NCBI RefSeq assembly: GCF_006874585.1
Contig: NZ_CP029762.1
Location: 62,001 to 126,000 of the forward strand
Length of the DNA stretch: 64,000 nt
DNA from: Sphingomonas sp. IC081
GTDB lineage: Bacteria; Pseudomonadota; Alphaproteobacteria; Sphingomonadales; Sphingomonadaceae
Direction of reading: 5' to 3'
Notes under the pieces: model-generated
Told to the model about the DNA's origin: nothing
Database searches by the model: none
The model's input: only the letters and a program-made list of their open reading frames with translations
Shown: piece after piece, positions 1 through 64,000 of the stretch
Layout of the letters: each line of letters opens with the position of its first letter
How positions within the stretch are numbered: the first letter of the stretch is position 1
Made by a program: the position numbers and the translations under genes

Positions 1-2
1 GC

Positions 3-407
3 GGCGGTTACGGCGATGGCAAGCTGCGGGATGCCTACTCGCCGTTCGGCAACAACGTCTACTTCAGCTACCAGCTCTATCTGACACCCACGAACTTGCG
101 CTCGCTGGCGCCCACGTTCAGCTTCGCGCCGCTGCAGTCGGTGAAAGTCAGCGCGGAGTACCGCTTCGCCTGGCGCGACAGCGTGACCGACGCGGTCTAC
201 CGCGCCAACGGCCAGGCCTTTGCCGGTACCCAGAACGGGCGCGCCCGCAAGATCGCCGAACTGGCGCGCCTGCAGGCGGTCTGGACGATCTCGCCGCGCG
301 TGACCTTTACCGGCCGCTACGAGCACCTCCAGGCCGGTCCCGCACTGACTTCGGCAGGCTACCGCAGTTCCGATTTCCTCGCGGGCTGGCTCAGCTTGCG
401 CTTCTAG
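3..407 (+). CDS. Alginate-export-like outer-membrane protein, C-terminal part
   Basis: The window opens inside this gene; only the last 134 codons are present and the true start lies upstream. The visible part shows alternating hydrophobic/polar residues typical of outer-membrane beta strands (for example SAEYRFAWRDS, TGRYEHLQAG and SSDFLAGWLSLRF) and ends in phenylalanine, the usual C-terminal beta-signal recognised by the BAM machinery. The pattern AEYRFAWR followed by TGRYEHLQAG resembles the C-terminal part of the alginate-export porin family (Alginate_exp). The family call is moderate; a role in exporting or importing a polysaccharide or small substrate cannot be decided from this fragment. 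The stop codon TAG at 405-407 is followed at once by an in-frame repeat described separately. Confidence 0.6.
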   Translation, partial: GGYGDGKLRDAYSPFGNNVYFSYQLYLTPTNLRSLAPTFSFAPLQSVKVSAEYRFAWRDSVTDAVYRANGQAFAGTQNGRARKIAELARLQAVWTISPRVTFTGRYEHLQAGPALTSAGYRSSDFLAGWLSLRF

Positions 408-480
408 GGCTTGCGTTTCTGGGGCTTGCGTTTCTGGGGCTTGCGTTTCTGGGGCTTGCGTTTCTGGGGCTTGCGTTTCT
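391..480 (+). repeat. 15-bp tandem repeat, five copies plus a degenerate copy in the gene end
   Basis: Unit GGGGCTTGCGTTTCT is repeated exactly at 421-435, 436-450, 451-465 and 466-480, with a first copy at 406-420 that differs in one base. The last codons of the upstream gene (391-405) are a degenerate version. The array therefore looks like amplification of the gene's own 3' end. In the frame of that gene it reads GLRFW four times and then GLRF with a TGA at 480-482. Confidence 0.9.
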
Positions 481-621
481 GATGCCTTCGAGGATCCGGG
501 GCAGGCGGGGCCGGACGTGCGCGCCACCCTTGCCATGGCGCCCAAGCGCAGCGCGTTCAAACGGGCGACGATTGCCGCCTGAACGGCCGCCGGCGCTTCG
601 CCATGGGTGGGAGCGGGGCGG

Positions 622-1182
622 TCAGGTGCGTGTCCGCGCGCGCTGCCAGGCCCGGTAGCCGATCACCGCGAGCCCGATCATCGCCGCATAGAGGCCCGCC
701 GTCAGCCACAGGCCCTTGAACACGAACATGCCGACGTAGAGCACGTCCACCGCGATCCACAGCAGCCAGCTGGCGGCATGGCGGCGGGCGGTCCAGTACT
801 GGGCGACAAGGCTGAAGCTGCTCAGCATCGCGTCCATCCACGGCAAGGCCGCGTCGGTGAAGCGGCTGGTGATCCAGCCGATGGCGAGGCCGCCGAGGGC
901 GCCGAGGGCCAGCCCCGCCGCCGCCCGCGACAGCGCGAGCGGCCTGACCACCACTTCGCCGCTATCCTGCTTGCCCCGTGCCCAGACGAACCAGCCGTAG
1001 AGGATGGCGAGGCCGAACAGCGCCTGCAGCACCATGTCGGCATAGAGCCGCACGTCGAGGAACAGCTTGAAGTAGAGCGCGCAGGCCAGGAGGCTCACCG
1101 GCCAGCACAGCAGCCAGCGCCGCGCGGTCATCCAGATGCCGAGGAAGCTGACGATGACGGCGATGATCTCGAGAGCCGACAT
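622..1182 (-). CDS. pnuT: PnuC-family permease, probable thiamine transporter (PnuT-like)
   Basis: 186 residues with about seven hydrophobic segments. The internal motifs ARRWLLCWPVSLLACALYF, YGWFVWARG and the C-terminal W-rich block SWLLWIAVDVLYVGMFVFKG are typical of the PnuC family, facilitators for nicotinamide riboside, riboflavin (PnuX) or thiamine (PnuT). Substrate is inferred from context: it is the third gene of an operon that starts with a TPP riboswitch. The start codon ATG (1180-1182) overlaps the stop of the upstream kinase as TGATG, implying translational coupling. Facilitators of this family need trapping of the substrate by phosphorylation, which fits the adjacent kinase. A nicotinamide riboside role is the main alternative. 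Confidence 0.8.
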   Translation of the reverse strand: MSALEIIAVIVSFLGIWMTARRWLLCWPVSLLACALYFKLFLDVRLYADMVLQALFGLAILYGWFVWARGKQDSGEVVVRPLALSRAAAGLALGALGGLAIGWITSRFTDAALPWMDAMLSSFSLVAQYWTARRHAASWLLWIAVDVLYVGMFVFKGLWLTAGLYAAMIGLAVIGYRAWQRARTRT

Positions 1183-2339
1183 CAGGCGAGGTGCCCCTGC
1201 TCAAGTGCGCCGAGGAAGGCCTGTCCGGCGGCAGAGAGGAACCAGTCGGCATGATCGATCAGGTAGCCTTGCCAGGCAAGATCGGCCTGCGCGTGATCGC
1301 CGAGGATGCCCGCAAAATAGTCCACTTCGGAAAGCGCGAATTCGATGTGCACCAGCGGCAGCAGGCGCAGGAGAGTGACGAGCTGGCCCTGGCTGAGCGG
1401 CAGCACCGCACGATAACCCGACAGCAGCGCCAGCGCGGCGCGCACATCGGCGGGACTGTCGCGGCCTTCGGCAATGTCGAGCCAGGGGATGGCGGTACGC
1501 TCGATCGCGGTGGCAAGGTCGTGCAGCGCACAGGTCTGCGTGGCCAGTCCGAAATCGAACACCGTGCTCACCATGCCCTGCTGTGACCACAGCAGGTTGG
1601 AGGGATGCCAGTCGTTGTGTGTCCACAGCAGCGGCTCGTGTTCGAGCCGGTCGGCAAGGCCGCTGCCCAGCGCCGCGAACAGCCGCGCCAGTTCGGCCTG
1701 CCACGGCCTGTCGGCCAGATAGGCGCCCAGCGCCGGACGGGCGCGGACATAGGCCTCGGCCGCCAGCAGCGGATCGCGGGCGGGCAGGATGGTGAAGCTG
1801 GCGACCAGCGGGTGCCCGCCGCGCTCGGGGGCCGCGAAGCCGCGTGCCGCCAGGTGCAGCCTTGCCAGCGCGGCGCCGGCCTCGCGGGCATGACCGGCGC
1901 AGAGGAACGGTGTCCACGACTGCCGGTCGCGGTAGAGATCGTCCCCTTCCGAGCGCCGGTGCAGTTCGTAGCTCCATTCGCCCCGCGTCACCGCGCCGGA
2001 GCCGTCCCGCGCGGGCATGACGTCCGGCACGCCGAGGCCCGCACCGCGCAGGTGCGCCATGAAGGCATGTTCTTCCGCGAGGGCTTGCCGCGTGCGCAGC
2101 CGCCGGTGATGGCGCTTCAGGAAAAATTCACCGCGGTCGGTTTGCGCCAGCACCGCAGCCGAGAACGGGCGCGGCGAATGCCAGCGCAGTCCGGCGAAGG
2201 TCCCCGCATCCGGGAAAGCATCGAGGATCGCGGCGGCCTCCCCGGCCGTGATCGCAGGCCAGGTCGGCGCCTCCCAGGCCGTGCCCATCCCGTGCACCCG
2301 ATGAGGGCCATCGGCCGGACGAGGTGCCGCGCTGCTCAT
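1182..2339 (-). CDS. APH-fold small-molecule kinase, candidate thiamine kinase
   Basis: 385 residues of the aminoglycoside phosphotransferase/choline-kinase superfamily. A likely ATP-binding lysine sits in EFFLKRHH near residue 75, the catalytic loop HNDWHPSN is at 241-248 (Asp243 as base, Asn248 as metal ligand) and the metal-binding FDFG is at 261-264. It lies 2 nt after the receptor stop and overlaps the permease start. Because a TPP riboswitch leads the operon and the permease is PnuC-type, the simplest role is phosphorylating imported thiamine so that it stays in the cell. ThiK of enterobacteria belongs to the same superfamily. Bacteroidetes are known to pair PnuT with a thiamine pyrophosphokinase instead, so this pairing would be a different solution. 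Kinase fold is secure; substrate is inference. Confidence 0.7.
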   Translation of the reverse strand: MSSAAPRPADGPHRVHGMGTAWEAPTWPAITAGEAAAILDAFPDAGTFAGLRWHSPRPFSAAVLAQTDRGEFFLKRHHRRLRTRQALAEEHAFMAHLRGAGLGVPDVMPARDGSGAVTRGEWSYELHRRSEGDDLYRDRQSWTPFLCAGHAREAGAALARLHLAARGFAAPERGGHPLVASFTILPARDPLLAAEAYVRARPALGAYLADRPWQAELARLFAALGSGLADRLEHEPLLWTHNDWHPSNLLWSQQGMVSTVFDFGLATQTCALHDLATAIERTAIPWLDIAEGRDSPADVRAALALLSGYRAVLPLSQGQLVTLLRLLPLVHIEFALSEVDYFAGILGDHAQADLAWQGYLIDHADWFLSAAGQAFLGALEQGHLA

Positions 2340-2341
2340 GG

Positions 2342-4651
2342 TCAGAAGGCGCGCGAGAGCGTCGCCACGAAGGCGCGGCCGCTGCCGACGTAGTAGGTCG
2401 GCGCCGAGCCGGAGATCAGCGTGCCGCCGCGCGCCGTCGTATCCAGCGCATTGGCGGTGATCGCCTGCACGCCGGACAGCACGTGCGGGTTGGTCACGTT
2501 GATCGCGTTGAGCCGCAGGTCCATGCGCTGCGCATCGATGAGGCCGGCGAGATGCACGCCGATCGAAAGGTCGAGCGTGGCGTAGCCCTTGATGCTCTCG
2601 TCGTTCATGAAGGTGGCGTACTGGCGGCCGACGTACTTGAGCGCGGTGCTGCCGAACAGGCGGCCGTCGTCATACGTCGTGCCCATGGCGAACTGGAACT
2701 GCGGGCTGGCGACGGCACGCTTGCCCCTGGTCGGCAGATAGTCGCCGCCCACGGCAAGATCGTCGTCCTGGCGGGTGTGCAGGTATTCGCCCGAGAGGTA
2801 GACGCTGACGCCCCTGGCCGGGCGATAGTCGATCTCGCCGTCGAGGCCGTAGGAGGTCTGGCTGCCGCCGTTGATCGTCGAATTGACCAGCGCGCCGCCG
2901 CTGTTCACCACGGTTGCCACCTGCCGGTTGCGGAAGTGGTAGTGGAAGGCGGTCAGCGAGAACGACAGGCTGGGGCCGATGTAGCGATAGCCCAGTTCCT
3001 CGGAGACCGAATATTCGTTCTTGAGGCCGCTCGTGCCCTGGCTGACCAGCTCGCCCGCGTAGTAGCTGTTGTAGAGCGCGAACTCGTTGGGCGTGCGGAA
3101 ATTGGTGGTGACGTTGGCGAAGAGCTGCTGCCGCTCGTCCAGCGTGTAGTGCACGGCGGCGCGGGGCAGCGCGGCGAAACTGTCGCGGCGGACCTTGTCC
3201 TGCGGGCCGGGCAGGTAGTTGCGGCCATTGCGCAGCACGTCGACCCCCTTGAAGCCCAGCTCGACGCCGAGGCGCGGGGTCACGGCGATGCTGTCGGCGA
3301 CAAAGAAGCCCTTGGTGACGGTTTCCGTGCGGGCATTCTCATAGGCCAGCAGGCGGCCGTCGGCGGTGCGGATCGCCTTGCTCTGGTAGCCCCACTGGTC
3401 GAGCGGATGGCCGCTGGCGTCGATCGAGGTGTAGGACTGGGTCACGCGGTCGGTGCCGTAGTCGAACCAGAGCCCGGCGGTGAGCGTGTGGGCGCCGGCG
3501 GTGACGGTCAGCTTGCTGACGTCGCCGACGCGCCGCTGCTTGCCGGTCCAGTTGCCGAGCACCGTCGCCGTCCCGTCCACCGCGCCGGGCAGCGTGATCG
3601 GCTGGGTCAGTTCCTCGGTGCCGAGGTAGTTGCCGGTGGTCGTCAGCTGGGTGCCGTAAGGGGCGTTGCCGTGGCCGAACTGGAGGTAGGCGGTGGTGTC
3701 GAAGGCCAGCCGGTCGCCGAGGTTCAGGTGGATCGGCGCGGAGACGTAGAAGTTGCGGAACGGCGCGCGGTAGAGGCGCCAGTAGGTGGTGCTGCCCTCG
3801 CTGTACTGCTTGTCGTAGTTGTAGCCGCGGCCATAGGCTTTCCAGTCGGCCAGCGAGGGGCTGGCATACGTCGAGGTCTTGGCGTCGTTGTACGAGAAGG
3901 CGATGGCGGCGCGGTTGCCCTCGCCCCATTCGCGCAGGAGCTTGGCGTCGACGTGCTGGCGCTTGTCGAAACCGGCGCCGCGCCAGTTGTCCGCGCGGTT
4001 GTTCGAATAGGAGATGAAGGCCTTGATCCCGCTGGCGCCGAGCGTGCCGGTGTCGAAGCGCACGAAGGCGCGGCGCGCATCGTAGGAGCCGAGCGAGAGG
4101 TTGACGAGGCCGCCCATCTCCGCCTTGGGATCGTCGAGCGTCAGCGACAGCAGGCCGCCTGCGGCCGCCACCACCGGGGCGTCAATCGAGGCGGCGCCTT
4201 GCGCCAGCGCGATCTGCCGCACGTTCTCGGCATCGGCGAACTGCGAGGGATAGGCGTAGAAATAGCCGATGTCGTTCTGCGGCGCGCCTTCCATCAGCAC
4301 GCCGATCTGGTCCTGGCCAAGCCCGCGCATGGTCAGGCTGGAACTGGTCGAAAGCCCGTAGGGATCGCTCGACGAGACATTGGCGCCGGGCAGCAGGTTG
4401 ACCAGCTGGAAGGCGTTGAGCGTCGGCGCCTGCTTGACGATGAAGTCGGACGAGATCGCGCTGATCGCCTTGGGGGCGGTCTGGTCGGGCAGCAGGCCTT
4501 CGGGATCGGGGTGGCCGATGACCCTGATGTCTGCCTTGCCGTCGGCGCCGTCTGCGGAACCGGCTTCGTCGGCCAGCGCCGGAACGGCCGCGAGCAGGGC
4601 AGGGAGCCCGAGGGCCAGGCGGGAAATCGTACGGAAATTGCCGGTCTTCAC
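2342..4651 (-). CDS. TonB-dependent receptor under TPP riboswitch, probable thiamine receptor
   Basis: 769 residues. An N-terminal signal peptide (to about residue 27, cleavage near ALADE) is followed by a plug domain (about 45-165, with NAFQLVNLLPGANV and SLTMRGLGQDQIGVLMEG) and a 22-strand-type barrel ending in SRAF with terminal Phe. The start is GTG at 4649-4651; a GGAG lies about 10 nt upstream inside a hairpin that is part of the riboswitch output. The leader contains an unmistakable TPP aptamer, so the substrate is most likely thiamine or a phosphate ester of it. Omp-type receptors under THI elements are known in other Gram-negative bacteria. It is the first gene of a three-gene operon with a kinase and a PnuC-type permease. 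Confidence 0.85.
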   Translation of the reverse strand: MKTGNFRTISRLALGLPALLAAVPALADEAGSADGADGKADIRVIGHPDPEGLLPDQTAPKAISAISSDFIVKQAPTLNAFQLVNLLPGANVSSSDPYGLSTSSSLTMRGLGQDQIGVLMEGAPQNDIGYFYAYPSQFADAENVRQIALAQGAASIDAPVVAAAGGLLSLTLDDPKAEMGGLVNLSLGSYDARRAFVRFDTGTLGASGIKAFISYSNNRADNWRGAGFDKRQHVDAKLLREWGEGNRAAIAFSYNDAKTSTYASPSLADWKAYGRGYNYDKQYSEGSTTYWRLYRAPFRNFYVSAPIHLNLGDRLAFDTTAYLQFGHGNAPYGTQLTTTGNYLGTEELTQPITLPGAVDGTATVLGNWTGKQRRVGDVSKLTVTAGAHTLTAGLWFDYGTDRVTQSYTSIDASGHPLDQWGYQSKAIRTADGRLLAYENARTETVTKGFFVADSIAVTPRLGVELGFKGVDVLRNGRNYLPGPQDKVRRDSFAALPRAAVHYTLDERQQLFANVTTNFRTPNEFALYNSYYAGELVSQGTSGLKNEYSVSEELGYRYIGPSLSFSLTAFHYHFRNRQVATVVNSGGALVNSTINGGSQTSYGLDGEIDYRPARGVSVYLSGEYLHTRQDDDLAVGGDYLPTRGKRAVASPQFQFAMGTTYDDGRLFGSTALKYVGRQYATFMNDESIKGYATLDLSIGVHLAGLIDAQRMDLRLNAINVTNPHVLSGVQAITANALDTTARGGTLISGSAPTYYVGSGRAFVATLSRAF

Positions 4652-4656
4652 TTCGT

Positions 4657-4677
4657 GTCCACTCCAATCGGAGGGAC
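4657..4677 (-). promoter_or_regulatory. Shine-Dalgarno-sequestering hairpin of the TPP riboswitch
   Basis: Read on the minus strand, GTCC-CTCC, loop GATT, then GGAG-T-GGAC forms a stem of 4+4 bp with one bulge. The 3' arm contains the GGAG that is the only ribosome-binding site for the GTG start at 4651. The 5' arm CCCTCC (4670-4675 on plus) is also perfectly complementary to GGAGGG at the 3' end of the aptamer (4695-4700), giving a mutually exclusive anti-sequestering pairing. Confidence 0.65.
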
Positions 4678-4689
4678 AACGGATCAGCC

Positions 4690-4788
4690 GCCAGCCCTCC
4701 CTACGCCGGTGTCAGCCGGATCAGGTTCAGCGGGTCGTGGTCTGCTGACCACCTCTCAGTCGCGCATGAGCGGCCCCCCGGGGATGGC
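4690..4788 (-). promoter_or_regulatory. TPP riboswitch (THI element) aptamer
   Basis: On the minus strand the conserved blocks appear in order: GGGGGGCC, CTGAGAGG, ACCCGCTGAACCTGATC, then CCGGCTGACACCGGCGTAGGG. These are the pyrimidine-binding and pyrophosphate-binding elements of TPP aptamers. P1 can form between GCCATCCC (plus 4781-4788) and GGGCTGGC (plus 4690-4697) with one mismatch. It sits 39 nt before the receptor start and appears to act on translation, because no poly-T terminator lies between aptamer and gene. Confidence 0.95.
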
Positions 4789-4884
4789 GCGCCTCTAGTC
4801 GTTCGCGGGGGCGGTGGAAACCCTTTATTGCATTTCATGGCAGGCCGCCGCCCAAGTGATCGCGCGAGCGGGGGCAAGGGCGCG

Positions 4885-6717
4885 TCAGGCCCCGGGGGCA
4901 TTGTCGCCGTGGCGGGGGACGTGGTTGGGGGCGGGGCGGTCGGTGGCAACGACCACGCGGTCGCGTCCGGTTTCCTTGGCCCGCAGCAGGGCAGCGTCCG
5001 CCGCCGCGATCAGGGTGTGTGCGGTGCCATGACGGGGATAGACGGCAAGGCCCATCGACACGGTGATCGGACCGATCGGCTGGCCTTCGTGCAGGAGGTC
5101 CAGTTCGGCGATCCGCTCGCGGATGAGGGCGGTGCGCTCAAGCCCCCGTTTCTCGTCGAAATCAGGCATCAGCATCAGGAATTCCTCGCCGCCGTAGCGG
5201 AACACCAGTTCGTCGCTGCGCACCACGCCGGCGAAGGCGCCTGCAACCGCCCGCAAGGCGAGGTCGCCGACATCATGGCCGTAGCGGTCGTTCAGCTGCT
5301 TGAAGTGGTCGATGTCCATCATCAGGCAGGCGAGCGGGGCATCCGTCTCATCGGCGGCGATCACCAGCCTGCGCAGCGTGGCGTCCAGCTCGTGGCGGTT
5401 GCGCAGGCCGGTAAGGGGATCGTGCAGCGCCTTGTCGCGCAAGGCCTCGCGCAAGTTGAGATTGGCGAGCGCGAGGCCCACCGTCTCGGACATCAGTTCG
5501 ATGTAGGTGGTGGTCGACGGCGCCGGCTCGCCTGCTGCCGAGAGGTTTTCGAGCACCAGCAGGCCGATCGTCTCGCCCTGCGCGGTGAGCGGCACGCACA
5601 TCGTCGCCTGCACCGCCTCGAGCGCGACGTGGCGGCAGGGCACGTCGGTGAGGTTGTGGCCCGGGCTGTGGATCTGCCCGCGCCGCAGCGCCCAGCAGTC
5701 GTCCGGGCTGAAGGCGAGGTTGCTGCCGTGGGGCGTCAGCCACTGCGCGGCGCAGGCCATGCGCGCGTGCCGCTCGTCGAGGATGAACAGGCGGCCGGCG
5801 AGGTCGGGCGCGATCTTCGGCGCGAAGAGCTGCACCACCCGGTAGAGGTCATCCACCGATTCGCAGCCCTGCAGGCGCTGGGTCATCCGGGCGAGCAGGT
5901 CGCGCACCGCCCAGTCGGCATCGCGCTCCTTCTGCAGGCGCTGGCGTTCGAGGCCGTTCTCGCGGAAGATGCGCACTGCCTGGGCCATGTCGCCGATCTC
6001 GTCGACTTGCGAGATCGCGGGGGGCTCCACTTCGTAGTCCTGGTCGGCCAGCCGGTTCACCACGTCGCTCAGCGTGACCACCGGTTTCAGGATGCGGCGC
6101 TTGAGGATGAAGCCCAGCACGAAGAGGAACAGCACGGCGGTAAACGCCACCATGACCTCGGAGATCGTGCGCAGGCGCTGCGAGGCGGTGGCGGCTTCTT
6201 CCACGGCATCGTCGGAACGCTCGTCGAGCATGTAGCGGAAGCGGCCGAGCAGGAAGTGGGTGCGTTCCAGTTCGCGTTCGTATTCGGGGCCAAACACGAT
6301 CTTGCGGGCCACGGCATCGTCCCCCTTGCGCATGGCGGCGATGGCGGCCTGCTGTTCGTCTTCCAGCGTACGCGCCTGCCGCAGCGCCTGTTCCAGCGAG
6401 CGCAGTTCCTCCTCGCTCGCGCCATTGTCGCGCAGCTTGGCCATGCGCTGCTCGACCGGGCCGAGTTCGGTGCGCAGGCGATTATAGGCGATGGCGTGGC
6501 TGGGATCGCCGGATACCGCGAAGAGGCGGGCCTGATCGGTCAGCTCCGAAAGGTCGGTCTCGACCTCGGCGGTGAGCTGGTCGAACAGGTCGCGCTGCAC
6601 GATGGCACCATGTTCGGCGCTGTCGGCACTGGAGGCCATGACCATGGCGACGCCCGCGGCGATGGTCAGGCAGACAGTGGCGCCGTAGGCCCAGTTGGTG
6701 ATGGTCGCGATACGCAT
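4885..6717 (-). CDS. Membrane-bound GGDEF diguanylate cyclase with HAMP and GAF-like domains
   Basis: With start 6717 (AGGGG 9 nt upstream) the protein has 610 residues; an upstream ATG at 6774 has no clear ribosome-binding site. A first membrane helix (about 8-30), a periplasmic helical segment, a second membrane helix (about 165-190) and a HAMP segment (KPVVTLSDVVNRL) precede a GAF-like domain (about 260-430) and a C-terminal GGDEF domain. The active-site motif RYGGEEF is intact at about 507-513, so it should make cyclic di-GMP. The allosteric inhibitory site has RSDE where RxxD is expected, so product inhibition may be weak. There is no EAL or HD-GYP domain. The gene is not obviously part of an operon. 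Confidence 0.9.
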   Translation of the reverse strand: MRIATITNWAYGATVCLTIAAGVAMVMASSADSAEHGAIVQRDLFDQLTAEVETDLSELTDQARLFAVSGDPSHAIAYNRLRTELGPVEQRMAKLRDNGASEEELRSLEQALRQARTLEDEQQAAIAAMRKGDDAVARKIVFGPEYERELERTHFLLGRFRYMLDERSDDAVEEAATASQRLRTISEVMVAFTAVLFLFVLGFILKRRILKPVVTLSDVVNRLADQDYEVEPPAISQVDEIGDMAQAVRIFRENGLERQRLQKERDADWAVRDLLARMTQRLQGCESVDDLYRVVQLFAPKIAPDLAGRLFILDERHARMACAAQWLTPHGSNLAFSPDDCWALRRGQIHSPGHNLTDVPCRHVALEAVQATMCVPLTAQGETIGLLVLENLSAAGEPAPSTTTYIELMSETVGLALANLNLREALRDKALHDPLTGLRNRHELDATLRRLVIAADETDAPLACLMMDIDHFKQLNDRYGHDVGDLALRAVAGAFAGVVRSDELVFRYGGEEFLMLMPDFDEKRGLERTALIRERIAELDLLHEGQPIGPITVSMGLAVYPRHGTAHTLIAAADAALLRAKETGRDRVVVATDRPAPNHVPRHGDNAPGA

Positions 6718-6846
6718 GCGATCGGCCCCTTCAGGTTTATCGCTAAAGACGGAAGCGCCCGACTGTTCTTTCATCGGCGCCGAGTTGGCAAGCGTTCAGG
6801 GGCTGGTGCCGCGAAATGCGCTTTTGGCGAATTTCCGAACGGTCTC

Positions 6847-8301
6847 TCAGCCTTCCTGCGGGGAAGGCCTGGCGCCTTGCGCTGCGGTGTCGTCCGAATG
6901 GCCGCTGATCTCCGCGCCTGCCTCGGGCGCAAAGCGCAGGTTCCAGATCGTTGCCGAGAGCGAGATGGCGGTCACCACCCAGAACGCGGCCGAAAAATCG
7001 CCCAGCGTCGGCAAGGCATGACCGCGCGCCAGCATGGCGAGGTGCAAGGCGACCGCGGCCACGCAGATGCCCAGCGAGAGCATCAGCTGCTGGAAGGTCG
7101 CGTAGAACGCGGTGGCATTGCTCATCTGCTGCTTGTCGATGCCGTCGTAGGCGATCGTGTTGTAAGCGGTGAACTGGAACGACATGAAGAAGCCCGCCAC
7201 CACCAGCACCGCAAACATCGCCCAGGTCGGCCAGGCCGGATTGAACAGGCCGCAGATCGCGTAGCCTGCCGTGGCGATCACCCCGTTGACGATCAGCGAG
7301 CGGCGGAAGCCGAAGCGGCGCAGGATGCGCGGGGCAAAGCTCTTCATCGCCAGCGATCCGACCGCCGTGGCGACCGTGATCGTGCCGCTGCGCGCGGCGG
7401 AAAAGCCGAAGCCCACCTGCATCATCAGCGGCAGCAGGAAGGGCTGCGCGCCCTGGGTGATGCGCGTCACCGATCCGGCGATCACCGAAAGGCGGAAGGT
7501 GTCGTCGCGCAGCAGTGCCAGGTCGAGGATCGCGCCTTCGCGGCGGCGGGCATGGGCGACATAGGCGATGCCGGCAAGCAGCCCGACGGCGATCAGCGTG
7601 CCTGCCAGCACGGCCTCGCCGGGACGGCTGACCATCTCGAAGCCGAACAGCAGGCAGCCGAGCGCGATGCCGCTCAGGATGAAGCCGGTGACATCGAAGG
7701 GGTTGGGACGCTCTTCGCGCACGTTGGCGATGAAGCGGCCGGTCAGCCACAGGCCCAGCATGCCCATCGGCAGGTTGATGTAGAAGATCCAGCGCCAGTC
7801 GAGATAGGTGACGATGAAGCCGCCGAGCGGCGGTCCGACGATCGGGCCGATCAGTGCGGGCACCAGCAGCCAGGACATCGCGTTCACCATGTCCTGCTTG
7901 GCCACCGTGCGCAGCAGCACCAGACGGCCGACCGGGATCATCATGGCCCCGCCAATGCCCTGCACGAAGCGCGAGAGCACGATCATCTCCAGCGTCGGCG
8001 ATTGCCCGCAGGCCAGGCTGCCGAGCATGAACAGCACGATCGCGGTGCGGAACACGGTGCGCGATCCGAAGCGGTCCGCCAGCACGCCCGAGGCGGGGAT
8101 GAAGATCGCCAGCGCCAGCAGGTAGGACGTCAGCGCCACGCTCATGTCCTGCGGGCGGACGCTGAAATCGCGGGCCATCGTCGGCAGCGCGGTGGCGAGC
8201 ACCGTGGCGTCGACGAATTCCATGAACAGGGCGGAGGCGATGATGAGAGCGACCAGCCGGTAATTGGCGCCGGGCGCCTGCGCGCTGCGATCGGGCGTCA
8301 T
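6847..8301 (-). CDS. DHA2-family MFS multidrug efflux transporter
   Basis: 484 residues from the ATG at 8301, which has AGGA 6 nt upstream; an upstream in-frame ATG at 8385 would add 28 Arg-rich residues and is less likely. The protein shows the EmrB/QacA pattern of 14 hydrophobic segments, opening with ALFMEFVDATVLATALP and the motif-A-like loop GVLADRFGSRTVF, and motif C-like LVPALIGPIVGPPLGGF. It should act as a proton-coupled drug exporter in the inner membrane. No partner membrane-fusion or outer-membrane gene is adjacent, so it may act alone or with unlinked partners. An imperfect GCGAAAT/ATTTC hairpin at about 6811-6835 lies just after the stop. Confidence 0.88.
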   Translation of the reverse strand: MTPDRSAQAPGANYRLVALIIASALFMEFVDATVLATALPTMARDFSVRPQDMSVALTSYLLALAIFIPASGVLADRFGSRTVFRTAIVLFMLGSLACGQSPTLEMIVLSRFVQGIGGAMMIPVGRLVLLRTVAKQDMVNAMSWLLVPALIGPIVGPPLGGFIVTYLDWRWIFYINLPMGMLGLWLTGRFIANVREERPNPFDVTGFILSGIALGCLLFGFEMVSRPGEAVLAGTLIAVGLLAGIAYVAHARRREGAILDLALLRDDTFRLSVIAGSVTRITQGAQPFLLPLMMQVGFGFSAARSGTITVATAVGSLAMKSFAPRILRRFGFRRSLIVNGVIATAGYAICGLFNPAWPTWAMFAVLVVAGFFMSFQFTAYNTIAYDGIDKQQMSNATAFYATFQQLMLSLGICVAAVALHLAMLARGHALPTLGDFSAAFWVVTAISLSATIWNLRFAPEAGAEISGHSDDTAAQGARPSPQEG

Positions 8302-8640
8302 CGCGATCCTGCCCGCCGCCGGGACGATGCCGTCGCGCACTTCGGCGTTGACCGAGGCGATCCCGCGGCGGCGGGGCCTCAGCACGGGGTGTCCGGTCTG
8401 CGGGGGCGGGAGAGGGGGGCTGGCATCAACATGATTCGACGTGTCATATAGGACGCCCGGCCCCCGCTCGCCCGATCGAACTGCGCAAGTGCGATTTCAT
8501 TTATGCGAACTGTCGTGGCCGCCCGAGCGGCCAACCGGCGGCAAAACCGCCCCTGTTTGCGCGCGGCGCAACTGCCTGCGCGTGTCCGGATTTGCGGGAA
8601 AATGCCTTCACGGCGGCGGGCAAGGCGTTAGGGTAGGGGC
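8302..8640. promoter_or_regulatory. Divergent intergenic region with three tandem short hairpins
   Basis: This 339-bp gap separates the MFS gene (leaving to the left) from the LhgO-like gene (leaving to the right). Near the right gene three perfect short hairpins follow one another: 8517-8532 (6-bp stem), 8537-8551 (5-bp stem, loop CAAAA) and 8557-8571 (6-bp stem). Neither flanking gene ends here, so they are not ordinary terminators. They could be part of the 5' leader of the right-hand gene. I see no convincing -35/-10 pair and no open frame worth calling. Confidence 0.5.
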
Positions 8641-9744
8641 ATGGACGAAGTCGGCGCGATCGTGGTGGGGGCAGGCGTGGTCGGGCTCGCGGCGGCGCGG
8701 GCGCTGGCACTGGGCGGCCACGAGGTGATCGTGCTCGAACGCGAGAAGCAGTTCGGCATGGTCACGTCCAGCCGCAACAGCGGGGTGATCCACGCCGGGC
8801 TCTATTATCCCGACGGATCGCTGAAGGCGCGGCTCTGCGTCGAGGGGCGACACCGGCTCTATGACTTTTGCGAAAAACGCGGAGTGCCTCACCGGCGTTG
8901 CGGAAAGCTCATCATCGCCGGCGACGAGGCCGAACTGGCGGCGCTGGACACGGTGATGGCGCGCGGCGCCCGTGCCGGGGTGGAGGACCTCGTGCGCCTC
9001 ACCGCGCAGCAGGCGCGCATGATCGAACCGGCGCTGGCCTGCGCGGGGGCGGTCCATTCGCCGTCGAGCGGCATCGTCGACCAGCACGGACTGATGCTGG
9101 CGCTGCTGGGGGAGGCGGAGGCGCATGGGGCGATGCTGGTCTGCGAGACCGGGGTGGATGCCATCGTCCGGGCCGGATCGCTCTGGTGCGTGCAGGTCGG
9201 CGATACGCGGCTGGCGGCGCCGATCCTCGTCAATGCCGCTGGGCTGGGGGCGCAGGCGCTGGCGCGGACCATCGAGGCGCTGGAGCCGGGGCTGGTGCCG
9301 CCGCTGTTCCATGGCAAGGGCTGCTATTTTTCCTATTCCGGCAAAGTGCCGTTCTCGCACCTGATCTATCCGGTGCCCGGCCCGGCGAGCCTGGGCACCC
9401 ATTTTACCCTCGATCTCGACGGGCAGGCGCGGTTCGGGCCGGACATCCATTGGGTCGATGCCATCGACTATACCGTCGATCCCGCGCTCAAGGGGGAATT
9501 TCTCGCCGCCGCGCGGCGGATCTGGCCCGAGGTCGAGGAAGAGCGCCTCCAGCCCGCCTATGCCGGGGTTCGCCCGAAGCTGTCGGGGCCGGGCATGCCG
9601 GCGGCCGATTTCATGCTGCAGGGCGAGGCGGACCACGGCCTGCCGGGGCTCATCAACCTGTTCGGGATCGATTCTCCCGGCCTGACCTCGTCGCTCGCTA
9701 TCGCGGAGCGGGTGGCGGCGATGGCGGGGCGGCGGGGCAGCTGA
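8641..9744 (+). CDS. LhgO-like FAD-dependent oxidoreductase
   Basis: 367 residues of the DAO fold. The N-terminal dinucleotide-binding motif VVGAGVVGLAAARALA is followed by the acidic end of beta 2 (VIVLERE) and the family hallmark SSRNSGVIHAGLYYP, which matches L-2-hydroxyglutarate oxidase and related proteins. The C-terminal FAD loop is around GIDSPGLTSSLAI. It probably oxidises L-2-hydroxyglutarate or a related 2-hydroxy acid and passes electrons to the quinone pool, but the substrate is not proven by sequence. AGGGG lies just before the ATG. Its last 47 bp overlap the end of the convergent histidine kinase gene. Confidence 0.82.
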   Translation: MDEVGAIVVGAGVVGLAAARALALGGHEVIVLEREKQFGMVTSSRNSGVIHAGLYYPDGSLKARLCVEGRHRLYDFCEKRGVPHRRCGKLIIAGDEAELAALDTVMARGARAGVEDLVRLTAQQARMIEPALACAGAVHSPSSGIVDQHGLMLALLGEAEAHGAMLVCETGVDAIVRAGSLWCVQVGDTRLAAPILVNAAGLGAQALARTIEALEPGLVPPLFHGKGCYFSYSGKVPFSHLIYPVPGPASLGTHFTLDLDGQARFGPDIHWVDAIDYTVDPALKGEFLAAARRIWPEVEEERLQPAYAGVRPKLSGPGMPAADFMLQGEADHGLPGLINLFGIDSPGLTSSLAIAERVAAMAGRRGS

Positions 9745-11314
9745 TCCGGAAATGCGCGCCGGTGGCGGCGGGCAGCAGCGCAAGGTCGCCGCCATAGGCC
9801 CCGAGCAGCGAGCGGGCGATCGGCAGGCCGAGCCCGGTGCCGCCCTGTTCGCGCTTGCTGGTGAAGAACGGCTCGAACACGCGGGGGCGGTCGGCTTCGG
9901 GGATGCCGGGGCCATCGTCGACAAGATCGATCCGCACGCCGTTGCCGTCGCTGGCGAGCGTCACGGCGAGGCTGCGGGCTCCGGCTTGCCGGGCATTTTC
10001 GGCGAGCGTGGTCAGCACCGCTTCCAGCGCGTCGCCGTCGATGGACACCGCGGGCATGGCTTCGGGCAGATCGAGCGTGACGGCAAAATGTTCGCCCGAA
10101 AGCGCGTCGGCAACCGCGGCCAGGATCTCTCCCGGCTGGGCGGCGGCTTGCGCTGCGCCGACGTGGACGTCGGCGCGGGCCAGTTCCATCAGCCGCCCGA
10201 CCAGCCGCGACAGGCGCCGCGCGTCGGCGGCCATGTTGGCGAGGAACCGCTCGCTATCCGCAGGCGACATCTGCGCGCCGTGATCCTGCAGCAGTTCGAT
10301 GGCGCCGGAAATGCCCGCCAGCGGGGTCTTGAACTCGTGGCTCAGCGAGGCGGCAAAATCGCGCAAGTAGCGCGAGCGTTTCTCGATGGCGTCGGCCATC
10401 TGCTCGAAATCCTCGTAGAGGGCACGGATCTCGACGACTTGCAGGGTCGGCTGGCGGGAGGGGACGCGGCGGCCCGAGGCAAGCGCGCGGGTGGCCCGGC
10501 TGAGGCCCTCGATGGGTCGCACGATGGCGCGCGACAGCACCGCGGACAGCACCAGCAGCATCGCGAAGATCGCCGCCACGCCCAGCGCGATCTTGCCGCG
10601 GTCCTCGTAGATGCCCAGGAACAGCGCGCGCGGCGAGCGGGAGAGGAGCAGGACGCCCACCACCTTGCCTTCCACCACGACCGGGCGGGCATGGTGCAGG
10701 CGGATGTTGGCGGCGCGGCTCAGCCAGTCGAGTGCGTGGCGGGCGGGATAACCGGCGTTCTCGCGCAGCACGGTGGTCGGCACGCCGGCCAGCGCGGCAT
10801 GGACTTCGGGCAGCGTGGCAAGGCTTCCGCCGGCTTGCGGGCCATTGAGCAGGATGCCCTGACGGTCCAGCATCAGGATCGAGGCGAGCGTCGTCACCTT
10901 GGTTTCCTGAAACGCCGGCATCATCCGCCAGGCCAGCGCCACGGCGGCGGGATCGGCCACCGCCCCTGCTGCTGCCCTGGGGCGGGGCGGCAGGATGGGG
11001 GAGGAGCGCAAGTCCACCTCGGTCACGCGGTCGTGGTAGCGTTCGGGGACGGCGGGCGGCGCGGCTGGCAGCGGGGCGGGAAGCGCGATCCCGCTGCCCA
11101 CCACGGCGGCGCTGGCGGCGAGCGCGGCGCCTTGGGCGACCAGCTCCGCCTCGGTCCGCCGCACCAGCGCATTTTCGTAGACGCGCAGGAAGATCGCCCC
11201 GAACCCCGGCAGCGCGGCGACAAACAGCAGCGTGCCCAGCAGGATCGTGCGCAGGCGCAGGATCGGCCAGCGCCGGGCGACCGCGGCCTTGGTGCGGGCC
11301 CAGAGGCGCATCAT
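9698..11314 (-). CDS. Sensor histidine kinase of a two-component system
   Basis: 538 residues, starting at the ATG (11312-11314) that overlaps the response-regulator stop as ATGA. A first membrane helix (about 23-45), a periplasmic sensor region of about 190 residues, a second helix (about 241-262), HAMP-like linker, HisKA with the phosphorylated His327 in LSHEFKTPLAG, and an ATPase domain with DDGPGIPEAD and GGTGLGLPIARS. It should autophosphorylate and pass phosphate to the adjacent regulator. Its C-terminal tail (PPSPPPAPR) runs 47 bp into the convergent oxidoreductase gene. The stimulus is unknown; the upstream DUF4173 membrane protein may be part of sensing. Confidence 0.9.
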   Translation of the reverse strand: MMRLWARTKAAVARRWPILRLRTILLGTLLFVAALPGFGAIFLRVYENALVRRTEAELVAQGAALAASAAVVGSGIALPAPLPAAPPAVPERYHDRVTEVDLRSSPILPPRPRAAAGAVADPAAVALAWRMMPAFQETKVTTLASILMLDRQGILLNGPQAGGSLATLPEVHAALAGVPTTVLRENAGYPARHALDWLSRAANIRLHHARPVVVEGKVVGVLLLSRSPRALFLGIYEDRGKIALGVAAIFAMLLVLSAVLSRAIVRPIEGLSRATRALASGRRVPSRQPTLQVVEIRALYEDFEQMADAIEKRSRYLRDFAASLSHEFKTPLAGISGAIELLQDHGAQMSPADSERFLANMAADARRLSRLVGRLMELARADVHVGAAQAAAQPGEILAAVADALSGEHFAVTLDLPEAMPAVSIDGDALEAVLTTLAENARQAGARSLAVTLASDGNGVRIDLVDDGPGIPEADRPRVFEPFFTSKREQGGTGLGLPIARSLLGAYGGDLALLPAATGAHFRISCPAAPPSPPPAPR

Positions 11315-12042
11315 CCCGGCGCGGCCGCTCCGCTGCAGGCGCCGAGCCGGTAGCCGATCCCGGCGCGCGTCTCCACCAGGTCGCAGCCGCCCGCTTCGGC
11401 GAACTTGCGGCGCAAGTTGCGGACATGGCTGTCGATCGTGCGGTCGGTCAGCGCGAAGCCGGGGCCGCGCAGCCGGTCGATGATCTGGTCGCGCGAGAAG
11501 ATGCGGGTGGGCCCGGCGAGCAGCGTGCGCAGGATGGTGAATTCGGTCACCGTCAGGCTCACCTCGCGGCCATGCCACTGCGCGGTCCAGCTTTCGGGAT
11601 CGAGACTCAGCAGGCCGTGGCGCAGGACCGCGACGGTTTCGGCGGGCGCGGCAGCCGAGGCGCCGCGCGCGCCGGTGCGGCGCAGGATCGCCATCGCGCG
11701 GGCCACGACCTCGCGCGGGGAAAAGGGCTTCACGACATAGTCGTCGCCGCCCAGTTCGATGCCCAGCACCCGGTCGATCTCGTCATCGCGCGAGGAGAGG
11801 AAAAAGATCGGCACGTCACTGGTCGCGCGCAGGCGGCGGCAGACTTCCAGCCCGTCCATGCGCGGCATGTTGATGTCGAGGATCACCAGATCGGGGCCGT
11901 GACGCGCGACCTGGGCCAGCGCGTCCTCGCCGTCGCCCGCCTCGATGGTCTGGAGACCGGCCTTGCCGAAGGCGAAGACCAGCAACTGGCGGATATGGGG
12001 ATCGTCGTCGACGAGAAGGATCGTGCCGGGCATGGCGGCCAT
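11311..12042 (-). CDS. OmpR-family response regulator
   Basis: 243 residues from the ATG at 12042, which has AGGA at 7 nt; an ATG at 12048 is too close to that site. The receiver domain (about 5-120) has the acidic pair VDDD, the phosphorylated Asp56 in LVILDINMPRMDG, and the KPFSP lysine loop. A winged-helix DNA-binding domain follows (about 140-235: VTEFTILRTLL, DRTIDSHVRNLRRKF, GIGYRL). It lies 23 nt after the DUF4173 gene and overlaps its kinase gene, so the three form one operon. Targets are unknown. Confidence 0.93.
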   Translation of the reverse strand: MAAMPGTILLVDDDPHIRQLLVFAFGKAGLQTIEAGDGEDALAQVARHGPDLVILDINMPRMDGLEVCRRLRATSDVPIFFLSSRDDEIDRVLGIELGGDDYVVKPFSPREVVARAMAILRRTGARGASAAAPAETVAVLRHGLLSLDPESWTAQWHGREVSLTVTEFTILRTLLAGPTRIFSRDQIIDRLRGPGFALTDRTIDSHVRNLRRKFAEAGGCDLVETRAGIGYRLGACSGAAAPG

Positions 12043-12065
12043 GTTCATTTCCTGGAAGGTCCGTG

Positions 12066-13691
12066 TCAACGCGGCGCAGCGGGTTGCGTCGGGGATTGTG
12101 CGGGCGGCGCCGGAGACGGCGTCGGGGCTGATGCGGGTGCCGGTGCCGGTGCTGGGACGGGTGACGGCGGCTCGGCGGGGAGCTCGGTGATCACCGCGCC
12201 GTCGCAGTCCCGCAAGCCGCCGCCAAGGTCGGGCCGGGGCAGCGTGGCGGCGATGGTGCGCGCCTGTTCCTGCCGGCGCATGTCGATCAGGCCCAGGGCG
12301 ACCGGCTGGCGTTGCTGCGCGTCGAGACGGACCGCCTGCACGCGCGCATGGAACCCGGGATTCAGGCCGCGCCGCTGTTCGAGTTCGAGCAGCGGCAGCA
12401 GCGCCGAGCCGCCCATGCGGTTCAGGTAGCACAAGTCCAGCGCGGCGCCGCGGCCGCCCACCTCGCGGGCATGGCGCACGTTCCAGCGCGCCGCCATGGT
12501 GCCCAGGTCGACAAAGCAGAACCCCGTCAGCACCAGCGCGGTGGCGGCCAGGTTGACGTTGACCAGCCAGGCCGAACTGCGATTCCGCAGCAGCCGCCAG
12601 CAGATCGTGGCAAGACCGAAGGCGACCAGCACCATCCACGCCAGCGCGGCGATGCGCAGCCTCGTCAGCGAATAGGCTTCGATGTAGTCCGCCGTGCGCT
12701 GGATCGAGGAGGCGACCAGCACGATGTTCTGCATGATCCACAAGGTCACCAGCCTGCGGATCGCGGGCGAACCGGCGGTCTCGGAGCCCGGACGCAGCGC
12801 GATCAGCACGAACAGCGCGGCAAGAAGCGCGGTGGCGATCAGCGGGTAGGCGCCGCGGTGCGCGTAGTCGGCCAGGGTCATGCCCGGCGGCAGCGCGGCC
12901 ATGCCCCAGAGATAGGCGGCATCGAGCAGGTTCTGCACGGCGAAGATGGCGTTGAAGACCACCAGCGAGAGGGTGATCGAGGCGGGCGAAAACCCGGGCA
13001 GGCGAAGCTCGCCGCGCCCTTCGAACAGCGGCAGCGGGTGCCTGAGCAGGCCCGGGCGCAGCAGGCTCCAGGCCATCGCGAAGACTATCGTCCAGAGGAT
13101 CGCGCGGCCCCCTTGCGCGACCAGCGAGGTGTCGATCGACAGCAGCGAGGAGACCGCGCCGGCCAGGATCGGGTTGGCGGCGCAGAACAGCGCGACGATC
13201 ACCGCGCCGCCCAGCAGCGGCATCGTCAGCAGCGATGCCGCCCGCCGCAGGCCGATGCGCCTGCCGTGCCCGGCGGCACGCACCTTCGCGATGCGCCGCA
13301 TGTCGAGCAGCGGAGCGAACGGTGCGCGCAGGGCCTGCCAGAACAGGCGCTGCGCCCAGCGCCAGCCGTCGTCGAACCGTCCGGTTCGCGCCAGCAGGGC
13401 GGCCATGCCCGCCGCGAGCCAGAACAGCGTCCACGCCAGCGGCCCCGGATCCCAGGTCAGCGCCAGCGCGAACAGGCAGGCGGCCAGTGCGGCGGGCAGG
13501 CCGGGCTTGCTGCGGCGCAGTGCCGGGGTTCCGGCCAGCAGCGCCGCCAGCAGGGCAAGGGCCAGGAGGCCCCACGATCCATAGGCAAGGCCGCGCTGGT
13601 AGAGCAGCCAGTCCCCCACCGCGACCACGGCCAGACCCAGTCCGAGCTTCCACCGGAAGCTGGCCCCCAGCGGGGCGGCGGCGAAGTGCAT
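12066..13691 (-). CDS. DUF4173 multi-spanning membrane protein
   Basis: 541 residues from the ATG at 13691, supported by GGGAG 9 nt upstream. About ten hydrophobic segments occupy residues 15-430 with the DUF4173-like stretches LLDMRRIAKVRA and NIVLVASSIQRTADYIEAYSLT. The C-terminus is a soluble tail ending in a Pro/Ala-rich stretch of about 35 residues (SPVPAPAPAPASAPTPSPAP). The function of this family is unknown. Here it is the promoter-proximal gene of an operon with a response regulator and histidine kinase, which suggests it is either a sensing partner or a target fixed into the same operon. Confidence 0.8.
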   Translation of the reverse strand: MHFAAAPLGASFRWKLGLGLAVVAVGDWLLYQRGLAYGSWGLLALALLAALLAGTPALRRSKPGLPAALAACLFALALTWDPGPLAWTLFWLAAGMAALLARTGRFDDGWRWAQRLFWQALRAPFAPLLDMRRIAKVRAAGHGRRIGLRRAASLLTMPLLGGAVIVALFCAANPILAGAVSSLLSIDTSLVAQGGRAILWTIVFAMAWSLLRPGLLRHPLPLFEGRGELRLPGFSPASITLSLVVFNAIFAVQNLLDAAYLWGMAALPPGMTLADYAHRGAYPLIATALLAALFVLIALRPGSETAGSPAIRRLVTLWIMQNIVLVASSIQRTADYIEAYSLTRLRIAALAWMVLVAFGLATICWRLLRNRSSAWLVNVNLAATALVLTGFCFVDLGTMAARWNVRHAREVGGRGAALDLCYLNRMGGSALLPLLELEQRRGLNPGFHARVQAVRLDAQQRQPVALGLIDMRRQEQARTIAATLPRPDLGGGLRDCDGAVITELPAEPPSPVPAPAPAPASAPTPSPAPPAQSPTQPAAPR

Positions 13692-13893
13692 TTGTGTGTC
13701 TCCCTGATTGACGGGAGCCATCATTCGGCGGGCGGCGGGCAGTTTATCGCGGGATCGCGGTCAATTGTCGGCGCAGGCGCGTTGCAGAAATGGTGCAGGC
13801 AGAAATGGTGCAGGCCGAAGCGGTGAAGCTCCTGCGGCCGGCGCCCGCAGGCAAAGGCTTTGCATTCGGCGCGAGGCGCGATAGGCGCGGGGG

Positions 13894-14145
13894 ATGATGA
13901 ACATTCCCTGGGACCAGCCGGCAACGCTGATCGATCTGGACGGCAAGACGCCGGTGATCGGCGTGATGCTCGAATGCGTGATGCATTTCGCGCTTTTCAA
14001 GCCTTTCGCCAAGGAGCAGGCACGTATCCTGCTCACGCGGCCGGTGTTTCGCGAAGGCCGCAAGACCCGCACCTGGGTGCTCAATCCCGACGAAATCGAA
14101 AGACTGGTGGAGCGGCTCAAGGCCGAACGGGAGGCGTCCCGGTAG
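13894..14145 (+). CDS. Small conserved-looking protein of unknown function
   Basis: 83 residues, no signal peptide or membrane segment. The sequence begins MMNIPWDQPATLIDLDGKT, has a hydrophobic middle (VIGVMLECVMHFALFKPF) and a charged helical C-terminus (IERLVERLKAEREASR). A GGGG precedes the ATG at 13894; a second ATG follows directly. Protein-like composition and third-position GC argue that it is coding, and the antisense frames look like shadows. It converges on the deacetylase gene with only 10 bp between stops. I do not recognise the family. Confidence 0.6.
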   Translation: MMNIPWDQPATLIDLDGKTPVIGVMLECVMHFALFKPFAKEQARILLTRPVFREGRKTRTWVLNPDEIERLVERLKAEREASR

Positions 14146-14155
14146 GCCGGCGCGA

Positions 14156-15073
14156 TCAGGCGGCAGCACCTGCGGCGATCGCGGCGGAAAGGGTGAGGAT
14201 CGTGCGGGCGTGGCGCCAGGCCACGGCTTCGCGGTCGGCGCCGTAGCCGCCGCCCAGCGTGCTCGCCAGGGGAACGCCGCGAAGCCTGGCCTCTGCCGCC
14301 ACAAACCGATCGCGCGCGGCAAGGCCCTCGTCGGTCAAGGACAGCCTGCCGAGCTTGTCGTCCGCGTGGGGATCGACGCCGGCCTGCAGCAGGATCAGGT
14401 CCGGCCCGAAATGATTGAGCGCCATGGGCAGCGATCCGGCAAGGGCATCGAGGTAGCCGGTGTCGCCGGTGCCGTCGGGGAGGCCGACATCCAGCGAGGA
14501 GCGTGCCTTGCGGGCCGGGAAGTTCTTCTCGGCATGGATGGAAAGCGTGAAAATGTCGCCGCGCCCCGCGGTCAGGGCCGCCGTGCCGTCGCCCTGATGT
14601 ACGTCCAGATCGAGGATGAGGATGCGTGAAGCGCTGCCTTCCTCGATCAGCCGGTTGGCGGCCAGCGCCAGGTCGTTGAAGACGCAATATCCCGCGCCGG
14701 TATCGGCCAGGGCATGATGGCTGCCGCCGGCGGAATTCGCGGCATATCCGTGCTGCAGGGCGAGCTTCGCGGCGAGCCAGGTTCCACCGGGCGAGAGCTG
14801 CGATCGCCGGGAGATGCGTTCGTCGATCGCAAAACCGATCCGGCGCTGCTTGGCTTCCGGCACCGCGCAGCCGATCACTTCGTCGACATAGGCCGGGTCG
14901 TGGACGGCCTCGAGCCATTCCCGCGGCATGACGTCCGGGGTGTGAACGCGCATCGCCGCGCCGCTTTTGCCAAGCGCCTGCATGACCAGCGCATACTTGT
15001 CATGCGGGAACGTGCCGGTGCGCTCGGTTGCGACCACGTAGCCGGGGTGATGGACGACATGCAGCATGGCCAT
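14156..15073 (-). CDS. Histone-deacetylase-family (AcuC/AphA-like) zinc amidohydrolase
   Basis: 305 residues. Active-site features are in place: [19 protein letters not shown] (tandem His and the glycine-rich pocket), zinc ligands in [11 protein letters not shown], and the third ligand Asp in [13 protein letters not shown]. Residues near the N-terminus (HVVHHPGYV) fit the class seen in bacterial HDAC-like proteins. It should remove acyl groups from lysine side chains or small amide substrates such as acetylpolyamines; which one cannot be read from sequence. Starts at 15073 and 15067 are both possible and neither has a good ribosome-binding site. The neighbours give no pathway hint. Confidence 0.88.
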
Positions 15074-15152
15074 CGCGGTAGAACACCGAGGAACACAGGT
15101 CGAGCATGCATAGGCGCGCCGGGCCTCCCGGCGGCGGCCGGTGCTACCCGGG

Positions 15153-16460
15153 CTACCGGGGCGGCAGCAATGCCTTGTCGATGCGCGCGGCCACGCCGAC
15201 ACTGCGGCCTGCGAGGTTCGGGATCGAATAGCGCACCGCGCTTCCCAGGACCTTTGCCGCGTCGGACAGGCTCAGGCCGTAGTCCTGTTGCAGCCACTGT
15301 ATCAGGCCCGTGGTCGCCGCCCGTGTCGCTTCATCGAGCGAGCCGGCCTGACCCAGCGTCATGATCTCGCCGGCCGTTTCGACCCGCGGCATCATGATGG
15401 CGGTTCCCTTGATGATCTCGACCGAGAATTCGACGTCCATCGAGGTCTCGAGTGCATATTGGGAGGTCTCGCCGTCACCCTGTAGGGCGTGTGCGTCGCC
15501 CAGGTAGAGCAATGCGCCGGGCTGCTGCACGGGCAGGAGCACCGTGCTGCCCGCGACCACCTCGGGAAAGTCCATGTTGCCGCCCGCACGGCCGGTATCC
15601 CCCGTCGACAGCGGCGGCGAGGCGAAACCGCTTGCCAGCCCGACCCCTCCCAGCATCGGTCGCAGCGGGACACGATAGCCGTTCAGCCGGCTCCCGGGCT
15701 CCTCCAGCGTCGCAAGGCCGTTTTCCCGGTCGAGGTGCCAGCGCACCGGGCGGCCAAGCTCGGAAGCCTTTGCGCTCAGGCCCGCCCCCAGCACCCGTGT
15801 CACGATCGTGTCGAGGCTCTCCGCCCAATCCCGGTTGGGGGTCAGCTTGCGGATGTGGATGGCCAGCGTGTCGCCTTGCCGTGCGCCCGCGACAAAGAAG
15901 GGTCCGGTCTGCGGATTGCCGAACAGGGCGCGGGTGACGCCCTGCGCGTCGATGCCGCCGGAATCGACGGTCGACGTGCGCACGATATCGCCGGGCCAGA
16001 TCGTCAGGACCGGTTCGCGCTCCGCCGAGAAGCTGTTGGCAAACGAGTGCGGGGCATAGTCGATCACGCGCGGCCGAGCGGTCGGGCGCTCGGGCACGGC
16101 ACGGGCGGAAATGGTGAATGTCTGGCGCCTGTCCGCGAAATTGTTGTCAGGGTAGTCGGCGGTGCCCGATAGCCGGCCATTTTCCAGTCGTACCTCGAAG
16201 CGATACTCCGCCCCGCGCTGGTCGGTTGTCCGGAACCGCAGGGTCCGGCCGTCCACGGTCCCGGACAAGGGGGCACCGTCCCAGTCGCCGGAGACGACAT
16301 TGCGCCGGATCGACAGGTCAAGCGTCGAATATTCCGGATTGCCCCATCGATCGACCGTCAGCACCCACTGACCGTCCAACGCGGACGGAGCCGGGGGCGA
16401 GGCCAGTGCCACGCTTGTCGACAGGCACAAGGCGCCAGCGGCTGTCATGGAACGCAACAT
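15153..16460 (-). CDS. Secreted acetamidase/formamidase-family protein
   Basis: 435 residues from the ATG at 16460 (GGAG at 8 nt). A signal peptide (to about residue 21, ending VALASPP) is followed by an N-terminal beta-rich domain of about 90 residues, rich in W and G ([20 protein letters not shown]), and then an FmdA/AmdA-type domain (about 115-435, with [18 protein letters not shown] and the Met/Gly-rich [15 protein letters not shown] block). Classic formamidases are cytosolic and lack the N-terminal domain, so this is a periplasmic variant with an extra domain. Substrate is not known. The palindrome TACATATGTA lies about 22 bp upstream and may be an operator. Confidence 0.8.
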
Positions 16461-16882
16461 CGGCTTTCTCCCTTTACCGACTACATATGTAATCAAAAGG
16501 GGCGTTGGCAATGCGGAATGTGTTTACGCCGCCTGGAAGCGTGCCGCCGGCCGTTGCCGAAGTCCGGCCAGCAATCCCTTCGTGTGCGGGGCAAGAGATA
16601 GGCCCTGCCTCACAGAAACTGCAGAGGCAGGGCCTGAGGTGGTATGCCCGGTTTTGCCCGGGTCAGATTGCACCTCTGACGCAGTGCATGGGGTGGTGTG
16701 CTGGGGTCAGCACTTGCGATCAGAGTGGTACAGCGCCCGAGGCGGTGTGACAGGCGCACCCTAAGCGGAAAATCGGCTGAAGTGGTGTAAAGCAATGTAA
16801 AATTGCCGTTCACCCGGTTGCCAGGCAGGCACAAGGTGGGGTTACGATCTGGGAGGGGGTGTCACCTGCAAGGAGTTGGACG
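16461..16882. other. 422-bp divergent gap with palindrome and a strong hairpin
   Basis: Both flanking genes are transcribed away from this gap. It holds the palindrome TACATATGTA at 16482-16491 close to the amidase start, an 11-bp perfect hairpin at 16600-16635 (arms AGGCCCTGCCT/AGGCAGGGCCT, 14-nt loop), a second short hairpin around 16652-16668, and an AT-richer stretch near 16783-16805 that may hold the promoter of the lipoprotein gene. Because no gene ends here, the hairpins are unexplained. No protein frame is convincing. Confidence 0.55.
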
Positions 16883-17431
16883 TTGACGAGTGCAGGAAGC
16901 CAGCAAGTGCGGTTTGGGGGGCGGTGTTCCGCCGTGGTCGCGTTGGCCATGCTCGCGGGATGTGCAGGCAAGCCGCCAGTGGTTGTCCAGACCTTTGGTG
17001 CCCTGCCGCCGCCCGGAAGTGTCCGGATGCTGGTGGACGGCAATGTAACCCGGCCTTTGGCTGACGAACTGGAGGCCGGGCTGGTCGCGCAGGGGTTCTC
17101 CGCTTCCGATCGGGGCGCGTATCTCGTGCAATTGACGGTGTCCGATCTTCCCGGCCGGGCGGGACTGTTCGCGCCGAGCGAAGGAGGGGCGTCGGCAGGT
17201 GCGTGGCTTTTGGCGCCCAGCCGTTCCAGATCGAGGATGCAGCGGGTTGTTGTCCTTTCGCTCTCGGACAGGGCGACCGGCCGAAACCTCTACCGCGTGC
17301 TCGCCAGCGAGCCCCGCAAGGCAGGCAGGGCTGGCAAGGCAGGACGGGCAGGCAAGGCAATCTCCGACGCGCGGATCGTGGAGGCGGTCGCGTCCAGGCT
17401 TGCCGCTGCGCGTCAGGCTCCGGTTGAGTGA
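16883..17431 (+). CDS. Predicted lipoprotein, DUF4410-like size, unknown function
   Basis: 182 residues from a TTG start at 16883 that has AAGGAG at 7 nt. The N-terminal hydrophobic stretch ends in the lipobox LAGC, so it should be a lipid-anchored envelope protein. The body alternates short strands and helices (SVRMLVDGNVTRPLADELEAGLVAQGF, with DRGAYLVQLTVSDLPGRAG) and resembles lipoproteins that bind or hydrolyse nothing obvious. A low-complexity Lys/Arg/Ala/Gly repeat (RKAGRAGKAGRAGKA) lies near residue 155-170 and is mirrored by a GGCAAGGCA-type DNA repeat. It converges on the truncated histidine kinase. Confidence 0.7.
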   Translation: MTSAGSQQVRFGGRCSAVVALAMLAGCAGKPPVVVQTFGALPPPGSVRMLVDGNVTRPLADELEAGLVAQGFSASDRGAYLVQLTVSDLPGRAGLFAPSEGGASAGAWLLAPSRSRSRMQRVVVLSLSDRATGRNLYRVLASEPRKAGRAGKAGRAGKAISDARIVEAVASRLAAARQAPVE

Positions 17432-17460
17432 GTTTGCGATCTGACGGTCTGGAAACCGCT

Positions 17461-18300
17461 CTAGCCGATGATCGGCAGGGCGAGGGTGAAGGTTGCCCCC
17501 TGGCCCGGTTCGCTTTCGCAGCGAATGGCACCGCCATGCCGCATCAGCACCGTGTGCACGAAACTCAGACCAAGCCCGACGCCATCGGTCTTGCGCCCGC
17601 CCCCCAGCGGGGCGCGGTGAAAGCGGTCGAATATCCGAAGCTTCTGTTCCGTCCCCAGCCCCGGGCCTTCATCGGCAATCGCACATAGCGCCCAGGCCCG
17701 GCCATCGGCGTCGACCTCGCGCTCCAGTGTGCAGCGGATGCCGCTTCCAGCCGGACTGTACTTGATCGCATTGTCCAGGATATTGATGAGCGCCCGTGTC
17801 ATCAGCGAGCGTTCGACCTGCACCATCAGGCGCGCGTGCGTCTCGCTTGTCTCGAGGTCGAGCGACCTGGCGGAAAGCTGCGGCCATAGATCGTCGACGG
17901 CGTCGATCATCATGTCGTTCAGCGACACTTCCTCCAGGGTATAGTCCAGCGCTTCCGCCCTTGCGAGCTGGACGAAGCCATCGGCAAGGCCCAGCGTGCG
18001 CTCCGCGTAATGCCGTATGCGCCGCGCAACCTCGGGGGCGATGGTTTCCGCCGGCGCCGTTTCCAGCACGGCAAGGATGGACGCCTGCGGAGAGCGCATG
18101 TCGTGGGTGAGCAGTTCGAGGATGTCGTCGCGCTGCCGCTGGGCTGCCCGCGCTTCGCTCACGTCCATGAACTGGACGATCCAGCCAAGGAAATTGCCCG
18201 CCAGCGAGCGTTGCGGCGCAAAGCGTATGGCAAAGGAGTGGCCGTCGCGCGTCAATGTGTCATAGGCCACCGGGGCACCTTCGGCGCGCAGGGGCTGGGC
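17461..18300 (-). pseudogene. Histidine kinase, C-terminal part only (5' end deleted)
   Basis: About 280 codons of clear kinase sequence: a short linker, the HisKA core LLTHDMRSPQASILAVLE with its His, and an ATPase domain with NILDNAIKYSPAG, ADEGPGLG and GVGLGLSFVHTVL. This core is typical of sphingomonad CHASE2-domain kinases, which carry a sensor of about 350-400 residues upstream. Beyond about position 18300 the frame continues but is simply the complement of an acyl-CoA ligase, with no kinase-like sequence. The sensor and native start are therefore gone. Expression would need a fortuitous start. See the junction finding. Confidence 0.75.
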
Positions 18301-19434
18301 GGCTGGCGGGACGCGGCTGCACGTTTCCCCGAAACGCCCGTGGCGGATGAAAGCGCCGGAACCGACATGCTCTATTCTTCGGGCACGACCGGACGGCCCA
18401 AGGGCGTAAAACCACCGCTCCCGCAAGGCCCGCTCGATGAAACGACCCCGCTCGAGACGATGGGAACAGGTCTCTACGGGATGAGCGAGGAGACGATCTA
18501 TTTGTCGACCTCGCCGCTCTACCATGCCGCTCCGCTGCGCTGGGCGATGACGATCCACCGGCTTGGCGGCACGGTCGTCGTCATGCAGCGCTTCGATGCC
18601 GAAGCCGCGCTGGCGATGATCGAGGCGCACCGCATCACCCACGCCACCTGGGTGCCGACGCACTTCGTCAGGCTGCTCAAACTTCCCCCGCAAGTCCGCG
18701 CCCGCCACGATCATTCCTCGCTGCGTGCCGTGATCCACGCCGCGGCGCCGTGTCCGGTCGCGGTCAAGCAGGCGATGATCGACTGGTGGGGGCCTATCGT
18801 GCACGAATACTATTCGGGCACCGAATGCTGCGGCATCACGGCGCTGGCCTCGGACGAGTGGCTGGCAAGGCCGGGCTCGGTGGGCAAGGCCGTGCTGGGC
18901 AATGTCCGGATTCTCGGACCGGACGGCGAGGAACTGCCGGCGGGCGAGACGGGGGACGTCTATTTCGCCGACGGTCCTGCGTTCGCCTATCACAACGATC
19001 CGGAAAAGACCGCCGCTGCCATCAATGCCCGGGGCTGGGCGACACTTGGCGATGTCGGGCATGTCGACCGGGACGGTTATCTCTATCTGACCGACCGTCG
19101 CAGCTTCATGATCATCTCGGGCGGGGTGAACATCTACCCGCAGGAGATCGAGAACTGTCTGGTCACCCACCCCAGGGTCGCCGACGTCGCCGTGATCGGC
19201 GTTCCGGACGAGGACCTGGGCGAAAGGGTCATGGCGGTGGTGCAATTGGCGCCCGGCGTGGTCGCGGGGCCCGAGCTGGCGGACGAGCTGGCGGACGAAC
19301 TGGCAGGCTTCACCCGCTCCGCGCTGGGCGGGGTCAAGACACCCAAGGCATTCGTGTTCCGGGATGAACTGCCGCGCGAGCCGACGGGAAAGCTCATGAA
19401 ACGCAAGCTCATCGACGAGTTCCGCGCCGCATGA
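18301..19434 (+). pseudogene. Acyl-CoA synthetase, N-terminally truncated
   Basis: Homology to AMP-forming acyl-CoA ligases begins abruptly at GWRDAAARFPETPVADE just before the ATP-binding P-loop YSSGTTGRPKG and runs to the normal C-terminus (catalytic lysine region PTGKLMKRKL). Motifs STSPLYHAAPL, EYYSGTECCG and the hinge DRRSFMIISGGVNIYP are intact. About 150 N-terminal residues of a usual 500-plus are missing. An open frame extends back to 18010 but only as the complement of the histidine kinase. The first internal ATG is at 18367. It is followed after 23 nt by an acyl-CoA dehydrogenase, which was probably its operon partner. Confidence 0.75.
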
Positions 19435-19457
19435 GCGGCGCAGCGCAGGGCTGACCC

Positions 19458-20648
19458 ATGGAACGCCGCATCTTCGAAGTGGAGCATGCCCTGTTCCGCG
19501 CCTCGGTCGCCCGCTTCATGGCTGCCGAAATTGCCCCGCATGCCGAACGCTGGCGCCGCGAGGGGATCGTCGACCGGGACGCCTACCTGAAAGCCGGGGC
19601 AGCAGGGCTCCTCTGTCTTTGGGCGGATACCGCCCATGGGGGCGCGGGGATGGAGGACCTGCGCTTCGACCAGATCGTCATCGAGGAGAACGTGCGCGGC
19701 GGGGAGACGGGGTTCTATCTCCACCTGCACAGCAACCTCGCGGCGCCCTATATCGCGAAACTCGGCGCGCCTGCCCTGCGCGACCGGCTGATGCCGAAGA
19801 TCATTGCCGGGCAGACCATCCTTGCCATCGCCATGACCGAAGCGGGCGGGGGAAGCGATCTGCGCGCGATCCGGACCCGGGCGGTGCGCGATGGCGATGG
19901 CTGGCGGCTCAACGGCGCCAAGACCTATATCTCCAATGGCATTCTTGCAGACGCCGTGGTTGTTGCTGCGCGGACGGGGCCGGCACGTAAGGAGGAGGCG
20001 GGCGGCGAACAGCTCGGCCTCTTCGTGGTCGAGCGCGGGATGGCCGGTTTCGAGCGGGGGCGCAGGCTTGGCAAGATGGGGCTCGCCGCGCAGGACACCG
20101 CCGAGATATTCCTGAGCGATGTGCAGGTTCCCGCCGAAAACCTGCTGGGCGATCCCGCGCGCGGATTGGCCGTGCTGATCGAATTCCTGGCGACCGAGCG
20201 CCTGATCGCCGCCATCGCCAGCATGGCCACCGCGCAGACGGCGCTGGCGCTGACCACGGACTTCGTGAAGACCCGGATCGCGTTCGGTCGTCCCGTTGGC
20301 CTGTTCCAGCACAACCGCTTTCGTCTGGCAGCGCTGAAGGCGCGGATCGACGCCGCGCAGGTGTTTGTCGATCAGCTGGTGCTGCTGGCCAATGCCGGGC
20401 AGCTTTCCGGCGAAGCGGCCGCCGCCGCCAAGCTCATCGCCAGCGAACTGGAGGGCGAGATGACCGACCTCGGCGTGCAACTGCATGGCGGCGCCGGGTA
20501 CATGGACGAATTCCGCATCAGCCGCATGTATACCGACGCGCGGATCAGTCGCATCTTTGCCGGATCGAACGAGATCATGCTGGAAATCATCGCCCGCGGC
20601 ATGGGGTTCGACGAGCGGGACTGGCCGGGCCGAGATCACAAAACGTAA
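19458..20648 (+). CDS. Acyl-CoA dehydrogenase
   Basis: 396 residues with the full three-domain fold: N-terminal helices, the FAD-contacting MTEAGGGSDLRAIRT, and the C-terminal YMDEFRISRMYTDARISRIFAG. The position that holds the catalytic Glu in medium-chain enzymes is Ala here (IFAGSNEI), while LATERLIAAI carries Glu247 at the site used by long-chain and isovaleryl-type enzymes, so a long-chain/branched-type active site is likely. It probably oxidises the acyl-CoA made by the ligase upstream, now truncated. An AraC-type regulator follows. Confidence 0.9.
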   Translation: MERRIFEVEHALFRASVARFMAAEIAPHAERWRREGIVDRDAYLKAGAAGLLCLWADTAHGGAGMEDLRFDQIVIEENVRGGETGFYLHLHSNLAAPYIAKLGAPALRDRLMPKIIAGQTILAIAMTEAGGGSDLRAIRTRAVRDGDGWRLNGAKTYISNGILADAVVVAARTGPARKEEAGGEQLGLFVVERGMAGFERGRRLGKMGLAAQDTAEIFLSDVQVPAENLLGDPARGLAVLIEFLATERLIAAIASMATAQTALALTTDFVKTRIAFGRPVGLFQHNRFRLAALKARIDAAQVFVDQLVLLANAGQLSGEAAAAAKLIASELEGEMTDLGVQLHGGAGYMDEFRISRMYTDARISRIFAGSNEIMLEIIARGMGFDERDWPGRDHKT

Positions 20649-20753
20649 AAATCGATGCAAATTTTTGACAAGGCATCTCGCCGTGAATTGGGGTATCCCT
20701 CTCGGATCGAAAGAGCAGCCTGACTGCCGAAACGGGAAGAGGAATGGATACGC

Positions 20754-20801
20754 ATGAGCGTTCCTGACGGGCATTCGCGGCCCTTGCGGTGGCGGCCATG
20801 A
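20754..20801 (+). CDS. Possible 15-codon leader peptide overlapping the AraC start
   Basis: ATG at 20754 opens a short frame MSVPDGHSRPLRWRP ending in TGA at 20799-20801. The stop overlaps the ATG at 20798 as ATGA. A GGAAGAGGA lies upstream. It may be a coupled leader or the remains of a frameshifted N-terminus of the regulator. Confidence 0.3.
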   Translation: MSVPDGHSRPLRWRP

Positions 20802-21715
20802 TGGCGGGTCGCGGCATGGACGTGCCTCACGTCTGGCATGGCGAGGCCATAATCGCCGACACGTTGCAGCGCGGTCCGGAAGTCAGCCTGGCATCGACCG
20901 ACGGCCGCTGGCGTTTCAGCCGCTGGCGCCAGTTTGTCGGCAGCTACGCCCTGCCGGGGCTGCCCGATCCGCTGTTCGTGGTCCAGCTCGCCGGCAAGAC
21001 CAGCGTGCGGACCTGGGAGCGGGACGGGTGGAGCGAGGACGCATCCTATCCCGGCGCGGCGACGATCGTACCGGCGACGATGGCGACGCGCTGGCTGGTC
21101 GACGGCGAGCTCGATGTCGTGACGCTCAGCATCGATGCGGACGAACTGCGCTCGGCGGCCGTGCTCGACCAGTTCTCCCACATGCGCTTTGCCTTCAACG
21201 ATCCCCTTGGCTCGGCCTTGTCGCGCCAGATCCTGGCCGAACTCTACGAGCCGGAATCGGGCGCGCGCGATATCTACGTGGCGTCGCTGATCGATGCGCT
21301 CAAGCACCACATGATGCGTGGTCCGCGAAAGACGCTCGCGGCGGATTTTCCGACGTCGGCCTTCTCCTCCTACCGCATTCACCACATCATGGATTCGGTG
21401 AGGCAGAAGCCCGAGGCGGAGCACAATCTGGAAAACATGGCGGCGAAAGCGGGAATCACCGCTTCCCACTTCTGCCGCGTGTTTCGCAAGGCGACAAACA
21501 TGACGCCGCACCAGTTCGTCCTCAAGGTGCGGCTGGAACGGGCGCAACAGCTTCTTTCGCAGTCCGAAACCCCCATGAACGCCATCGCCGAAATGCTCGG
21601 ATTCGCCAGCCAGAGCAGCTTCAACCGGGCGTTCCTCAGGTTTGCCGGCGAAACGCCGACCGCTTTCCGCAACCGGCGAGGGGCCGGCAGTCGGGGCTGG
21701 GCCGCAAACGCCTGA
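20798..21715 (+). CDS. AraC-family transcriptional regulator
   Basis: 305 residues from ATG 20798 (20801 and 20816 are alternatives; no clear ribosome-binding site). The N-terminal part (about 1-190) resembles an AraC-type cupin-like ligand domain (DPLFVVQLAGKTSVRTWERDG). The C-terminal 100 residues carry two helix-turn-helix units: NMAAKAGITASHFCRVFRKA and the second with IAEMLGFASQSSFNRAFLRF, the AraC signature. It probably controls the adjacent fatty-acid-type genes or an unlinked target. The start lies directly after a short leader frame. Confidence 0.88.
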   Translation: MMAGRGMDVPHVWHGEAIIADTLQRGPEVSLASTDGRWRFSRWRQFVGSYALPGLPDPLFVVQLAGKTSVRTWERDGWSEDASYPGAATIVPATMATRWLVDGELDVVTLSIDADELRSAAVLDQFSHMRFAFNDPLGSALSRQILAELYEPESGARDIYVASLIDALKHHMMRGPRKTLAADFPTSAFSSYRIHHIMDSVRQKPEAEHNLENMAAKAGITASHFCRVFRKATNMTPHQFVLKVRLERAQQLLSQSETPMNAIAEMLGFASQSSFNRAFLRFAGETPTAFRNRRGAGSRGWAANA

Positions 21716-21944
21716 ACGGCCTGGGGCGGCGTGGACGGGCGATCCGCGGCCATCGCATCGCATGTACCTCCCCTTTTATGGCCGTCGATTGTTCGTGTAA
21801 TGTCGGTGCAGGACGGGTGCAGGCCGAAGCATGGGTTCCGTGAAATTCGGGTTGCCGCTCGCCAGCCGTCGTTGACGTCCGGTGCATGCATCGGATTGAC
21901 GGCGGCGGCGTACTTGTAGGTCGCGGAATTGCCGAACTATTTCA

Positions 21945-21965
21945 TCTCCACGAAACTGGTGGAGA
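21945..21965 (+). promoter_or_regulatory. Hairpin covering the ribosome-binding site of the VWA gene
   Basis: TCTCCAC (21945-21951) and GTGGAGA (21959-21965) form a perfect 7-bp stem with a 7-nt loop. The 3' arm contains the GGAG that serves the GTG start at 21972. Translation would be damped unless the hairpin is opened. Confidence 0.5.
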
Positions 21966-21971
21966 AAGCCC

Positions 21972-23516
21972 GTGCGATTGCGTCTGATAGTGTGCTGCCC
22001 CCTGGTCCCGGGACTGATGCTGGCGGGCTGTGGCGGTTCGAGACCTGCCGGCGAGGCGGGGTACGAGGCGATGGCGGGGAACGCCGAAAGCGGCGAGCGA
22101 TACGATGGCAAGGCGGTCAGCCCGATCCACCGGGTCGCGAGCGAGCCGGTCTCGACGTTCGCGGTCGATGTCGACACGGGCTCCTATGCCAATGTCCGGC
22201 GCATGCTGATGGGCGGTCAGCCGGTGCCGCCCGAGGCGGTGCGGACCGAGGAAATGATCAACTATTTCCGCTATGACTATCCCGCCCCGACAGACCGCTC
22301 CACGCCCTTCAGCGTGACCACCGATCTTGCCGTCACCCCGTGGAATCCCGGCACCAGGCTGCTGCGCATCGGCCTGCGCGGTTACGATGCCCCGCGCGCC
22401 CAGCGACCGGCGGCGAACCTCGTGTTCATGGTCGACGTTTCGGGCTCGATGGATGCGCCGGACAAGCTGCCGCTGGTCAGGCAGGCGCTGTCGATCCTTG
22501 CCGAGGGCTTGCGCGCGGACGACCGCGTTTCCATCCTCACCTACTCGGGTTCGGTGGAGACGCTGATCGAGGGCAGCCACGATCCGGCGGCGATCAGGGC
22601 GGCGCTGTCCGGGCTGACGGCCGGGGGCGGCACGGCGGGCGGCCCGGCCCTGTCGATGGCCTACGAGCTGGCCCGTGCGCATCGCATCGCGGGCGGCATC
22701 AACCGGATCGTCATGGCCACCGACGGGGACTTCAACCTTGGCCTGTCGGACCAGAAGGGGCTTGAGGCCATGGTCCGCCAGAACCGCGAGGACGGCATCA
22801 GCCTGACCACGCTCGGCTTCGGGCAGGGCAATTACAACGATGCGATGATGGAGGCGGTGGCCGATCTCGGCAACGGCAACCACGCCTATATCGACAGCGC
22901 CATGGAAGCCCGCAAGGTGCTGGACGAGGAGCTCTCCTCCACCCTGTTCACCATCGCCAGGGACGTGAAGGTGCAGGTGGAGTTCAATCCGGCGGCGGTC
23001 GGCGAGTACCGCCTGATCGGCTATGAGAACCGCGCGCTGCGCGAGGAGGACTTTGCCGACGACAAGGTGGACGCGGGCGAGATCGGGGCGGGGCATCAGG
23101 TCACCGCGCTCTACGAGATCGTGCCTGCCGGTCAGCAGGGGTGGTTGCCGGCGCGTAGGTATGCCGCCAATGGCGCGCCGCCGCCGGTTCCGGCCGGCGA
23201 TGCCTCCGAAGCGGCGACCGTGCGGCTGCGCTACAAGTTGCCGGATGGCACCGAAAGCCGATTGATCGAGGTGCCGGTGGCGGCGGGCCGTCTTGCGGCG
23301 GCAAAGGCGCCGACGGGGGACATGGCCTTTGCCATTGCGGTGGCCGCTTTCGGGCAGAAGCTGCGCGGCGATACCCGGCTGGGCCGGTTCGACTATGGCG
23401 ACATCGCCAGCCTGGCGGGGCCGCAGGGCGATTACTGGCGCAAGGAGTTCGTGGAACTGACGCGGCTTGCCGCCAGCCGCGCGCCTGTCGGGGCGGAGAC
23501 TTCCGCCGCAGAGTAA
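21972..23516 (+). CDS. VWA-domain lipoprotein (YfbK-like)
   Basis: 514 residues from a GTG start with GGAG upstream. The signal sequence ends in the lipobox LAGC with lipidated Cys20. An N-terminal region (about 50-145, with STFAVDVDTGSYANVRRML and a MINYFRYDYP block) is the one paired with VWA domains in YfbK-type proteins. The von Willebrand A domain has an intact metal site DVSGS at 155-159. The C-terminal third is a conserved extra domain. Such proteins are thought to act in the envelope as adhesion or complex-assembly factors; the partner is unknown. Confidence 0.85.
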   Translation: MRLRLIVCCPLVPGLMLAGCGGSRPAGEAGYEAMAGNAESGERYDGKAVSPIHRVASEPVSTFAVDVDTGSYANVRRMLMGGQPVPPEAVRTEEMINYFRYDYPAPTDRSTPFSVTTDLAVTPWNPGTRLLRIGLRGYDAPRAQRPAANLVFMVDVSGSMDAPDKLPLVRQALSILAEGLRADDRVSILTYSGSVETLIEGSHDPAAIRAALSGLTAGGGTAGGPALSMAYELARAHRIAGGINRIVMATDGDFNLGLSDQKGLEAMVRQNREDGISLTTLGFGQGNYNDAMMEAVADLGNGNHAYIDSAMEARKVLDEELSSTLFTIARDVKVQVEFNPAAVGEYRLIGYENRALREEDFADDKVDAGEIGAGHQVTALYEIVPAGQQGWLPARRYAANGAPPPVPAGDASEAATVRLRYKLPDGTESRLIEVPVAAGRLAAAKAPTGDMAFAIAVAAFGQKLRGDTRLGRFDYGDIASLAGPQGDYWRKEFVELTRLAASRAPVGAETSAAE

Positions 23517-23619
23517 CGCGGCGACTTTCCCCACGATCGCGCGCGTTCCTCTGGCCAGCCCGATCCGCCCGTGCCATCAGGGCGGATCGGCGCAGGGCCG
23601 GATCGAAGGTACAGCAAGA

Positions 23620-25599
23620 ATGACAGGCATTTCCGAGGCCACGCCAGCCAGCGCGCGGCCGATGGCGGAACTCACGCTGCGCGGCGTGCTGCTGGGCGGG
23701 GCGATCACCCTGCTGTTCACGGCGGCGAACGTCTATCTCGGGCTCAAGGTCGGGCTGACCTTTGCGACCTCGATTCCCGCCGCCGTCATCTCGATGGCGA
23801 TCCTGCGCATGCTGGGCAATTCGACGATCCTGGAAAACAACATCGTCCAGACCGTGGCGAGTGCGGCGGGCACGCTGGCGGCGATCATCTTCGTGTTGCC
23901 GGGGCTTGTCATGATCGGCTGGTGGCAGGGCTTCCCTTATTGGACCACGGCGGCGATCACCGGCACCGGCGGTATCCTGGGCGTGCTGTTCTCGGTGCCG
24001 CTGCGCCGCGCGCTGGTGGTCGATACACCGCTTCCCTATCCCGAAGGCCATGCCGCCGCCGAAGTGCTGCGGGTCGGTTTCGCCAGCGAGCAGGGCGCGG
24101 CGGAGAGTGCCAGGGGCCTCTCGGTGCTGGCCTGGAACACGGTGGCCTCGGCCGCCTTCGCGATCCTGACGCAGACCAAGCTGATTGCCGCCGAAGCTTC
24201 GGTGTGGTTCCGCACCGGGGCCGGGGCGACCGGCATTTCCGGCGGGCTTTCGTTCGCGCTGCTGGGGGTCGGCCATCTCGTCGGGATCTCGGTGGGCATG
24301 GCGATGCTGCTGGGCCTTGTCGTCGGCTGGTGGGTGCTGCTGCCGATGCTGACCGCCAATCATCCGATGCCGGGTGCCAGCGTGGAAGACTGGGCGGGCA
24401 GCGTGTTCAGCGCCGATGTGCGCTTCTTCGGCGCGGGGGTGATTGCGGTTGCCGCCATCTGGACGCTGCTGCGCATCGCCGGGCCGGTGGTTTCGGGCGT
24501 GCGCTCGGCGCTGGCGGCCAGCCGGGCGCGCAGTGCCGGGCAGGAACTGGCGCTGGAAGAGCGCGACATGCCGATCGGCATCGTCGCTGCCGCGACGCTG
24601 GCGATGCTGGTGCCCATCGGCATCCTGCTCACCAGCGTGCTGTCGGGCGGACCGCTGGCCGGTTCCTCGCTCCTTCTGGTGGGCGGCGCGCTTCTTTTCG
24701 TGCTGGTGATCGGCCTCTTGATCGCGGCGGTCTGCGGCTACATGGCGGGCCTGATCGGGGCGTCCAACTCGCCGGTCTCGGGCATCGGCATCCTGGCCGT
24801 GGTGGCCGCCTCGATCCTGCTGGTGGGCCTGTTCGGGCGTGACCAGAACGCGGATACGACGGCGGCGCTCGTCGCCTATGCGCTGATCGTGACCGGCGTG
24901 GTGTTCGGCGTGGCGACGATCTCCAACGACAACCTGCAGGACCTCAAGACCGGCCAGCTGGTCGGCGCGACGCCGTGGAAGCAGCAGGTGGCGCTGGTTA
25001 TCGGCGTGGTGTTCGGTTCGCTGGTGATTCCGCCGGTGCTGAACCTGCTGAACATGACCGTCGGTTTTGCCGGAGCGCCCGGCGCGACCGCCGAGGCCCT
25101 GCCCGCCCCGCAGGCGGCGCTGATCTCGGCGCTGGCCAAGGGCGTGCTGGGTGGCGATCTCAACTGGGCGATGATCGGCTGGGGCGCGGCGGCGGGCGCG
25201 GCCTTCGTGGCGCTCGACGAAGTGCTGGGGCTGACAGGCCGCCTGCGGCTGCCGCCGCTGGCGGTCGGCATCGGCATCTACCTGCCGATGAGCGTGATCC
25301 TGCCGACCGTCACCGGAGCGATCGTCGGCTGGTTCTACGACTGCTGGGCCGCGCGCCGCGCCGATCCCGAGTTTGCCCACCGCATGGGCGTGCTGACCGC
25401 GACTGGCCTCATCGTTGGCGAAAGCCTGTGGGGTGTCGGCTTCGCGCTGATCGTCTGGGCGACCAACAGCGAGGCGCCGCTGGCACTGGTGGGCGACCTT
25501 GGCAAGATCCCGCTGGTGGCGGGCACGGTGCTGTTTGTGCTGATGGTGGCCGGGCTCTACCGGCGCACGCGGGGGCTGGTTACCGCCCCCGCCGCGTAA
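23620..25599 (+). CDS. OPT-family oligopeptide/metal-chelate transporter
   Basis: 659 residues from ATG 23620 (GAAGG 10 nt upstream). About sixteen hydrophobic segments and the OPT signature region near the N-terminus (LLFTAANVYLGLKVGLTFATSIPAAVISM). The large hydrophilic-poor middle and the conserved DNLQDLKTGQLVGATPWKQQ block fit bacterial OPT proteins. It probably imports peptides or metal-siderophore conjugates across the inner membrane. It does not overlap its neighbours; a GC-rich palindrome after the stop separates it from the convergent trhO. Confidence 0.88.
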   Translation: MTGISEATPASARPMAELTLRGVLLGGAITLLFTAANVYLGLKVGLTFATSIPAAVISMAILRMLGNSTILENNIVQTVASAAGTLAAIIFVLPGLVMIGWWQGFPYWTTAAITGTGGILGVLFSVPLRRALVVDTPLPYPEGHAAAEVLRVGFASEQGAAESARGLSVLAWNTVASAAFAILTQTKLIAAEASVWFRTGAGATGISGGLSFALLGVGHLVGISVGMAMLLGLVVGWWVLLPMLTANHPMPGASVEDWAGSVFSADVRFFGAGVIAVAAIWTLLRIAGPVVSGVRSALAASRARSAGQELALEERDMPIGIVAAATLAMLVPIGILLTSVLSGGPLAGSSLLLVGGALLFVLVIGLLIAAVCGYMAGLIGASNSPVSGIGILAVVAASILLVGLFGRDQNADTTAALVAYALIVTGVVFGVATISNDNLQDLKTGQLVGATPWKQQVALVIGVVFGSLVIPPVLNLLNMTVGFAGAPGATAEALPAPQAALISALAKGVLGGDLNWAMIGWGAAAGAAFVALDEVLGLTGRLRLPPLAVGIGIYLPMSVILPTVTGAIVGWFYDCWAARRADPEFAHRMGVLTATGLIVGESLWGVGFALIVWATNSEAPLALVGDLGKIPLVAGTVLFVLMVAGLYRRTRGLVTAPAA

Positions 25600-25606
25600 G
25601 GCGGCA

Positions 25607-25628
25607 CCGGCCGGTGCGCACCGGCCGG
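25607..25628. terminator. Bidirectional terminator-like palindrome
   Basis: A perfect 22-bp palindrome (arms CCGGCCGGTGC and GCACCGGCCGG) in the 40-bp gap between the convergent OPT and trhO genes. No T-run follows on either strand. Confidence 0.6.
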
Positions 25629-25639
25629 ATCATCGCGAA

Positions 25640-26617
25640 TTAGTCGGCGCGTACGGCTCCAACATGCGCAACGCCGCGCGTGGCGGCGAGCATTTCCTGG
25701 CGGTGCCGCTCGCGATAGGAGGCGCGCTGTTCGTCCGTGCGTTCGGCGTGGCAGGCCGGGCAGCACACGCCTTCCTCGTAGAGCGGGGAGGCGACGTCCT
25801 CGGCGTTTACCGGGCGGCGACAGGCGTGGCACAGCACGTGCGAACCTTCGACAAGGCCGTGGCCGATCGTCACCCGCTGGTCGAACACGAAGCATTCGCC
25901 GCGCCACAGGCTCTCGTCCTCGGGCACGGTTTCGAGGTACTTCAGGATGCCGCCCTTGAGGTGGTAGACTTCGTCGATTCCTTCCTGCTTGAGGAACGCG
26001 GTCGATTTCTCGCAGCGGATGCCGCCGGTGCAGAACATCGCGACCTTGGGCGTCCTGCCCGCTGCCGCTGCGGCGCTCTCGGCCATCAGGCGGTCGCGTT
26101 CGGCGCGGAACCAGGCGGGAAAGTCACGGAAAGTCGCGGTTTTCGGGTCGATGGCGCCTTCGAACGTGCCCACCGCCACTTCGTAGTCGTTGCGGGTATC
26201 GATGACGATGGTGTCGGGATCGGCGATCAGCGCGTTCCAGTCCTGCGGCTCGACATAAGTGCCCACGACGGCCAGCGGATCGACTTCGGGCTCGCCCATG
26301 GTCACGATCTCGCGCTTCAGGCGCACTTTCATGCGGTGGAACGGCATCGCCGAAGCGCGCGAGAACTTGACGTCGAGGTCGGCGCAATCGGGCAGCGCGC
26401 GGATGTGGTCCAGCACCGCGGCGATGCCCGCGTCGCTGCCGGCGATGGTGCCGTTGATCCCCTCATGCGCCAGCAGCAGGGTGCCGCGGATGCCGTTATC
26501 GCGGCACACCCGGTCAAGCGGATCGCGCAAGGCGGCGAAGTCCGCGAACGGGGTAAAGCGGTACAGCGCGGCCACGCAGAAGGTGGCCGCTTCGGAGTCG
26601 CGGCTGAGGGTATCCAT
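25640..26617 (-). CDS. trhO: tRNA uridine(34) hydroxylase, rhodanese family
   Basis: 325 residues from ATG 26617 (a start at 26668 would add 17 Arg-rich residues across a hairpin). An N-terminal ferredoxin-like domain ([19 protein letters not shown]) precedes a rhodanese domain with the active-site loop [10 protein letters not shown], and a C-terminal zinc-like Cys cluster (CHACRRP and CCPACH). This is the YceA/TrhO layout; the enzyme makes 5-hydroxyuridine at the wobble position of tRNA using molecular oxygen. It is convergent with the OPT gene and single. Confidence 0.92.
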
Positions 26618-26669
26618 CGCGCGCCCATAGCGTGAACGCGCGCGGATGCCAAAGAGGGAGTGGTTCATG

Positions 26670-26695
26670 CGAAATTCGCGGAAGAGCGAATTTCG
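26670..26695 (-). terminator. Perfect hairpin after the Hsp70-like gene
   Basis: CGAAATTCGC (26670-26679) and GCGAATTTCG (26686-26695) form a 10-bp perfect stem with loop GGAAGA. It lies 11 bp beyond the stop of the Hsp70-like gene on the minus strand. No T-run follows. Confidence 0.6.
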
Positions 26696-26705
26696 GTTCG
26701 GACTC

Positions 26706-28046
26706 TCACACTTCTACGCCGTCGTCCTCGTCTTCGTCCTCGGCGGTCCATTCGGACAAGTCGGCGGACTGGCCGATCAGCGCGAGGCCGTGGGCGATCG
26801 AGGTCAGTTCGTCGCCGGTGGCAATCCGGCCTTCGCCGAAGCGGCGTTCGAACAGCGCGCGCACGGCCGGGATCAGCGAGGAGCCGCCGGTCAGGAACAC
26901 GTGGTCGATCTGGTCCGGCTGCAACCCGGCCTTGGCCAGCGCGCGGTCGACGGTCTGGTCGATGCGCTGGAGGTCGGGGGCGATCCAGCGCTCGAAATCG
27001 GCGCGGCTGACGTCGGCGTCGATGGTGAGGTTGTCGCTCTCGAAGCGCAGCGCGCCCTGCTCGGCGCCCGACAGCGTCCGCTTGAGCCGGCCGACCGCCT
27101 CGTAAAGCCCGAAGCCCAGTTCATGCTCGACCACCGCGATCATGCGGTCGATGGCGGCAGGGTCGGTGGCGCCGTGTCTGAGGCGGGCCAGCTGCTCCAG
27201 CGTGCGGCGGTTGCGCATCAGCGCGAGGCGCGACCAGTCGCCGAAATCGGCGAAGTGGCCGGGCGGAATTTCCAGCACCTTGTCGAACGAGCGGTAAGTA
27301 CCGCCCTTGCCGAGCAGCGGCAGCACCAGATGGTCCATGATCCGGTAGTCGAAACGGTCACCGGCAATGCCGATGCCCGCCGCGCCCAGCGGCACGCAGC
27401 GCCGCGCGGCACCGGGCGCCTCGACCCGGACGATGGAAAAGTCGCTGGTGCCGCCGCCGAAGTCGGCCACCAGCAAGGTTGCCGGTTCGGACAGGCGCGA
27501 GGCAAAGCTGAAGGCGGCGCCCATCGGTTCGTAGACGTAGTGGACCGGGCGGCCGAGCATCGCGAACATCGCGTCGTAGCGCTTGCGGGCCAGCGCCGCG
27601 TCAGGCCGCGCGCCGACGTAGCGCACCGGGCGGCCGATCACGATCCGCTCTGGCAGGTCACGCAAGGGGGCGCCGCCGTGGGCCATCAGGTGGGTGAGGA
27701 ACACTTGCCCGAGTTCCTCGAAGCGCAGGCGCTTTTCGAAGAGGTTGGCATGTTCGAAGGTGGCGCTTGCCGCGACCGACTTGAACGATTGCAGGAAGCG
27801 CGAGCCTTGCGGGAAGTCAAGGAATTCGGCGATGGCCCAGGGGCCTGCCTCATGCGCCAGCCCGCCTGGGAACGGGCCGCCCTTCACCGCATCGTCCTGC
27901 CAGAAGCACAGCGCCGAGCGGAACACCGAGGACGGCCCGCCGGGTGCCGCGAACTCGACGAGGTCTGCCTCGCCCGGCGCGCCGGAGAGGGCGATGACCG
28001 AATTGGTCGTGCCGAAGTCGATGCCGACGGAGGAGGGCGCGGTCAT
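26706..28046 (-). CDS. Hsp70-family protein (YegD-like), actin-fold ATPase
   Basis: 446 residues from ATG 28046 (AAGGAT at 6 nt). The nucleotide-binding fold is intact: phosphate-1 loop [11 protein letters not shown], phosphate-2 [11 protein letters not shown] and the adenosine site [12 protein letters not shown]. The protein ends soon after the ATPase domain with an acidic tail ([13 protein letters not shown]) and lacks the substrate-binding domain and lid of DnaK. The layout matches YegD-type proteins of unknown client. It sits alone between trhO and a siderophore receptor. Confidence 0.88.
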
Positions 28047-28171
28047 GGGGGATCCTTGAAACGGTCTTGGGAGCAGGGGCTTCGCGAACGCTGGCACAGG
28101 AATCTCGCCAGCGAAAGCGGGCGGCGCCTATTGCAGTCCTTTTGCGGTCCCGCAAGCCATGGCGCAAACGA

Positions 28172-28209
28172 CTTCCCCCGCGCGCCTGCGGGGAGGCGCG
28201 CGGGGGAAG
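28172..28209 (-). terminator. Terminator-like hairpin after the siderophore receptor
   Basis: A 15-bp perfect stem (arms CTTCCCCCGCGCGCC and GGCGCGCGGGGGAAG, 8-nt loop) about 41 bp downstream of the receptor stop on the minus strand. No T-run, so termination may need Rho or the stem alone. Confidence 0.65.
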
Positions 28210-28250
28210 CGGGTCTGGTCAGGGTGCGGGGCTTTCGCCCGCTTATCGGT

Positions 28251-30476
28251 TTACCAGGTGAAGCCGATGGTCCCCTGCACCGTGCGGCGGCTGCCGTACC
28301 AGCACCAGCTGTAGTTGGCGTAGCAGCTCGTCAGGTACTTCTTGTCGAACAGGTTGGTGACGTTGGCCGAGAGCGTCACGCGCTCCATGCCGGTGCCGAG
28401 CTTGGCGAGGTTGTAGCGCAGCAGCGCATCGAACACCGTGTAGGACGGGGTGTTGTAGGGCGTCTCGGTGCCGTCGGCATTGGTGTAGAGATCGGCGTAG
28501 GTGCGATCCACGTGGCGCACGCCGCCGCCGATGGTGAGGCCTTCTGCCGCGCCCGACTTGGGCGACCATTCGAGATTGGCGCTCACGCCGCCGCGGCCGA
28601 CGGTGGCAAGGCCGCGGCCCTGGCGGTTGGCGTAGACGTCCTCGATGTCCTTCACGTCCTGCGTGCTGTAGGCGAGGCGGAAGCTGAGGTCATAGGGCAG
28701 CGAGCCGCTCGCCTCCAGCTCGAACCCGCGCGAGCGGACCTTGCCGATCTGCTGCGAGGTGTAGGTCACCGGGTCGGAGACGATCACGTTGGTCTGGCGG
28801 ATGTTGAACCAGGCGCCGCTGATCAGGATGTCGGTGCCCGGAACCGTGTACTTGGCGCCGATCTCGAGCTGCTTGCCGAGCGAAGGATCCGCCAGCGAGC
28901 CGTCTTCCAGCAGCGTCGTGCCCTGCGGTTCGAACGAGGTCGAATAGCTCACGTAAGGCGAGAGGCCGATGCTGGTCTTGTAGAGGGCGCCGGCGCGGTA
29001 GGTGAACTTGCTGTCCTTCTTGACCACGCCTGCCTGCGTGGCGCGGGCCCAGTCCTGGCGGCCGCTGAGGATCACCCTGAGGGCGCCCAGCGAGATCTCG
29101 TCCTGCGCATAGACGCCCTGCTGGCGCTGGCGGGCGGTGACGAGCTTGGGATCGGCATAGCCGACCAGGCTGTAGTTGAGCACGTGGTAGGGATCGCTCG
29201 GCGTATCCATGGTGCCGTAGACGGGGTCGTAGGCATCGATGGTGGTGCCGCCGCCGAAGGCATAGAGTTCGCGCGAGTGGGCGACCTGCCGGTCGGCGCC
29301 GAACATCAGCGCGTGGTGCAGCGGGCCGGTGTCGACTTCGCCGGAGAGGCGGTTGTCGTACGTCCAGTTGTTGAGGCTCTCGTCGGTCGCGTAGGAATAG
29401 CGGGTGTAGAGCGTCGGGTCGGTGTCGGGCGAGGCCTGCGGGCCGCCGGTGTAGACGAGGCCGAGCTCGCTCGACACGTACTGGTAGCGCGCCGAGGAAC
29501 GGAACTTCCAGCCGCCGCCGAAATCGTGGTTCAGGATGTAGGTCAGGCCGAACTGCTCGCGGCTGAAGCGGTCGTTCGGCTCGCCGCCGTAGAACGAGGT
29601 GGGCAGCTTGCCGGCCTCGTTGGCGATCAGCGTGCCGACCGTCGGGAAGGCGCCGTAGTTACCGTTGTAGGGATCGTGCGAATAGGCGGCCAGCACGGTG
29701 AAGTCGGTCGAGGTGCCCGCGCCCAGCGTCACCGCGCCCGATACGGTCTGGCGTTCGCGCTTGCCGAAGTCCTGCTGGGTGTCGGCGCCGTTGGCGCTGC
29801 CGTAGAGGCGCCACAGCACGCTGCCGTCGCCATCGCCGATCTTGCCGCCGACATCGGCGTCGAAGCGGTAGAGGTTGTAAGTGCCGTAGCTGGCCGAGGC
29901 GGCGCCGTAGAAATCACGGTCGATCGGCAGCTTGCTCTGTTCGTTGACGAAGCCGCCCGGGCTCGACGCGCCGTAGAGCGCCGAGGCGGCGCCCTTGACG
30001 ATCTCGATGCTGTCGATGCGCGAGACGTCGACCTGCGGCACGGCATAACCGGTGCCGCTGGAAAACATCTTGAGGCCGTCGAGATAGGTCGGCACGTCGA
30101 AGCCGCGCAGCTTGAACTGGTCGTAGACTTCGGCCGAAGTGCCGCGCGTCTCCGGGGTCACGCCGGCAACGTAGCGCATCGCCTGGTTGAGGCTCTGCAG
30201 GCCGAGCCCGGCAATGTCGCTGGAGGTGATGACGCTGATCGACTGCGGGGTGTCGGCGATCGGCAGGGTCGACTTGGTGGCGGCGTTGATCGTCTGCCCG
30301 CCGCGTTCGGCGGTCACGACGATGTCGTCGCGGCGGGGGCGGGCGTTTTCCGCGCCGTCGGCACCGGAATCTGCGTCTGCGGCTGCGGCTGCGGCTGCGG
30401 CGGAGAAGAGCGTTGCCGCGAGCAGGCCGGTGGCGGCGCCAACCAGCAGTCGGCTGCGAACCGTGTTGAAAGTCAT
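28251..30476 (-). CDS. TonB-dependent siderophore receptor
   Basis: 741 residues. Signal peptide to about residue 28. A TonB box-like DDIVVTAER (about 49-57), then a plug domain with DTPQSISVITSSDIAG and a barrel that ends in GTIGFTW. The plug segment SIEIVKGAASALYGASSPGGFVN is the siderophore-receptor (FhuA/FcuA-type) signature. It should move a ferric siderophore across the outer membrane. A palindrome resembling a Fur box lies 59 bp upstream, consistent with repression by iron. The chelator is not known, and no siderophore synthesis genes are in the window. Confidence 0.9.
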   Translation of the reverse strand: MTFNTVRSRLLVGAATGLLAATLFSAAAAAAAADADSGADGAENARPRRDDIVVTAERGGQTINAATKSTLPIADTPQSISVITSSDIAGLGLQSLNQAMRYVAGVTPETRGTSAEVYDQFKLRGFDVPTYLDGLKMFSSGTGYAVPQVDVSRIDSIEIVKGAASALYGASSPGGFVNEQSKLPIDRDFYGAASASYGTYNLYRFDADVGGKIGDGDGSVLWRLYGSANGADTQQDFGKRERQTVSGAVTLGAGTSTDFTVLAAYSHDPYNGNYGAFPTVGTLIANEAGKLPTSFYGGEPNDRFSREQFGLTYILNHDFGGGWKFRSSARYQYVSSELGLVYTGGPQASPDTDPTLYTRYSYATDESLNNWTYDNRLSGEVDTGPLHHALMFGADRQVAHSRELYAFGGGTTIDAYDPVYGTMDTPSDPYHVLNYSLVGYADPKLVTARQRQQGVYAQDEISLGALRVILSGRQDWARATQAGVVKKDSKFTYRAGALYKTSIGLSPYVSYSTSFEPQGTTLLEDGSLADPSLGKQLEIGAKYTVPGTDILISGAWFNIRQTNVIVSDPVTYTSQQIGKVRSRGFELEASGSLPYDLSFRLAYSTQDVKDIEDVYANRQGRGLATVGRGGVSANLEWSPKSGAAEGLTIGGGVRHVDRTYADLYTNADGTETPYNTPSYTVFDALLRYNLAKLGTGMERVTLSANVTNLFDKKYLTSCYANYSWCWYGSRRTVQGTIGFTW

Positions 30477-30534
30477 CGTGTACGAACCCTGAGCTGTTAT
30501 TGGAGTCGCTTCCCTTTCGCTGGCGGCTAGAGAT

Positions 30535-30553
30535 ATTGCGATACATTCGCAAT
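30535..30553. promoter_or_regulatory. Fur-like operator upstream of the siderophore receptor
   Basis: ATTGCGATACATTCGCAAT: arms ATTGCGA and TCGCAAT are perfect complements with a 5-bp spacer. Size, A/T-rich core and position between the FecR gene and the receptor start fit an alphaproteobacterial iron-response box. Confidence 0.6.
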
Positions 30554-30614
30554 AGCAAAAATGGAAAACCGCGTTGCCGTTCCGCCTCTTGCGGGGCGCG
30601 GTGCGGCTGGTGCT

Positions 30615-31643
30615 TCAGGCGAGGTAGAGGGTGTCGCCCCGCCGCTGCGGCCGCAGTCCGAACAGCGCGCCGATCAGTTCGAGCGACTGTTCCGGCTGGT
30701 CGAGCCGGAACCGTCCGCTGAAAGTGAGGCGCCCCAGCTTGGGATCGGCGATCCGCATCGGCACCGGGCTGTAGCGGGCAAGCCGTTCCACCGCGAAGCC
30801 GAGCGGCATGGCATCGGCATCGAGCCAGTCGTCCTGCCAGTCCGCCCTGGCGGCGGGATCGAAGCGGCCGCTGGTCACCCGTGCAGCGCCCCCGTTTTCG
30901 TCCCCATTGCTCTCGACCAGCGCCCAGCGGTGCGCCGCCACCTCGAGCCTGTCGCGCTGCGGCACCTCGAGCCCGACCCGGCCCGAGAACACCCGCAGCT
31001 CGCTGGCCCGGGCCAGCCGGTCGACACTGAAGCTGGTGCCGAGCGCAATCATGGCGGCATGCGGGGTGTGGACCGCGAAGGGACGGGCGGGATCGTGGCG
31101 GACGTCGAAGCGGGCCGCGCCCTGTTCGAGCACGACCCGGCGCGCGGCTTGCGAGAAGTCCACCGCCACGCGCGAGGCGGCATCGAGCAGCAGCCCGGAT
31201 CCGTCCGGCAAGGTCAGCCGGCGCCGCTCGCCGACCTTGCTGGCAAACCGCAGCGGCGCCGGGGCGTCGGGCGCTGCTGCCTCCATGAACCCGTAACCGG
31301 CAAGCGGCAGCGCCAGTGCCCCGGCGATACCGGCGGCAAGCGCTTGCCTGCGGGTCAGGGCCGGGCGGGCCGGTACCTGCAGGCGCCTGCGCGGGCGGAG
31401 CGCGTGGCCCGTGTCCGGGCGCAAGCCGGGCAGCGGCGGCAACCCGGCCTCGGCACGCGCCTCGCAGGCCTCGATCAGCGCGCTGTCGCCCATCAGGCGG
31501 CGCATGCGGGCAAAGGCGCGGGCATGGCTGGCGGATTCTTCGAGCCAGGCGGCCAGTTCGCGGCGCTCGTCGGGGGTGAGGTCGCCGAACCGGTCGGCCC
31601 AGTCCGCGGCCAGTTCCAGCGTATCGTTGAGGGGCTTGTCCAT
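30615..31643 (-). CDS. FecR-type anti-sigma factor
   Basis: 342 residues. A short cytoplasmic N-terminal domain (about 1-90, with DWADRFGDLTPDERRELAAWL and a SHARAFARM helix) binds the sigma factor; a membrane anchor follows at about 92-112, preceded by two Arg and running ALAAGIAGALALPLAGYGF. The periplasmic part has the FecR domain (LTLPDGSGLLLDAASRVAV) and a C-terminal STN-like half that should contact the receptor signalling domain. It lies 7 nt downstream of the sigma gene. With the STN receptor upstream it forms a cell-surface signalling unit. Confidence 0.9.
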   Translation of the reverse strand: MDKPLNDTLELAADWADRFGDLTPDERRELAAWLEESASHARAFARMRRLMGDSALIEACEARAEAGLPPLPGLRPDTGHALRPRRRLQVPARPALTRRQALAAGIAGALALPLAGYGFMEAAAPDAPAPLRFASKVGERRRLTLPDGSGLLLDAASRVAVDFSQAARRVVLEQGAARFDVRHDPARPFAVHTPHAAMIALGTSFSVDRLARASELRVFSGRVGLEVPQRDRLEVAAHRWALVESNGDENGGAARVTSGRFDPAARADWQDDWLDADAMPLGFAVERLARYSPVPMRIADPKLGRLTFSGRFRLDQPEQSLELIGALFGLRPQRRGDTLYLA

Positions 31644-31650
31644 TGTCTTG

Positions 31651-32202
31651 TCAGTCCTCTGCGGCCGTCTCGAGATCGCTCTCGAGCGCCAGCGCAAGGT
31701 CGGCCATGGCGCGCACGAGGTGCTTTTTCACGGCTTCGAGGCCGAGCCCCAGTTCCTCGGCGATGTCCTGCCGCGATTGGCCGTCGATGTGGCGCATCCG
31801 GAACACGGTGCGCCGCATCGGCGTCAGGCGGGCCAGCGCGGCTTCGAAGCGGGCGAAGCGCTCGCGGTAATCCAGCACCTCGTCGGCGAGCGGCATGTCG
31901 CAGACCAGTTCCAGCGGATCGAGTTCGAGCGGATGGGCATCGGCCTGCCGCCCCGTCGGCGATCCGGCCCGGCGGTGCTTGCGAAGGTCCGAGACGATCA
32001 CCGAATCCGCCACCCGGAAGGCATAGGCGAGCGGCTGCTCGATCGCCTGCCTGCGCTCCTGTTCCATGACCCGCGCCAGGGTTTCCTGCACCACGTCCTC
32101 CACACCCTCGGGATCGCGCATGCGCTTGCGGACATAGCTTTTCAGCCGTGTCATTCCCGCCAGCAGGGGGCTGGCGGCATCGCTCATGAACATGTCGGGC
32201 AT
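31651..32202 (-). CDS. FecI-type ECF sigma factor
   Basis: 183 residues with sigma region 2 (YVRKRMRDPEGVEDVVQETLARVM) and region 4 (LARLTPMRRTVFRMRHIDGQSRQDIAEELG), no regions 1 or 3. Internal ATGs at 32193 and 32187 are alternative starts. It is placed between the STN receptor and the FecR gene, all on one strand. The usual model is that ligand binding to the receptor releases this factor through FecR to transcribe the receptor. Confidence 0.9.
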   Translation of the reverse strand: MPDMFMSDAASPLLAGMTRLKSYVRKRMRDPEGVEDVVQETLARVMEQERRQAIEQPLAYAFRVADSVIVSDLRKHRRAGSPTGRQADAHPLELDPLELVCDMPLADEVLDYRERFARFEAALARLTPMRRTVFRMRHIDGQSRQDIAEELGLGLEAVKKHLVRAMADLALALESDLETAAED

Positions 32203-32284
32203 CCCGATACAGGAGCGCCGGACCGGCGGCGCCGTTGGTGTAGAGGTTCGCGGCGGGCAAGCGGGGACATCCCGGTTCCCATCG

Positions 32285-35200
32285 TCAGAATGTCGAGCGC
32301 AGGCCGAGCGCGAAGACCCGCCCGCTGCGCGTGCGCGCGAGCAGGCGGTGGGCGTCGCGGTCGGTGTACTGGGTGATCGGCGCGTCGGTCAGGTTGCGCG
32401 CCTCGAGCGAGGCCTGCATGGCGGCGGTGATGCGCAGGTGCGCCGCGAAGTCCAGCGTCATGCCGCCTTCGATCCATTCGCCGATGTTCCCGTTGTTGCC
32501 GATGTCGATGCGGTAGGTGCCGCGCCAGGCCGCGGCGAGGCGGGCGTCCCAGCCGCGCCCGGTGTAGTAGAGCGTGGCATTGCCCGACCAGCGCGAGAGA
32601 TCGATCAGCGGCAGCTGGACGGCCTTTCCGTCGTAGATCACCTCGCTGCTGCCCGAGGCGAACGTGAGGTTGGCCTGCACGCCCAGTCCATCGAACGGGG
32701 CGGGCAGGAAATCCAGGTCGCGCTGGATCGCGGCTTCCGCGCCCAGGATCGAGGCGCCCCTGCCGCCAAGTGGGCCGCCCAGTGGGCCGTTGAGCGGGCG
32801 CACCACGTTGTAGAGCGCGGTCCCGTCCAGCCCGTCGTAGAGGAAGGCCAGCGGCAGCCCGGTTTCGGAATAGGCCATGACCGTGGTTTCGGAGATGATG
32901 AACGAATCCATCCGCTTGTAGAACAGGCCGAGCGAGGCATAGCCGTCGCGCCCCATGTAGCGCTCGATGGAGAGGTCGAACGCGGTGGCCCTGAACGGGC
33001 GCAGCGCCGGGTTGCCGGTCTCCACGGTGCCGCCGAACGGGGTGGAATTGACCGAGGCGGCGGCGCGCAGGTCGGCAACGTCGGGCGGGTTGAGGTTGCG
33101 GCTGGCGGCAAACCGCAGCCGCAGGTCCTTCGCAAGGTCGAGCCGGGTCTGCAGCGAGGGCAGCCAGGCGCCATGGCGGCTGTGCTGGACCACCGAGACC
33201 AGCGTGGTGTCGTCGCTCGCCTCGCCGGCCGAGCGGGTATCCATGCGCAGGTATTGCAGGCCCAGTTCCGCATCGAGCGGCAGCGTGCCCAGCGTGAGGT
33301 TGAACCGGGCGAGCGCGAAGGCGGCAAAGGCGTTCTCGCTGACGCGGTAGGCGGTGCCGGGCAGGTTGTCCGCCGCGGTCAGGTCGCGGGACTGGCCGAT
33401 GCGGGCAAAGGTCGCGTCGAGATCGGCCACGACATAGCGGGCCAGCGAGCGCGCCTCGATCAGGCCCGTCGCGGCGGCTTGGCTGCCGGACCGGTAGTCG
33501 GCGGACACGCGCCGCTCGTAGCCGTCGTTGCCGTAATGGCGAAAGCTGGCGCCGACCCTGAGCTCGATGCCCGGGGCGAGGCGGCGGATCACGTCGAGGC
33601 GGGCGGTGGCGTTTTCATTGACGATGGCATCCTCGCGCACGTCGGCGCGCATGAGATCCCAGCTTGCGGCATCGGCGAGGTCAAAGGCGTAGCGGTTGCG
33701 CGGATGGCGGCCGGTGGCGACATAGGAAAAGGACTGGCCGGTGGATTCGAGGAAGACCTTGTCGAACACCGGTTCCTCGAAGTCGGAGCGCGCATAGCCG
33801 GCGCGCGCCTCGATCCGCGTGCTGTCGCCGAGCGGGCGTTGCAGCGCGAAGACCGCCTGGTTGAAGTCGGTGTGGTCTTCGGTGACCTTGCGCTCGCTGC
33901 GCATGTCGACCCCGGAAAAGTCCGCCGCGACCATCGTGTCCCCGGCGATCCGCACCGAATTCAGGACTTGCGTGCCATCGACGGTGCCCGCGGTGAGCCC
34001 GTTGGTGCCGGCGGCGGCCAGCGAATATTCGCCGCGGTGGTTGGCGAGCCGGGCATGGATCAGGTCGAGCGTCATGTGCAGCCCGCTGTCGTCCTCGCGC
34101 TCGAAGGCGGCGACGAGGTTCAGGCGCTCGAAGCGGTTGGTCCAGGTCGAATAGGTCTGCCCGCGCGACATGTAGACGGGATCGCCCGAAGCGCCGGTCA
34201 GCCGCGCGCGGTCTGCGGCGTCGACCGCTGCGCCGATGTTGTCTTCGCCGAACGTGACCGGCACCCAGTCCCAGTTGCGGTAGCCGTATTCGGTCACGCG
34301 GTTGCGGCTGTAGGAGAGCGCGAGAAGCGCGCCCCAGCTGTCGCTTCGCCGCGACACTTCGGCAGTCACTTGCGGGGTCACGCCGCCTGCATCGCCGGAG
34401 CTGCGACCCTGCACTGAAACCAGCGTGACGTTGCCGGGGCGGTCGAAGGGGCGCAGCGTATGCAGGGCGACGGTGCCGCCGATGCCGCCCGCGTCGCGGT
34501 CGGCCGACCAGGTCTTGCGCACCTCCACGCCCGAGAACAGCCCGGCATCGAAGACCGAATAGTCGAACTTGCGCTGGCGGCTGGCGGAACCCCGGTTGTC
34601 CATGCCGGAAGCGGTCGTCGCCAGCGCCTCGATGCCGTTGAGCGTGGTGCGGGTGAACAGCGGGCCAAGGCCGCGCACGGAAATCTGGCGGCCTTCGCCG
34701 TTGTCGCGGCTGATCGCCACCCCCGGCAGGCGCTGGAGCGCGTCGGCGGCATTGTGGTCGGGGAAGGCGGTGATGTCCTCGGCGCGGGTCGCCTCGAGGA
34801 TGGCGCGGGCGGAGCGCTTCACCGCCATGGCCTGCCGCAGGCTCTCGCGGTAGCCGGTGACGACGATGGGCTGGCCGAAGGGATCGGCAAGGACGAGGGC
34901 GAGGGCGAGGGGCTGCGGGGCTGCCTTGCCATCCGGCGGCGGCACGGGGGCGGAAGCAGGAGCGGAAACGGCAACCGGCGCTGCCGGAGTTACGAGATAG
35001 CCGCCGGGCACCTGCCGGACCGTCACCGGCAGGCCCTGCGTCACCTGGCGGATGGCCTCGCTCACCGCGAAACGGCCGCGCACGGGGTGGAGGGTCCTGA
35101 GGTCGGCGGGCGCCGAGGTGACGATCTGCATGCCCGAGCGGCGCGAGATCTCGGCCAGGGCATCGGCCAGGCGCCCGGCCGGGACATGCAGGCTGACCGT

Positions 35201-35317
35201 GCCTTCGCGCGGCGTGGCCGCCTCGCGCGCCTGTGCCGCTGCCGGTGGCAGGGCAAGCACGAAGCCGGACAGGATGAGGACGGCCCTGAGCCGGCCGCCT
35301 GTCGGAAGCGAAGACAC
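32285..35317 (-). CDS. TonB-dependent receptor with STN signalling domain
   Basis: 1010 residues. Signal peptide to about 31; an STN domain at about 40-105 (SLHVPAGRLADALAEISRRS and TVRQVPGGYLV); a plug with DITAFPDHNAADALQRLPGV and QISVRGLGPLFTRTTLNGIE; and a long barrel ending ALGLRSTF. The STN domain marks it as a transducer for the adjacent FecI/FecR pair. The plug and barrel are of the Caulobacter/Xanthomonas large-receptor class, members of which often take carbohydrates or other organic ligands rather than iron. Ligand is unknown. It is followed on the same strand by the sigma gene after 82 bp. Confidence 0.9.
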   Translation of the reverse strand: MSSLPTGGRLRAVLILSGFVLALPPAAAQAREAATPREGTVSLHVPAGRLADALAEISRRSGMQIVTSAPADLRTLHPVRGRFAVSEAIRQVTQGLPVTVRQVPGGYLVTPAAPVAVSAPASAPVPPPDGKAAPQPLALALVLADPFGQPIVVTGYRESLRQAMAVKRSARAILEATRAEDITAFPDHNAADALQRLPGVAISRDNGEGRQISVRGLGPLFTRTTLNGIEALATTASGMDNRGSASRQRKFDYSVFDAGLFSGVEVRKTWSADRDAGGIGGTVALHTLRPFDRPGNVTLVSVQGRSSGDAGGVTPQVTAEVSRRSDSWGALLALSYSRNRVTEYGYRNWDWVPVTFGEDNIGAAVDAADRARLTGASGDPVYMSRGQTYSTWTNRFERLNLVAAFEREDDSGLHMTLDLIHARLANHRGEYSLAAAGTNGLTAGTVDGTQVLNSVRIAGDTMVAADFSGVDMRSERKVTEDHTDFNQAVFALQRPLGDSTRIEARAGYARSDFEEPVFDKVFLESTGQSFSYVATGRHPRNRYAFDLADAASWDLMRADVREDAIVNENATARLDVIRRLAPGIELRVGASFRHYGNDGYERRVSADYRSGSQAAATGLIEARSLARYVVADLDATFARIGQSRDLTAADNLPGTAYRVSENAFAAFALARFNLTLGTLPLDAELGLQYLRMDTRSAGEASDDTTLVSVVQHSRHGAWLPSLQTRLDLAKDLRLRFAASRNLNPPDVADLRAAASVNSTPFGGTVETGNPALRPFRATAFDLSIERYMGRDGYASLGLFYKRMDSFIISETTVMAYSETGLPLAFLYDGLDGTALYNVVRPLNGPLGGPLGGRGASILGAEAAIQRDLDFLPAPFDGLGVQANLTFASGSSEVIYDGKAVQLPLIDLSRWSGNATLYYTGRGWDARLAAAWRGTYRIDIGNNGNIGEWIEGGMTLDFAAHLRITAAMQASLEARNLTDAPITQYTDRDAHRLLARTRSGRVFALGLRSTF

Positions 35318-35391
35318 GGAGGATGCGCCCTTTCGCCGGCGCGGCTATCAGGGCTCCATGACAGTGGTGTGACCTCGCTTGCCGGTATGAA

Positions 35392-35429
35392 CGGCGGAAG
35401 GACGAAGCGCGCGGCCCGTCCTTCCGCCG
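35392..35429 (-). terminator. Terminator-like hairpin between the two large receptors
   Basis: CGGCGGAAGGAC and GTCCTTCCGCCG pair over 12 bp with a 14-nt loop, 9 bp after the stop of the upstream receptor on the minus strand. No T-run. Confidence 0.6.
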
Positions 35430-35438
35430 CCGCCTCGA

Positions 35439-38213
35439 TCAGAACTCGAAGCGGACGCCGCCCATCACGGTGCGACCCGAACGGGTGTAGACGTAGAGAC
35501 GCTTGGAGGTGTCCGAATACTGCTTCTCGGCCTGGTTGGTGAGGTTGATGGCATCGAGCGTGAGCTGGATGCGGTCGGTGATCTTGTAGTGCGCCGACAT
35601 GTCGACATAGACCGTCGCGGCATAGCCCGAGAGATCCTGGTCGACGACCGTCACGCCGTTCACGGTGGTGGTGATCGGCGCTGCCGAATAGACGTAGCTG
35701 GAGCGGTAGTTGGCCGAACCGCGCACGTCGAACCTGGCGTCCTGATAGTAGAGCGTGATATTGCCGTTGTACTTGCTCAGGCCTTCAAGCGTCGTCCTGG
35801 CGGCGATGTCACCGTAGATCGTCCGGTAATCGTATTGCGACTTCACATAAGTGAAGTTGGCCGCGACCCCGAAGTGATCGAACGGTGCGGGCAGGAAGGT
35901 GAAGTCGCTCTGCGCCGCCAGTTCGAGGCCCCACAGGTCGGTCTTGCCGAGGTTGATCGGGCGCGAGTAGCTCGAAACCACGGTATTGGCGGTGAGTCCG
36001 TCCATCAGGTCGGTGGAGAGACCCGTCTCGCCGTAAGTCGTGTTGGTGACGGTCTTGGTGCCGATGAAGCCGTCGAGCGTCTTGTAGAACAGCGCGCCGG
36101 TGATCGAGCCGTGATTGCCGAGGTAGTATTCGACCGAGAGGTCGAGGTCGGTCGACTTGTAGGGCTTGAGGTTGGGATTGCCCGTCGAGACCGAGACTTC
36201 GCCGCCGTCGCCGCTCCTGACGGTGCCGTTGACGGCCAGCGCGCTCAGCGTCGGACGGTTGATGTTCCGGGCCGCGGCGGCGCGCACCACCAGCTTGTCG
36301 GTCAGCTCGAAGATCAGGTTGGCCGCCGGCAGGAAGCCCTGGTAGCTCGAGGTGCCGCGAATGGTGTTCAGCGATCCGTCGACCGTGCCCACGCCGACGG
36401 AATCGATGCCGGTGTGGTAGAAGCGGCCGCCGATATTGCCTCGGAATGGCACCGAACCCAGCATGTGGTTCCAGTCGTACTGGGCATAGACCGCCCAGGT
36501 GCGCTCCTCGACGGCATATTCGCTGCCGCGGTTGGTCAGGTAGTCGCCGCGATCGATGCCGAGCGCGGAAAGCGCCTTGTCGTAGTCGACGATGACCCAC
36601 GACTGGCCGGAATAGCCGTTGTAGACCTTGGAATAGTCGCCGATGTCGGCACTGACGGCGCCGGACTTGAAGCTGCTGAGCAGCACGTCGTCGGCGGTCA
36701 GGGTATAGCCGCTGTTCTTGAAGCGGCGCCATTCACCGCCCAGGCTCAGCTTGTCGTCGGGCGAGAACTGGTATTCGAGGCTGCCGCGCACCGTGTCCAT
36801 CGCGGTGTCCTGGTAGGACGCCGACATGTCGATCTCGTGGGCGTGGTAGTTGGCGGCGTCGCTGGTGTCCCAGCCGTAGGTGTTCTTGAGGCCGTAAGTG
36901 CCGGTGTACTGCGAGATGACGTCGCCGTAGGCCTCGGTATAGAACTTGTCGCTCATCGGCATGTCGTAGCTGGAGCGCTCGATGCCGCCGAGGAAGCGGA
37001 ACGTCAGCTTGTCGGTCAACCCGGTGTCGCCGCTCAGCACCAGCTGCTTGAAGGTGTTGCTGGTCTTCTGGGTGCGGGTCTCGGTGGACGTCTGGCCGCC
37101 CGAGACGTCGAGGTAGGTCACCTCGTTCTCGTCGTTCCAGCCGATCGCGTTGATCCTCGAGGCCGGGTAGGTGACGCCGGCGAAGGTCTGCGCGCCGCCA
37201 AGCCAGGTCGAGCCGCCCGACCCGCGCGAGGCGAGGTGGGTCTCGAAACGGTCGGCCTTGAACTTGCCGTAGAGGCCGTCGAGGGTGATGTGGGTGGCCT
37301 CGCCGGGGTTCCACTGGATCGAGGAGGTCACGCCCAGGCGGTCCTGCGTCGAATCCCAGACCGACAGGCGGTTGCCGCGTGCGAAGCGCAGCGTGCCCGA
37401 GGTGATCTTGTCCTGCTCCTCCTGCGTCAGGCCGGAAATGTCGGAGCCGTTGGCGCCGTTGGTGCGCCAGCGGTAGGTGTCGACACCGGTCTCGCGGGTC
37501 TGGCGGTGGCTGTAGGCGGCCGAGACGAGAATGCCGAAATCGCCCCAGTTCTTGGAAACGAGGCCGGTCAGGCGCGGCTGGAAGTCCTTGGTGTAGCTGT
37601 TGGTGCCGGCCGAGGCCGACACGGCGATCTTGTCGCCCGCATAGTCGAGCGGGCGTGCGGTGTAGAGGCCTACGGTGCCGGCCAGCCCGCCCTCGGTCTG
37701 GTCGGCCGAGTAGGACTTGCGCACGTCGACGTGGTTGAACAGTTCGGCGGCGAAGATGTTGAAGTCGAAGGCGCGGTCGCGCGTGCCCTGGCCGCGGCTG
37801 TCCTGCGGGCTGTCGACGTTGCCCAGCACTTCCATGCCGTTGAGCTGGACGCGGGTGAAGTCCGGGCCGAGGCCGCGCAGCGAGATGCGGCGGCCTTCGC
37901 CGGCCTCGCGGTTGATGGCGACGCCGGGCAGGCGCTGGAGCGCTTCGGCGAGGTTGAGGTCGGGGAAGGCGGCGATGTCGTCGGCGACGATCGAATCCTG
38001 GATGATCGTGGCGTTGCGCTTCGCATCGCGCGCGCCCAGCAGGCTGGCGCGGAACCCGGTGACGACGATCGAGCCGCCGTCCTGCGCCCCGGCTTGCGCC
38101 CCGGCTTGCCCCGCGTCTTGCGCCGTGTCCTGCCCCGTGTCCTGCGCTATCGCGGGCTGCGCCGCGCAGGCGAGTGCCGTCGATACCAGCCAGAGGCTGC
38201 GCTTATGCCACAT
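35439..38213 (-). CDS. TonB-dependent receptor, large Caulobacter/Xanthomonas type
   Basis: 924 residues from ATG 38213 (GAGGGG 8 nt upstream). Signal peptide ends near QPAIAQD. The mature N-terminus is a Gln/Asp/Ala/Gly repeat (QDTGQDTAQDAGQAGAQAG), then the TonB box region IVVTGFRASL, a plug with DDIAAFPDLNLAEALQRLPG and DFTRVQLNGMEVLG, and a barrel ending in TVMGGVRFEF. No STN domain. Its plug is closely similar to that of the STN receptor downstream, so the two may be paralogues with distinct ligands, possibly glycans. Ligand unknown. Confidence 0.88.
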   Translation of the reverse strand: MWHKRSLWLVSTALACAAQPAIAQDTGQDTAQDAGQAGAQAGAQDGGSIVVTGFRASLLGARDAKRNATIIQDSIVADDIAAFPDLNLAEALQRLPGVAINREAGEGRRISLRGLGPDFTRVQLNGMEVLGNVDSPQDSRGQGTRDRAFDFNIFAAELFNHVDVRKSYSADQTEGGLAGTVGLYTARPLDYAGDKIAVSASAGTNSYTKDFQPRLTGLVSKNWGDFGILVSAAYSHRQTRETGVDTYRWRTNGANGSDISGLTQEEQDKITSGTLRFARGNRLSVWDSTQDRLGVTSSIQWNPGEATHITLDGLYGKFKADRFETHLASRGSGGSTWLGGAQTFAGVTYPASRINAIGWNDENEVTYLDVSGGQTSTETRTQKTSNTFKQLVLSGDTGLTDKLTFRFLGGIERSSYDMPMSDKFYTEAYGDVISQYTGTYGLKNTYGWDTSDAANYHAHEIDMSASYQDTAMDTVRGSLEYQFSPDDKLSLGGEWRRFKNSGYTLTADDVLLSSFKSGAVSADIGDYSKVYNGYSGQSWVIVDYDKALSALGIDRGDYLTNRGSEYAVEERTWAVYAQYDWNHMLGSVPFRGNIGGRFYHTGIDSVGVGTVDGSLNTIRGTSSYQGFLPAANLIFELTDKLVVRAAAARNINRPTLSALAVNGTVRSGDGGEVSVSTGNPNLKPYKSTDLDLSVEYYLGNHGSITGALFYKTLDGFIGTKTVTNTTYGETGLSTDLMDGLTANTVVSSYSRPINLGKTDLWGLELAAQSDFTFLPAPFDHFGVAANFTYVKSQYDYRTIYGDIAARTTLEGLSKYNGNITLYYQDARFDVRGSANYRSSYVYSAAPITTTVNGVTVVDQDLSGYAATVYVDMSAHYKITDRIQLTLDAINLTNQAEKQYSDTSKRLYVYTRSGRTVMGGVRFEF

Positions 38214-38623
38214 TGTCTTACCCCTCATTGCAATTTGTCCGTCCTTGTTCGCGAGCGGAAAAGGTCGTCGCGATCGCAGGTGAAGAGCGCGGCGGGATAC
38301 TGGCGGGGACACATAAAATTATGAAAGTTCAAAGACTATTTGTGACGTTTTTGTGAATACTGTTGTAGTTGTTTAGTTGTTTCGTCTGATCTGTTCTGTT
38401 TTTGAAATTTCCGCCGGTGCTGTTTCAAAATGTTTCCCTAATGCGCGGGGCGAAAAAAATACCGCGGCAGGGTTTGCAATCCCGGACTGGCCGGGCCATG
38501 GTCCCTGCTCAGCCCTTGCCTGTGTCCGTCCCGGACATTTTCGGATTATCGACCTGCGGCTGGCGACGGGCCTTGAGCCTGTCTTCGCGCGGTCATTTCC
38601 ATGCAACTCAAAGGAGCCCCGGT
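38214..38623. promoter_or_regulatory. 410-bp divergent gap, unusually A/T-rich in the middle
   Basis: The gap separates the leftward receptor from the rightward antiporter. Positions 38310-38430 are far more A/T-rich than the rest of the window and contain short repeats such as TTTGTGA twice and GTTGTAGTTGTTTAGTTG, with an inverted CATAAAATTATG at 38312-38323. This is the natural place for both promoters and regulator binding; no specific site can be named. No coding frame is convincing. Confidence 0.5.
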
Positions 38624-40267
38624 TTGGAGTCCGTTTCGGTCGTGCTTTTTCTGCTGCTGGCGGTTGTCGTCAGCGGTGCGGTGTCGCGGATGTTGCCCTG
38701 GTCGGTGCCGACGCCGCTCGTGCAGATCGTGCTGGGCGGCGCGATCGGTCTGTCGACATCCTATAGCGTCTCGCTCGACCCGGAGCTGTTCCTGCTGCTG
38801 TTCCTGCCGCCGCTGCTGTTCCTCGACGGCTGGCGCATTCCCAAGGACGAACTGTTCAAGGACGTCTCGACCGTGGTCGAACTGGCGCTGGGGCTGGTGC
38901 TGACGACGGTGATCGGCATGGGGCTGTTCATCCACTGGATGATCCCGGCGATGCCGCTGGCGGTGGCCTTCGCGCTCGCCGCGGTGGTCTCGCCGACCGA
39001 CCCGATCGCGGTTTCCGCCATTGCCGCGCGCGTGCCGATCCCCAAGCGCATGATGCACATCCTCGAAGGGGAATCGCTGCTGAACGACGCATCGGGCCTC
39101 GTCTGCCTGCGTTTTGCCGTCGCGGCGGCGCTGACCGGCACGTTTTCGGCGGGCGATGCGGCGCTGAGTTTCCTGTGGGTGGCGGGCGCGGGCCTGGCCA
39201 TCGGCGTGGCGGTGACGGTGGTGGTCTCGCGCGCCAAGGCCTGGGTGACGCGCGGCTGGGGCGAGGATACCGGCTCGCAGATCCTCGTCAGCCTGCTGAT
39301 CCCCTTCGGCTCCTACATGCTGGCCGAGCATTTCCATGCCTCGGGCATCCTCGCCGCCGTCGGCGCGGGGGTGACGATGACGTTTGCCGAAATCTCGCGC
39401 GAGGCCATGGCGGTCACCCGCATGCGCCGCAATTCGGTGTGGGACACGATCCAGTTCACGCTGAACGGCATCATCTTCGTGCTGCTGGGCGAGCAGCTTC
39501 CGGGCATCCTCTATGAAGCGCGGCAGACCGTCGCGGTGACCGGGCACAGCCAGCCGGGCTGGCTGGCGCTATATGTCGTGGCGATCGTGGCGGGTCTTGC
39601 GGCGCTGCGTTTCGCCTGGGTGTGGCTCTCGTTCAAGTTCACGATCCTGCGTCGGCGCCAGACCGGATCGCTTCCCGATTCCGCGCTGCGCAGCCCCAAC
39701 TGGCGGCTGGTCGCGGCGATGTCGTTCGCGGGCGTGCGCGGCGCCATCACGCTGGCCGGTGTGCTGACGCTGCCGCTGGCGCTCGGCGACGGCACGCCGT
39801 TCCCGGCGCGCGATCTGGCGATCTTCCTGGCGGCGGGGGTGATCATCGTTTCGCTGATCCTCGCCAGCATCGCCTTGCCGGTGCTGCTCAAGGGGCTGAC
39901 GATGCCCGGCGAGCCCTCGAAGCAGGCCGAGGAAGATGCCGCCCGCGTGGCGACGGCGGAAGCGGCGATCCGCGCGATCGAGCGCCACCAGCACCGGCTC
40001 GCCGAAGAGCGCGGCGATGCCGACCGTTTCGCGGCGGCCGGCGGCCGGGTGATGGATCTCTACCGCGAACGCATCGAGGGGCTGAGCGAGGACGAGCGCG
40101 ATGCCGTGCGGGCGCAGGAAAAGCTGTTCCGCGAATTCCGCCTGGTCGGCGTCAAGGCCGAGCGGGCGAGGCTGGCGGACCTCATCCGCAGCCGCCAGGT
40201 CGGCAGCGCGACGATCCGCAAGCTGACGCGCGAACTCGATCTTTCCGAGGCGCGTCTCAGGGGTTAG
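38624..40267 (+). CDS. Na+/H+ antiporter, CPA1 family
   Basis: 547 residues from a TTG start at 38624, chosen because AAAGGAG lies 6 nt upstream and it begins directly at the first membrane helix. About twelve hydrophobic segments, including LFLPPLLFLDGWRIP and the ion-binding region AAVVSPTDPIAVSAIAARVPIP and EGESLLNDASGLV that marks CPA1 exchangers. A soluble C-terminal tail of about 140 residues (RVATAEAAIRAIERHQHRL) is helical and charged. It should exchange Na+ or K+ for protons. It is followed by a perfect hairpin. Confidence 0.9.
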   Translation: MESVSVVLFLLLAVVVSGAVSRMLPWSVPTPLVQIVLGGAIGLSTSYSVSLDPELFLLLFLPPLLFLDGWRIPKDELFKDVSTVVELALGLVLTTVIGMGLFIHWMIPAMPLAVAFALAAVVSPTDPIAVSAIAARVPIPKRMMHILEGESLLNDASGLVCLRFAVAAALTGTFSAGDAALSFLWVAGAGLAIGVAVTVVVSRAKAWVTRGWGEDTGSQILVSLLIPFGSYMLAEHFHASGILAAVGAGVTMTFAEISREAMAVTRMRRNSVWDTIQFTLNGIIFVLLGEQLPGILYEARQTVAVTGHSQPGWLALYVVAIVAGLAALRFAWVWLSFKFTILRRRQTGSLPDSALRSPNWRLVAAMSFAGVRGAITLAGVLTLPLALGDGTPFPARDLAIFLAAGVIIVSLILASIALPVLLKGLTMPGEPSKQAEEDAARVATAEAAIRAIERHQHRLAEERGDADRFAAAGGRVMDLYRERIEGLSEDERDAVRAQEKLFREFRLVGVKAERARLADLIRSRQVGSATIRKLTRELDLSEARLRG

Positions 40268-40294
40268 CCGTTTCCTGGACGGGGTTCGACGGGG

Positions 40295-40334
40295 CCGGAT
40301 TTCACAAATCGTGAAATCCGGCTTTGCGATTTGT
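40295..40334 (+). terminator. Perfect hairpin with an alternative overlapping fold
   Basis: CCGGATTTCAC (40295-40305) and GTGAAATCCGG (40311-40321) form an 11-bp stem with loop AAATC. The segment 40304-40311 (ACAAATCG) can instead pair with CGATTTGT at 40327-40334. The first fold would end the antiporter transcript. Confidence 0.6.
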
Positions 40335-40434
40335 CGATGGTGACCGCGTCCAAAAGCCGCCATTTAGCATGCCATATCCTCGCAAATCGCCGAATCCCGG
40401 TTTTCGGGCGGAGCGGTAACAAGGAAATGGATTG

Positions 40435-43113
<2,679 letters not shown>

Positions 43114-43170
43114 GCCCGCGCGGCGCCTGAGCGTTCCAGGCTGCGTTGCGCTTGCCTCATCGCAGTCTGG

Positions 43171-43260
43171 TATAAGGCCAACCGAGGTAAACCGTGTCGG
43201 GGAGGAGGAGCGACCCGACCGGGAATGCGGACCGCATGCGCCAGCGTGCGGTCCGCATTT
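43171..43260 (+). ncRNA. Candidate small RNA with SD-like loop and terminator hairpin
   Basis: Between ppdK and the convergent kinase gene: a -10-like TATAAG at 43171, a hairpin GTCGGG/CCCGAC (43196-43219) whose loop displays GAGGAGGAG, then a 13-bp perfect terminator-like stem (43224-43236 with 43247-43259) followed by TT. This layout fits an independent transcript of roughly 80 nt; it could also be the 3' UTR of ppdK. Confidence 0.4.
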
Positions 43261-43298
43261 GCTTTCCGGGTGCCACAGGCCGCTGGTGCCGCCCTCAC

Positions 43299-43316
43299 AA
43301 TGCCCGTTCGGGCATT
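43299..43316 (-). terminator. Short hairpin at the end of the amino-sugar operon
   Basis: AATGCCC and GGGCATT pair over 7 bp with loop GTTC, 14 bp after the stop of the kinase gene on the minus strand. It is the likely 3' end of that operon. Confidence 0.45.
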
Positions 43317-43329
43317 TTGAAACAGCCCG

Positions 43330-44199
43330 TCAGGCCTTGGCCGCCGCAAAACCGGCAAGGCGCAGGGCGCCGTCGAGGGAATCGCCCAGCGGTGCGCTCA
43401 GGCGTTCGACCGTGCGGGCGCGCAGCCAGGGCTGCATGCGCGGGGCGAGGCCGCCGACCAGCGAGCAGCGGGCGGCGCCGCGCTCGAAGATCGTCTCGAT
43501 GAAACGCTCGATGTGCCCGGCGGCATTCTCGACGATGGAACGGGCGATGGCGTCGTCCGCCTCGGCATAGCTCATCACCAGCGGCGCGAAAGTGCCGTAG
43601 TCGCGCGGGGTGGCGTGGTCCATCCAGGCGATGGCCTGGGCGGTGTCGTGTCCGAAACGCTCGGTCACGGCGGCGCTGAGCGGGGTCTTGCGGGTGCGCC
43701 CGTCGAGCGCGCGCAAGGCGTGGCGCATCGCCGACAGCCCTAGCGCGGCGCCGCTGCCCTCGTCCGAGATGGGGAAGCCGTAGCCGCCGATGGTGAAATC
43801 GCGGCCCTCGACGCGCAGCTGGGCGGCGCTGCCGGTGCCGATGATGAGGATCGCGCCGTCCTCGCCGCCATGGGCGCCGAGGTTGGCGATCTGCGCGTCG
43901 GTGGCGTAAGCGGCCGAGGCGAAACCGAAATCGAGCTCTGCCAGCGCCTCGCGCACGCCGGGGCGGGTGATCCCGGCGATGCCCATGCCGGCGTGGATGG
44001 TGGCGCGCTGGGCCGGGGTCAGGCCCGCCTCGGCGACCGCCTGATCCGCGGTCTCCCGCAAGGTGTCATAGAGCGCCTCGATGCCGATGCGCGCGTTGGC
44101 GGTGCCGGACTTGCCCTCGCCGATCGCGCGGCCCTGGGCATCGACCAGCCGGGCGCGGCAATTGCTGCCGCCTGCATCGATGCCGAGGTAGTAGGTCAT
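43330..44199 (-). CDS. nagK: N-acetylglucosamine kinase, BadF/BadG/BcrA ATPase family
   Basis: 289 residues. ASKHA-fold motifs: GIDAGGSNCRARLVD (phosphate 1), TDAQIANLGAHGG, and IIGTGSAAQLRVEG (phosphate 2). The start ATG (44197-44199) overlaps the D-lactate dehydrogenase stop as ATGA, and GGAG lies 7 nt upstream. It is the last gene of a five-gene coupled operon for amino-sugar breakdown, so the substrate is most likely GlcNAc freed inside the cell, giving GlcNAc-6-phosphate for NagA. Glucosamine is a possible alternative substrate of this family. Confidence 0.85.
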   Translation of the reverse strand: MTYYLGIDAGGSNCRARLVDAQGRAIGEGKSGTANARIGIEALYDTLRETADQAVAEAGLTPAQRATIHAGMGIAGITRPGVREALAELDFGFASAAYATDAQIANLGAHGGEDGAILIIGTGSAAQLRVEGRDFTIGGYGFPISDEGSGAALGLSAMRHALRALDGRTRKTPLSAAVTERFGHDTAQAIAWMDHATPRDYGTFAPLVMSYAEADDAIARSIVENAAGHIERFIETIFERGAARCSLVGGLAPRMQPWLRARTVERLSAPLGDSLDGALRLAGFAAAKA

Positions 44200-45938
44200 G
44201 GGTGTTCTCCGTGGGGCCCCGCGCAGGCATGGTCGTTCCAGTCGCGGCCACGGGGGGTATGGCCGATACCGGGATTGAGCTGGTTGCGCGGATCGATCTC
44301 GCGGTAGAACCGCGCCAGCTCGGGCCGGGCAACGTAGAGGTGGCCGACGTTGTGCTCGGCCGGATACTGGGCGCCGCGCGCGTCGAGCAGGGCCCAGAGC
44401 GCGTGTTCGAAGGCGAGCGGATCGGTGCCCTTCGTGACGATGTAGTCCTGGTGGAACACCTGGCAGAAGAAGTGCCCGTAATAGAGCGTGTGGACCGTGC
44501 GGGCGGCAAGCTCCGCGGGCAGCTGCTCCACCCAGTCGCGGGTATTGCGCGGCAGCGCGACGTCGAGGGCGACGATGTCTTCCACCGTGTCGCGGTGGAC
44601 GGCGCGGTAGCGCACGGCGGCACCCGCCGCGACGAAGCGGTGGAGGAAGGCCTTGGCGGCCTCCTGCGCGGTGCATTCGAAATGGTCGGCCTCGCCGCCG
44701 CCGGGGAACAACTCGCCGAGCAGTGCGCGGGCGGCATCGACCTGCTCGCGCGGGACTTTCAGGATCAGGTGATGGTCGAAGCGGGCGCGGTATTCGCGCA
44801 TGCGCGGCGGCAGATGATCGGGGATGAAGCGGCTCGACCATTGCATCAGGCGGTCGGACAGGCCGCCTCCGAACAGGCTGCCGAACAGCCCGTCGAAGCG
44901 CGATTTGGCGGCAAACAGCGCGGGCAGCCGGTCGGTGCCGAGCCGCTCGATCGCGAAGAACATGTCGCGCCCATAGCGGTCGGCGACGTCGAAGGCCTCG
45001 GCGTGCATGTATTCGCCGGCGATCGGCAGGGTGTCGAAATCGCGCAGCATCGTGCGGCGCAGCGCCGTCAGCCGGTCGGGCCGGCTGGTGCCGATGTAGA
45101 AGGTGCTGGTCTCCTCCTCGCGCGCGAAGGTGTCGAGGCGGACGGCAAAGACGATCAGCTTGCCCGCGCTTCCGGCGGCTTCGAACAGGCAGCGCGGGTC
45201 GGCGTTGAAGCGGGCGGGCACGTCGCTGTCGATGTCGCGCACGTGGGCCGCATAGCTGTGGTCGTGCGCCCACTTGTCACCGGCGGGGTCGATGTCGGCT
45301 TCGGTGAACTGGCCGCCGTCGAGCCGGGCGAGCATGGCCTCGGGCGCGTCACCCAGCGCGATGCCGAGGTGGTTGACGAGGCGCAGGCTGCCGTCCGGCT
45401 GGACCTGCGCGTAAAGCGCCAGCTGGGTATAGGCGGGCCCGCGCCGGATCAGCGAGCCGCCCGAATTGTTGCAGACCCCGCCCACCACCGAGGCGCCGAG
45501 GCAGGAGGAGCCGATCACCGAATGCGGCTCGCGCCCATAAGGGCGCAGCGCCGCTTCCAGCGCGTAGAGCGTGGTGCCGGGCAGGCAGAGCACCTGCTCG
45601 CCGCCGCGAATGACTTTCAGCGCCGAGAGCCGCGTCGTGCTGATGATGACGAGGCCGCCGGGATAGTCGTCGCCATCGGGTGTCGAGCCGCCGGTGAGGC
45701 CGGTGTTCGAGGCCTGCATGATGATCGAGACGTCCGCCGCCACGCAGGCCTGCACCGCCCGCCACAGTTCCACCAGGCTGCCCGGGCGCACCACCGCGAT
45801 CGCCGGGCCCTCGCCGGTGCGATAGCCCTTGCGGAACCGCGCCGTCGCCCGCGCCGAGGTCAGCACGTGGCGCCCGCCGACCGCGCCGCGCAGTTCGCCC
45901 AGCAGCTTGCGGTCTCGTGTCGTGGCGCTTGTCGTCAT
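44196..45938 (-). CDS. dld: Quinone-dependent D-lactate dehydrogenase
   Basis: 580 residues. An FAD-binding PCMH domain (about 30-260: IIMQASNTGLTGGSTPDG and NNSGGSLIRRGPAYTQ) is followed by the Dld-specific membrane-associated C-terminal domain (PREQVDAARALLGELFPGGGE, HNVGHLYVA). It oxidises D-lactate to pyruvate and passes electrons to the quinone pool at the inner membrane. Placement in an amino-sugar operon makes sense because MurQ, encoded in the same locus, releases D-lactate from MurNAc-6-phosphate. It starts 14 nt after the glycosidase gene and overlaps the kinase gene. Confidence 0.92.
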   Translation of the reverse strand: MTTSATTRDRKLLGELRGAVGGRHVLTSARATARFRKGYRTGEGPAIAVVRPGSLVELWRAVQACVAADVSIIMQASNTGLTGGSTPDGDDYPGGLVIISTTRLSALKVIRGGEQVLCLPGTTLYALEAALRPYGREPHSVIGSSCLGASVVGGVCNNSGGSLIRRGPAYTQLALYAQVQPDGSLRLVNHLGIALGDAPEAMLARLDGGQFTEADIDPAGDKWAHDHSYAAHVRDIDSDVPARFNADPRCLFEAAGSAGKLIVFAVRLDTFAREEETSTFYIGTSRPDRLTALRRTMLRDFDTLPIAGEYMHAEAFDVADRYGRDMFFAIERLGTDRLPALFAAKSRFDGLFGSLFGGGLSDRLMQWSSRFIPDHLPPRMREYRARFDHHLILKVPREQVDAARALLGELFPGGGEADHFECTAQEAAKAFLHRFVAAGAAVRYRAVHRDTVEDIVALDVALPRNTRDWVEQLPAELAARTVHTLYYGHFFCQVFHQDYIVTKGTDPLAFEHALWALLDARGAQYPAEHNVGHLYVARPELARFYREIDPRNQLNPGIGHTPRGRDWNDHACAGPHGEHP

Positions 45939-45952
45939 CGCGTGTTTCCCGC

Positions 45953-47017
45953 TTACTGGGTCTGGACCTCGTCGTCGGTCATCAGGTCATCGCCGTCCAG
46001 CCAGCGCAGGATCTCGCGCGCGGCGGGGTGATCGATGTCCCGATACCGTGCGCGCAGGCGGTCCGCCCGTGCGCCGAGGCGCTCGTAGCCGACGTCCTGC
46101 AGCGCCGGAAGGTCCTGCCGCAGCCGCTGCGTGAATTCCGCGCCGAGCAGCGTGCGCGCGGCGGCATCGAACGCGGCGCCATAGGCATAGCGCTCCCCTT
46201 TCGCGTAGAGCATCGGCAGCGTCAGCGCCGGAATGCAGCCGAGGTGCGCCTGGATCGCCGGGTTGACCGCATGGCCGCTGATGTGTTCGGCAATCGCCGC
46301 CGGACGGCCGGTAAAGGCGCGCAGGTGCAGGAAGCGCGACATCCGCGCCCCGTCGTTGACCGGCCAGTTGTCCCACAGGCAGACCTTGCGGCCGAGCTCG
46401 CCCGCCACGCGTTCGAGGTGCGCCGGGCCGATTTCCTTCGCGCAGACTTCCTCGCCGGTCCAGTAGACCTGCACGGCGCTGTCGAGCAGCCGCCCGAGCG
46501 TGCCGAGATAGTCCGCCGGACGGTCCGCGAAGACCAGGTCGAGCACCGGATCGTCGGAATAATAAGTCGGGCAGGTATAGACCCGCGTGGCCTTGGTCAG
46601 CCCGGCGCAGAAGTTGACGACATCGGCCTGCCGCTCGGCCAGCTGCGGCATGTCGCCGCGCAGATCGTCGAACAGCACCGCCAGGTCGTCGATGCCGATG
46701 GCGTCGAGGTCGGCGATGCGGCGGGCAAGGTCGGCCCGCGCGGCATCGTCGAAGGGATGGGTGGAGCCGACCGGGGTGATCGCCATGCCGAAACGCATGC
46801 CCGCCGCGCGGCATTCGGCGGAAAGCCGGGCGAGCGCCTCGCTCTGGGCGAGGTCATGCGCCTTGCGCCATTCGCGCCGCAGTGAACGGTCGGCCTTGGG
46901 GCCATAGTGGTAGAAACCGTAGCCGGCCCCGGCCAGCGTGCGCACCACGTGGCTGCGCTCGGCCGCGTCCCAGATCCGCCCGAAGCGGCCCTCGATCAGC
47001 CCGAGCGGCGGGGTCAC
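45953..47017 (-). CDS. GH84-type beta-N-acetylglucosaminidase, predicted cytosolic
   Basis: 354 residues. The family motifs are clear: EGRFGRIWD near the start, FYHYGPKAD (36-44), the catalytic Asp pair in VLFDDL (Asp117/Asp118), CPTYYSDDP, YWTGEEVCAKEI and WDNWPVNDG. These match O-GlcNAcase/hyaluronidase-like GH84 enzymes, which use the substrate acetamido group in catalysis. Unlike most bacterial members it has no signal peptide, no N-terminal domain and no C-terminal accessory domains. Coupled by ATGA to nagA upstream. Cytosolic placement suggests it acts on imported GlcNAc-containing saccharides. Confidence 0.85.
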   Translation of the reverse strand: MTPPLGLIEGRFGRIWDAAERSHVVRTLAGAGYGFYHYGPKADRSLRREWRKAHDLAQSEALARLSAECRAAGMRFGMAITPVGSTHPFDDAARADLARRIADLDAIGIDDLAVLFDDLRGDMPQLAERQADVVNFCAGLTKATRVYTCPTYYSDDPVLDLVFADRPADYLGTLGRLLDSAVQVYWTGEEVCAKEIGPAHLERVAGELGRKVCLWDNWPVNDGARMSRFLHLRAFTGRPAAIAEHISGHAVNPAIQAHLGCIPALTLPMLYAKGERYAYGAAFDAAARTLLGAEFTQRLRQDLPALQDVGYERLGARADRLRARYRDIDHPAAREILRWLDGDDLMTDDEVQTQ

Positions 47018-48237
47018 GCGTCTTCTCCCAGATCCTCGCGCGCGCCGCCGATCCAGGTGGCGCGCACGCGGCGCGCCTCATCCAGCAGCACGAGGTCGGC
47101 GCGCAGGCCCGGCGCGATGGTGCCGGTCTCGTGCTCCAGCCGCAGGAACCGCGCAGGGTTGCCGCTGGCCATGCGCGAGGCGGTGACGATGTCGCAGTAG
47201 AGCATGTCCATCGTGTTGCGCAGCGCCTCGGCCATCGTCAGCGCCGATCCCGCCAGGGTGCCGTCGGGGCCGGTGCACTTGCCGTTCGCCACGGTGATCT
47301 CGGTGCCCATCAGCGTGAAGGTGCCGCGCGTGCCGCCCACCGGCGGCATCGCGTCGGTCACCAGCATGATGCCCTCGGTGCCGCGCGCCTTGATGGCAAC
47401 CCGCATGGCGGCGGGGTGGACGTGGAAGCCGTCGACGATCAGCCCGCAGTAGCTGGCGCGGTCTTCCAGCGCCGCGCCGACCATGCCGGGATCGCGGCTG
47501 ACGAACTGGGTCATCGCGTTGAACAGGTGGGTAAACCCGGCCAGCCCTTCGGCCAGCGCGGCGTGGCTCTGCTGGTAATCGGCCATGCTGTGGCCCGCGC
47601 AGACAAGAATGCCCGCCTTGCTCAGCGCGCGCACCGATCCCGCCGGTGCCAGTTCGGGCGCCAGCGTCACCACCCGGCGGCCCAGCGTCGGCGCGGCGAG
47701 CCGGGCGATCACCTCGGCATCGACCGGCGCGAAGCGGGTCTGGTCGTGGATGCCCTTCTTGGCGGGGTTGAGGTGCGGGCCTTCGATATGGACGCCGAGC
47801 ACGCCCGGCACGCCTTCGGCCAGCGCTGCCTCGCCGGCCGCGATCGCCACGTCCACCGCCTCGGCATAGTCGCTGATCAGCGTGGGCAGCAGGCCGGTGG
47901 TGCCATAGCGGCGATGGGCGCGGGCGATGGCGCGGATGCCCTCCACCGTCGGGCTGTCGTTGAGCAGCACGTCGCCGCCGCCGTTGACCTGCACGTCGAT
48001 GAAGCCGGGCAGCAGCCAGCCGCCGTCGATCTGCTCGACACGGCAATCCTCGGGCAGGGTATCGCGCGGTGCGAGGCCGAGGATGCGATCGCCCGCAAGG
48101 AGCAGCGCCTGATCCTCGACCACGCGGTCGGCCAGCACGATGCGGGCGCCGACAAGCGCGGTAAGGGGGCGAGCCGCCTCGGGCATTGCGGGAGTCGTTG
48201 CGGGGTTCATGGCGGGGTTCATGGCCGACAGGCTCAT
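47014..48237 (-). CDS. nagA: N-acetylglucosamine-6-phosphate deacetylase
   Basis: 407 residues from ATG 48237, which overlaps the upstream stop as ATGA. An N-terminal low-complexity run (MNPAMNPA) makes it slightly longer than usual; 48219 and 48210 are alternative starts. Motifs: PGFIDVQVNGGG, GVHIEGPHLNP (metal-binding Glu), GHSMADY, THLFNAMTQF, DGFHVHP and the catalytic Asp in TDAMPPVGG. It deacetylates GlcNAc-6-P to GlcN-6-P for the adjacent deaminase. Its own stop overlaps the GH84 start. Confidence 0.95.
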   Translation of the reverse strand: MSLSAMNPAMNPATTPAMPEAARPLTALVGARIVLADRVVEDQALLLAGDRILGLAPRDTLPEDCRVEQIDGGWLLPGFIDVQVNGGGDVLLNDSPTVEGIRAIARAHRRYGTTGLLPTLISDYAEAVDVAIAAGEAALAEGVPGVLGVHIEGPHLNPAKKGIHDQTRFAPVDAEVIARLAAPTLGRRVVTLAPELAPAGSVRALSKAGILVCAGHSMADYQQSHAALAEGLAGFTHLFNAMTQFVSRDPGMVGAALEDRASYCGLIVDGFHVHPAAMRVAIKARGTEGIMLVTDAMPPVGGTRGTFTLMGTEITVANGKCTGPDGTLAGSALTMAEALRNTMDMLYCDIVTASRMASGNPARFLRLEHETGTIAPGLRADLVLLDEARRVRATWIGGAREDLGEDA

Positions 48238-49325
48238 AACGTGCGTGTCACTTTGTTGAGATGGGGCGGATTGTCCGGGTTGCGGCCGCGCGCCAGCGAC
48301 AGGGCATTGGCAAGACCGTAGAAGCTCTGGATCGCGGCGATGGCGCCCAGCACCGGGTGGACGTCGCTGCGTGAGGGCAGGGTGAGCGCGGCCGGGGCGA
48401 TGTCCTCGGCCATGCCGGCGGCGATCACTCTGGCGCCGCGCGCGGCAAAGTCGTCCAGCCGCTCGCGCAGGCCGGTGCGGGCGACGTCGAGCGGGGCAAG
48501 CACCAGCACCGGATCGCCCGCGCCGACCAGCGTCATCGGCCCATGCGCGACTTCGGCGCTGCTGAAGGCCTCGGCATGGAGGCTGGAGGTTTCCTTGAGC
48601 TTGAGCGCGGCCTCGCCGGCGATCGGCAGGGTCGGGCCGCGGCCCAGCACCAGCATGTCGCCGGCATCCTTCAGCAGTTCGACCGCCTGGGTCCAGTCGG
48701 CCGCGGCGGCGGCTTCGAGAACCTCGCCCGCGGTCTCGAGCGCGGCGAGCAGGGCCGCGTCCTCGCTCCATTCGGCCACGAGATGGGTGAGCGCGACGAG
48801 CGTGCAGACAAAGCTCTTGGTGGCGGCCACGCTGGTTTCGGGCCCGGCGTGCACCGGAATGACGATCTCGGCGAGGTCGGCCAGCGGCGACTGCGCGTCG
48901 TTGACCACGGCGATCACCACCGCGCCCTGCGCCTTGGCATCTTCGGCGGCGGCGAGCAGGTCGGGGCTGCGGCCGGACTGCGAGATCGCGATCAGCGGGA
49001 CCCCGGCAAAACGCGGCGACGTGGCATGGTAGAGCGAGCCGACCGAAGGCGCGTGGCTCAGCGTGGGCACCCCGGCATGGGTCTCCAGCAGGAACTTGGC
49101 AAAGGCGGCGGCCTGATCGGAACTGCCACGGGCAAGGGTGGCGGCAAACGGCGGGGCCAGCGCGCGCAGGCGGCGACCGGCCTCGCGCACCAGTTCGGCA
49201 TTGCGCTGCAATTGCTCGGTGCAGCGAAGCGGGGCCTCGCGGGCTTCCCGGGCCATCAGGGTCTCGCCCTCAGTGGCCTCCAGGTGCGTTTCTGGTGCGG
49301 TTAGGTCTGGCTTGGTCAGGGTCAT
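48234..49325 (-). CDS. nagB-II: Glucosamine-6-phosphate deaminase, SIS-domain type (NagB-II)
   Basis: 363 residues containing two SIS domains that resemble the isomerase half of GlmS without its glutamine amidotransferase half (ARGSSDQAAAFAKFLLE, SQSGRSPDLLAA, ETSVAATKSF, EVAHGPMTLV). The C-terminus RNPDNPPHLNKVTRTL is the conserved GlmS/NagB-II end. NagB-II enzymes of Shewanella and alphaproteobacteria convert GlcN-6-P to fructose-6-P and ammonia, replacing classic NagB. First gene of the minus-strand operon; promoter lies in the gap shared with the PP2C gene. AgaS-like activity is an alternative. Confidence 0.88.
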   Translation of the reverse strand: MTLTKPDLTAPETHLEATEGETLMAREAREAPLRCTEQLQRNAELVREAGRRLRALAPPFAATLARGSSDQAAAFAKFLLETHAGVPTLSHAPSVGSLYHATSPRFAGVPLIAISQSGRSPDLLAAAEDAKAQGAVVIAVVNDAQSPLADLAEIVIPVHAGPETSVAATKSFVCTLVALTHLVAEWSEDAALLAALETAGEVLEAAAAADWTQAVELLKDAGDMLVLGRGPTLPIAGEAALKLKETSSLHAEAFSSAEVAHGPMTLVGAGDPVLVLAPLDVARTGLRERLDDFAARGARVIAAGMAEDIAPAALTLPSRSDVHPVLGAIAAIQSFYGLANALSLARGRNPDNPPHLNKVTRTL

Positions 49326-49336
49326 ATTGGGAAGAT

Positions 49337-49375
49337 ACCACTTTCGAATTGCGATACAAGTGGCATTAAAGTGGT
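49337..49375. promoter_or_regulatory. Candidate operator repeats in the divergent amino-sugar promoter
   Basis: Three AAGTGG half-sites: inverted at 49337-49344 (ACCACTTT), direct at 49358-49363 (AAGTGG) and 49368-49375 (AAAGTGGT). They lie between the divergent nagB-II and PP2C genes, where the linked GntR/UTRA regulator would be expected to bind. Confidence 0.4.
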
Positions 49376-49450
49376 TTTATTCCTCCTGACCTCATGATAC
49401 CGGTTCGGTGTTCCGCAAGGGATGCCGGAGTCGCAAGCTGGGAGAAGCCG

Positions 49451-50308
49451 ATGCTCAGGATCGAGATTGCCGCCACCGATGGCGCGGGCAGCGTCAAGGG
49501 CGGAGTCAACGAGGATTGCGTGGGCCACCATGGCAATGCCGCCTGGGTGATTGACGGGGCGACCGGCATTGGTCCCCGGTTGCTCGATGCGCCCAGCGAT
49601 GCCAGCTGGCTGGCGCAAAAGGCCAATGGCCTGCTGGCCGAGGGGCTGGCGCAAGACCCCGATATGCCGACCACCGAACTGCTGCGCCAGGTCATGCGCC
49701 AATGCGGCGAGGCTTTGCAGCGCGAGCAGACCGGTCCGCGCGCCGAGGCGCACGAGCACCCTTCGGCGGCCTTCGCGATGGTGCGGGTGATCGGCGGCGA
49801 GGCGGAGATCACGACGCTTGCCGATTGCCGTGTCATTGCAAATCAGGGGCAGGTTTTTGGCAGTTCGGCGCTCGACGCCATCGAGGCGCGCACGATTGCG
49901 GCCTTGCGGCAGATCCTTGCCGAAGAGGGGGAAATCTCGCCCGAGGCGTTCAAGGCGCGGCTGCTGCCGGGGCTTCTGGCCAATCGCCGGTTGATGAACC
50001 GCGCCGGTGGCTACTGGGTGCTGGGCACCGAGCCGCGCGCGGCGGATCATGTCTGGCAGGTGCGGTTCCCGGTCCGGCCGGGCGCGCGTTTCGCCCTGGC
50101 CAGTGACGGTTTCCTGCGCCTGTTCGAACTTTTCGATGCGGCCGAGCCCGCCGATCTGCTGGCCATTTCCGGGCAGCGGGACTGGGCGCATTGGCTGGCG
50201 CGGCTGCGCGAGCTGGAAAGCGCGCCGGAATCCCTGCGGCAATTCGCGCGGGTCAAGCGGCACGACGATGCGAGCCTTGTCATCTGTAGTTGGGAGAATG
50301 ACGGCTGA
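49451..50308 (+). CDS. PP2C-like serine/threonine phosphatase-fold protein
   Basis: 285 residues from ATG 49451 (GGAG at 7 nt). Metal-binding motifs of the PPM family are present: NEDCVGHHG, VIDGATGIG, ALASDGFLRL and a C-terminal KRHDDASLVI. No signal peptide, no membrane segment, no fused sensor. The stop overlaps the anmK start as TGATG. A phosphatase in an amino-sugar pathway could act on a sugar phosphate or regulate a pathway protein by dephosphorylation; neither is shown by sequence. No partner Ser/Thr kinase is seen nearby. Confidence 0.75.
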   Translation: MLRIEIAATDGAGSVKGGVNEDCVGHHGNAAWVIDGATGIGPRLLDAPSDASWLAQKANGLLAEGLAQDPDMPTTELLRQVMRQCGEALQREQTGPRAEAHEHPSAAFAMVRVIGGEAEITTLADCRVIANQGQVFGSSALDAIEARTIAALRQILAEEGEISPEAFKARLLPGLLANRRLMNRAGGYWVLGTEPRAADHVWQVRFPVRPGARFALASDGFLRLFELFDAAEPADLLAISGQRDWAHWLARLRELESAPESLRQFARVKRHDDASLVICSWENDG

Positions 50309-51414
50309 TGCTGGTCATGGGGTACATGAGCGGAACCTCGCTCGACGGCGTCGACGTGGCGCTGCTGGAAACCGATGGGGAACGGATCGCGGCCTTCGGG
50401 CCCGGGGCGATGACCGCCTATTCGGCGGCGGAGCGCGATGCGCTGGAAAAGGCCACGCGCGATGCGCTGGCCTGGAACGGGTATGGCGCAAGGCCGCATT
50501 CGTTCGCGCTGGCGGCCGAAGTGATCGAGGCGGCGCATCTGCGCGCCGGTGAACAGGTGATCGCACGGGCCGGGCGCAGGCCCGATCTGGTCGGTTTCCA
50601 TGGGCAGACGCTGCTGCACCGGCCCGAGCGGCGGCTGTCCGTGCAGATCGGCGACCCGCAGGTCCTCGCCGATGCGCTGGGCGTTTCGGTGGTTGCGCAG
50701 ATGCGGCAGGACGACCTGCTGGCGGGCGGGCAGGGCGCGCCGCTGGTGCCCGCCTATCATGCCGCGCTGGCGGAGCGGCTGGGCCTTGCGGGGCCGATCG
50801 CGTTCCTCAATCTCGGCGGCGTGGCGAACCTCACGTGGATCGGCGCGGACGGGTCGCTGGTGGCGTTCGACACCGGGCCGGGCAATGGCCTGATCGACCA
50901 GGTGGTGCAGGCGCGCGGGGCCGGTCGTTATGACGAGGGTGGGCGGATCGCGGCGGCGGGCGCGGTCGACGCGGCGGTGCTGGCCATGCTGCTGGAGCAC
51001 GAACATTTCCGGGGATCGGGTCCGAAGTCGCTTGACCGCTACGATTTTCCGCTCGAATGGGCGGGCGCCCGTTCGCTGGAAGATGCGGCGGCGACGCTGA
51101 CGGCGTTCACGGCGGAAGCGGTGCGGGCGTCGCTGCGGTTGCTGCCGGCGGCCCCGAAAGTGTGGATCGTCTGCGGCGGCGGGAGCCACAATCCCACGCT
51201 GATGCAGGCGCTGCGCGCGCGTCTCGGCGATTGCCGGACGGCGGACGAGGTGGGCCTGCGCGGCGACTATGTCGAGGCCGAGGCGATGGCCTTCCTGGCG
51301 GCGCGCAGCCTGCGCGGATTGCCGCTGACCTATCCCGGCACCACCGGGGTCGGGCGCCCCCTCACCGGCGGCGCGATCTGGCGGCCGGACGCGGCTCTGG
51401 CCGGAGTGGTCTGA
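50308..51414 (+). CDS. anmK: Anhydro-N-acetylmuramic acid kinase
   Basis: 368 residues with the family motifs GYMSGTSLDGVDVALL (phosphate-binding N-terminus), GFHGQTLLHRP, LNLGGVANLT, FDTGPGNGLID and CGGGSHNPTLM. AnmK cleaves the 1,6-anhydro ring of anhMurNAc and phosphorylates it to MurNAc-6-P, the substrate of MurQ further along the locus. Translationally coupled to the PP2C gene. A receptor gene follows after 114 bp that contain its likely promoter. Confidence 0.95.
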   Translation: MLVMGYMSGTSLDGVDVALLETDGERIAAFGPGAMTAYSAAERDALEKATRDALAWNGYGARPHSFALAAEVIEAAHLRAGEQVIARAGRRPDLVGFHGQTLLHRPERRLSVQIGDPQVLADALGVSVVAQMRQDDLLAGGQGAPLVPAYHAALAERLGLAGPIAFLNLGGVANLTWIGADGSLVAFDTGPGNGLIDQVVQARGAGRYDEGGRIAAAGAVDAAVLAMLLEHEHFRGSGPKSLDRYDFPLEWAGARSLEDAAATLTAFTAEAVRASLRLLPAAPKVWIVCGGGSHNPTLMQALRARLGDCRTADEVGLRGDYVEAEAMAFLAARSLRGLPLTYPGTTGVGRPLTGGAIWRPDAALAGVV

Positions 51415-51528
51415 GGGGCCTCCAGAAAACTACGACCAATAAAATACCAGCGCTTTACATATCCCATACAGGTATGCATGGTGCGAAAATGTGCCGGAGC
51501 AACGAACTCCGGCGCCAGGGAAACGACA

Positions 51529-54270
51529 ATGAGGAAGTCAAAAATGGTTAAGTTTCAAAGGACCATGGTCGCCACCACAGCGCTGGCGATTGCCCTGTCG
51601 CAAGGCACGGCGTTCGCACAGTCCGCCGATTCCGCCCCCGCCGACGATACCAGCGCCGCCGCTGAAATCGTCGTCACCGGCACCCGCATCTCGGTGGCCG
51701 GCCTGACTTCCAGCAGCCCTGTCGTTTCCACCGGCGAGCAGCAGATCAAGCTGCAGGCGGCGCTGACGGTGGAGGACTTCTCCACCAAGCTGCCCCAGCT
51801 TTCCGGCGGTGTCCGCCAGGGTTCGCAGGGCAGCGACGCCTTCGGCGCCCAGGTTCTCGAACTGCGCAACTTCGGCCAGAGCCGCTCGCTCGTGCTCATC
51901 GACGGCACCCGCGCGACTCCGTTCAGCTTCCGTAATTCGGCCGACGTCAACTCGATCCCCGCCTCGCTGATCAAGCGGGTCGACGTGCTGACCGGCGGCG
52001 CTGCCGCGGTCTACGGCGCCGACGCGGTGGCCGGTGTCGTCAACTTCATCCTCAACGACGATTTCGAAGGCATGCGCGGCACCGCGACGAGCCGCCTGTC
52101 CGAACATGGCGGCGCGCAGTACGGCGGTTCGCTGATGGTCGGCACCGGTCTTGGCGATCGCGGCCACATCGTCATCGCCGCCGACTACACCCAGCGCGAC
52201 CTCATCCGCGCCGGCCAGCGCGACTGGGCGGAAACCCCGAACCAGACGATTCCCAGCATCGGCGGCGTCTTCACCGACGTGGCGAGCGGCCGCAAGTTCG
52301 GCTTCACCGACAGCGGCGAGTTCACCACCAACCCGTCCGCCACCTCGAACATCTCGAACCGCTATCCGCTGGTCTCGCCGCTCAAGCGCATCAATGCCGC
52401 GGCGCTGTTCAAGTACGAGATCACTCCGCAGATCGAGGCCTATGGCCGCGTGATGTACAACAATTCGCGCACCCAGGAGACCGGCACCCCCGGCGCCACG
52501 CCGGTTTCGGTGAACCGCACCGTCTCGATCAGCGAGAGCAACCCCTACCTCACCGACGACATCCGCAACCAGCTGACCTTCGTCAACGGCGCGGCGCAGG
52601 TGAACGTCTCGCGCTCGCTGGCCGAACTCGGCCTCATCAACTACGAGACCGAGCGTAACACCCTGCAGGTCCAGACCGGCCTGCGCGGCCCGCTGACCGG
52701 CGCCACCAAGTGGAACGTCTACGCCCAGTACGGCCGCTCGACCGAGCACACGCTGATCACCGGCGACGGCCTCGTCACCAGCTCGACGGGCGCCAACAAG
52801 TTCGATTCCATCGTCAACAGCGTCAACATCTTCGGCCCCAACCAGAGCGGGATCGCCGAAGCGCTGGGCAGCTCGATCGAAGGTTTCGACCGCAAGCGCG
52901 ACCAGTTCGTGACGGCGGCGACCTTGAGCGGCACGCTGGAAGAGCTGTTCTCGCTGCCCGCCGGCCCGATCGGCTTCGCGGTCGGCCTCGAATACCGCCG
53001 CGAGACCGCCAGCATCAACCAGGACACCGCGCTGCTGACCGGCAACACCTACCGCCAGGGCGTGCAGTCGGCCTACAGCGGCGACTTCGACGTCAAGGAA
53101 CTCTACGGCGAAGTGCTGGTGCCGGTGCTGCGCGACCTGCCGCTGATCCGCAAGCTGGACGTGGGCGGCGCCTATCGTCTGTCGGACTACAACATGTTCG
53201 GCACCCACGGCACCTGGAAGGTCGAGGGCAACTGGGAAGTCGACGGCAACCTGCGCCTGCGCGGCACCTACCAGCGCGTCCTGCGCACGCCGAACTTCGG
53301 TGAATTCGCCGCCGGCATGTCGTCGCTGCCGTTCAGCAGCCTGGTCACGGTCGACCGCCTGAAGCCGCGCTACGGCGGCGATCCCTGCGTGCTGGGCACC
53401 GGCGATGCGGCCCAGTGCGCCCGCTTCGGCGCCCCGGCGGTGGGTTCGGCCAACTCGACTTCGGCCAGCTACCTGACCGGCAACTACTATTATGGCGGCA
53501 ACCCGGACATCAAGCCGGAAACCGGCTACACCACCACGCTGGGCGCGGTGTTCACGCCGCGCTTCCTGCCGGGCCTCAACGTCACCGTCGACTGGTACGA
53601 GCTTGACCTGCGCGGCGCGGTGGGCGTGATCCAGCCGATCGCGGCGATCACCAGCTGCTACGTCACCAACCCGACCGCCAGCAATCCGCTGTGTTCGCTG
53701 GTGACCCGCAATGCCGACGGCACCTTCAAGGACGCCTATGTCAACAACCAGAACCTGGGACGCCTGCTCCAGCGCGGTTTCGACATCTCGGCCAGCTACA
53801 CGCTGCATCCCGCGTTCCTGCCGGGCGAGGGCCTGCGCCTGAGCTATCAGGGCAACATCGTCACCTCGTACCTGATCCAGGCCAACTCCACCGTTTCGGC
53901 GGTGCAGTGCAAGGGCACCTTCGGCGCCACCTGCTCGAGCGACGGCACCACGCTGGTCCAGCCCGATTACCGTCACACCGCCGGTCTTTCCTGGCTGTTC
54001 GACAAGGGCGTGATCCAGTTCGACTGGCAGCGTATCGGCAAGGTCAAGTCGAGCACGGTCGGTTCGACCGAGACGATCTCGGCGCAGAACACCTTCGACC
54101 TTTCGGCCTCCTATGAGTTCACCGACGCGATCACCTTCAGCGCCGGCATCTACAACCTGTTCGACAAGAATCCTCCTTATGTGTCGACGGGCGGTGTCTT
54201 CAACACCTTCCCCGACACATACGACATCCTCGGACGCACGATCGGCTTCTCGCTGACCGCGCATATCTGA
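51529..54270 (+). CDS. TonB-dependent receptor of the amino-sugar locus
   Basis: 913 residues from ATG 51529 (AGGGA at 8 nt; ATG 51544 with GAGGAAG is also possible). Signal peptide ends near GTAFAQSAD. TonB-box-like EIVVTGTRI, plug with RSLVLIDGTRATPF and IPASLIKRVDVLTGGAAAVYGADAVAGVVNF, then a barrel ending in GFSLTAHI. The plug is that of the sphingomonad broad receptor class with no STN domain. Flanked by AnmK and a symporter, it most likely carries peptidoglycan-derived or chitin-derived saccharides over the outer membrane. It does not end in Phe, which is less usual. Confidence 0.88.
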   Translation: MRKSKMVKFQRTMVATTALAIALSQGTAFAQSADSAPADDTSAAAEIVVTGTRISVAGLTSSSPVVSTGEQQIKLQAALTVEDFSTKLPQLSGGVRQGSQGSDAFGAQVLELRNFGQSRSLVLIDGTRATPFSFRNSADVNSIPASLIKRVDVLTGGAAAVYGADAVAGVVNFILNDDFEGMRGTATSRLSEHGGAQYGGSLMVGTGLGDRGHIVIAADYTQRDLIRAGQRDWAETPNQTIPSIGGVFTDVASGRKFGFTDSGEFTTNPSATSNISNRYPLVSPLKRINAAALFKYEITPQIEAYGRVMYNNSRTQETGTPGATPVSVNRTVSISESNPYLTDDIRNQLTFVNGAAQVNVSRSLAELGLINYETERNTLQVQTGLRGPLTGATKWNVYAQYGRSTEHTLITGDGLVTSSTGANKFDSIVNSVNIFGPNQSGIAEALGSSIEGFDRKRDQFVTAATLSGTLEELFSLPAGPIGFAVGLEYRRETASINQDTALLTGNTYRQGVQSAYSGDFDVKELYGEVLVPVLRDLPLIRKLDVGGAYRLSDYNMFGTHGTWKVEGNWEVDGNLRLRGTYQRVLRTPNFGEFAAGMSSLPFSSLVTVDRLKPRYGGDPCVLGTGDAAQCARFGAPAVGSANSTSASYLTGNYYYGGNPDIKPETGYTTTLGAVFTPRFLPGLNVTVDWYELDLRGAVGVIQPIAAITSCYVTNPTASNPLCSLVTRNADGTFKDAYVNNQNLGRLLQRGFDISASYTLHPAFLPGEGLRLSYQGNIVTSYLIQANSTVSAVQCKGTFGATCSSDGTTLVQPDYRHTAGLSWLFDKGVIQFDWQRIGKVKSSTVGSTETISAQNTFDLSASYEFTDAITFSAGIYNLFDKNPPYVSTGGVFNTFPDTYDILGRTIGFSLTAHI

Positions 54271-54288
54271 GGAAACCCCACCCTGCGC

Positions 54289-54333
54289 GGCGCCCGGTCA
54301 CCCCTCCTCCTCCGACCGGGCGCCCGCTTTTTT
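54289..54333 (+). terminator. Intrinsic terminator of the receptor gene
   Basis: GGCGCCCGGTC and GACCGGGCGCC form an 11-bp stem (54289-54299 with 54314-54324), followed after CGC by six T residues. This is the clearest intrinsic terminator in the window. Confidence 0.88.
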
Positions 54334-54382
54334 GTCGGGCCCTGAGCACCCGCGTTCAGGGCCGGGTCCGGAGACGAGTTCG

Positions 54383-55948
54383 ATGATGTTGCCTTTCACG
54401 ACGGCGGACTGGCTGGTGATCGCCGGCTATCTGCTGCTGCTGCTCGCGGGAGGCTGGATCTTCACGCCGCGCAAGACCGAGTCCGCGCATGACTACTTCC
54501 TGGCAGGCGGCAGCGTCCCCGCCTGGCTGGCGGCGGTTTCGGTGCTCTCGGCCACGCAGTCGGCCGCGACGTTCCTGGGCGGGCCGGACTACGGTTATCA
54601 CGGCGACCTTACCTATCTCAGCGGCAATATCGGCGGACTGATCGGCGCGATCTTTGTCGCCAAGGTGATGATCCCGCGCTTCTACGCGATCAAGGCGACC
54701 ACCGCCTACGAACTGCTGACCCTGCGCTTCAGCGAGAAGGCGACGCGCTGGGCGGGCGGCATGTTCCTGATCGGCCGCGTCTTTGCGGGCGGCGCGCGGG
54801 TCTATCTGGCCGCCATCGCGCTGGCCATGGTGATCACCGGCACGGTCGAGGCGCAGGGCATCATGATTGCCGCGGCGCTGCTGATCGTGGCGAGCGTGCT
54901 GTTCACCTTTGTCGGCGGCCTCAAGTCGGTGCTGTGGAACGACCTGATCCAGTTCGTGGTCTACCTGGGCTCGGCGATCGCGGTGCTGGTGTTCCTGCGG
55001 CTTTCGATCCCCGCCTCGACCGGCGAGATCATCCAGGGCCTTGCCCATACGCCCGAGGGCGTGAACAAGCTCAAGATCCTCGACTTCTCGCTCGACACCT
55101 CGCACCCGTTCTCGGTGCTGGCGATCGTGCTGGGGCTCTCGCTGCTCTACATCGCCAATTCCGGCATGGACCAGGACACCACCCAGCGCCTGCTCGCCTG
55201 CAAGGACGCCAAGACCGGTGCGCGCGGCCTCTATCTTTCGGTCTTCGCGACCGTGCCGGTGGTGGGCATGTTCATCGTTATCGGCCTGCTGCTCCATGTC
55301 TTCTACGACCGGCCCGACCTGATGGGCGGGGCGACGGCAGCCGCCGGAAACCAGTTCGGCGGCGAGAAGATCAGCATCTTCATGCACTACATCCTCACTC
55401 AGCTTCCCGGGGGGCTGCGCGGTCTTGTCACCGTGGGCATCTGCGCGGCGGCAGTGGCCACTACCAATTCGGCGCTCAACGCCATGTCCTCGGTGCTGGT
55501 GCAGGACTTCTACCGTCCCTGGCGCGAGAAGCGCGGCGCTGCCGCGCCCGAGCATCACTTCGTTTCCGCCGGCCGGGTGGGCATGGGCGTGATCGGCGCG
55601 GCGATGTTCGTCATGGCGGTCGTCTCGTTCTACTGGCAGCGCTATACCGACATGGGGCTGCTGGAGTTCGCGCTGCAGGTCATGGTCTTCACCTATGCGG
55701 GCCTGCTGGGCGTCTATTTCACCGCCCTGTTCACCGGGCGGGGGACGACGGGTTCGGTCATCGCCTCGCTCCTGATCGGCTTTGCCACCATCCTGTTGCT
55801 TCAGCCGGGCATCGCCCATGCCATCGGCATGCCGGCCATGCTGAGCAAACTTTCGTTCCCGTTCCAGCTTTGCATCGGCACGCTTGTCGCATTCGTCGTT
55901 TGCGCGGTGCCTGCCGGATCGGGCAAACTCATGGCTCCGGCCGAATGA
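54383..55948 (+). CDS. Sodium:solute symporter (SSS family), predicted amino-sugar importer
   Basis: 521 residues from ATG 54383 (GGAG 8 nt upstream). About thirteen hydrophobic segments; the first (ADWLVIAGYLLLLLAGGWIF) and the sodium-site region SVLSATQSAATFLGGPDYGYHG and the SSF signature ARVYLAAIALAMVITG match the family. Neighbours make GlcNAc, anhMurNAc or their disaccharide likely substrates. Located after a terminator and 28 bp before murQ, so it may start the second plus-strand unit. Confidence 0.88.
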   Translation: MMLPFTTADWLVIAGYLLLLLAGGWIFTPRKTESAHDYFLAGGSVPAWLAAVSVLSATQSAATFLGGPDYGYHGDLTYLSGNIGGLIGAIFVAKVMIPRFYAIKATTAYELLTLRFSEKATRWAGGMFLIGRVFAGGARVYLAAIALAMVITGTVEAQGIMIAAALLIVASVLFTFVGGLKSVLWNDLIQFVVYLGSAIAVLVFLRLSIPASTGEIIQGLAHTPEGVNKLKILDFSLDTSHPFSVLAIVLGLSLLYIANSGMDQDTTQRLLACKDAKTGARGLYLSVFATVPVVGMFIVIGLLLHVFYDRPDLMGGATAAAGNQFGGEKISIFMHYILTQLPGGLRGLVTVGICAAAVATTNSALNAMSSVLVQDFYRPWREKRGAAAPEHHFVSAGRVGMGVIGAAMFVMAVVSFYWQRYTDMGLLEFALQVMVFTYAGLLGVYFTALFTGRGTTGSVIASLLIGFATILLLQPGIAHAIGMPAMLSKLSFPFQLCIGTLVAFVVCAVPAGSGKLMAPAE

Positions 55949-55976
55949 CGATCCCGAAATCGGGAACAAGGATATC

Positions 55977-56867
55977 ATGAATACTGAAGCGCTCGACGCC
56001 CGTTATCTCGATCTCGACCTCTGGCCGACCGAACTGGCGGTGGAGGCTATGCTGGAAGGGCAACTGGCCGCCATCGCCGCCGTCCAGTCGCAGACGGCCG
56101 CCATTGCCGCTGCGGCCGACGCCGCCGCGGCGCGGCTCGGGGACACCGGGCGACTGGTCTTTGCAGGGGCCGGCACCTCCGGCCGGCTGGCGGTGCAGGA
56201 CGGCACCGAACTCTACCCGACCTACAGCTGGGGGCCGGAGCGGCTGGTGTTCCTCATGGCCGGGGGCGCGGGCGCGCTGACCGAGGCGGTCGAAGGGGCC
56301 GAGGACGATGCCGAGGCCGGGCGGGCCGCCGTCGTACAGGACGCGATCGGCCCTGACGACGTGGTGATCGGCGTCGCCGCGAGCGGCCGGACGCCCTATA
56401 CCCTCGCCGTCATCGAGCAGGCGCGCGCCGCCGGGGCGCTGACGATCGGCGTGGCCAACAATCCGGGTTCCGCGCTGCTCGAAAGCGCCGAGCACGGGGT
56501 GCTGGTGAAGACCGGCAGCGAGGTTGTCGGCGGGTCCACCCGCATGAAGGCGGGCACCGCGCAGAAGGCGGTGCTGAACCTCTTGACCACCGCGATCATG
56601 ATCCGCTTGGGCCTTGTCTATCAGGGGCGCATGGTGGCGATGCGGATTTCCAATGCGAAGCTCTTGCAACGCGGCAGAAACATGGTCCAGGATATTGCCG
56701 GGGTAGAGGCCGATGCCGCGGAGCGTGCGCTGGCGGCGGCGGACAACGACATCCGGCTCGGCGTCATCGCCGCGCTGGGCGTGCCGGTGGCGGAAGGCAA
56801 GGCACTGCTCGATGTGCACAAGGGCAATCTGCGGCACGTGCTGCAGGTGCTCGAAACGCGGGACTGA
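55977..56867 (+). CDS. murQ: N-acetylmuramic acid 6-phosphate etherase
   Basis: 296 residues with an SIS domain: FAGAGTSGRLAVQDGTEL, the active-site AVEGAEDDAEAG, GVAASGRTPY and the closing EVVGGSTRMKAGTAQK. MurQ splits MurNAc-6-P into GlcNAc-6-P and D-lactate. The products are handled by NagA/NagB-II and D-lactate dehydrogenase in the divergent operon, which ties the two halves of the locus together. AAGGA lies 6 nt before the ATG. The GntR gene begins 6 nt after the stop. Confidence 0.95.
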   Translation: MNTEALDARYLDLDLWPTELAVEAMLEGQLAAIAAVQSQTAAIAAAADAAAARLGDTGRLVFAGAGTSGRLAVQDGTELYPTYSWGPERLVFLMAGGAGALTEAVEGAEDDAEAGRAAVVQDAIGPDDVVIGVAASGRTPYTLAVIEQARAAGALTIGVANNPGSALLESAEHGVLVKTGSEVVGGSTRMKAGTAQKAVLNLLTTAIMIRLGLVYQGRMVAMRISNAKLLQRGRNMVQDIAGVEADAAERALAAADNDIRLGVIAALGVPVAEGKALLDVHKGNLRHVLQVLETRD

Positions 56868-56873
56868 TCGACG

Positions 56874-57602
56874 ATGCGTGACATTGCCTGGACCCGCAGC
56901 GAGGAGGGCACGCCCCTCTACCTGCAACTCGCCCGCAGCCTGCGTGAACATATCAACAGCGGGGCGATCGATCCGGGCAGCGCGGTGCCATCCGAGCGCG
57001 AGCTGAGCGAGATGGCCGGCCTCTCGCGCGTCACGGTACGCAAGGGCATCGAACAGCTGATCGGCGAAGGCGTGCTGGTCCGCAAGCAGGGGTCGGGCAC
57101 GTTCGTTGCCAAGCGGATCGAGGCGCCCGGCGCGCGTCTCAGCAGCTTCAGCACCGATGCCCGACTGCGCGGCGAGGATCCGGGCGTCGTGTGGATCTAC
57201 AAGTCCTATGCCCAGCCGACCGAGGAAGAGGCCGCCGCGCTCGGCGTGCCGGTGACGGCGCGGGTGGCGCGGCTTGGCCGCGTCCGCCTGTCGGGCGGCG
57301 AACCGCTGGCGATCGAGCATGCGGTGATCCCGGCCGAGTTCATGCCGGATCTCGAAAGCCTGGGGGACTCGCTCTACCAGGCGCTCGAGACCCATGGTTT
57401 CTGTCCGACGACCGGAACCCAGCGCGTCCGCGCCTCGCTGGCGACGCCGACCGAGGCGGGCATCCTCTGCGTGAAGCAGAATTCCGAAGTCCTGCGCATC
57501 GAACGCACGACCCGCATTCCCGATGGCCGCATCGTCGAGTTCACCCGCTCGGTCTATCGCGGCGACCGCTACGAGTTCGTGACCGACCTCAAGGAACTGT
57601 GA
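56874..57602 (+). CDS. GntR/HutC-family regulator (UTRA domain)
   Basis: 242 residues. Winged helix at about 10-75 (PLYLQLARSLREHINSG, SERELSEMAGLSRVTVRKGI, LVRKQGSGTFVA) and a UTRA ligand-binding domain at about 95-235. Members such as NagR/YvoA and DasR respond to GlcN-6-P or GlcNAc-6-P. As the last gene of the locus it is the natural local regulator; inducer could be GlcNAc-6-P or MurNAc-6-P. Candidate half-sites are in the divergent promoter at 49337-49375. Confidence 0.88.
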   Translation: MRDIAWTRSEEGTPLYLQLARSLREHINSGAIDPGSAVPSERELSEMAGLSRVTVRKGIEQLIGEGVLVRKQGSGTFVAKRIEAPGARLSSFSTDARLRGEDPGVVWIYKSYAQPTEEEAAALGVPVTARVARLGRVRLSGGEPLAIEHAVIPAEFMPDLESLGDSLYQALETHGFCPTTGTQRVRASLATPTEAGILCVKQNSEVLRIERTTRIPDGRIVEFTRSVYRGDRYEFVTDLKEL

Positions 57603-57605
57603 AAA

Positions 57606-57638
57606 CGCGCGCCCGCCGGGGTTTCCGGCGGGCGCGCG
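57606..57638. terminator. Strong hairpin between convergent genes
   Basis: CGCGCGCCCGCCGG and CCGGCGGGCGCGCG pair over 14 bp with loop GGTTT. It lies 4 nt after the GntR stop and just before the stop of the export gene, so it can serve both strands. Confidence 0.75.
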
Positions 57639-57644
57639 CCGGTC

Positions 57645-58859
57645 TCAGTTGACCGAATTGGTGACGGCGACGACCGAGAACGCCGCGCTCGATACCGTGT
57701 TGATGAACTTCTGCAGGTCGACCGCCGGCGCATTCGAGACAAACAGCACGTCGCGATCCTCGATGGTGAAGTCCTGCGCCAGGAACAGGCTCTGCGCTTG
57801 CGACATGTCGAGGCGGTAGATCACCGGGACCTTGCCGTCGCGCGTGCGCCGGGCGGTTTCGGCCATGGCCGGGGCGAGCGCGGCGGGGTCTTCAAGACGG
57901 AACACGAAGACGCCGCGGACATTGGCCTGCTGGTCGATCAGCCCGCCGACCCGGCCGAGCGCCTGCGCCAGCGAAAGGCCGCCGCCCTCGAAGGGTACTT
58001 CGGAGCTCCGGCTCACCGCACCCAGCGCGATGAAGCTGTAGGGCTGGAACATCACGGTCAGCACGTCGCCAGGCTGGACGATGATGTTCTGCTTGGGATC
58101 GCGCACGACGGTGTCCAGCGGCATGCGCGCCACGGCGGTGCCGCGGGCGAGCTGCAGGGTGGTCTTGCCGACCGGCTGGCGCGGGCCGCCGCTGCTGGCG
58201 ATGATGTCGAGCAGGCGCTCGCCCCGCGCGGTCAGCGGTACGCGCCGGCTGGCGCCGACTTCGCCCAGCACGGTGACCGTCCGCGCCTCGTTCTGGACGA
58301 GGCGCACGACGACCTGCGGATCGTGGGCGCGCCCCTTGAGGCGCGCGGCGATGGTGCGCTCCACCTCGGCCGGCGTGCGGCCGAGCACCGGCACCTGGCC
58401 GACAAAGGGGATGGTCACGGTGCCATCCTCGCCCACCATCTGCTGGGGGATCGCCGCGCCCTGGGCAACGGCCATGCCGGTCTCGACCCGGGCGCTGCCG
58501 AACAGCACCGCAGGCGGTGCTTCCCAGACGCCGATGTCGAGCACGTCGCCGGTCCCGATCACCGTGCCGACCGGCGTGCCCGTGCCGAACAGGTCGGAGA
58601 AGTGCCGCGACTGCGCGTAGTCGCGCCCCCGCCCGATCACGGCATCGCTGAGGTCGACGACGTGGATGTCCGCGTCGGCCTGAGCGGTCTTGCCATGCGC
58701 GGTCTTGCCCGCGGCCTTTCCAGCCTCCGTAATCGCGCCGGTGGACGGGCCGGAACTGCCGAAACTGGCGCAGCCCGACAAGGCGGCAAGGCCCAGCGCC
58801 ACGGCGGCGGGGCGCAGGAGCAGGGCCACACGGCGGCAGCGGCTGGCGGGGACTGTCAC
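57645..58859 (-). CDS. Polysaccharide export lipoprotein (KpsD/Wza/BexD-like)
   Basis: 404 residues from a GTG start (58857-58859) that overlaps the upstream glycosyltransferase stop as GTGA. Lipobox LSGC (Cys30). A poly-export domain at about 95-185 (GTVIGTGDVLDIGVWEAP and PFVGQVPVLGRTPAEVERTI) and SLBB-type repeats after it (TVLGEVGASRRVPLTARG, VQPGDVLTVMF). It should form the outer-membrane channel for capsule or exopolysaccharide. The partners KpsT, KpsM and KpsE lie upstream in the same operon. Confidence 0.9.
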   Translation of the reverse strand: MTVPASRCRRVALLLRPAAVALGLAALSGCASFGSSGPSTGAITEAGKAAGKTAHGKTAQADADIHVVDLSDAVIGRGRDYAQSRHFSDLFGTGTPVGTVIGTGDVLDIGVWEAPPAVLFGSARVETGMAVAQGAAIPQQMVGEDGTVTIPFVGQVPVLGRTPAEVERTIAARLKGRAHDPQVVVRLVQNEARTVTVLGEVGASRRVPLTARGERLLDIIASSGGPRQPVGKTTLQLARGTAVARMPLDTVVRDPKQNIIVQPGDVLTVMFQPYSFIALGAVSRSSEVPFEGGGLSLAQALGRVGGLIDQQANVRGVFVFRLEDPAALAPAMAETARRTRDGKVPVIYRLDMSQAQSLFLAQDFTIEDRDVLFVSNAPAVDLQKFINTVSSAAFSVVAVTNSVN

Positions 58860-60163
58860 AGGAACCTCCGGTAGAGTTCGTCAAGGCGGGCGCGATAGGC
58901 CTCGGGCGCGAATTTTCGCGCCTGGATGAGGCCCCTGCGGCTCAGTTCCGCGCGCAAGTCGGCATCGGCGCAAAGCGTGCGGATGCCCTGGCAGATCGCG
59001 GCGGTGTCATAGGGGTCGACCATCAAGGCGGCATCGCCCGCGATCTCGGGCAGCGAGGCGGTGTCGGAGCAGAGCACCGGCGTGCCCAGCAGCATCGCCT
59101 CCAGCGCCGGCAGGCCGAAACCTTCGTAGAGCGAGGGGAACAGCACCCCGCGCGCGCCCCGGATCAGGGTGATGAGCATGGGGAAGGGCACATAGGGCAA
59201 TTGCACCACGCGCTTGCGTGCCTTTTCGCCCAGCTTGCCTTTCTGGTTGAGGACCTGGAGTTCCTGATCCGACTTCCACGCCTGCGCGCCGATCACCAGC
59301 AGCGGCACGTCGACCTGGCTGGCGAGATAGGCTTCGAGCAGGCGGCCGATGTTCTTCTTGGGTTCGATCGAGCCCCAGAACAGCAGATAGTCGCGGTAGC
59401 CGAGGTCGGCAAAACCCTCGACCTCGCGGGCCACCTGATCCTCCGGCTTGTCGCGCAGCGCGGCGGGGATGTCGACCGACTGGTAGGTATTGGTGATCCG
59501 CTCCGGCGCAATGCCCGCCACTTCGACGAGGTCCCGCCTGGAGCATTCGGACACCGTGACGAAATGGTCGGCGCTGCGGTCCAGCTTGCGGATCAGCCGG
59601 AGGTAGGCGCGCTTGTCGTCGAGCGTGGTATAGGGCAGCCGCAGCGGCACCATGTCGTGCAGCGTGTAGATGTTGGGCCGCCCGGCCAGTCGCAGCGGCA
59701 TCGGGTAGGTCCAATGCGCGAGATCCGGCATTTCGGGCGGTTTGATCGCCGACAGCTTGCCCCACAGCTTGAAGGCGCTCTGGGCGCGGCGGAACACGTC
59801 GGGGGCGTTGAACACCCGGTCGTAGTGGGGAAGCCTGGAGGCAAAGGTGCGGGTGACGACCTTGCCGGTGGTCGGCACCGCACGCGCGGTCTGCCCCAGC
59901 GGCCCGCGCAGGGCGTAAAGGCACTGCTCCAGCGCGTTGCCCCACGTGCCGGGATGGCGCTGGGCGTCGGTATCGAAGAACGAGACCTCGCGCAGCAGCG
60001 GGTCCGGGGACATGTTCGAGCGGTTGCCGTAGAGCACGGCGACCTCGTGGCCGATGCGGCCGATCTCCTTGCTGAGGTTGCGGGCATAGGTGGCGACCCC
60101 GGTGCCTTTCTGGAGGCTGAGGTTGTAGCCGTCGATGAGGATGGTGCGGGTGCTTGCGGTCAT
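58856..60163 (-). CDS. Glycosyltransferase family 4
   Basis: 435 residues. Two Rossmann domains with the GT4 nucleotide-sugar motif PSLYEGFGLPALEAMLLGTPVLCS-type region near residue 340-365 (EGFGLPALEAM) and DTASLPEIAGDAAL. An N-terminal acceptor-binding part begins ILIDGYNLSLQKGTGVATYAR. Start ATG (60161-60163) overlaps the KpsT stop as ATGA. It probably adds a sugar during assembly of the exported polysaccharide; donor and linkage unknown. Confidence 0.9.
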   Translation of the reverse strand: MTASTRTILIDGYNLSLQKGTGVATYARNLSKEIGRIGHEVAVLYGNRSNMSPDPLLREVSFFDTDAQRHPGTWGNALEQCLYALRGPLGQTARAVPTTGKVVTRTFASRLPHYDRVFNAPDVFRRAQSAFKLWGKLSAIKPPEMPDLAHWTYPMPLRLAGRPNIYTLHDMVPLRLPYTTLDDKRAYLRLIRKLDRSADHFVTVSECSRRDLVEVAGIAPERITNTYQSVDIPAALRDKPEDQVAREVEGFADLGYRDYLLFWGSIEPKKNIGRLLEAYLASQVDVPLLVIGAQAWKSDQELQVLNQKGKLGEKARKRVVQLPYVPFPMLITLIRGARGVLFPSLYEGFGLPALEAMLLGTPVLCSDTASLPEIAGDAALMVDPYDTAAICQGIRTLCADADLRAELSRRGLIQARKFAPEAYRARLDELYRRFL

Positions 60164-61629
60164 GACTTGAACTCGGGTGTTTGCGCCTGTTGCAGGGCCG
60201 CCTGGGTCAGCGGCCAGTCGGCGAAGCCACCGGCGGCGAGGAGGTGCCGCCAGGCATCCTCCATGCCGGTGATCGCCTGCGCGGCGGCAACCATGCGGGG
60301 CAGGTCGGCGGGAGCGAAGGCGACGGCGCAGAGCGCGCGGATCCAGTCCTCGCCCCCGCTGGCGCCTGCGCCTGCGCCTGCGCCGCCCTGCGTGCCGGAG
60401 TTCGCGGCTACGGCGCGGGAATCGCGGATCATCGCGGCCAGCAGCGCGTCGCAGGTGGCATGGGTGCGCAGCAGCCGGGCGCGGTCGCCGTCGCTTATTC
60501 CGATCTGGGGCTCGCAGCGCCACACGGCGCGGGCAAGGAGGTCGATGTCCGCCTGTCCCGGCGCCTGCCCCGCCACCTCGCCCTTGCGGTAGCGCCCGGG
60601 CGGCGCGGCATCGATGTCCAGCCCCTGCTGCGCCATGACGAAGGCGAGGTGCTCTTCGACGTCCTGCACCGGCTCGCCCAGCGCGCAGGCGGTGCGGTAG
60701 GAAATCTCGGCGCGTTCGAACAGGCCCTGTTCCTTGCTGACATGGCCGTGCTGCACCCAGTAGGAGCGCTGGAAGGGATAGAGCGCAAGGGCGGCGGCAT
60801 AACGCCCGGCCGCCTCGTCCCAGGCCCTGGCATCGCGGCGCCAGTCCCCTTCCATGACCAGCGCGCGGAAGCGCTCGTCCTGCAGGGCCCGGTGCTGTGA
60901 CACCTCGATCAGGGCGCTGCGACCGGGGGCAATGCCGTGGCTTCCGGGCAGCGATAGGCTGGCCTTGCGATTGCCGAGGCCGATGTGTTCGCGGAAGTCC
61001 TCGTAGGCCTCGTCGAAGTCCTCGTAGTGCGCGAGGTGGCCCTGGTGCAGCACCGCAAAGCGGTTGCAATGGTCGCGCACATAGGCGGCATCGTGGGAGA
61101 TGATCACCATCGCCCGGTCGCCGCGCTTGCCGAACAGTTCGTGGTTGCAGCGGTCGTGGAAACGCGCGTCGCCCACGGCGCCGATCTCGTCGATCAGGAA
61201 GCAGTCGAACTCGATGATCATCGAGATCGCGAAAGCCAGCCGCGCGCGCATGCCCGAGGAATAGGTGCGCACCGGCTCGCGCAGATAGGCGCCGAGTTCC
61301 GAGAATTCCTCGACGAAAGCGAGGTTGCGGGCAAAGTCCTGATCGTAGATGCGGCTGATGAAGCGGATGTTGTCCACCCCGGTCAGCATCGTCTGGAACG
61401 CGCCGCCGAAAGCGAGCGGCCAGGAGACCGACATGGTGCGTTCGATGCGGCCGGAGGTCGGCCGCTCGGCGCCGCTGATCAGGCGCATCATGGTCGACTT
61501 GCCCGCCCCGTTGCGGCCGAGCACGCCCAGCCGCTCGCCCATGTGCATTTCAAGGCCGATCCCGTCGAGCACGACATTGTGCCCGAAGCGCGTCCGGTAG
61601 ACCTTGCGGACGTCGGTGAGGCGGATCAT
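60160..61629 (-). CDS. KpsT-like capsule export ATPase with a long C-terminal extension
   Basis: 489 residues. Residues 1-220 form a complete ABC ATPase: Walker A GRNGAGKST at 38-46, signature YSSGMRAR (123-130), Walker B FDCFLIDE (141-148), switch His179. KpsT proteins usually end there. Here about 265 more residues follow, with helical repeats that look TPR-like in the first part (ALVMEGDWRRDARAWDEAAG, AALALYPFQRSYWVQHGH, ERAEISYRTACALGE) and a Gly/Ala linker (GTQGGAGAGAGASGG). The extension could recruit a polymerase or glycan. Coupled to kpsM upstream and the glycosyltransferase downstream. Confidence 0.88.
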   Translation of the reverse strand: MIRLTDVRKVYRTRFGHNVVLDGIGLEMHMGERLGVLGRNGAGKSTMMRLISGAERPTSGRIERTMSVSWPLAFGGAFQTMLTGVDNIRFISRIYDQDFARNLAFVEEFSELGAYLREPVRTYSSGMRARLAFAISMIIEFDCFLIDEIGAVGDARFHDRCNHELFGKRGDRAMVIISHDAAYVRDHCNRFAVLHQGHLAHYEDFDEAYEDFREHIGLGNRKASLSLPGSHGIAPGRSALIEVSQHRALQDERFRALVMEGDWRRDARAWDEAAGRYAAALALYPFQRSYWVQHGHVSKEQGLFERAEISYRTACALGEPVQDVEEHLAFVMAQQGLDIDAAPPGRYRKGEVAGQAPGQADIDLLARAVWRCEPQIGISDGDRARLLRTHATCDALLAAMIRDSRAVAANSGTQGGAGAGAGASGGEDWIRALCAVAFAPADLPRMVAAAQAITGMEDAWRHLLAAGGFADWPLTQAALQQAQTPEFKS

Positions 61630-62447
61630 TCGGGCACCACCCGGGCCGAGACCCAGCGCACCGCCAAGAGTCCGGCGAGCGTCAGCACGAGGCTAAAGGG
61701 GATCACGTAGGCGAGATCGTAATGGGCATGGGCGCGGGTCCCGAAATAGCCCTCGCGCACGATCTCGGTGCCGTGGACCATCGGGATGTAGAGCACGTAG
61801 TCCTGCGCGATCTTGGGCAGGGCGTCGACCATGAAGGCGGCGCCGGACATCGGGAACAGCAGGTAGGAGAAGGGGTGCCACAGCTTGTCGACCAGCTCGC
61901 TCTCGTGCGAGAGCGCGCCCAGCGTGACGGCCAGCGCGCCGCCGAACCAGGCGATCAGCAGCCAGCCGCCCGCCACTTCCAGCACGTTCTCGGGCGGCTT
62001 GAGCCAGCCGACCGAGATGAACAGCAGGCTGAGCGTGGCGAACGAGATCGTCGCCCCGCCGAATTCGAGGATGACGCGGGCGGCATAGATGTCGAACACG
62101 CGGATGTTGCGGTGGTAGAGCAAGGACAAGTTGCTCCACAGCGCGCCGATGCAGCGCCCCGGCATGTTGCGCCAGAGCAGGACGCTGGAATAGCCGGTGA
62201 GCGCGAAGGCGACGATCGGCAGGTCGCTGCCGTGGACCGACTTGGTGGCGGTCCACAGCGCGGTGACACCCAGCGTGAACATCATCGGTTCGACAAAAAG
62301 CCAGAGAAACCCGATGTTGTGGCGCCCGTAACGGGTCAGCATCTCGCGGATCAGCAGGGCGCCGAGGACACGCCGCTGGATGCTGAGGCTCTGGCGCAGC
62401 GAAGGGGGCGGCAGGGTGTGCGGGGCACTGTCGGTTGCGCGCGCCAT
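61626..62447 (-). CDS. KpsM-like capsule export permease
   Basis: 273 residues with six hydrophobic segments of the ABC-2 type (GFLWLFVEPMMFTLGVTAL, VAFALTGYSSVLLWRNM, GGWLLIAWFGGALAVTLGAL). The N-terminal sequence RRVLGALLIREMLTRYGRHN is the usual amphipathic KpsM start. It forms the membrane channel with KpsT. Start overlaps the KpsE stop as TGATG; stop overlaps the KpsT start as ATGA. Confidence 0.92.
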   Translation of the reverse strand: MARATDSAPHTLPPPSLRQSLSIQRRVLGALLIREMLTRYGRHNIGFLWLFVEPMMFTLGVTALWTATKSVHGSDLPIVAFALTGYSSVLLWRNMPGRCIGALWSNLSLLYHRNIRVFDIYAARVILEFGGATISFATLSLLFISVGWLKPPENVLEVAGGWLLIAWFGGALAVTLGALSHESELVDKLWHPFSYLLFPMSGAAFMVDALPKIAQDYVLYIPMVHGTEIVREGYFGTRAHAHYDLAYVIPFSLVLTLAGLLAVRWVSARVVPE

Positions 62448-63622
62448 CAGTCGCGGTGCTCGCGAATGCCGACCAGCAGCGTCGACAGCACGCCCCAGGC
62501 GATCAGGCCGAGCAGCAGGGCCGCGAAGATGCCGATCACGCGGCGCGGCTCCATGGCATAGTCCGGCGTGCTGGGATCGGCGATACGCTGCACATAGGCA
62601 CGCTTGCGGCTGGCGTCGTTGCGCGCGTCCTGCAGCGAGGCGAGCGCGGTGGCAAGCTGCTTGCCGGCGATCTCGCTGTCGAGCTGCAGTTCCTGATAGC
62701 GCGCGGCAGTGGCCGAGAGCGACTTGCGGCCGCCGGCGATGCCGCTGGTCTGCTGGTCGATCTCCGCCTGCAATGCGCGTTCCTGCGTGCGCAAGTAGGG
62801 GATCTGCGAGGCCTCGGGGGTGTAGCTCTGCAACTGGCTGAGCTGGGTGCGCACCGAGAGCAGTTCGTCCTGCAACTTGGAGATCATCTGCAGGCGGACC
62901 GCGGCTTCCTTTTCCGGGTCGATCACGCCCTCGTCGTTGCGATAGGCAGCCAGCGCGCGGGCGGCGCTGCGGGCGCGCTCCTGCGCCGCATCCGCTTCGG
63001 CCTTCGCGGCGGCGACTGCATCCGCCCGCGCGCGGTCCGACAGGCGGTTGACCAGTGCCTCGGAGCGTTCCAGCAAGCGTTCGTTGATCGCGTGCGCCTG
63101 CTTCGCATCGTAGGCCCGCACGGTGAGGTAGACCACTTGCGTGGTGGTCTCGTTCTCCACTTTGACGCGCTTCAGGTAGTATTCGTAGAAGTGCTCGCGG
63201 TCACGCTTGCCGCCGAAGCCGAACCGGTCGAGCCAGAAGATCGCGGGCGCGGTATAGGCGCGGGTCAGGAGGCCGTCGCTGTCCGCTTCCTGCAAGGCCA
63301 GGCGCGAGCCGAGGTATTCCTGCACGGCATTGCTCTCCTCGCTCGCCGCGCTGAGCCCGCTGCCGCCCAGCATGAGGCCGAGCGGGGACATGCTGCTTTT
63401 GTTGGCGCTGCGCACCACGAAGCGCGATTCCGAGATGTAGACGTCGCTGGCGAAGACGCCGAAATAGAGGATCGCCAGCAGCGTCGGGATCAGGACGGTG
63501 CACAGGAAGATCGGTTGGCCGAGTGTTTTCAGGCCGGACTGGAGGCGGGACAGCGCGGTATCCTTCATCGTCGAACGGGGGGGCAGGGGATCGTACGCGG
63601 TGTGCGAACTCAGGGTGTCCAT
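62447..63622 (-). CDS. KpsE/BexC-like capsule export inner-membrane protein
   Basis: 391 residues. One membrane helix near residue 37-60 (PIFLCTVLIPTLLAILYFGV), a periplasmic part with long coiled coils (about 170-345, Ala/Glu/Gln-rich), and a second helix near 365-385. This is the PCP-type architecture that bridges the KpsMT transporter and the outer-membrane channel. It lacks a tyrosine kinase domain. Gap of 7 nt from the glycosyltransferase upstream. Confidence 0.9.
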   Translation of the reverse strand: MDTLSSHTAYDPLPPRSTMKDTALSRLQSGLKTLGQPIFLCTVLIPTLLAILYFGVFASDVYISESRFVVRSANKSSMSPLGLMLGGSGLSAASEESNAVQEYLGSRLALQEADSDGLLTRAYTAPAIFWLDRFGFGGKRDREHFYEYYLKRVKVENETTTQVVYLTVRAYDAKQAHAINERLLERSEALVNRLSDRARADAVAAAKAEADAAQERARSAARALAAYRNDEGVIDPEKEAAVRLQMISKLQDELLSVRTQLSQLQSYTPEASQIPYLRTQERALQAEIDQQTSGIAGGRKSLSATAARYQELQLDSEIAGKQLATALASLQDARNDASRKRAYVQRIADPSTPDYAMEPRRVIGIFAALLLGLIAWGVLSTLLVGIREHRD

Positions 63623-63629
63623 GCGTCTT

Positions 63630-64000
63630 TCACTCCGCGTGCGCGGGGGCGGTGCCTAGCGCGGAAAGCCAGGTCTCGACGCGGTCGAAATGGCTCTCCC
63701 ATGTCGGGGGGCGGAACCGCGCCATGGCGGCGTGCTGGCGGTCGTGCTCGGGGGTGCCGGGGGCAAAGCCGGCGATGGCGGTTTCCCAGTGCAGGCTGGC
63801 GTTCACCGGCAGGAGCGTGGGGATGCCCTGGCCGACTTCGTGGAAGCAGGGCAGGTCGCTGGCGATGACCGGCGTGCCCGCTTGCAAGGCCTCGACCATC
63901 GGCAGGCCGTACCCTTCGGCGAGCGTGGGCAGGAGCAGCGCGGTGGCCGCGGCCAGCAGGCGCGCGACCTCGTCGTCGCCGCAGCGTTCGAGCAGGGTCA
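63630..64000 (-). CDS. Glycosyltransferase family 4, C-terminal part (runs off window)
   Basis: Only the last 123 codons are in the window; the start lies beyond position 64000. The sequence ALLLPTLAEGYGLPMVEAL and GTPVIASDLPCFHEVG is the GT4 donor-binding motif with its conserved Glu. Short C-terminal tail. It is the first visible gene of the capsule export operon, so the operon continues outside. Confidence 0.88.
   Translation of the reverse strand, partial: TLLERCGDDEVARLLAAATALLLPTLAEGYGLPMVEALQAGTPVIASDLPCFHEVGQGIPTLLPVNASLHWETAIAGFAPGTPEHDRQHAAMARFRPPTWESHFDRVETWLSALGTAPAHAE

Follow-up and report, generated by a model that had tools for sequence, protein, structure and literature searches.

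Our data favor a model in which the compact GH84 protein encoded at 45953-47017 (minus strand) of the window, as we call the whole stretch of 64,000 nucleotides analyzed here, is a cytoplasmic exo-β-N-acetylglucosaminidase that would cut GlcNAc-anhMurNAc. From the sequence comparisons, we consider it quite likely that members of its clade have replaced the GH3 enzyme NagZ in several gammaproteobacteria and that the window protein supplements NagZ in its own organism. With somewhat less assurance, we think that the compact GH84 clade is the cytoplasmic muropeptide β-N-acetylglucosaminidase of many Gram-negative bacteria, which would have exchanged places with NagZ at this step at least six times in one order, been acquired separately by Marinobacter and by other gammaproteobacteria, and been built into MurNAc catabolic clusters in Sphingomonadales. 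The initial annotation had placed a GH84 enzyme here in place of NagZ; this interpretation is partly supported: it fails for the genome, is probably correct as to the reaction, and seems to reach further than supposed.

In our model, a TonB-dependent receptor and a symporter would import cell-wall sugars, and the GH84 protein would release GlcNAc in the cytoplasm from GlcNAc-anhMurNAc and, as comparison suggests, probably also from GlcNAc-MurNAc. The GlcNAc would enter the kinase, NagA, and NagB-II route, and the anhMurNAc would be converted by AnmK to MurNAc-6-P, which MurQ would split into GlcNAc-6-P and D-lactate, the latter then being oxidized by Dld. The kinase/NagA/NagB-II, AnmK, MurQ, and Dld steps are established for these families, and AnmK requires free anhMurNAc. 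By analogy with the family, the substrate would assist its own cleavage, its 2-acetamido group acting as the nucleophile and Asp117 and Asp118 forming the catalytic pair. In the window organism, the enzyme would act as a cluster-borne supplement beside NagZ, probably for uptake and catabolism of imported disaccharide, while Marinobacter and other gammaproteobacteria would depend on it mainly or wholly for this step. That the step does need an enzyme is indicated by the reported accumulation of GlcNAc-anhMurNAc in a Caulobacter nagZ deletion (PMC13046382).

The gene cluster and its GH84 protein

The GH84 gene lies in a cluster in which anmK, murQ, nagA, nagB-II, and a GlcNAc kinase gene occur together, as in MurQ-type MurNAc catabolism. 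On the minus strand are genes for a NagB-II-like SIS glucosamine-6-P deaminase (48234-49325; PF01380; NF046059 311.4 bits, under the cut-off of 430), the GlcNAc-6-P deacetylase NagA (47014-48237; TIGR00221 288.8 bits, above the cut-off of 225.65), the GH84 protein, the D-lactate dehydrogenase Dld, which would act on the D-lactate that MurQ sets free (44196-45938; NF008387 859.2 bits, cut-off 391), and a GlcNAc kinase of the BadF/BcrA ATPase family (43330-44199; PF01869; NF046058 NagK_SO3507 241.6 bits, under the cut-off of 370). nagB-II and nagA share 4 bases, and the nagA stop overlaps the GH84 start by another 4, which bears out the stop-start coupling described initially. On the plus strand are genes for a PP2C-like protein (49394-50308; PF13672 23.4 bits, just below the cut-off of 24), the final base of which is the first base of the gene for the anhydro-N-acetylmuramic acid kinase AnmK (50308-51414; NF007141 474 bits, cut-off 352), the TonB-dependent receptor (51478-54270; PF00593, PF07715), a sodium:solute symporter (54332-55948; PF00474 1.3e-25), the MurNAc-6-P etherase MurQ (55977-56867; NF003915 327.7 bits, cut-off 168; TIGR00274 248.2 bits, under the cut-off of 302), and, adjoining murQ, a GntR/UTRA regulator (56874-57602; PF00392, PF07702). 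Of the genes listed in the initial annotation, AnmK, MurQ, NagA, and D-lactate dehydrogenase each clear the cut-off of a curated family model; the family matches of NagB-II and the GlcNAc kinase hold but fall short of their equivalog cut-offs. Ten genes of the cluster, scanned with Pfam and NCBIfam, gave no match to GH3.

Our gene calls are matched by an independent annotation, which shows the same cluster on pABRDHK22, a 757-kb plasmid of Novosphingobium sp. EMRT-2. The counterpart of the PP2C-like gene is annotated there as "protein phosphatase 2C domain-containing protein"; relatives of this phosphatase-like gene, found here in a cell-wall sugar cluster, are present in 18 of 80 surveyed loci, and relatives of the GntR/UTRA regulator in 27 of 80. 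In the window organism the cluster lies on a contig of 1,036,088 bases (G000:C2), between a pyruvate phosphate dikinase gene (40432-43113, plus strand) and a polysaccharide export gene (57645-58859, minus strand). Given this 1.04-Mb contig and the EMRT-2 plasmid, the cluster may travel with secondary replicons.

The GH84 open reading frame starts with GTG and encodes 354 aa, of which residues 6-299 match the GH84 profile PF07555 with 167.4 bits (E 5.9e-49; cut-off 25); the Asp-Asp pair, the GlcNAc-site residues, and the barrel fold likewise place the protein in this family. Its best NCBIfam model, NF041654 (β-N-acetylglucosaminidase), scores 96.9 bits, far under the cut-off of 1000. PF07555 was the only Pfam match (E up to 0.01) and NF041654 the only NCBIfam match (E up to 0.001), with none to GH3 or the NagZ model NF003740. 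By family the protein does not count as a NagZ, but its function may resemble that of NagZ. Asp117 and Asp118, named as catalytic in the initial annotation, are invariant among 103 compact relatives and align with Asp119 and Asp120 of TtOGA, while Asp222 aligns with Asp228; in TtOGA, Asp119 and Asp120 are described as catalytic and Asp228 as part of the substrate site (PMC4683255). Altogether, 62 positions, including Asp117, Asp118, and Asp222, are at least 95% conserved in the 103 compact proteins. Lys41, Asp117, Asp118, Tyr153, Trp186, Asp216, Asn217, Asn221, Asp222, and Asn252 are kept in at least 95% of these relatives and also in three long GH84 proteins of Sphingomonadales, and we take Lys41, Tyr153, Trp186, Asp216, and the other conserved positions, partly from general knowledge of the family, to be GlcNAc-site residues. 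His249, Tyr271, Pro167, and Gly310 are conserved within the compact clade and differ in the three long relatives. His231 and Arg233 are conserved among 54 compact sequences but not across the larger set of 103.

An AF2 model of the protein (mean pLDDT 93.2, pTM 0.92), used instead of a first model from 5 sequences (pLDDT 70.9), retrieved TtOGA (5diy) as the best solved match, followed by human and other bacterial OGA, and nearly all of the 50 structure matches listed are GH84/OGA by title (Z 31.7-35.2). The fold is like those of TtOGA (Z 35.2, rmsd 2.8, 326 aligned) and OgOGA (2xsa; Z 34.0, rmsd 3.1, 327 aligned), and the Asp-Asp pair and substrate residues are common to all three. Unlike these two enzymes, the compact clade carries its own residues at His249, Tyr271, and Pro167 and has a murQ/anmK context, and the window protein has a shorter C-terminal part (354 aa compared with about 462-474 for the TtOGA chain and 447 for OgOGA). 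Its residues 1-342 align with residues 2-378 of TtOGA; it is more than 100 residues shorter than TtOGA, and the absent part is mostly the OGA helical bundle, which is thus shortened. The first strand of the barrel begins at residue 5 in the model, leaving no room for a signal peptide; this agrees with the initial annotation and is consistent with the predicted cytoplasmic location.

NagZ in the window organism and in the order of Marinobacter

A GH3 search of the window organism's assembly gave six matches, among them a NagZ of 336 aa on another contig (G000:C1:2760663-2761505; NF003740 219.8 bits, cut-off 207). It contains the motifs KHxPGHG and DSH, which we take to be marks of NagZ, and its neighbors presumably are scpA, a SPOR gene, and argS. 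The initial claim that there is no GH3 enzyme of the NagZ type therefore stands for the locus, in which ten genes were scanned, and falls for the genome: the search for NagZ that had been proposed with it found what is, as far as sequence tells, a functional NagZ elsewhere, so GH84 does not act in place of NagZ in this organism. An organism lacking NagZ is ruled out by the NF003740 match. AnmK gave one match in the same assembly, the window copy, and GH84 is likewise present once. Because NagZ could make the same cut here, the GH84 protein is likely a supplement under the cluster's own control, with NagZ serving ordinary turnover.

The co-occurrence survey that had also been proposed was run in the order of Marinobacter, in 244 evenly drawn genomes, with a GH84 profile (A2) built from 54 compact sequences. 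Compact GH84 was found in 65 genomes and NagZ in 139 (130 above the cut-off), and the two were mutually exclusive, with NagZ in 1 of 65 GH84 genomes versus 138 of 179 others (Fisher p 2.3e-29, a statistic that ignores kinship). In the one genome with both (G376), the GH84 gene (11222-12072 of L287) is broken, its start being followed by a gap of about 80 residues and then by the remainder in two frames, so that no intact overlap was seen among the 244 genomes. AnmK, matched in 214 of 244, follows whichever enzyme is present, being kept in 62 of 64 GH84-only and 134 of 138 NagZ-only genomes and in the one with both, compared with 17 of 41 with neither. Exclusion of NagZ together with retention of AnmK is the pattern expected of a substitute that cuts GlcNAc-anhMurNAc, and in this order, though not in most Sphingomonadales, compact GH84 is found where NagZ has been lost and AnmK kept.

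Some of these calls are less certain. Five of the 65 GH84 genomes (G288, G319, G362, G376, and G390) score 172-239 bits or have the gene in pieces, and TtOGA itself, at 204.8 bits with profile A2, comes near their weak scores. Twelve NagZ calls are GH3 open reading frames of 390-670 aa near or below the cut-off (G316, G339, G353, G380, G382, G387, G391, G414, G432, G438, G453, and G513); when these are left out, the overlap is 1 among 127 NagZ genomes (p 6e-25). The AnmK-bearing genomes with neither NagZ nor GH84 are G283, G286, G301, G313, G330, G333, G346, G350, G370, G379, G407, G417, G423, G431, G452, G472, and G480, and 6 of these 17 have GH20; a third enzyme for the GlcNAc-anhMurNAc step may exist.

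The presence of NagZ in the window genome, and the operon-like run of GH84 with nagA, nagB-II, and the GlcNAc kinase gene, would also fit a hydrolase of the chitobiase type, or one acting on GlcNAc disaccharides in general, that supplies the GlcNAc kinase, with the anhMurNAc coming from the NagZ of the genome. We regard this as rather unlikely. The anmK, murQ, and dld genes of the cluster serve MurNAc, not chitin, and such an activity would leave both the exclusion between GH84 and NagZ and the retention of AnmK unexplained. Moreover, the occurrence of GH20 is unrelated to that of GH84 in the order of Marinobacter (13 of 65 genomes with GH84 vs 33 of 179 without, p 0.85), though GH20 is rarer with NagZ (18 of 139 vs 28 of 105, p 0.008). 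Of the GH84-only genomes, 51 also lack GH20, and 49 of these 51 keep AnmK.

GH84 loci and related murQ clusters

A scan of public genomes gave 332 relatives of the window protein, and the best 80 of the 332 loci, kept for comparison by tblastn, are by title mostly from Novosphingobium, Sphingomonas, and their allies, with 27 from Marinobacter. The fetched stretch contains murQ and/or anmK in 35 of the 80 loci (murQ in 34, anmK in 22), and the GH84 proteins of these 35 are down to 53% identical to the window protein (L075), so that these linked loci are not duplicates from a single strain; 45 loci, including all 27 of Marinobacter, have neither gene nearby. No viral relatives were matched by tblastn. 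One locus, L048, is filed under the title Arthrobacter sp. TPD3018; its GH84 pairs with that of Sphingomonas aquatilis, and the label is probably wrong.

At 1e-20 the NagZ model matched 51 of the 80 genomes behind these loci, 39 of them above the curated cut-off; two of the 51, the Gemmatimonadota MAGs L078 and L084, owe the match to open reading frames of 625-657 aa that score under the cut-off, and two Rubrivivax MAGs (L077, L083) have both NagZ and GH84. The 29 genomes lacking a match at this threshold are all 27 of Marinobacter, one Sphingosinicella (L080), and one Sphingomonas (L029), the last of which holds an anmK-murQ-GH84 cluster. Even at E 1e-5, none of the 27 GH84-bearing Marinobacter genomes gave a NagZ match; genes can be missed in drafts, but faulty assembly would hardly account for absence from all 27. 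Marinobacter aquaeolei VT8 appears in a published list of genomes with amgK and murU (PMC5371407, section 7). With NagZ in most of the 80 genomes and in that of the window organism, the exclusion is not universal, and in most of the Sphingomonadales genomes read GH84 and NagZ co-occur.

Among 196 genomes of Sphingomonadales, the window organism included, the window protein matched 8, comprising five compact proteins (370-805 bits) and the three long GH84 proteins mentioned above (654-681 aa; 76-87 bits). MurQ was found in 26 of the 196 at 1e-30, none above the TIGR00274 cut-off, and the 26 include three of the five compact-GH84 genomes; six murQ-bearing genomes of the window organism's own family gave no compact GH84 match. 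Ten further murQ loci of the order (L121-L130), in which ten open reading frames were scanned, resemble the window cluster in having murQ with a varying set of SSF symporter, nagA, nagB-II, GlcNAc kinase, and anmK genes, and gave no GH84 match in any of the ten. In GH84's stead, L121 (5980-8468) has genes for NamZ and a PBP4B-like protein, as judged by Pfam, while L123, by the scan, and L126, in part, have MFS carrier, S13-peptidase, and penicillin-amidase-like genes. In L128, from genome G027, tblastn revealed a NagZ-like stretch beyond anmK; the gene concerned (5201-8275 of L286, minus strand), located between anmK and the symporter gene, encodes 1024 aa in which a GH3 domain (4e-85; 195.1 bits with the NagZ model, a little short of the cut-off of 207) is fused to NamZ (1e-75). 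Thus at least one such cluster carries a NagZ-type enzyme where the window cluster has GH84.

NamZ and PBP4B-like genes also occur beside GH84 itself. In G116 (L011/L019) GH84 is preceded by the gene for the exo-N-acetylmuramidase NamZ, with about 350 bases between the two, and L051 has a PBP4B-like gene (187 bits, under the cut-off of 385) directly upstream of GH84, in a cluster of open reading frames that recurs in L047, L052, and L054. In E. coli, the PBP4B gene is located with murQP. The presence of NamZ in L121 and, as the GH3-NamZ fusion, in G027, two murQ clusters lacking GH84, suggests that NamZ is a usual partner in the pathway, and could be taken to mean that GH84 acts on another cell-wall fragment, for example as a NamZ-like exo-muramidase. 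This we find very improbable, because the GH84 residues known to hold GlcNAc are conserved, NamZ and GH84 lie side by side in G116, and the exclusion with NagZ would be left unexplained. We count the fusion in G027 and the NamZ gene beside GH84 in G116 in favor of GlcNAc-anhMurNAc cleavage by GH84. Finally, TtOGA and OgOGA are the closest structures, but a protein O-GlcNAcase is scarcely to be expected in a sugar catabolic cluster, all the more as the window protein ends inside the region of the helical bundle for which a role in recognizing the protein part of OGA substrates has been proposed (PMC4683255), 60 of the 65 GH84 genomes in the order of Marinobacter gave no match to a GT41-type OGT (PF13844), and OGT is no commoner with GH84 than without it (5 of 65 vs 24 of 179, p 0.27).

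Proposed replacement of NagZ and separate origins of GH84

Cleavage of GlcNAc-anhMurNAc by compact GH84 would make this protein the counterpart of NagZ in proposed reaction, compartment, and pathway position, and its phyletic substitute in the order of Marinobacter, from an unrelated sequence family. The two families also differ in mechanism: the nucleophile of NagZ is an Asp, which works with an Asp-His dyad, and GH84 catalysis is substrate-assisted. A bacterial GH84 for glycan nutrition has precedents in BbhIV and BbhV of Bifidobacterium bifidum, which differ in that their described substrates are mucin O-glycans, outside the MurNAc pathway (PMC10245121). Processing of anhydro-muropeptides by NagZ, AmpD, and LdcA has been called conserved within Gram-negative bacteria (PMC5371407, Fig. 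1 legend). If our reading is true, recycling maps that use NagZ as a marker would be wrong in GH84 lineages, the GH84 branch would gain a bacterial role beyond glycoprotein and mucin breakdown, and there would be a clear case of a central-pathway enzyme replaced by an unrelated one. NagZ is also a drug target, and studies of its inhibitors aim at compounds that spare GH84 enzymes, human OGA among them (PMC3920638); bacteria of the GH84 lineages would then be expected to escape selective NagZ inhibitors and to be hit by OGA inhibitors. Among the matches listed in a search of the titles and abstract starts of open-licence papers, none links GH84 with muropeptides or NagZ loss, and a closed paper is possible.

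We built a tree of 100 genomes (47 with GH84, 47 with NagZ, and 6 with neither) from five neighboring genes, namely AnmK and four that we take from their sequences to encode an M23 peptidase, TyrS, ErpA, and ArgC; in the order given, the five are present in 100, 96, 91, 86, and 74 of the genomes. As the genomes were chosen for AnmK with printed coordinates, the tree speaks to separate origins and is no unbiased test of exclusion. The three-state label requires 11 Fitch changes compared with a mean of 37.6 in 300 shuffles and is thus clumped as expected, yet far from a single event. The GH84 state changes 8 times, 7 times when two genomes with doubtful NagZ are removed, and 6 times when eight tips are removed, which leaves six separate GH84 groups. 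In the GH84 gene tree, the Marinobacter proteins group with alphaproteobacterial proteins (support 0.987, with L080 apart) and not with 20 others of their order, suggesting at least two acquisitions; the basal branching of the compact clade is weakly supported (0.264). The twenty GH84 proteins of the order that fall outside the Marinobacter-like group share only 34-41% identity with that of the window, and function may therefore differ between GH84 groups.

The gammaproteobacterial genes also have a place of their own. In 13 of 20 fetched gammaproteobacterial loci, GH84 sits, with gaps in single genomes, in one shared run that we read, from familiarity with the sequences, as pabC, mltG, tmk, holB, pilZ, tatD, GH84, tig, clpP, clpX, and lon. 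The NagZ loci of 20 sister genomes (including G376) have other neighbors: the mltG-tmk-holB-tig-clpP run was not recognized in any of the 20 loci read, and in 3 of them the opposite strand has a tatD-like gene close to NagZ. NagZ was thus lost from one site and GH84 is kept at a different one, and for the 20 loci read these differing neighbors rule out an in-situ swap at the nagZ site.

A compact GH84 protein 42% identical to that of the window is also encoded in the Aeromonas caviae record NZ_AP026896.1 (L284), which is filed as a plasmid and, at 4.94 Mb, is probably a chromosome. A NagZ probe at 1e-40 gave 33 records, all of them listed and none from Aeromonas, and A. caviae may be a further case of GH84 without NagZ.
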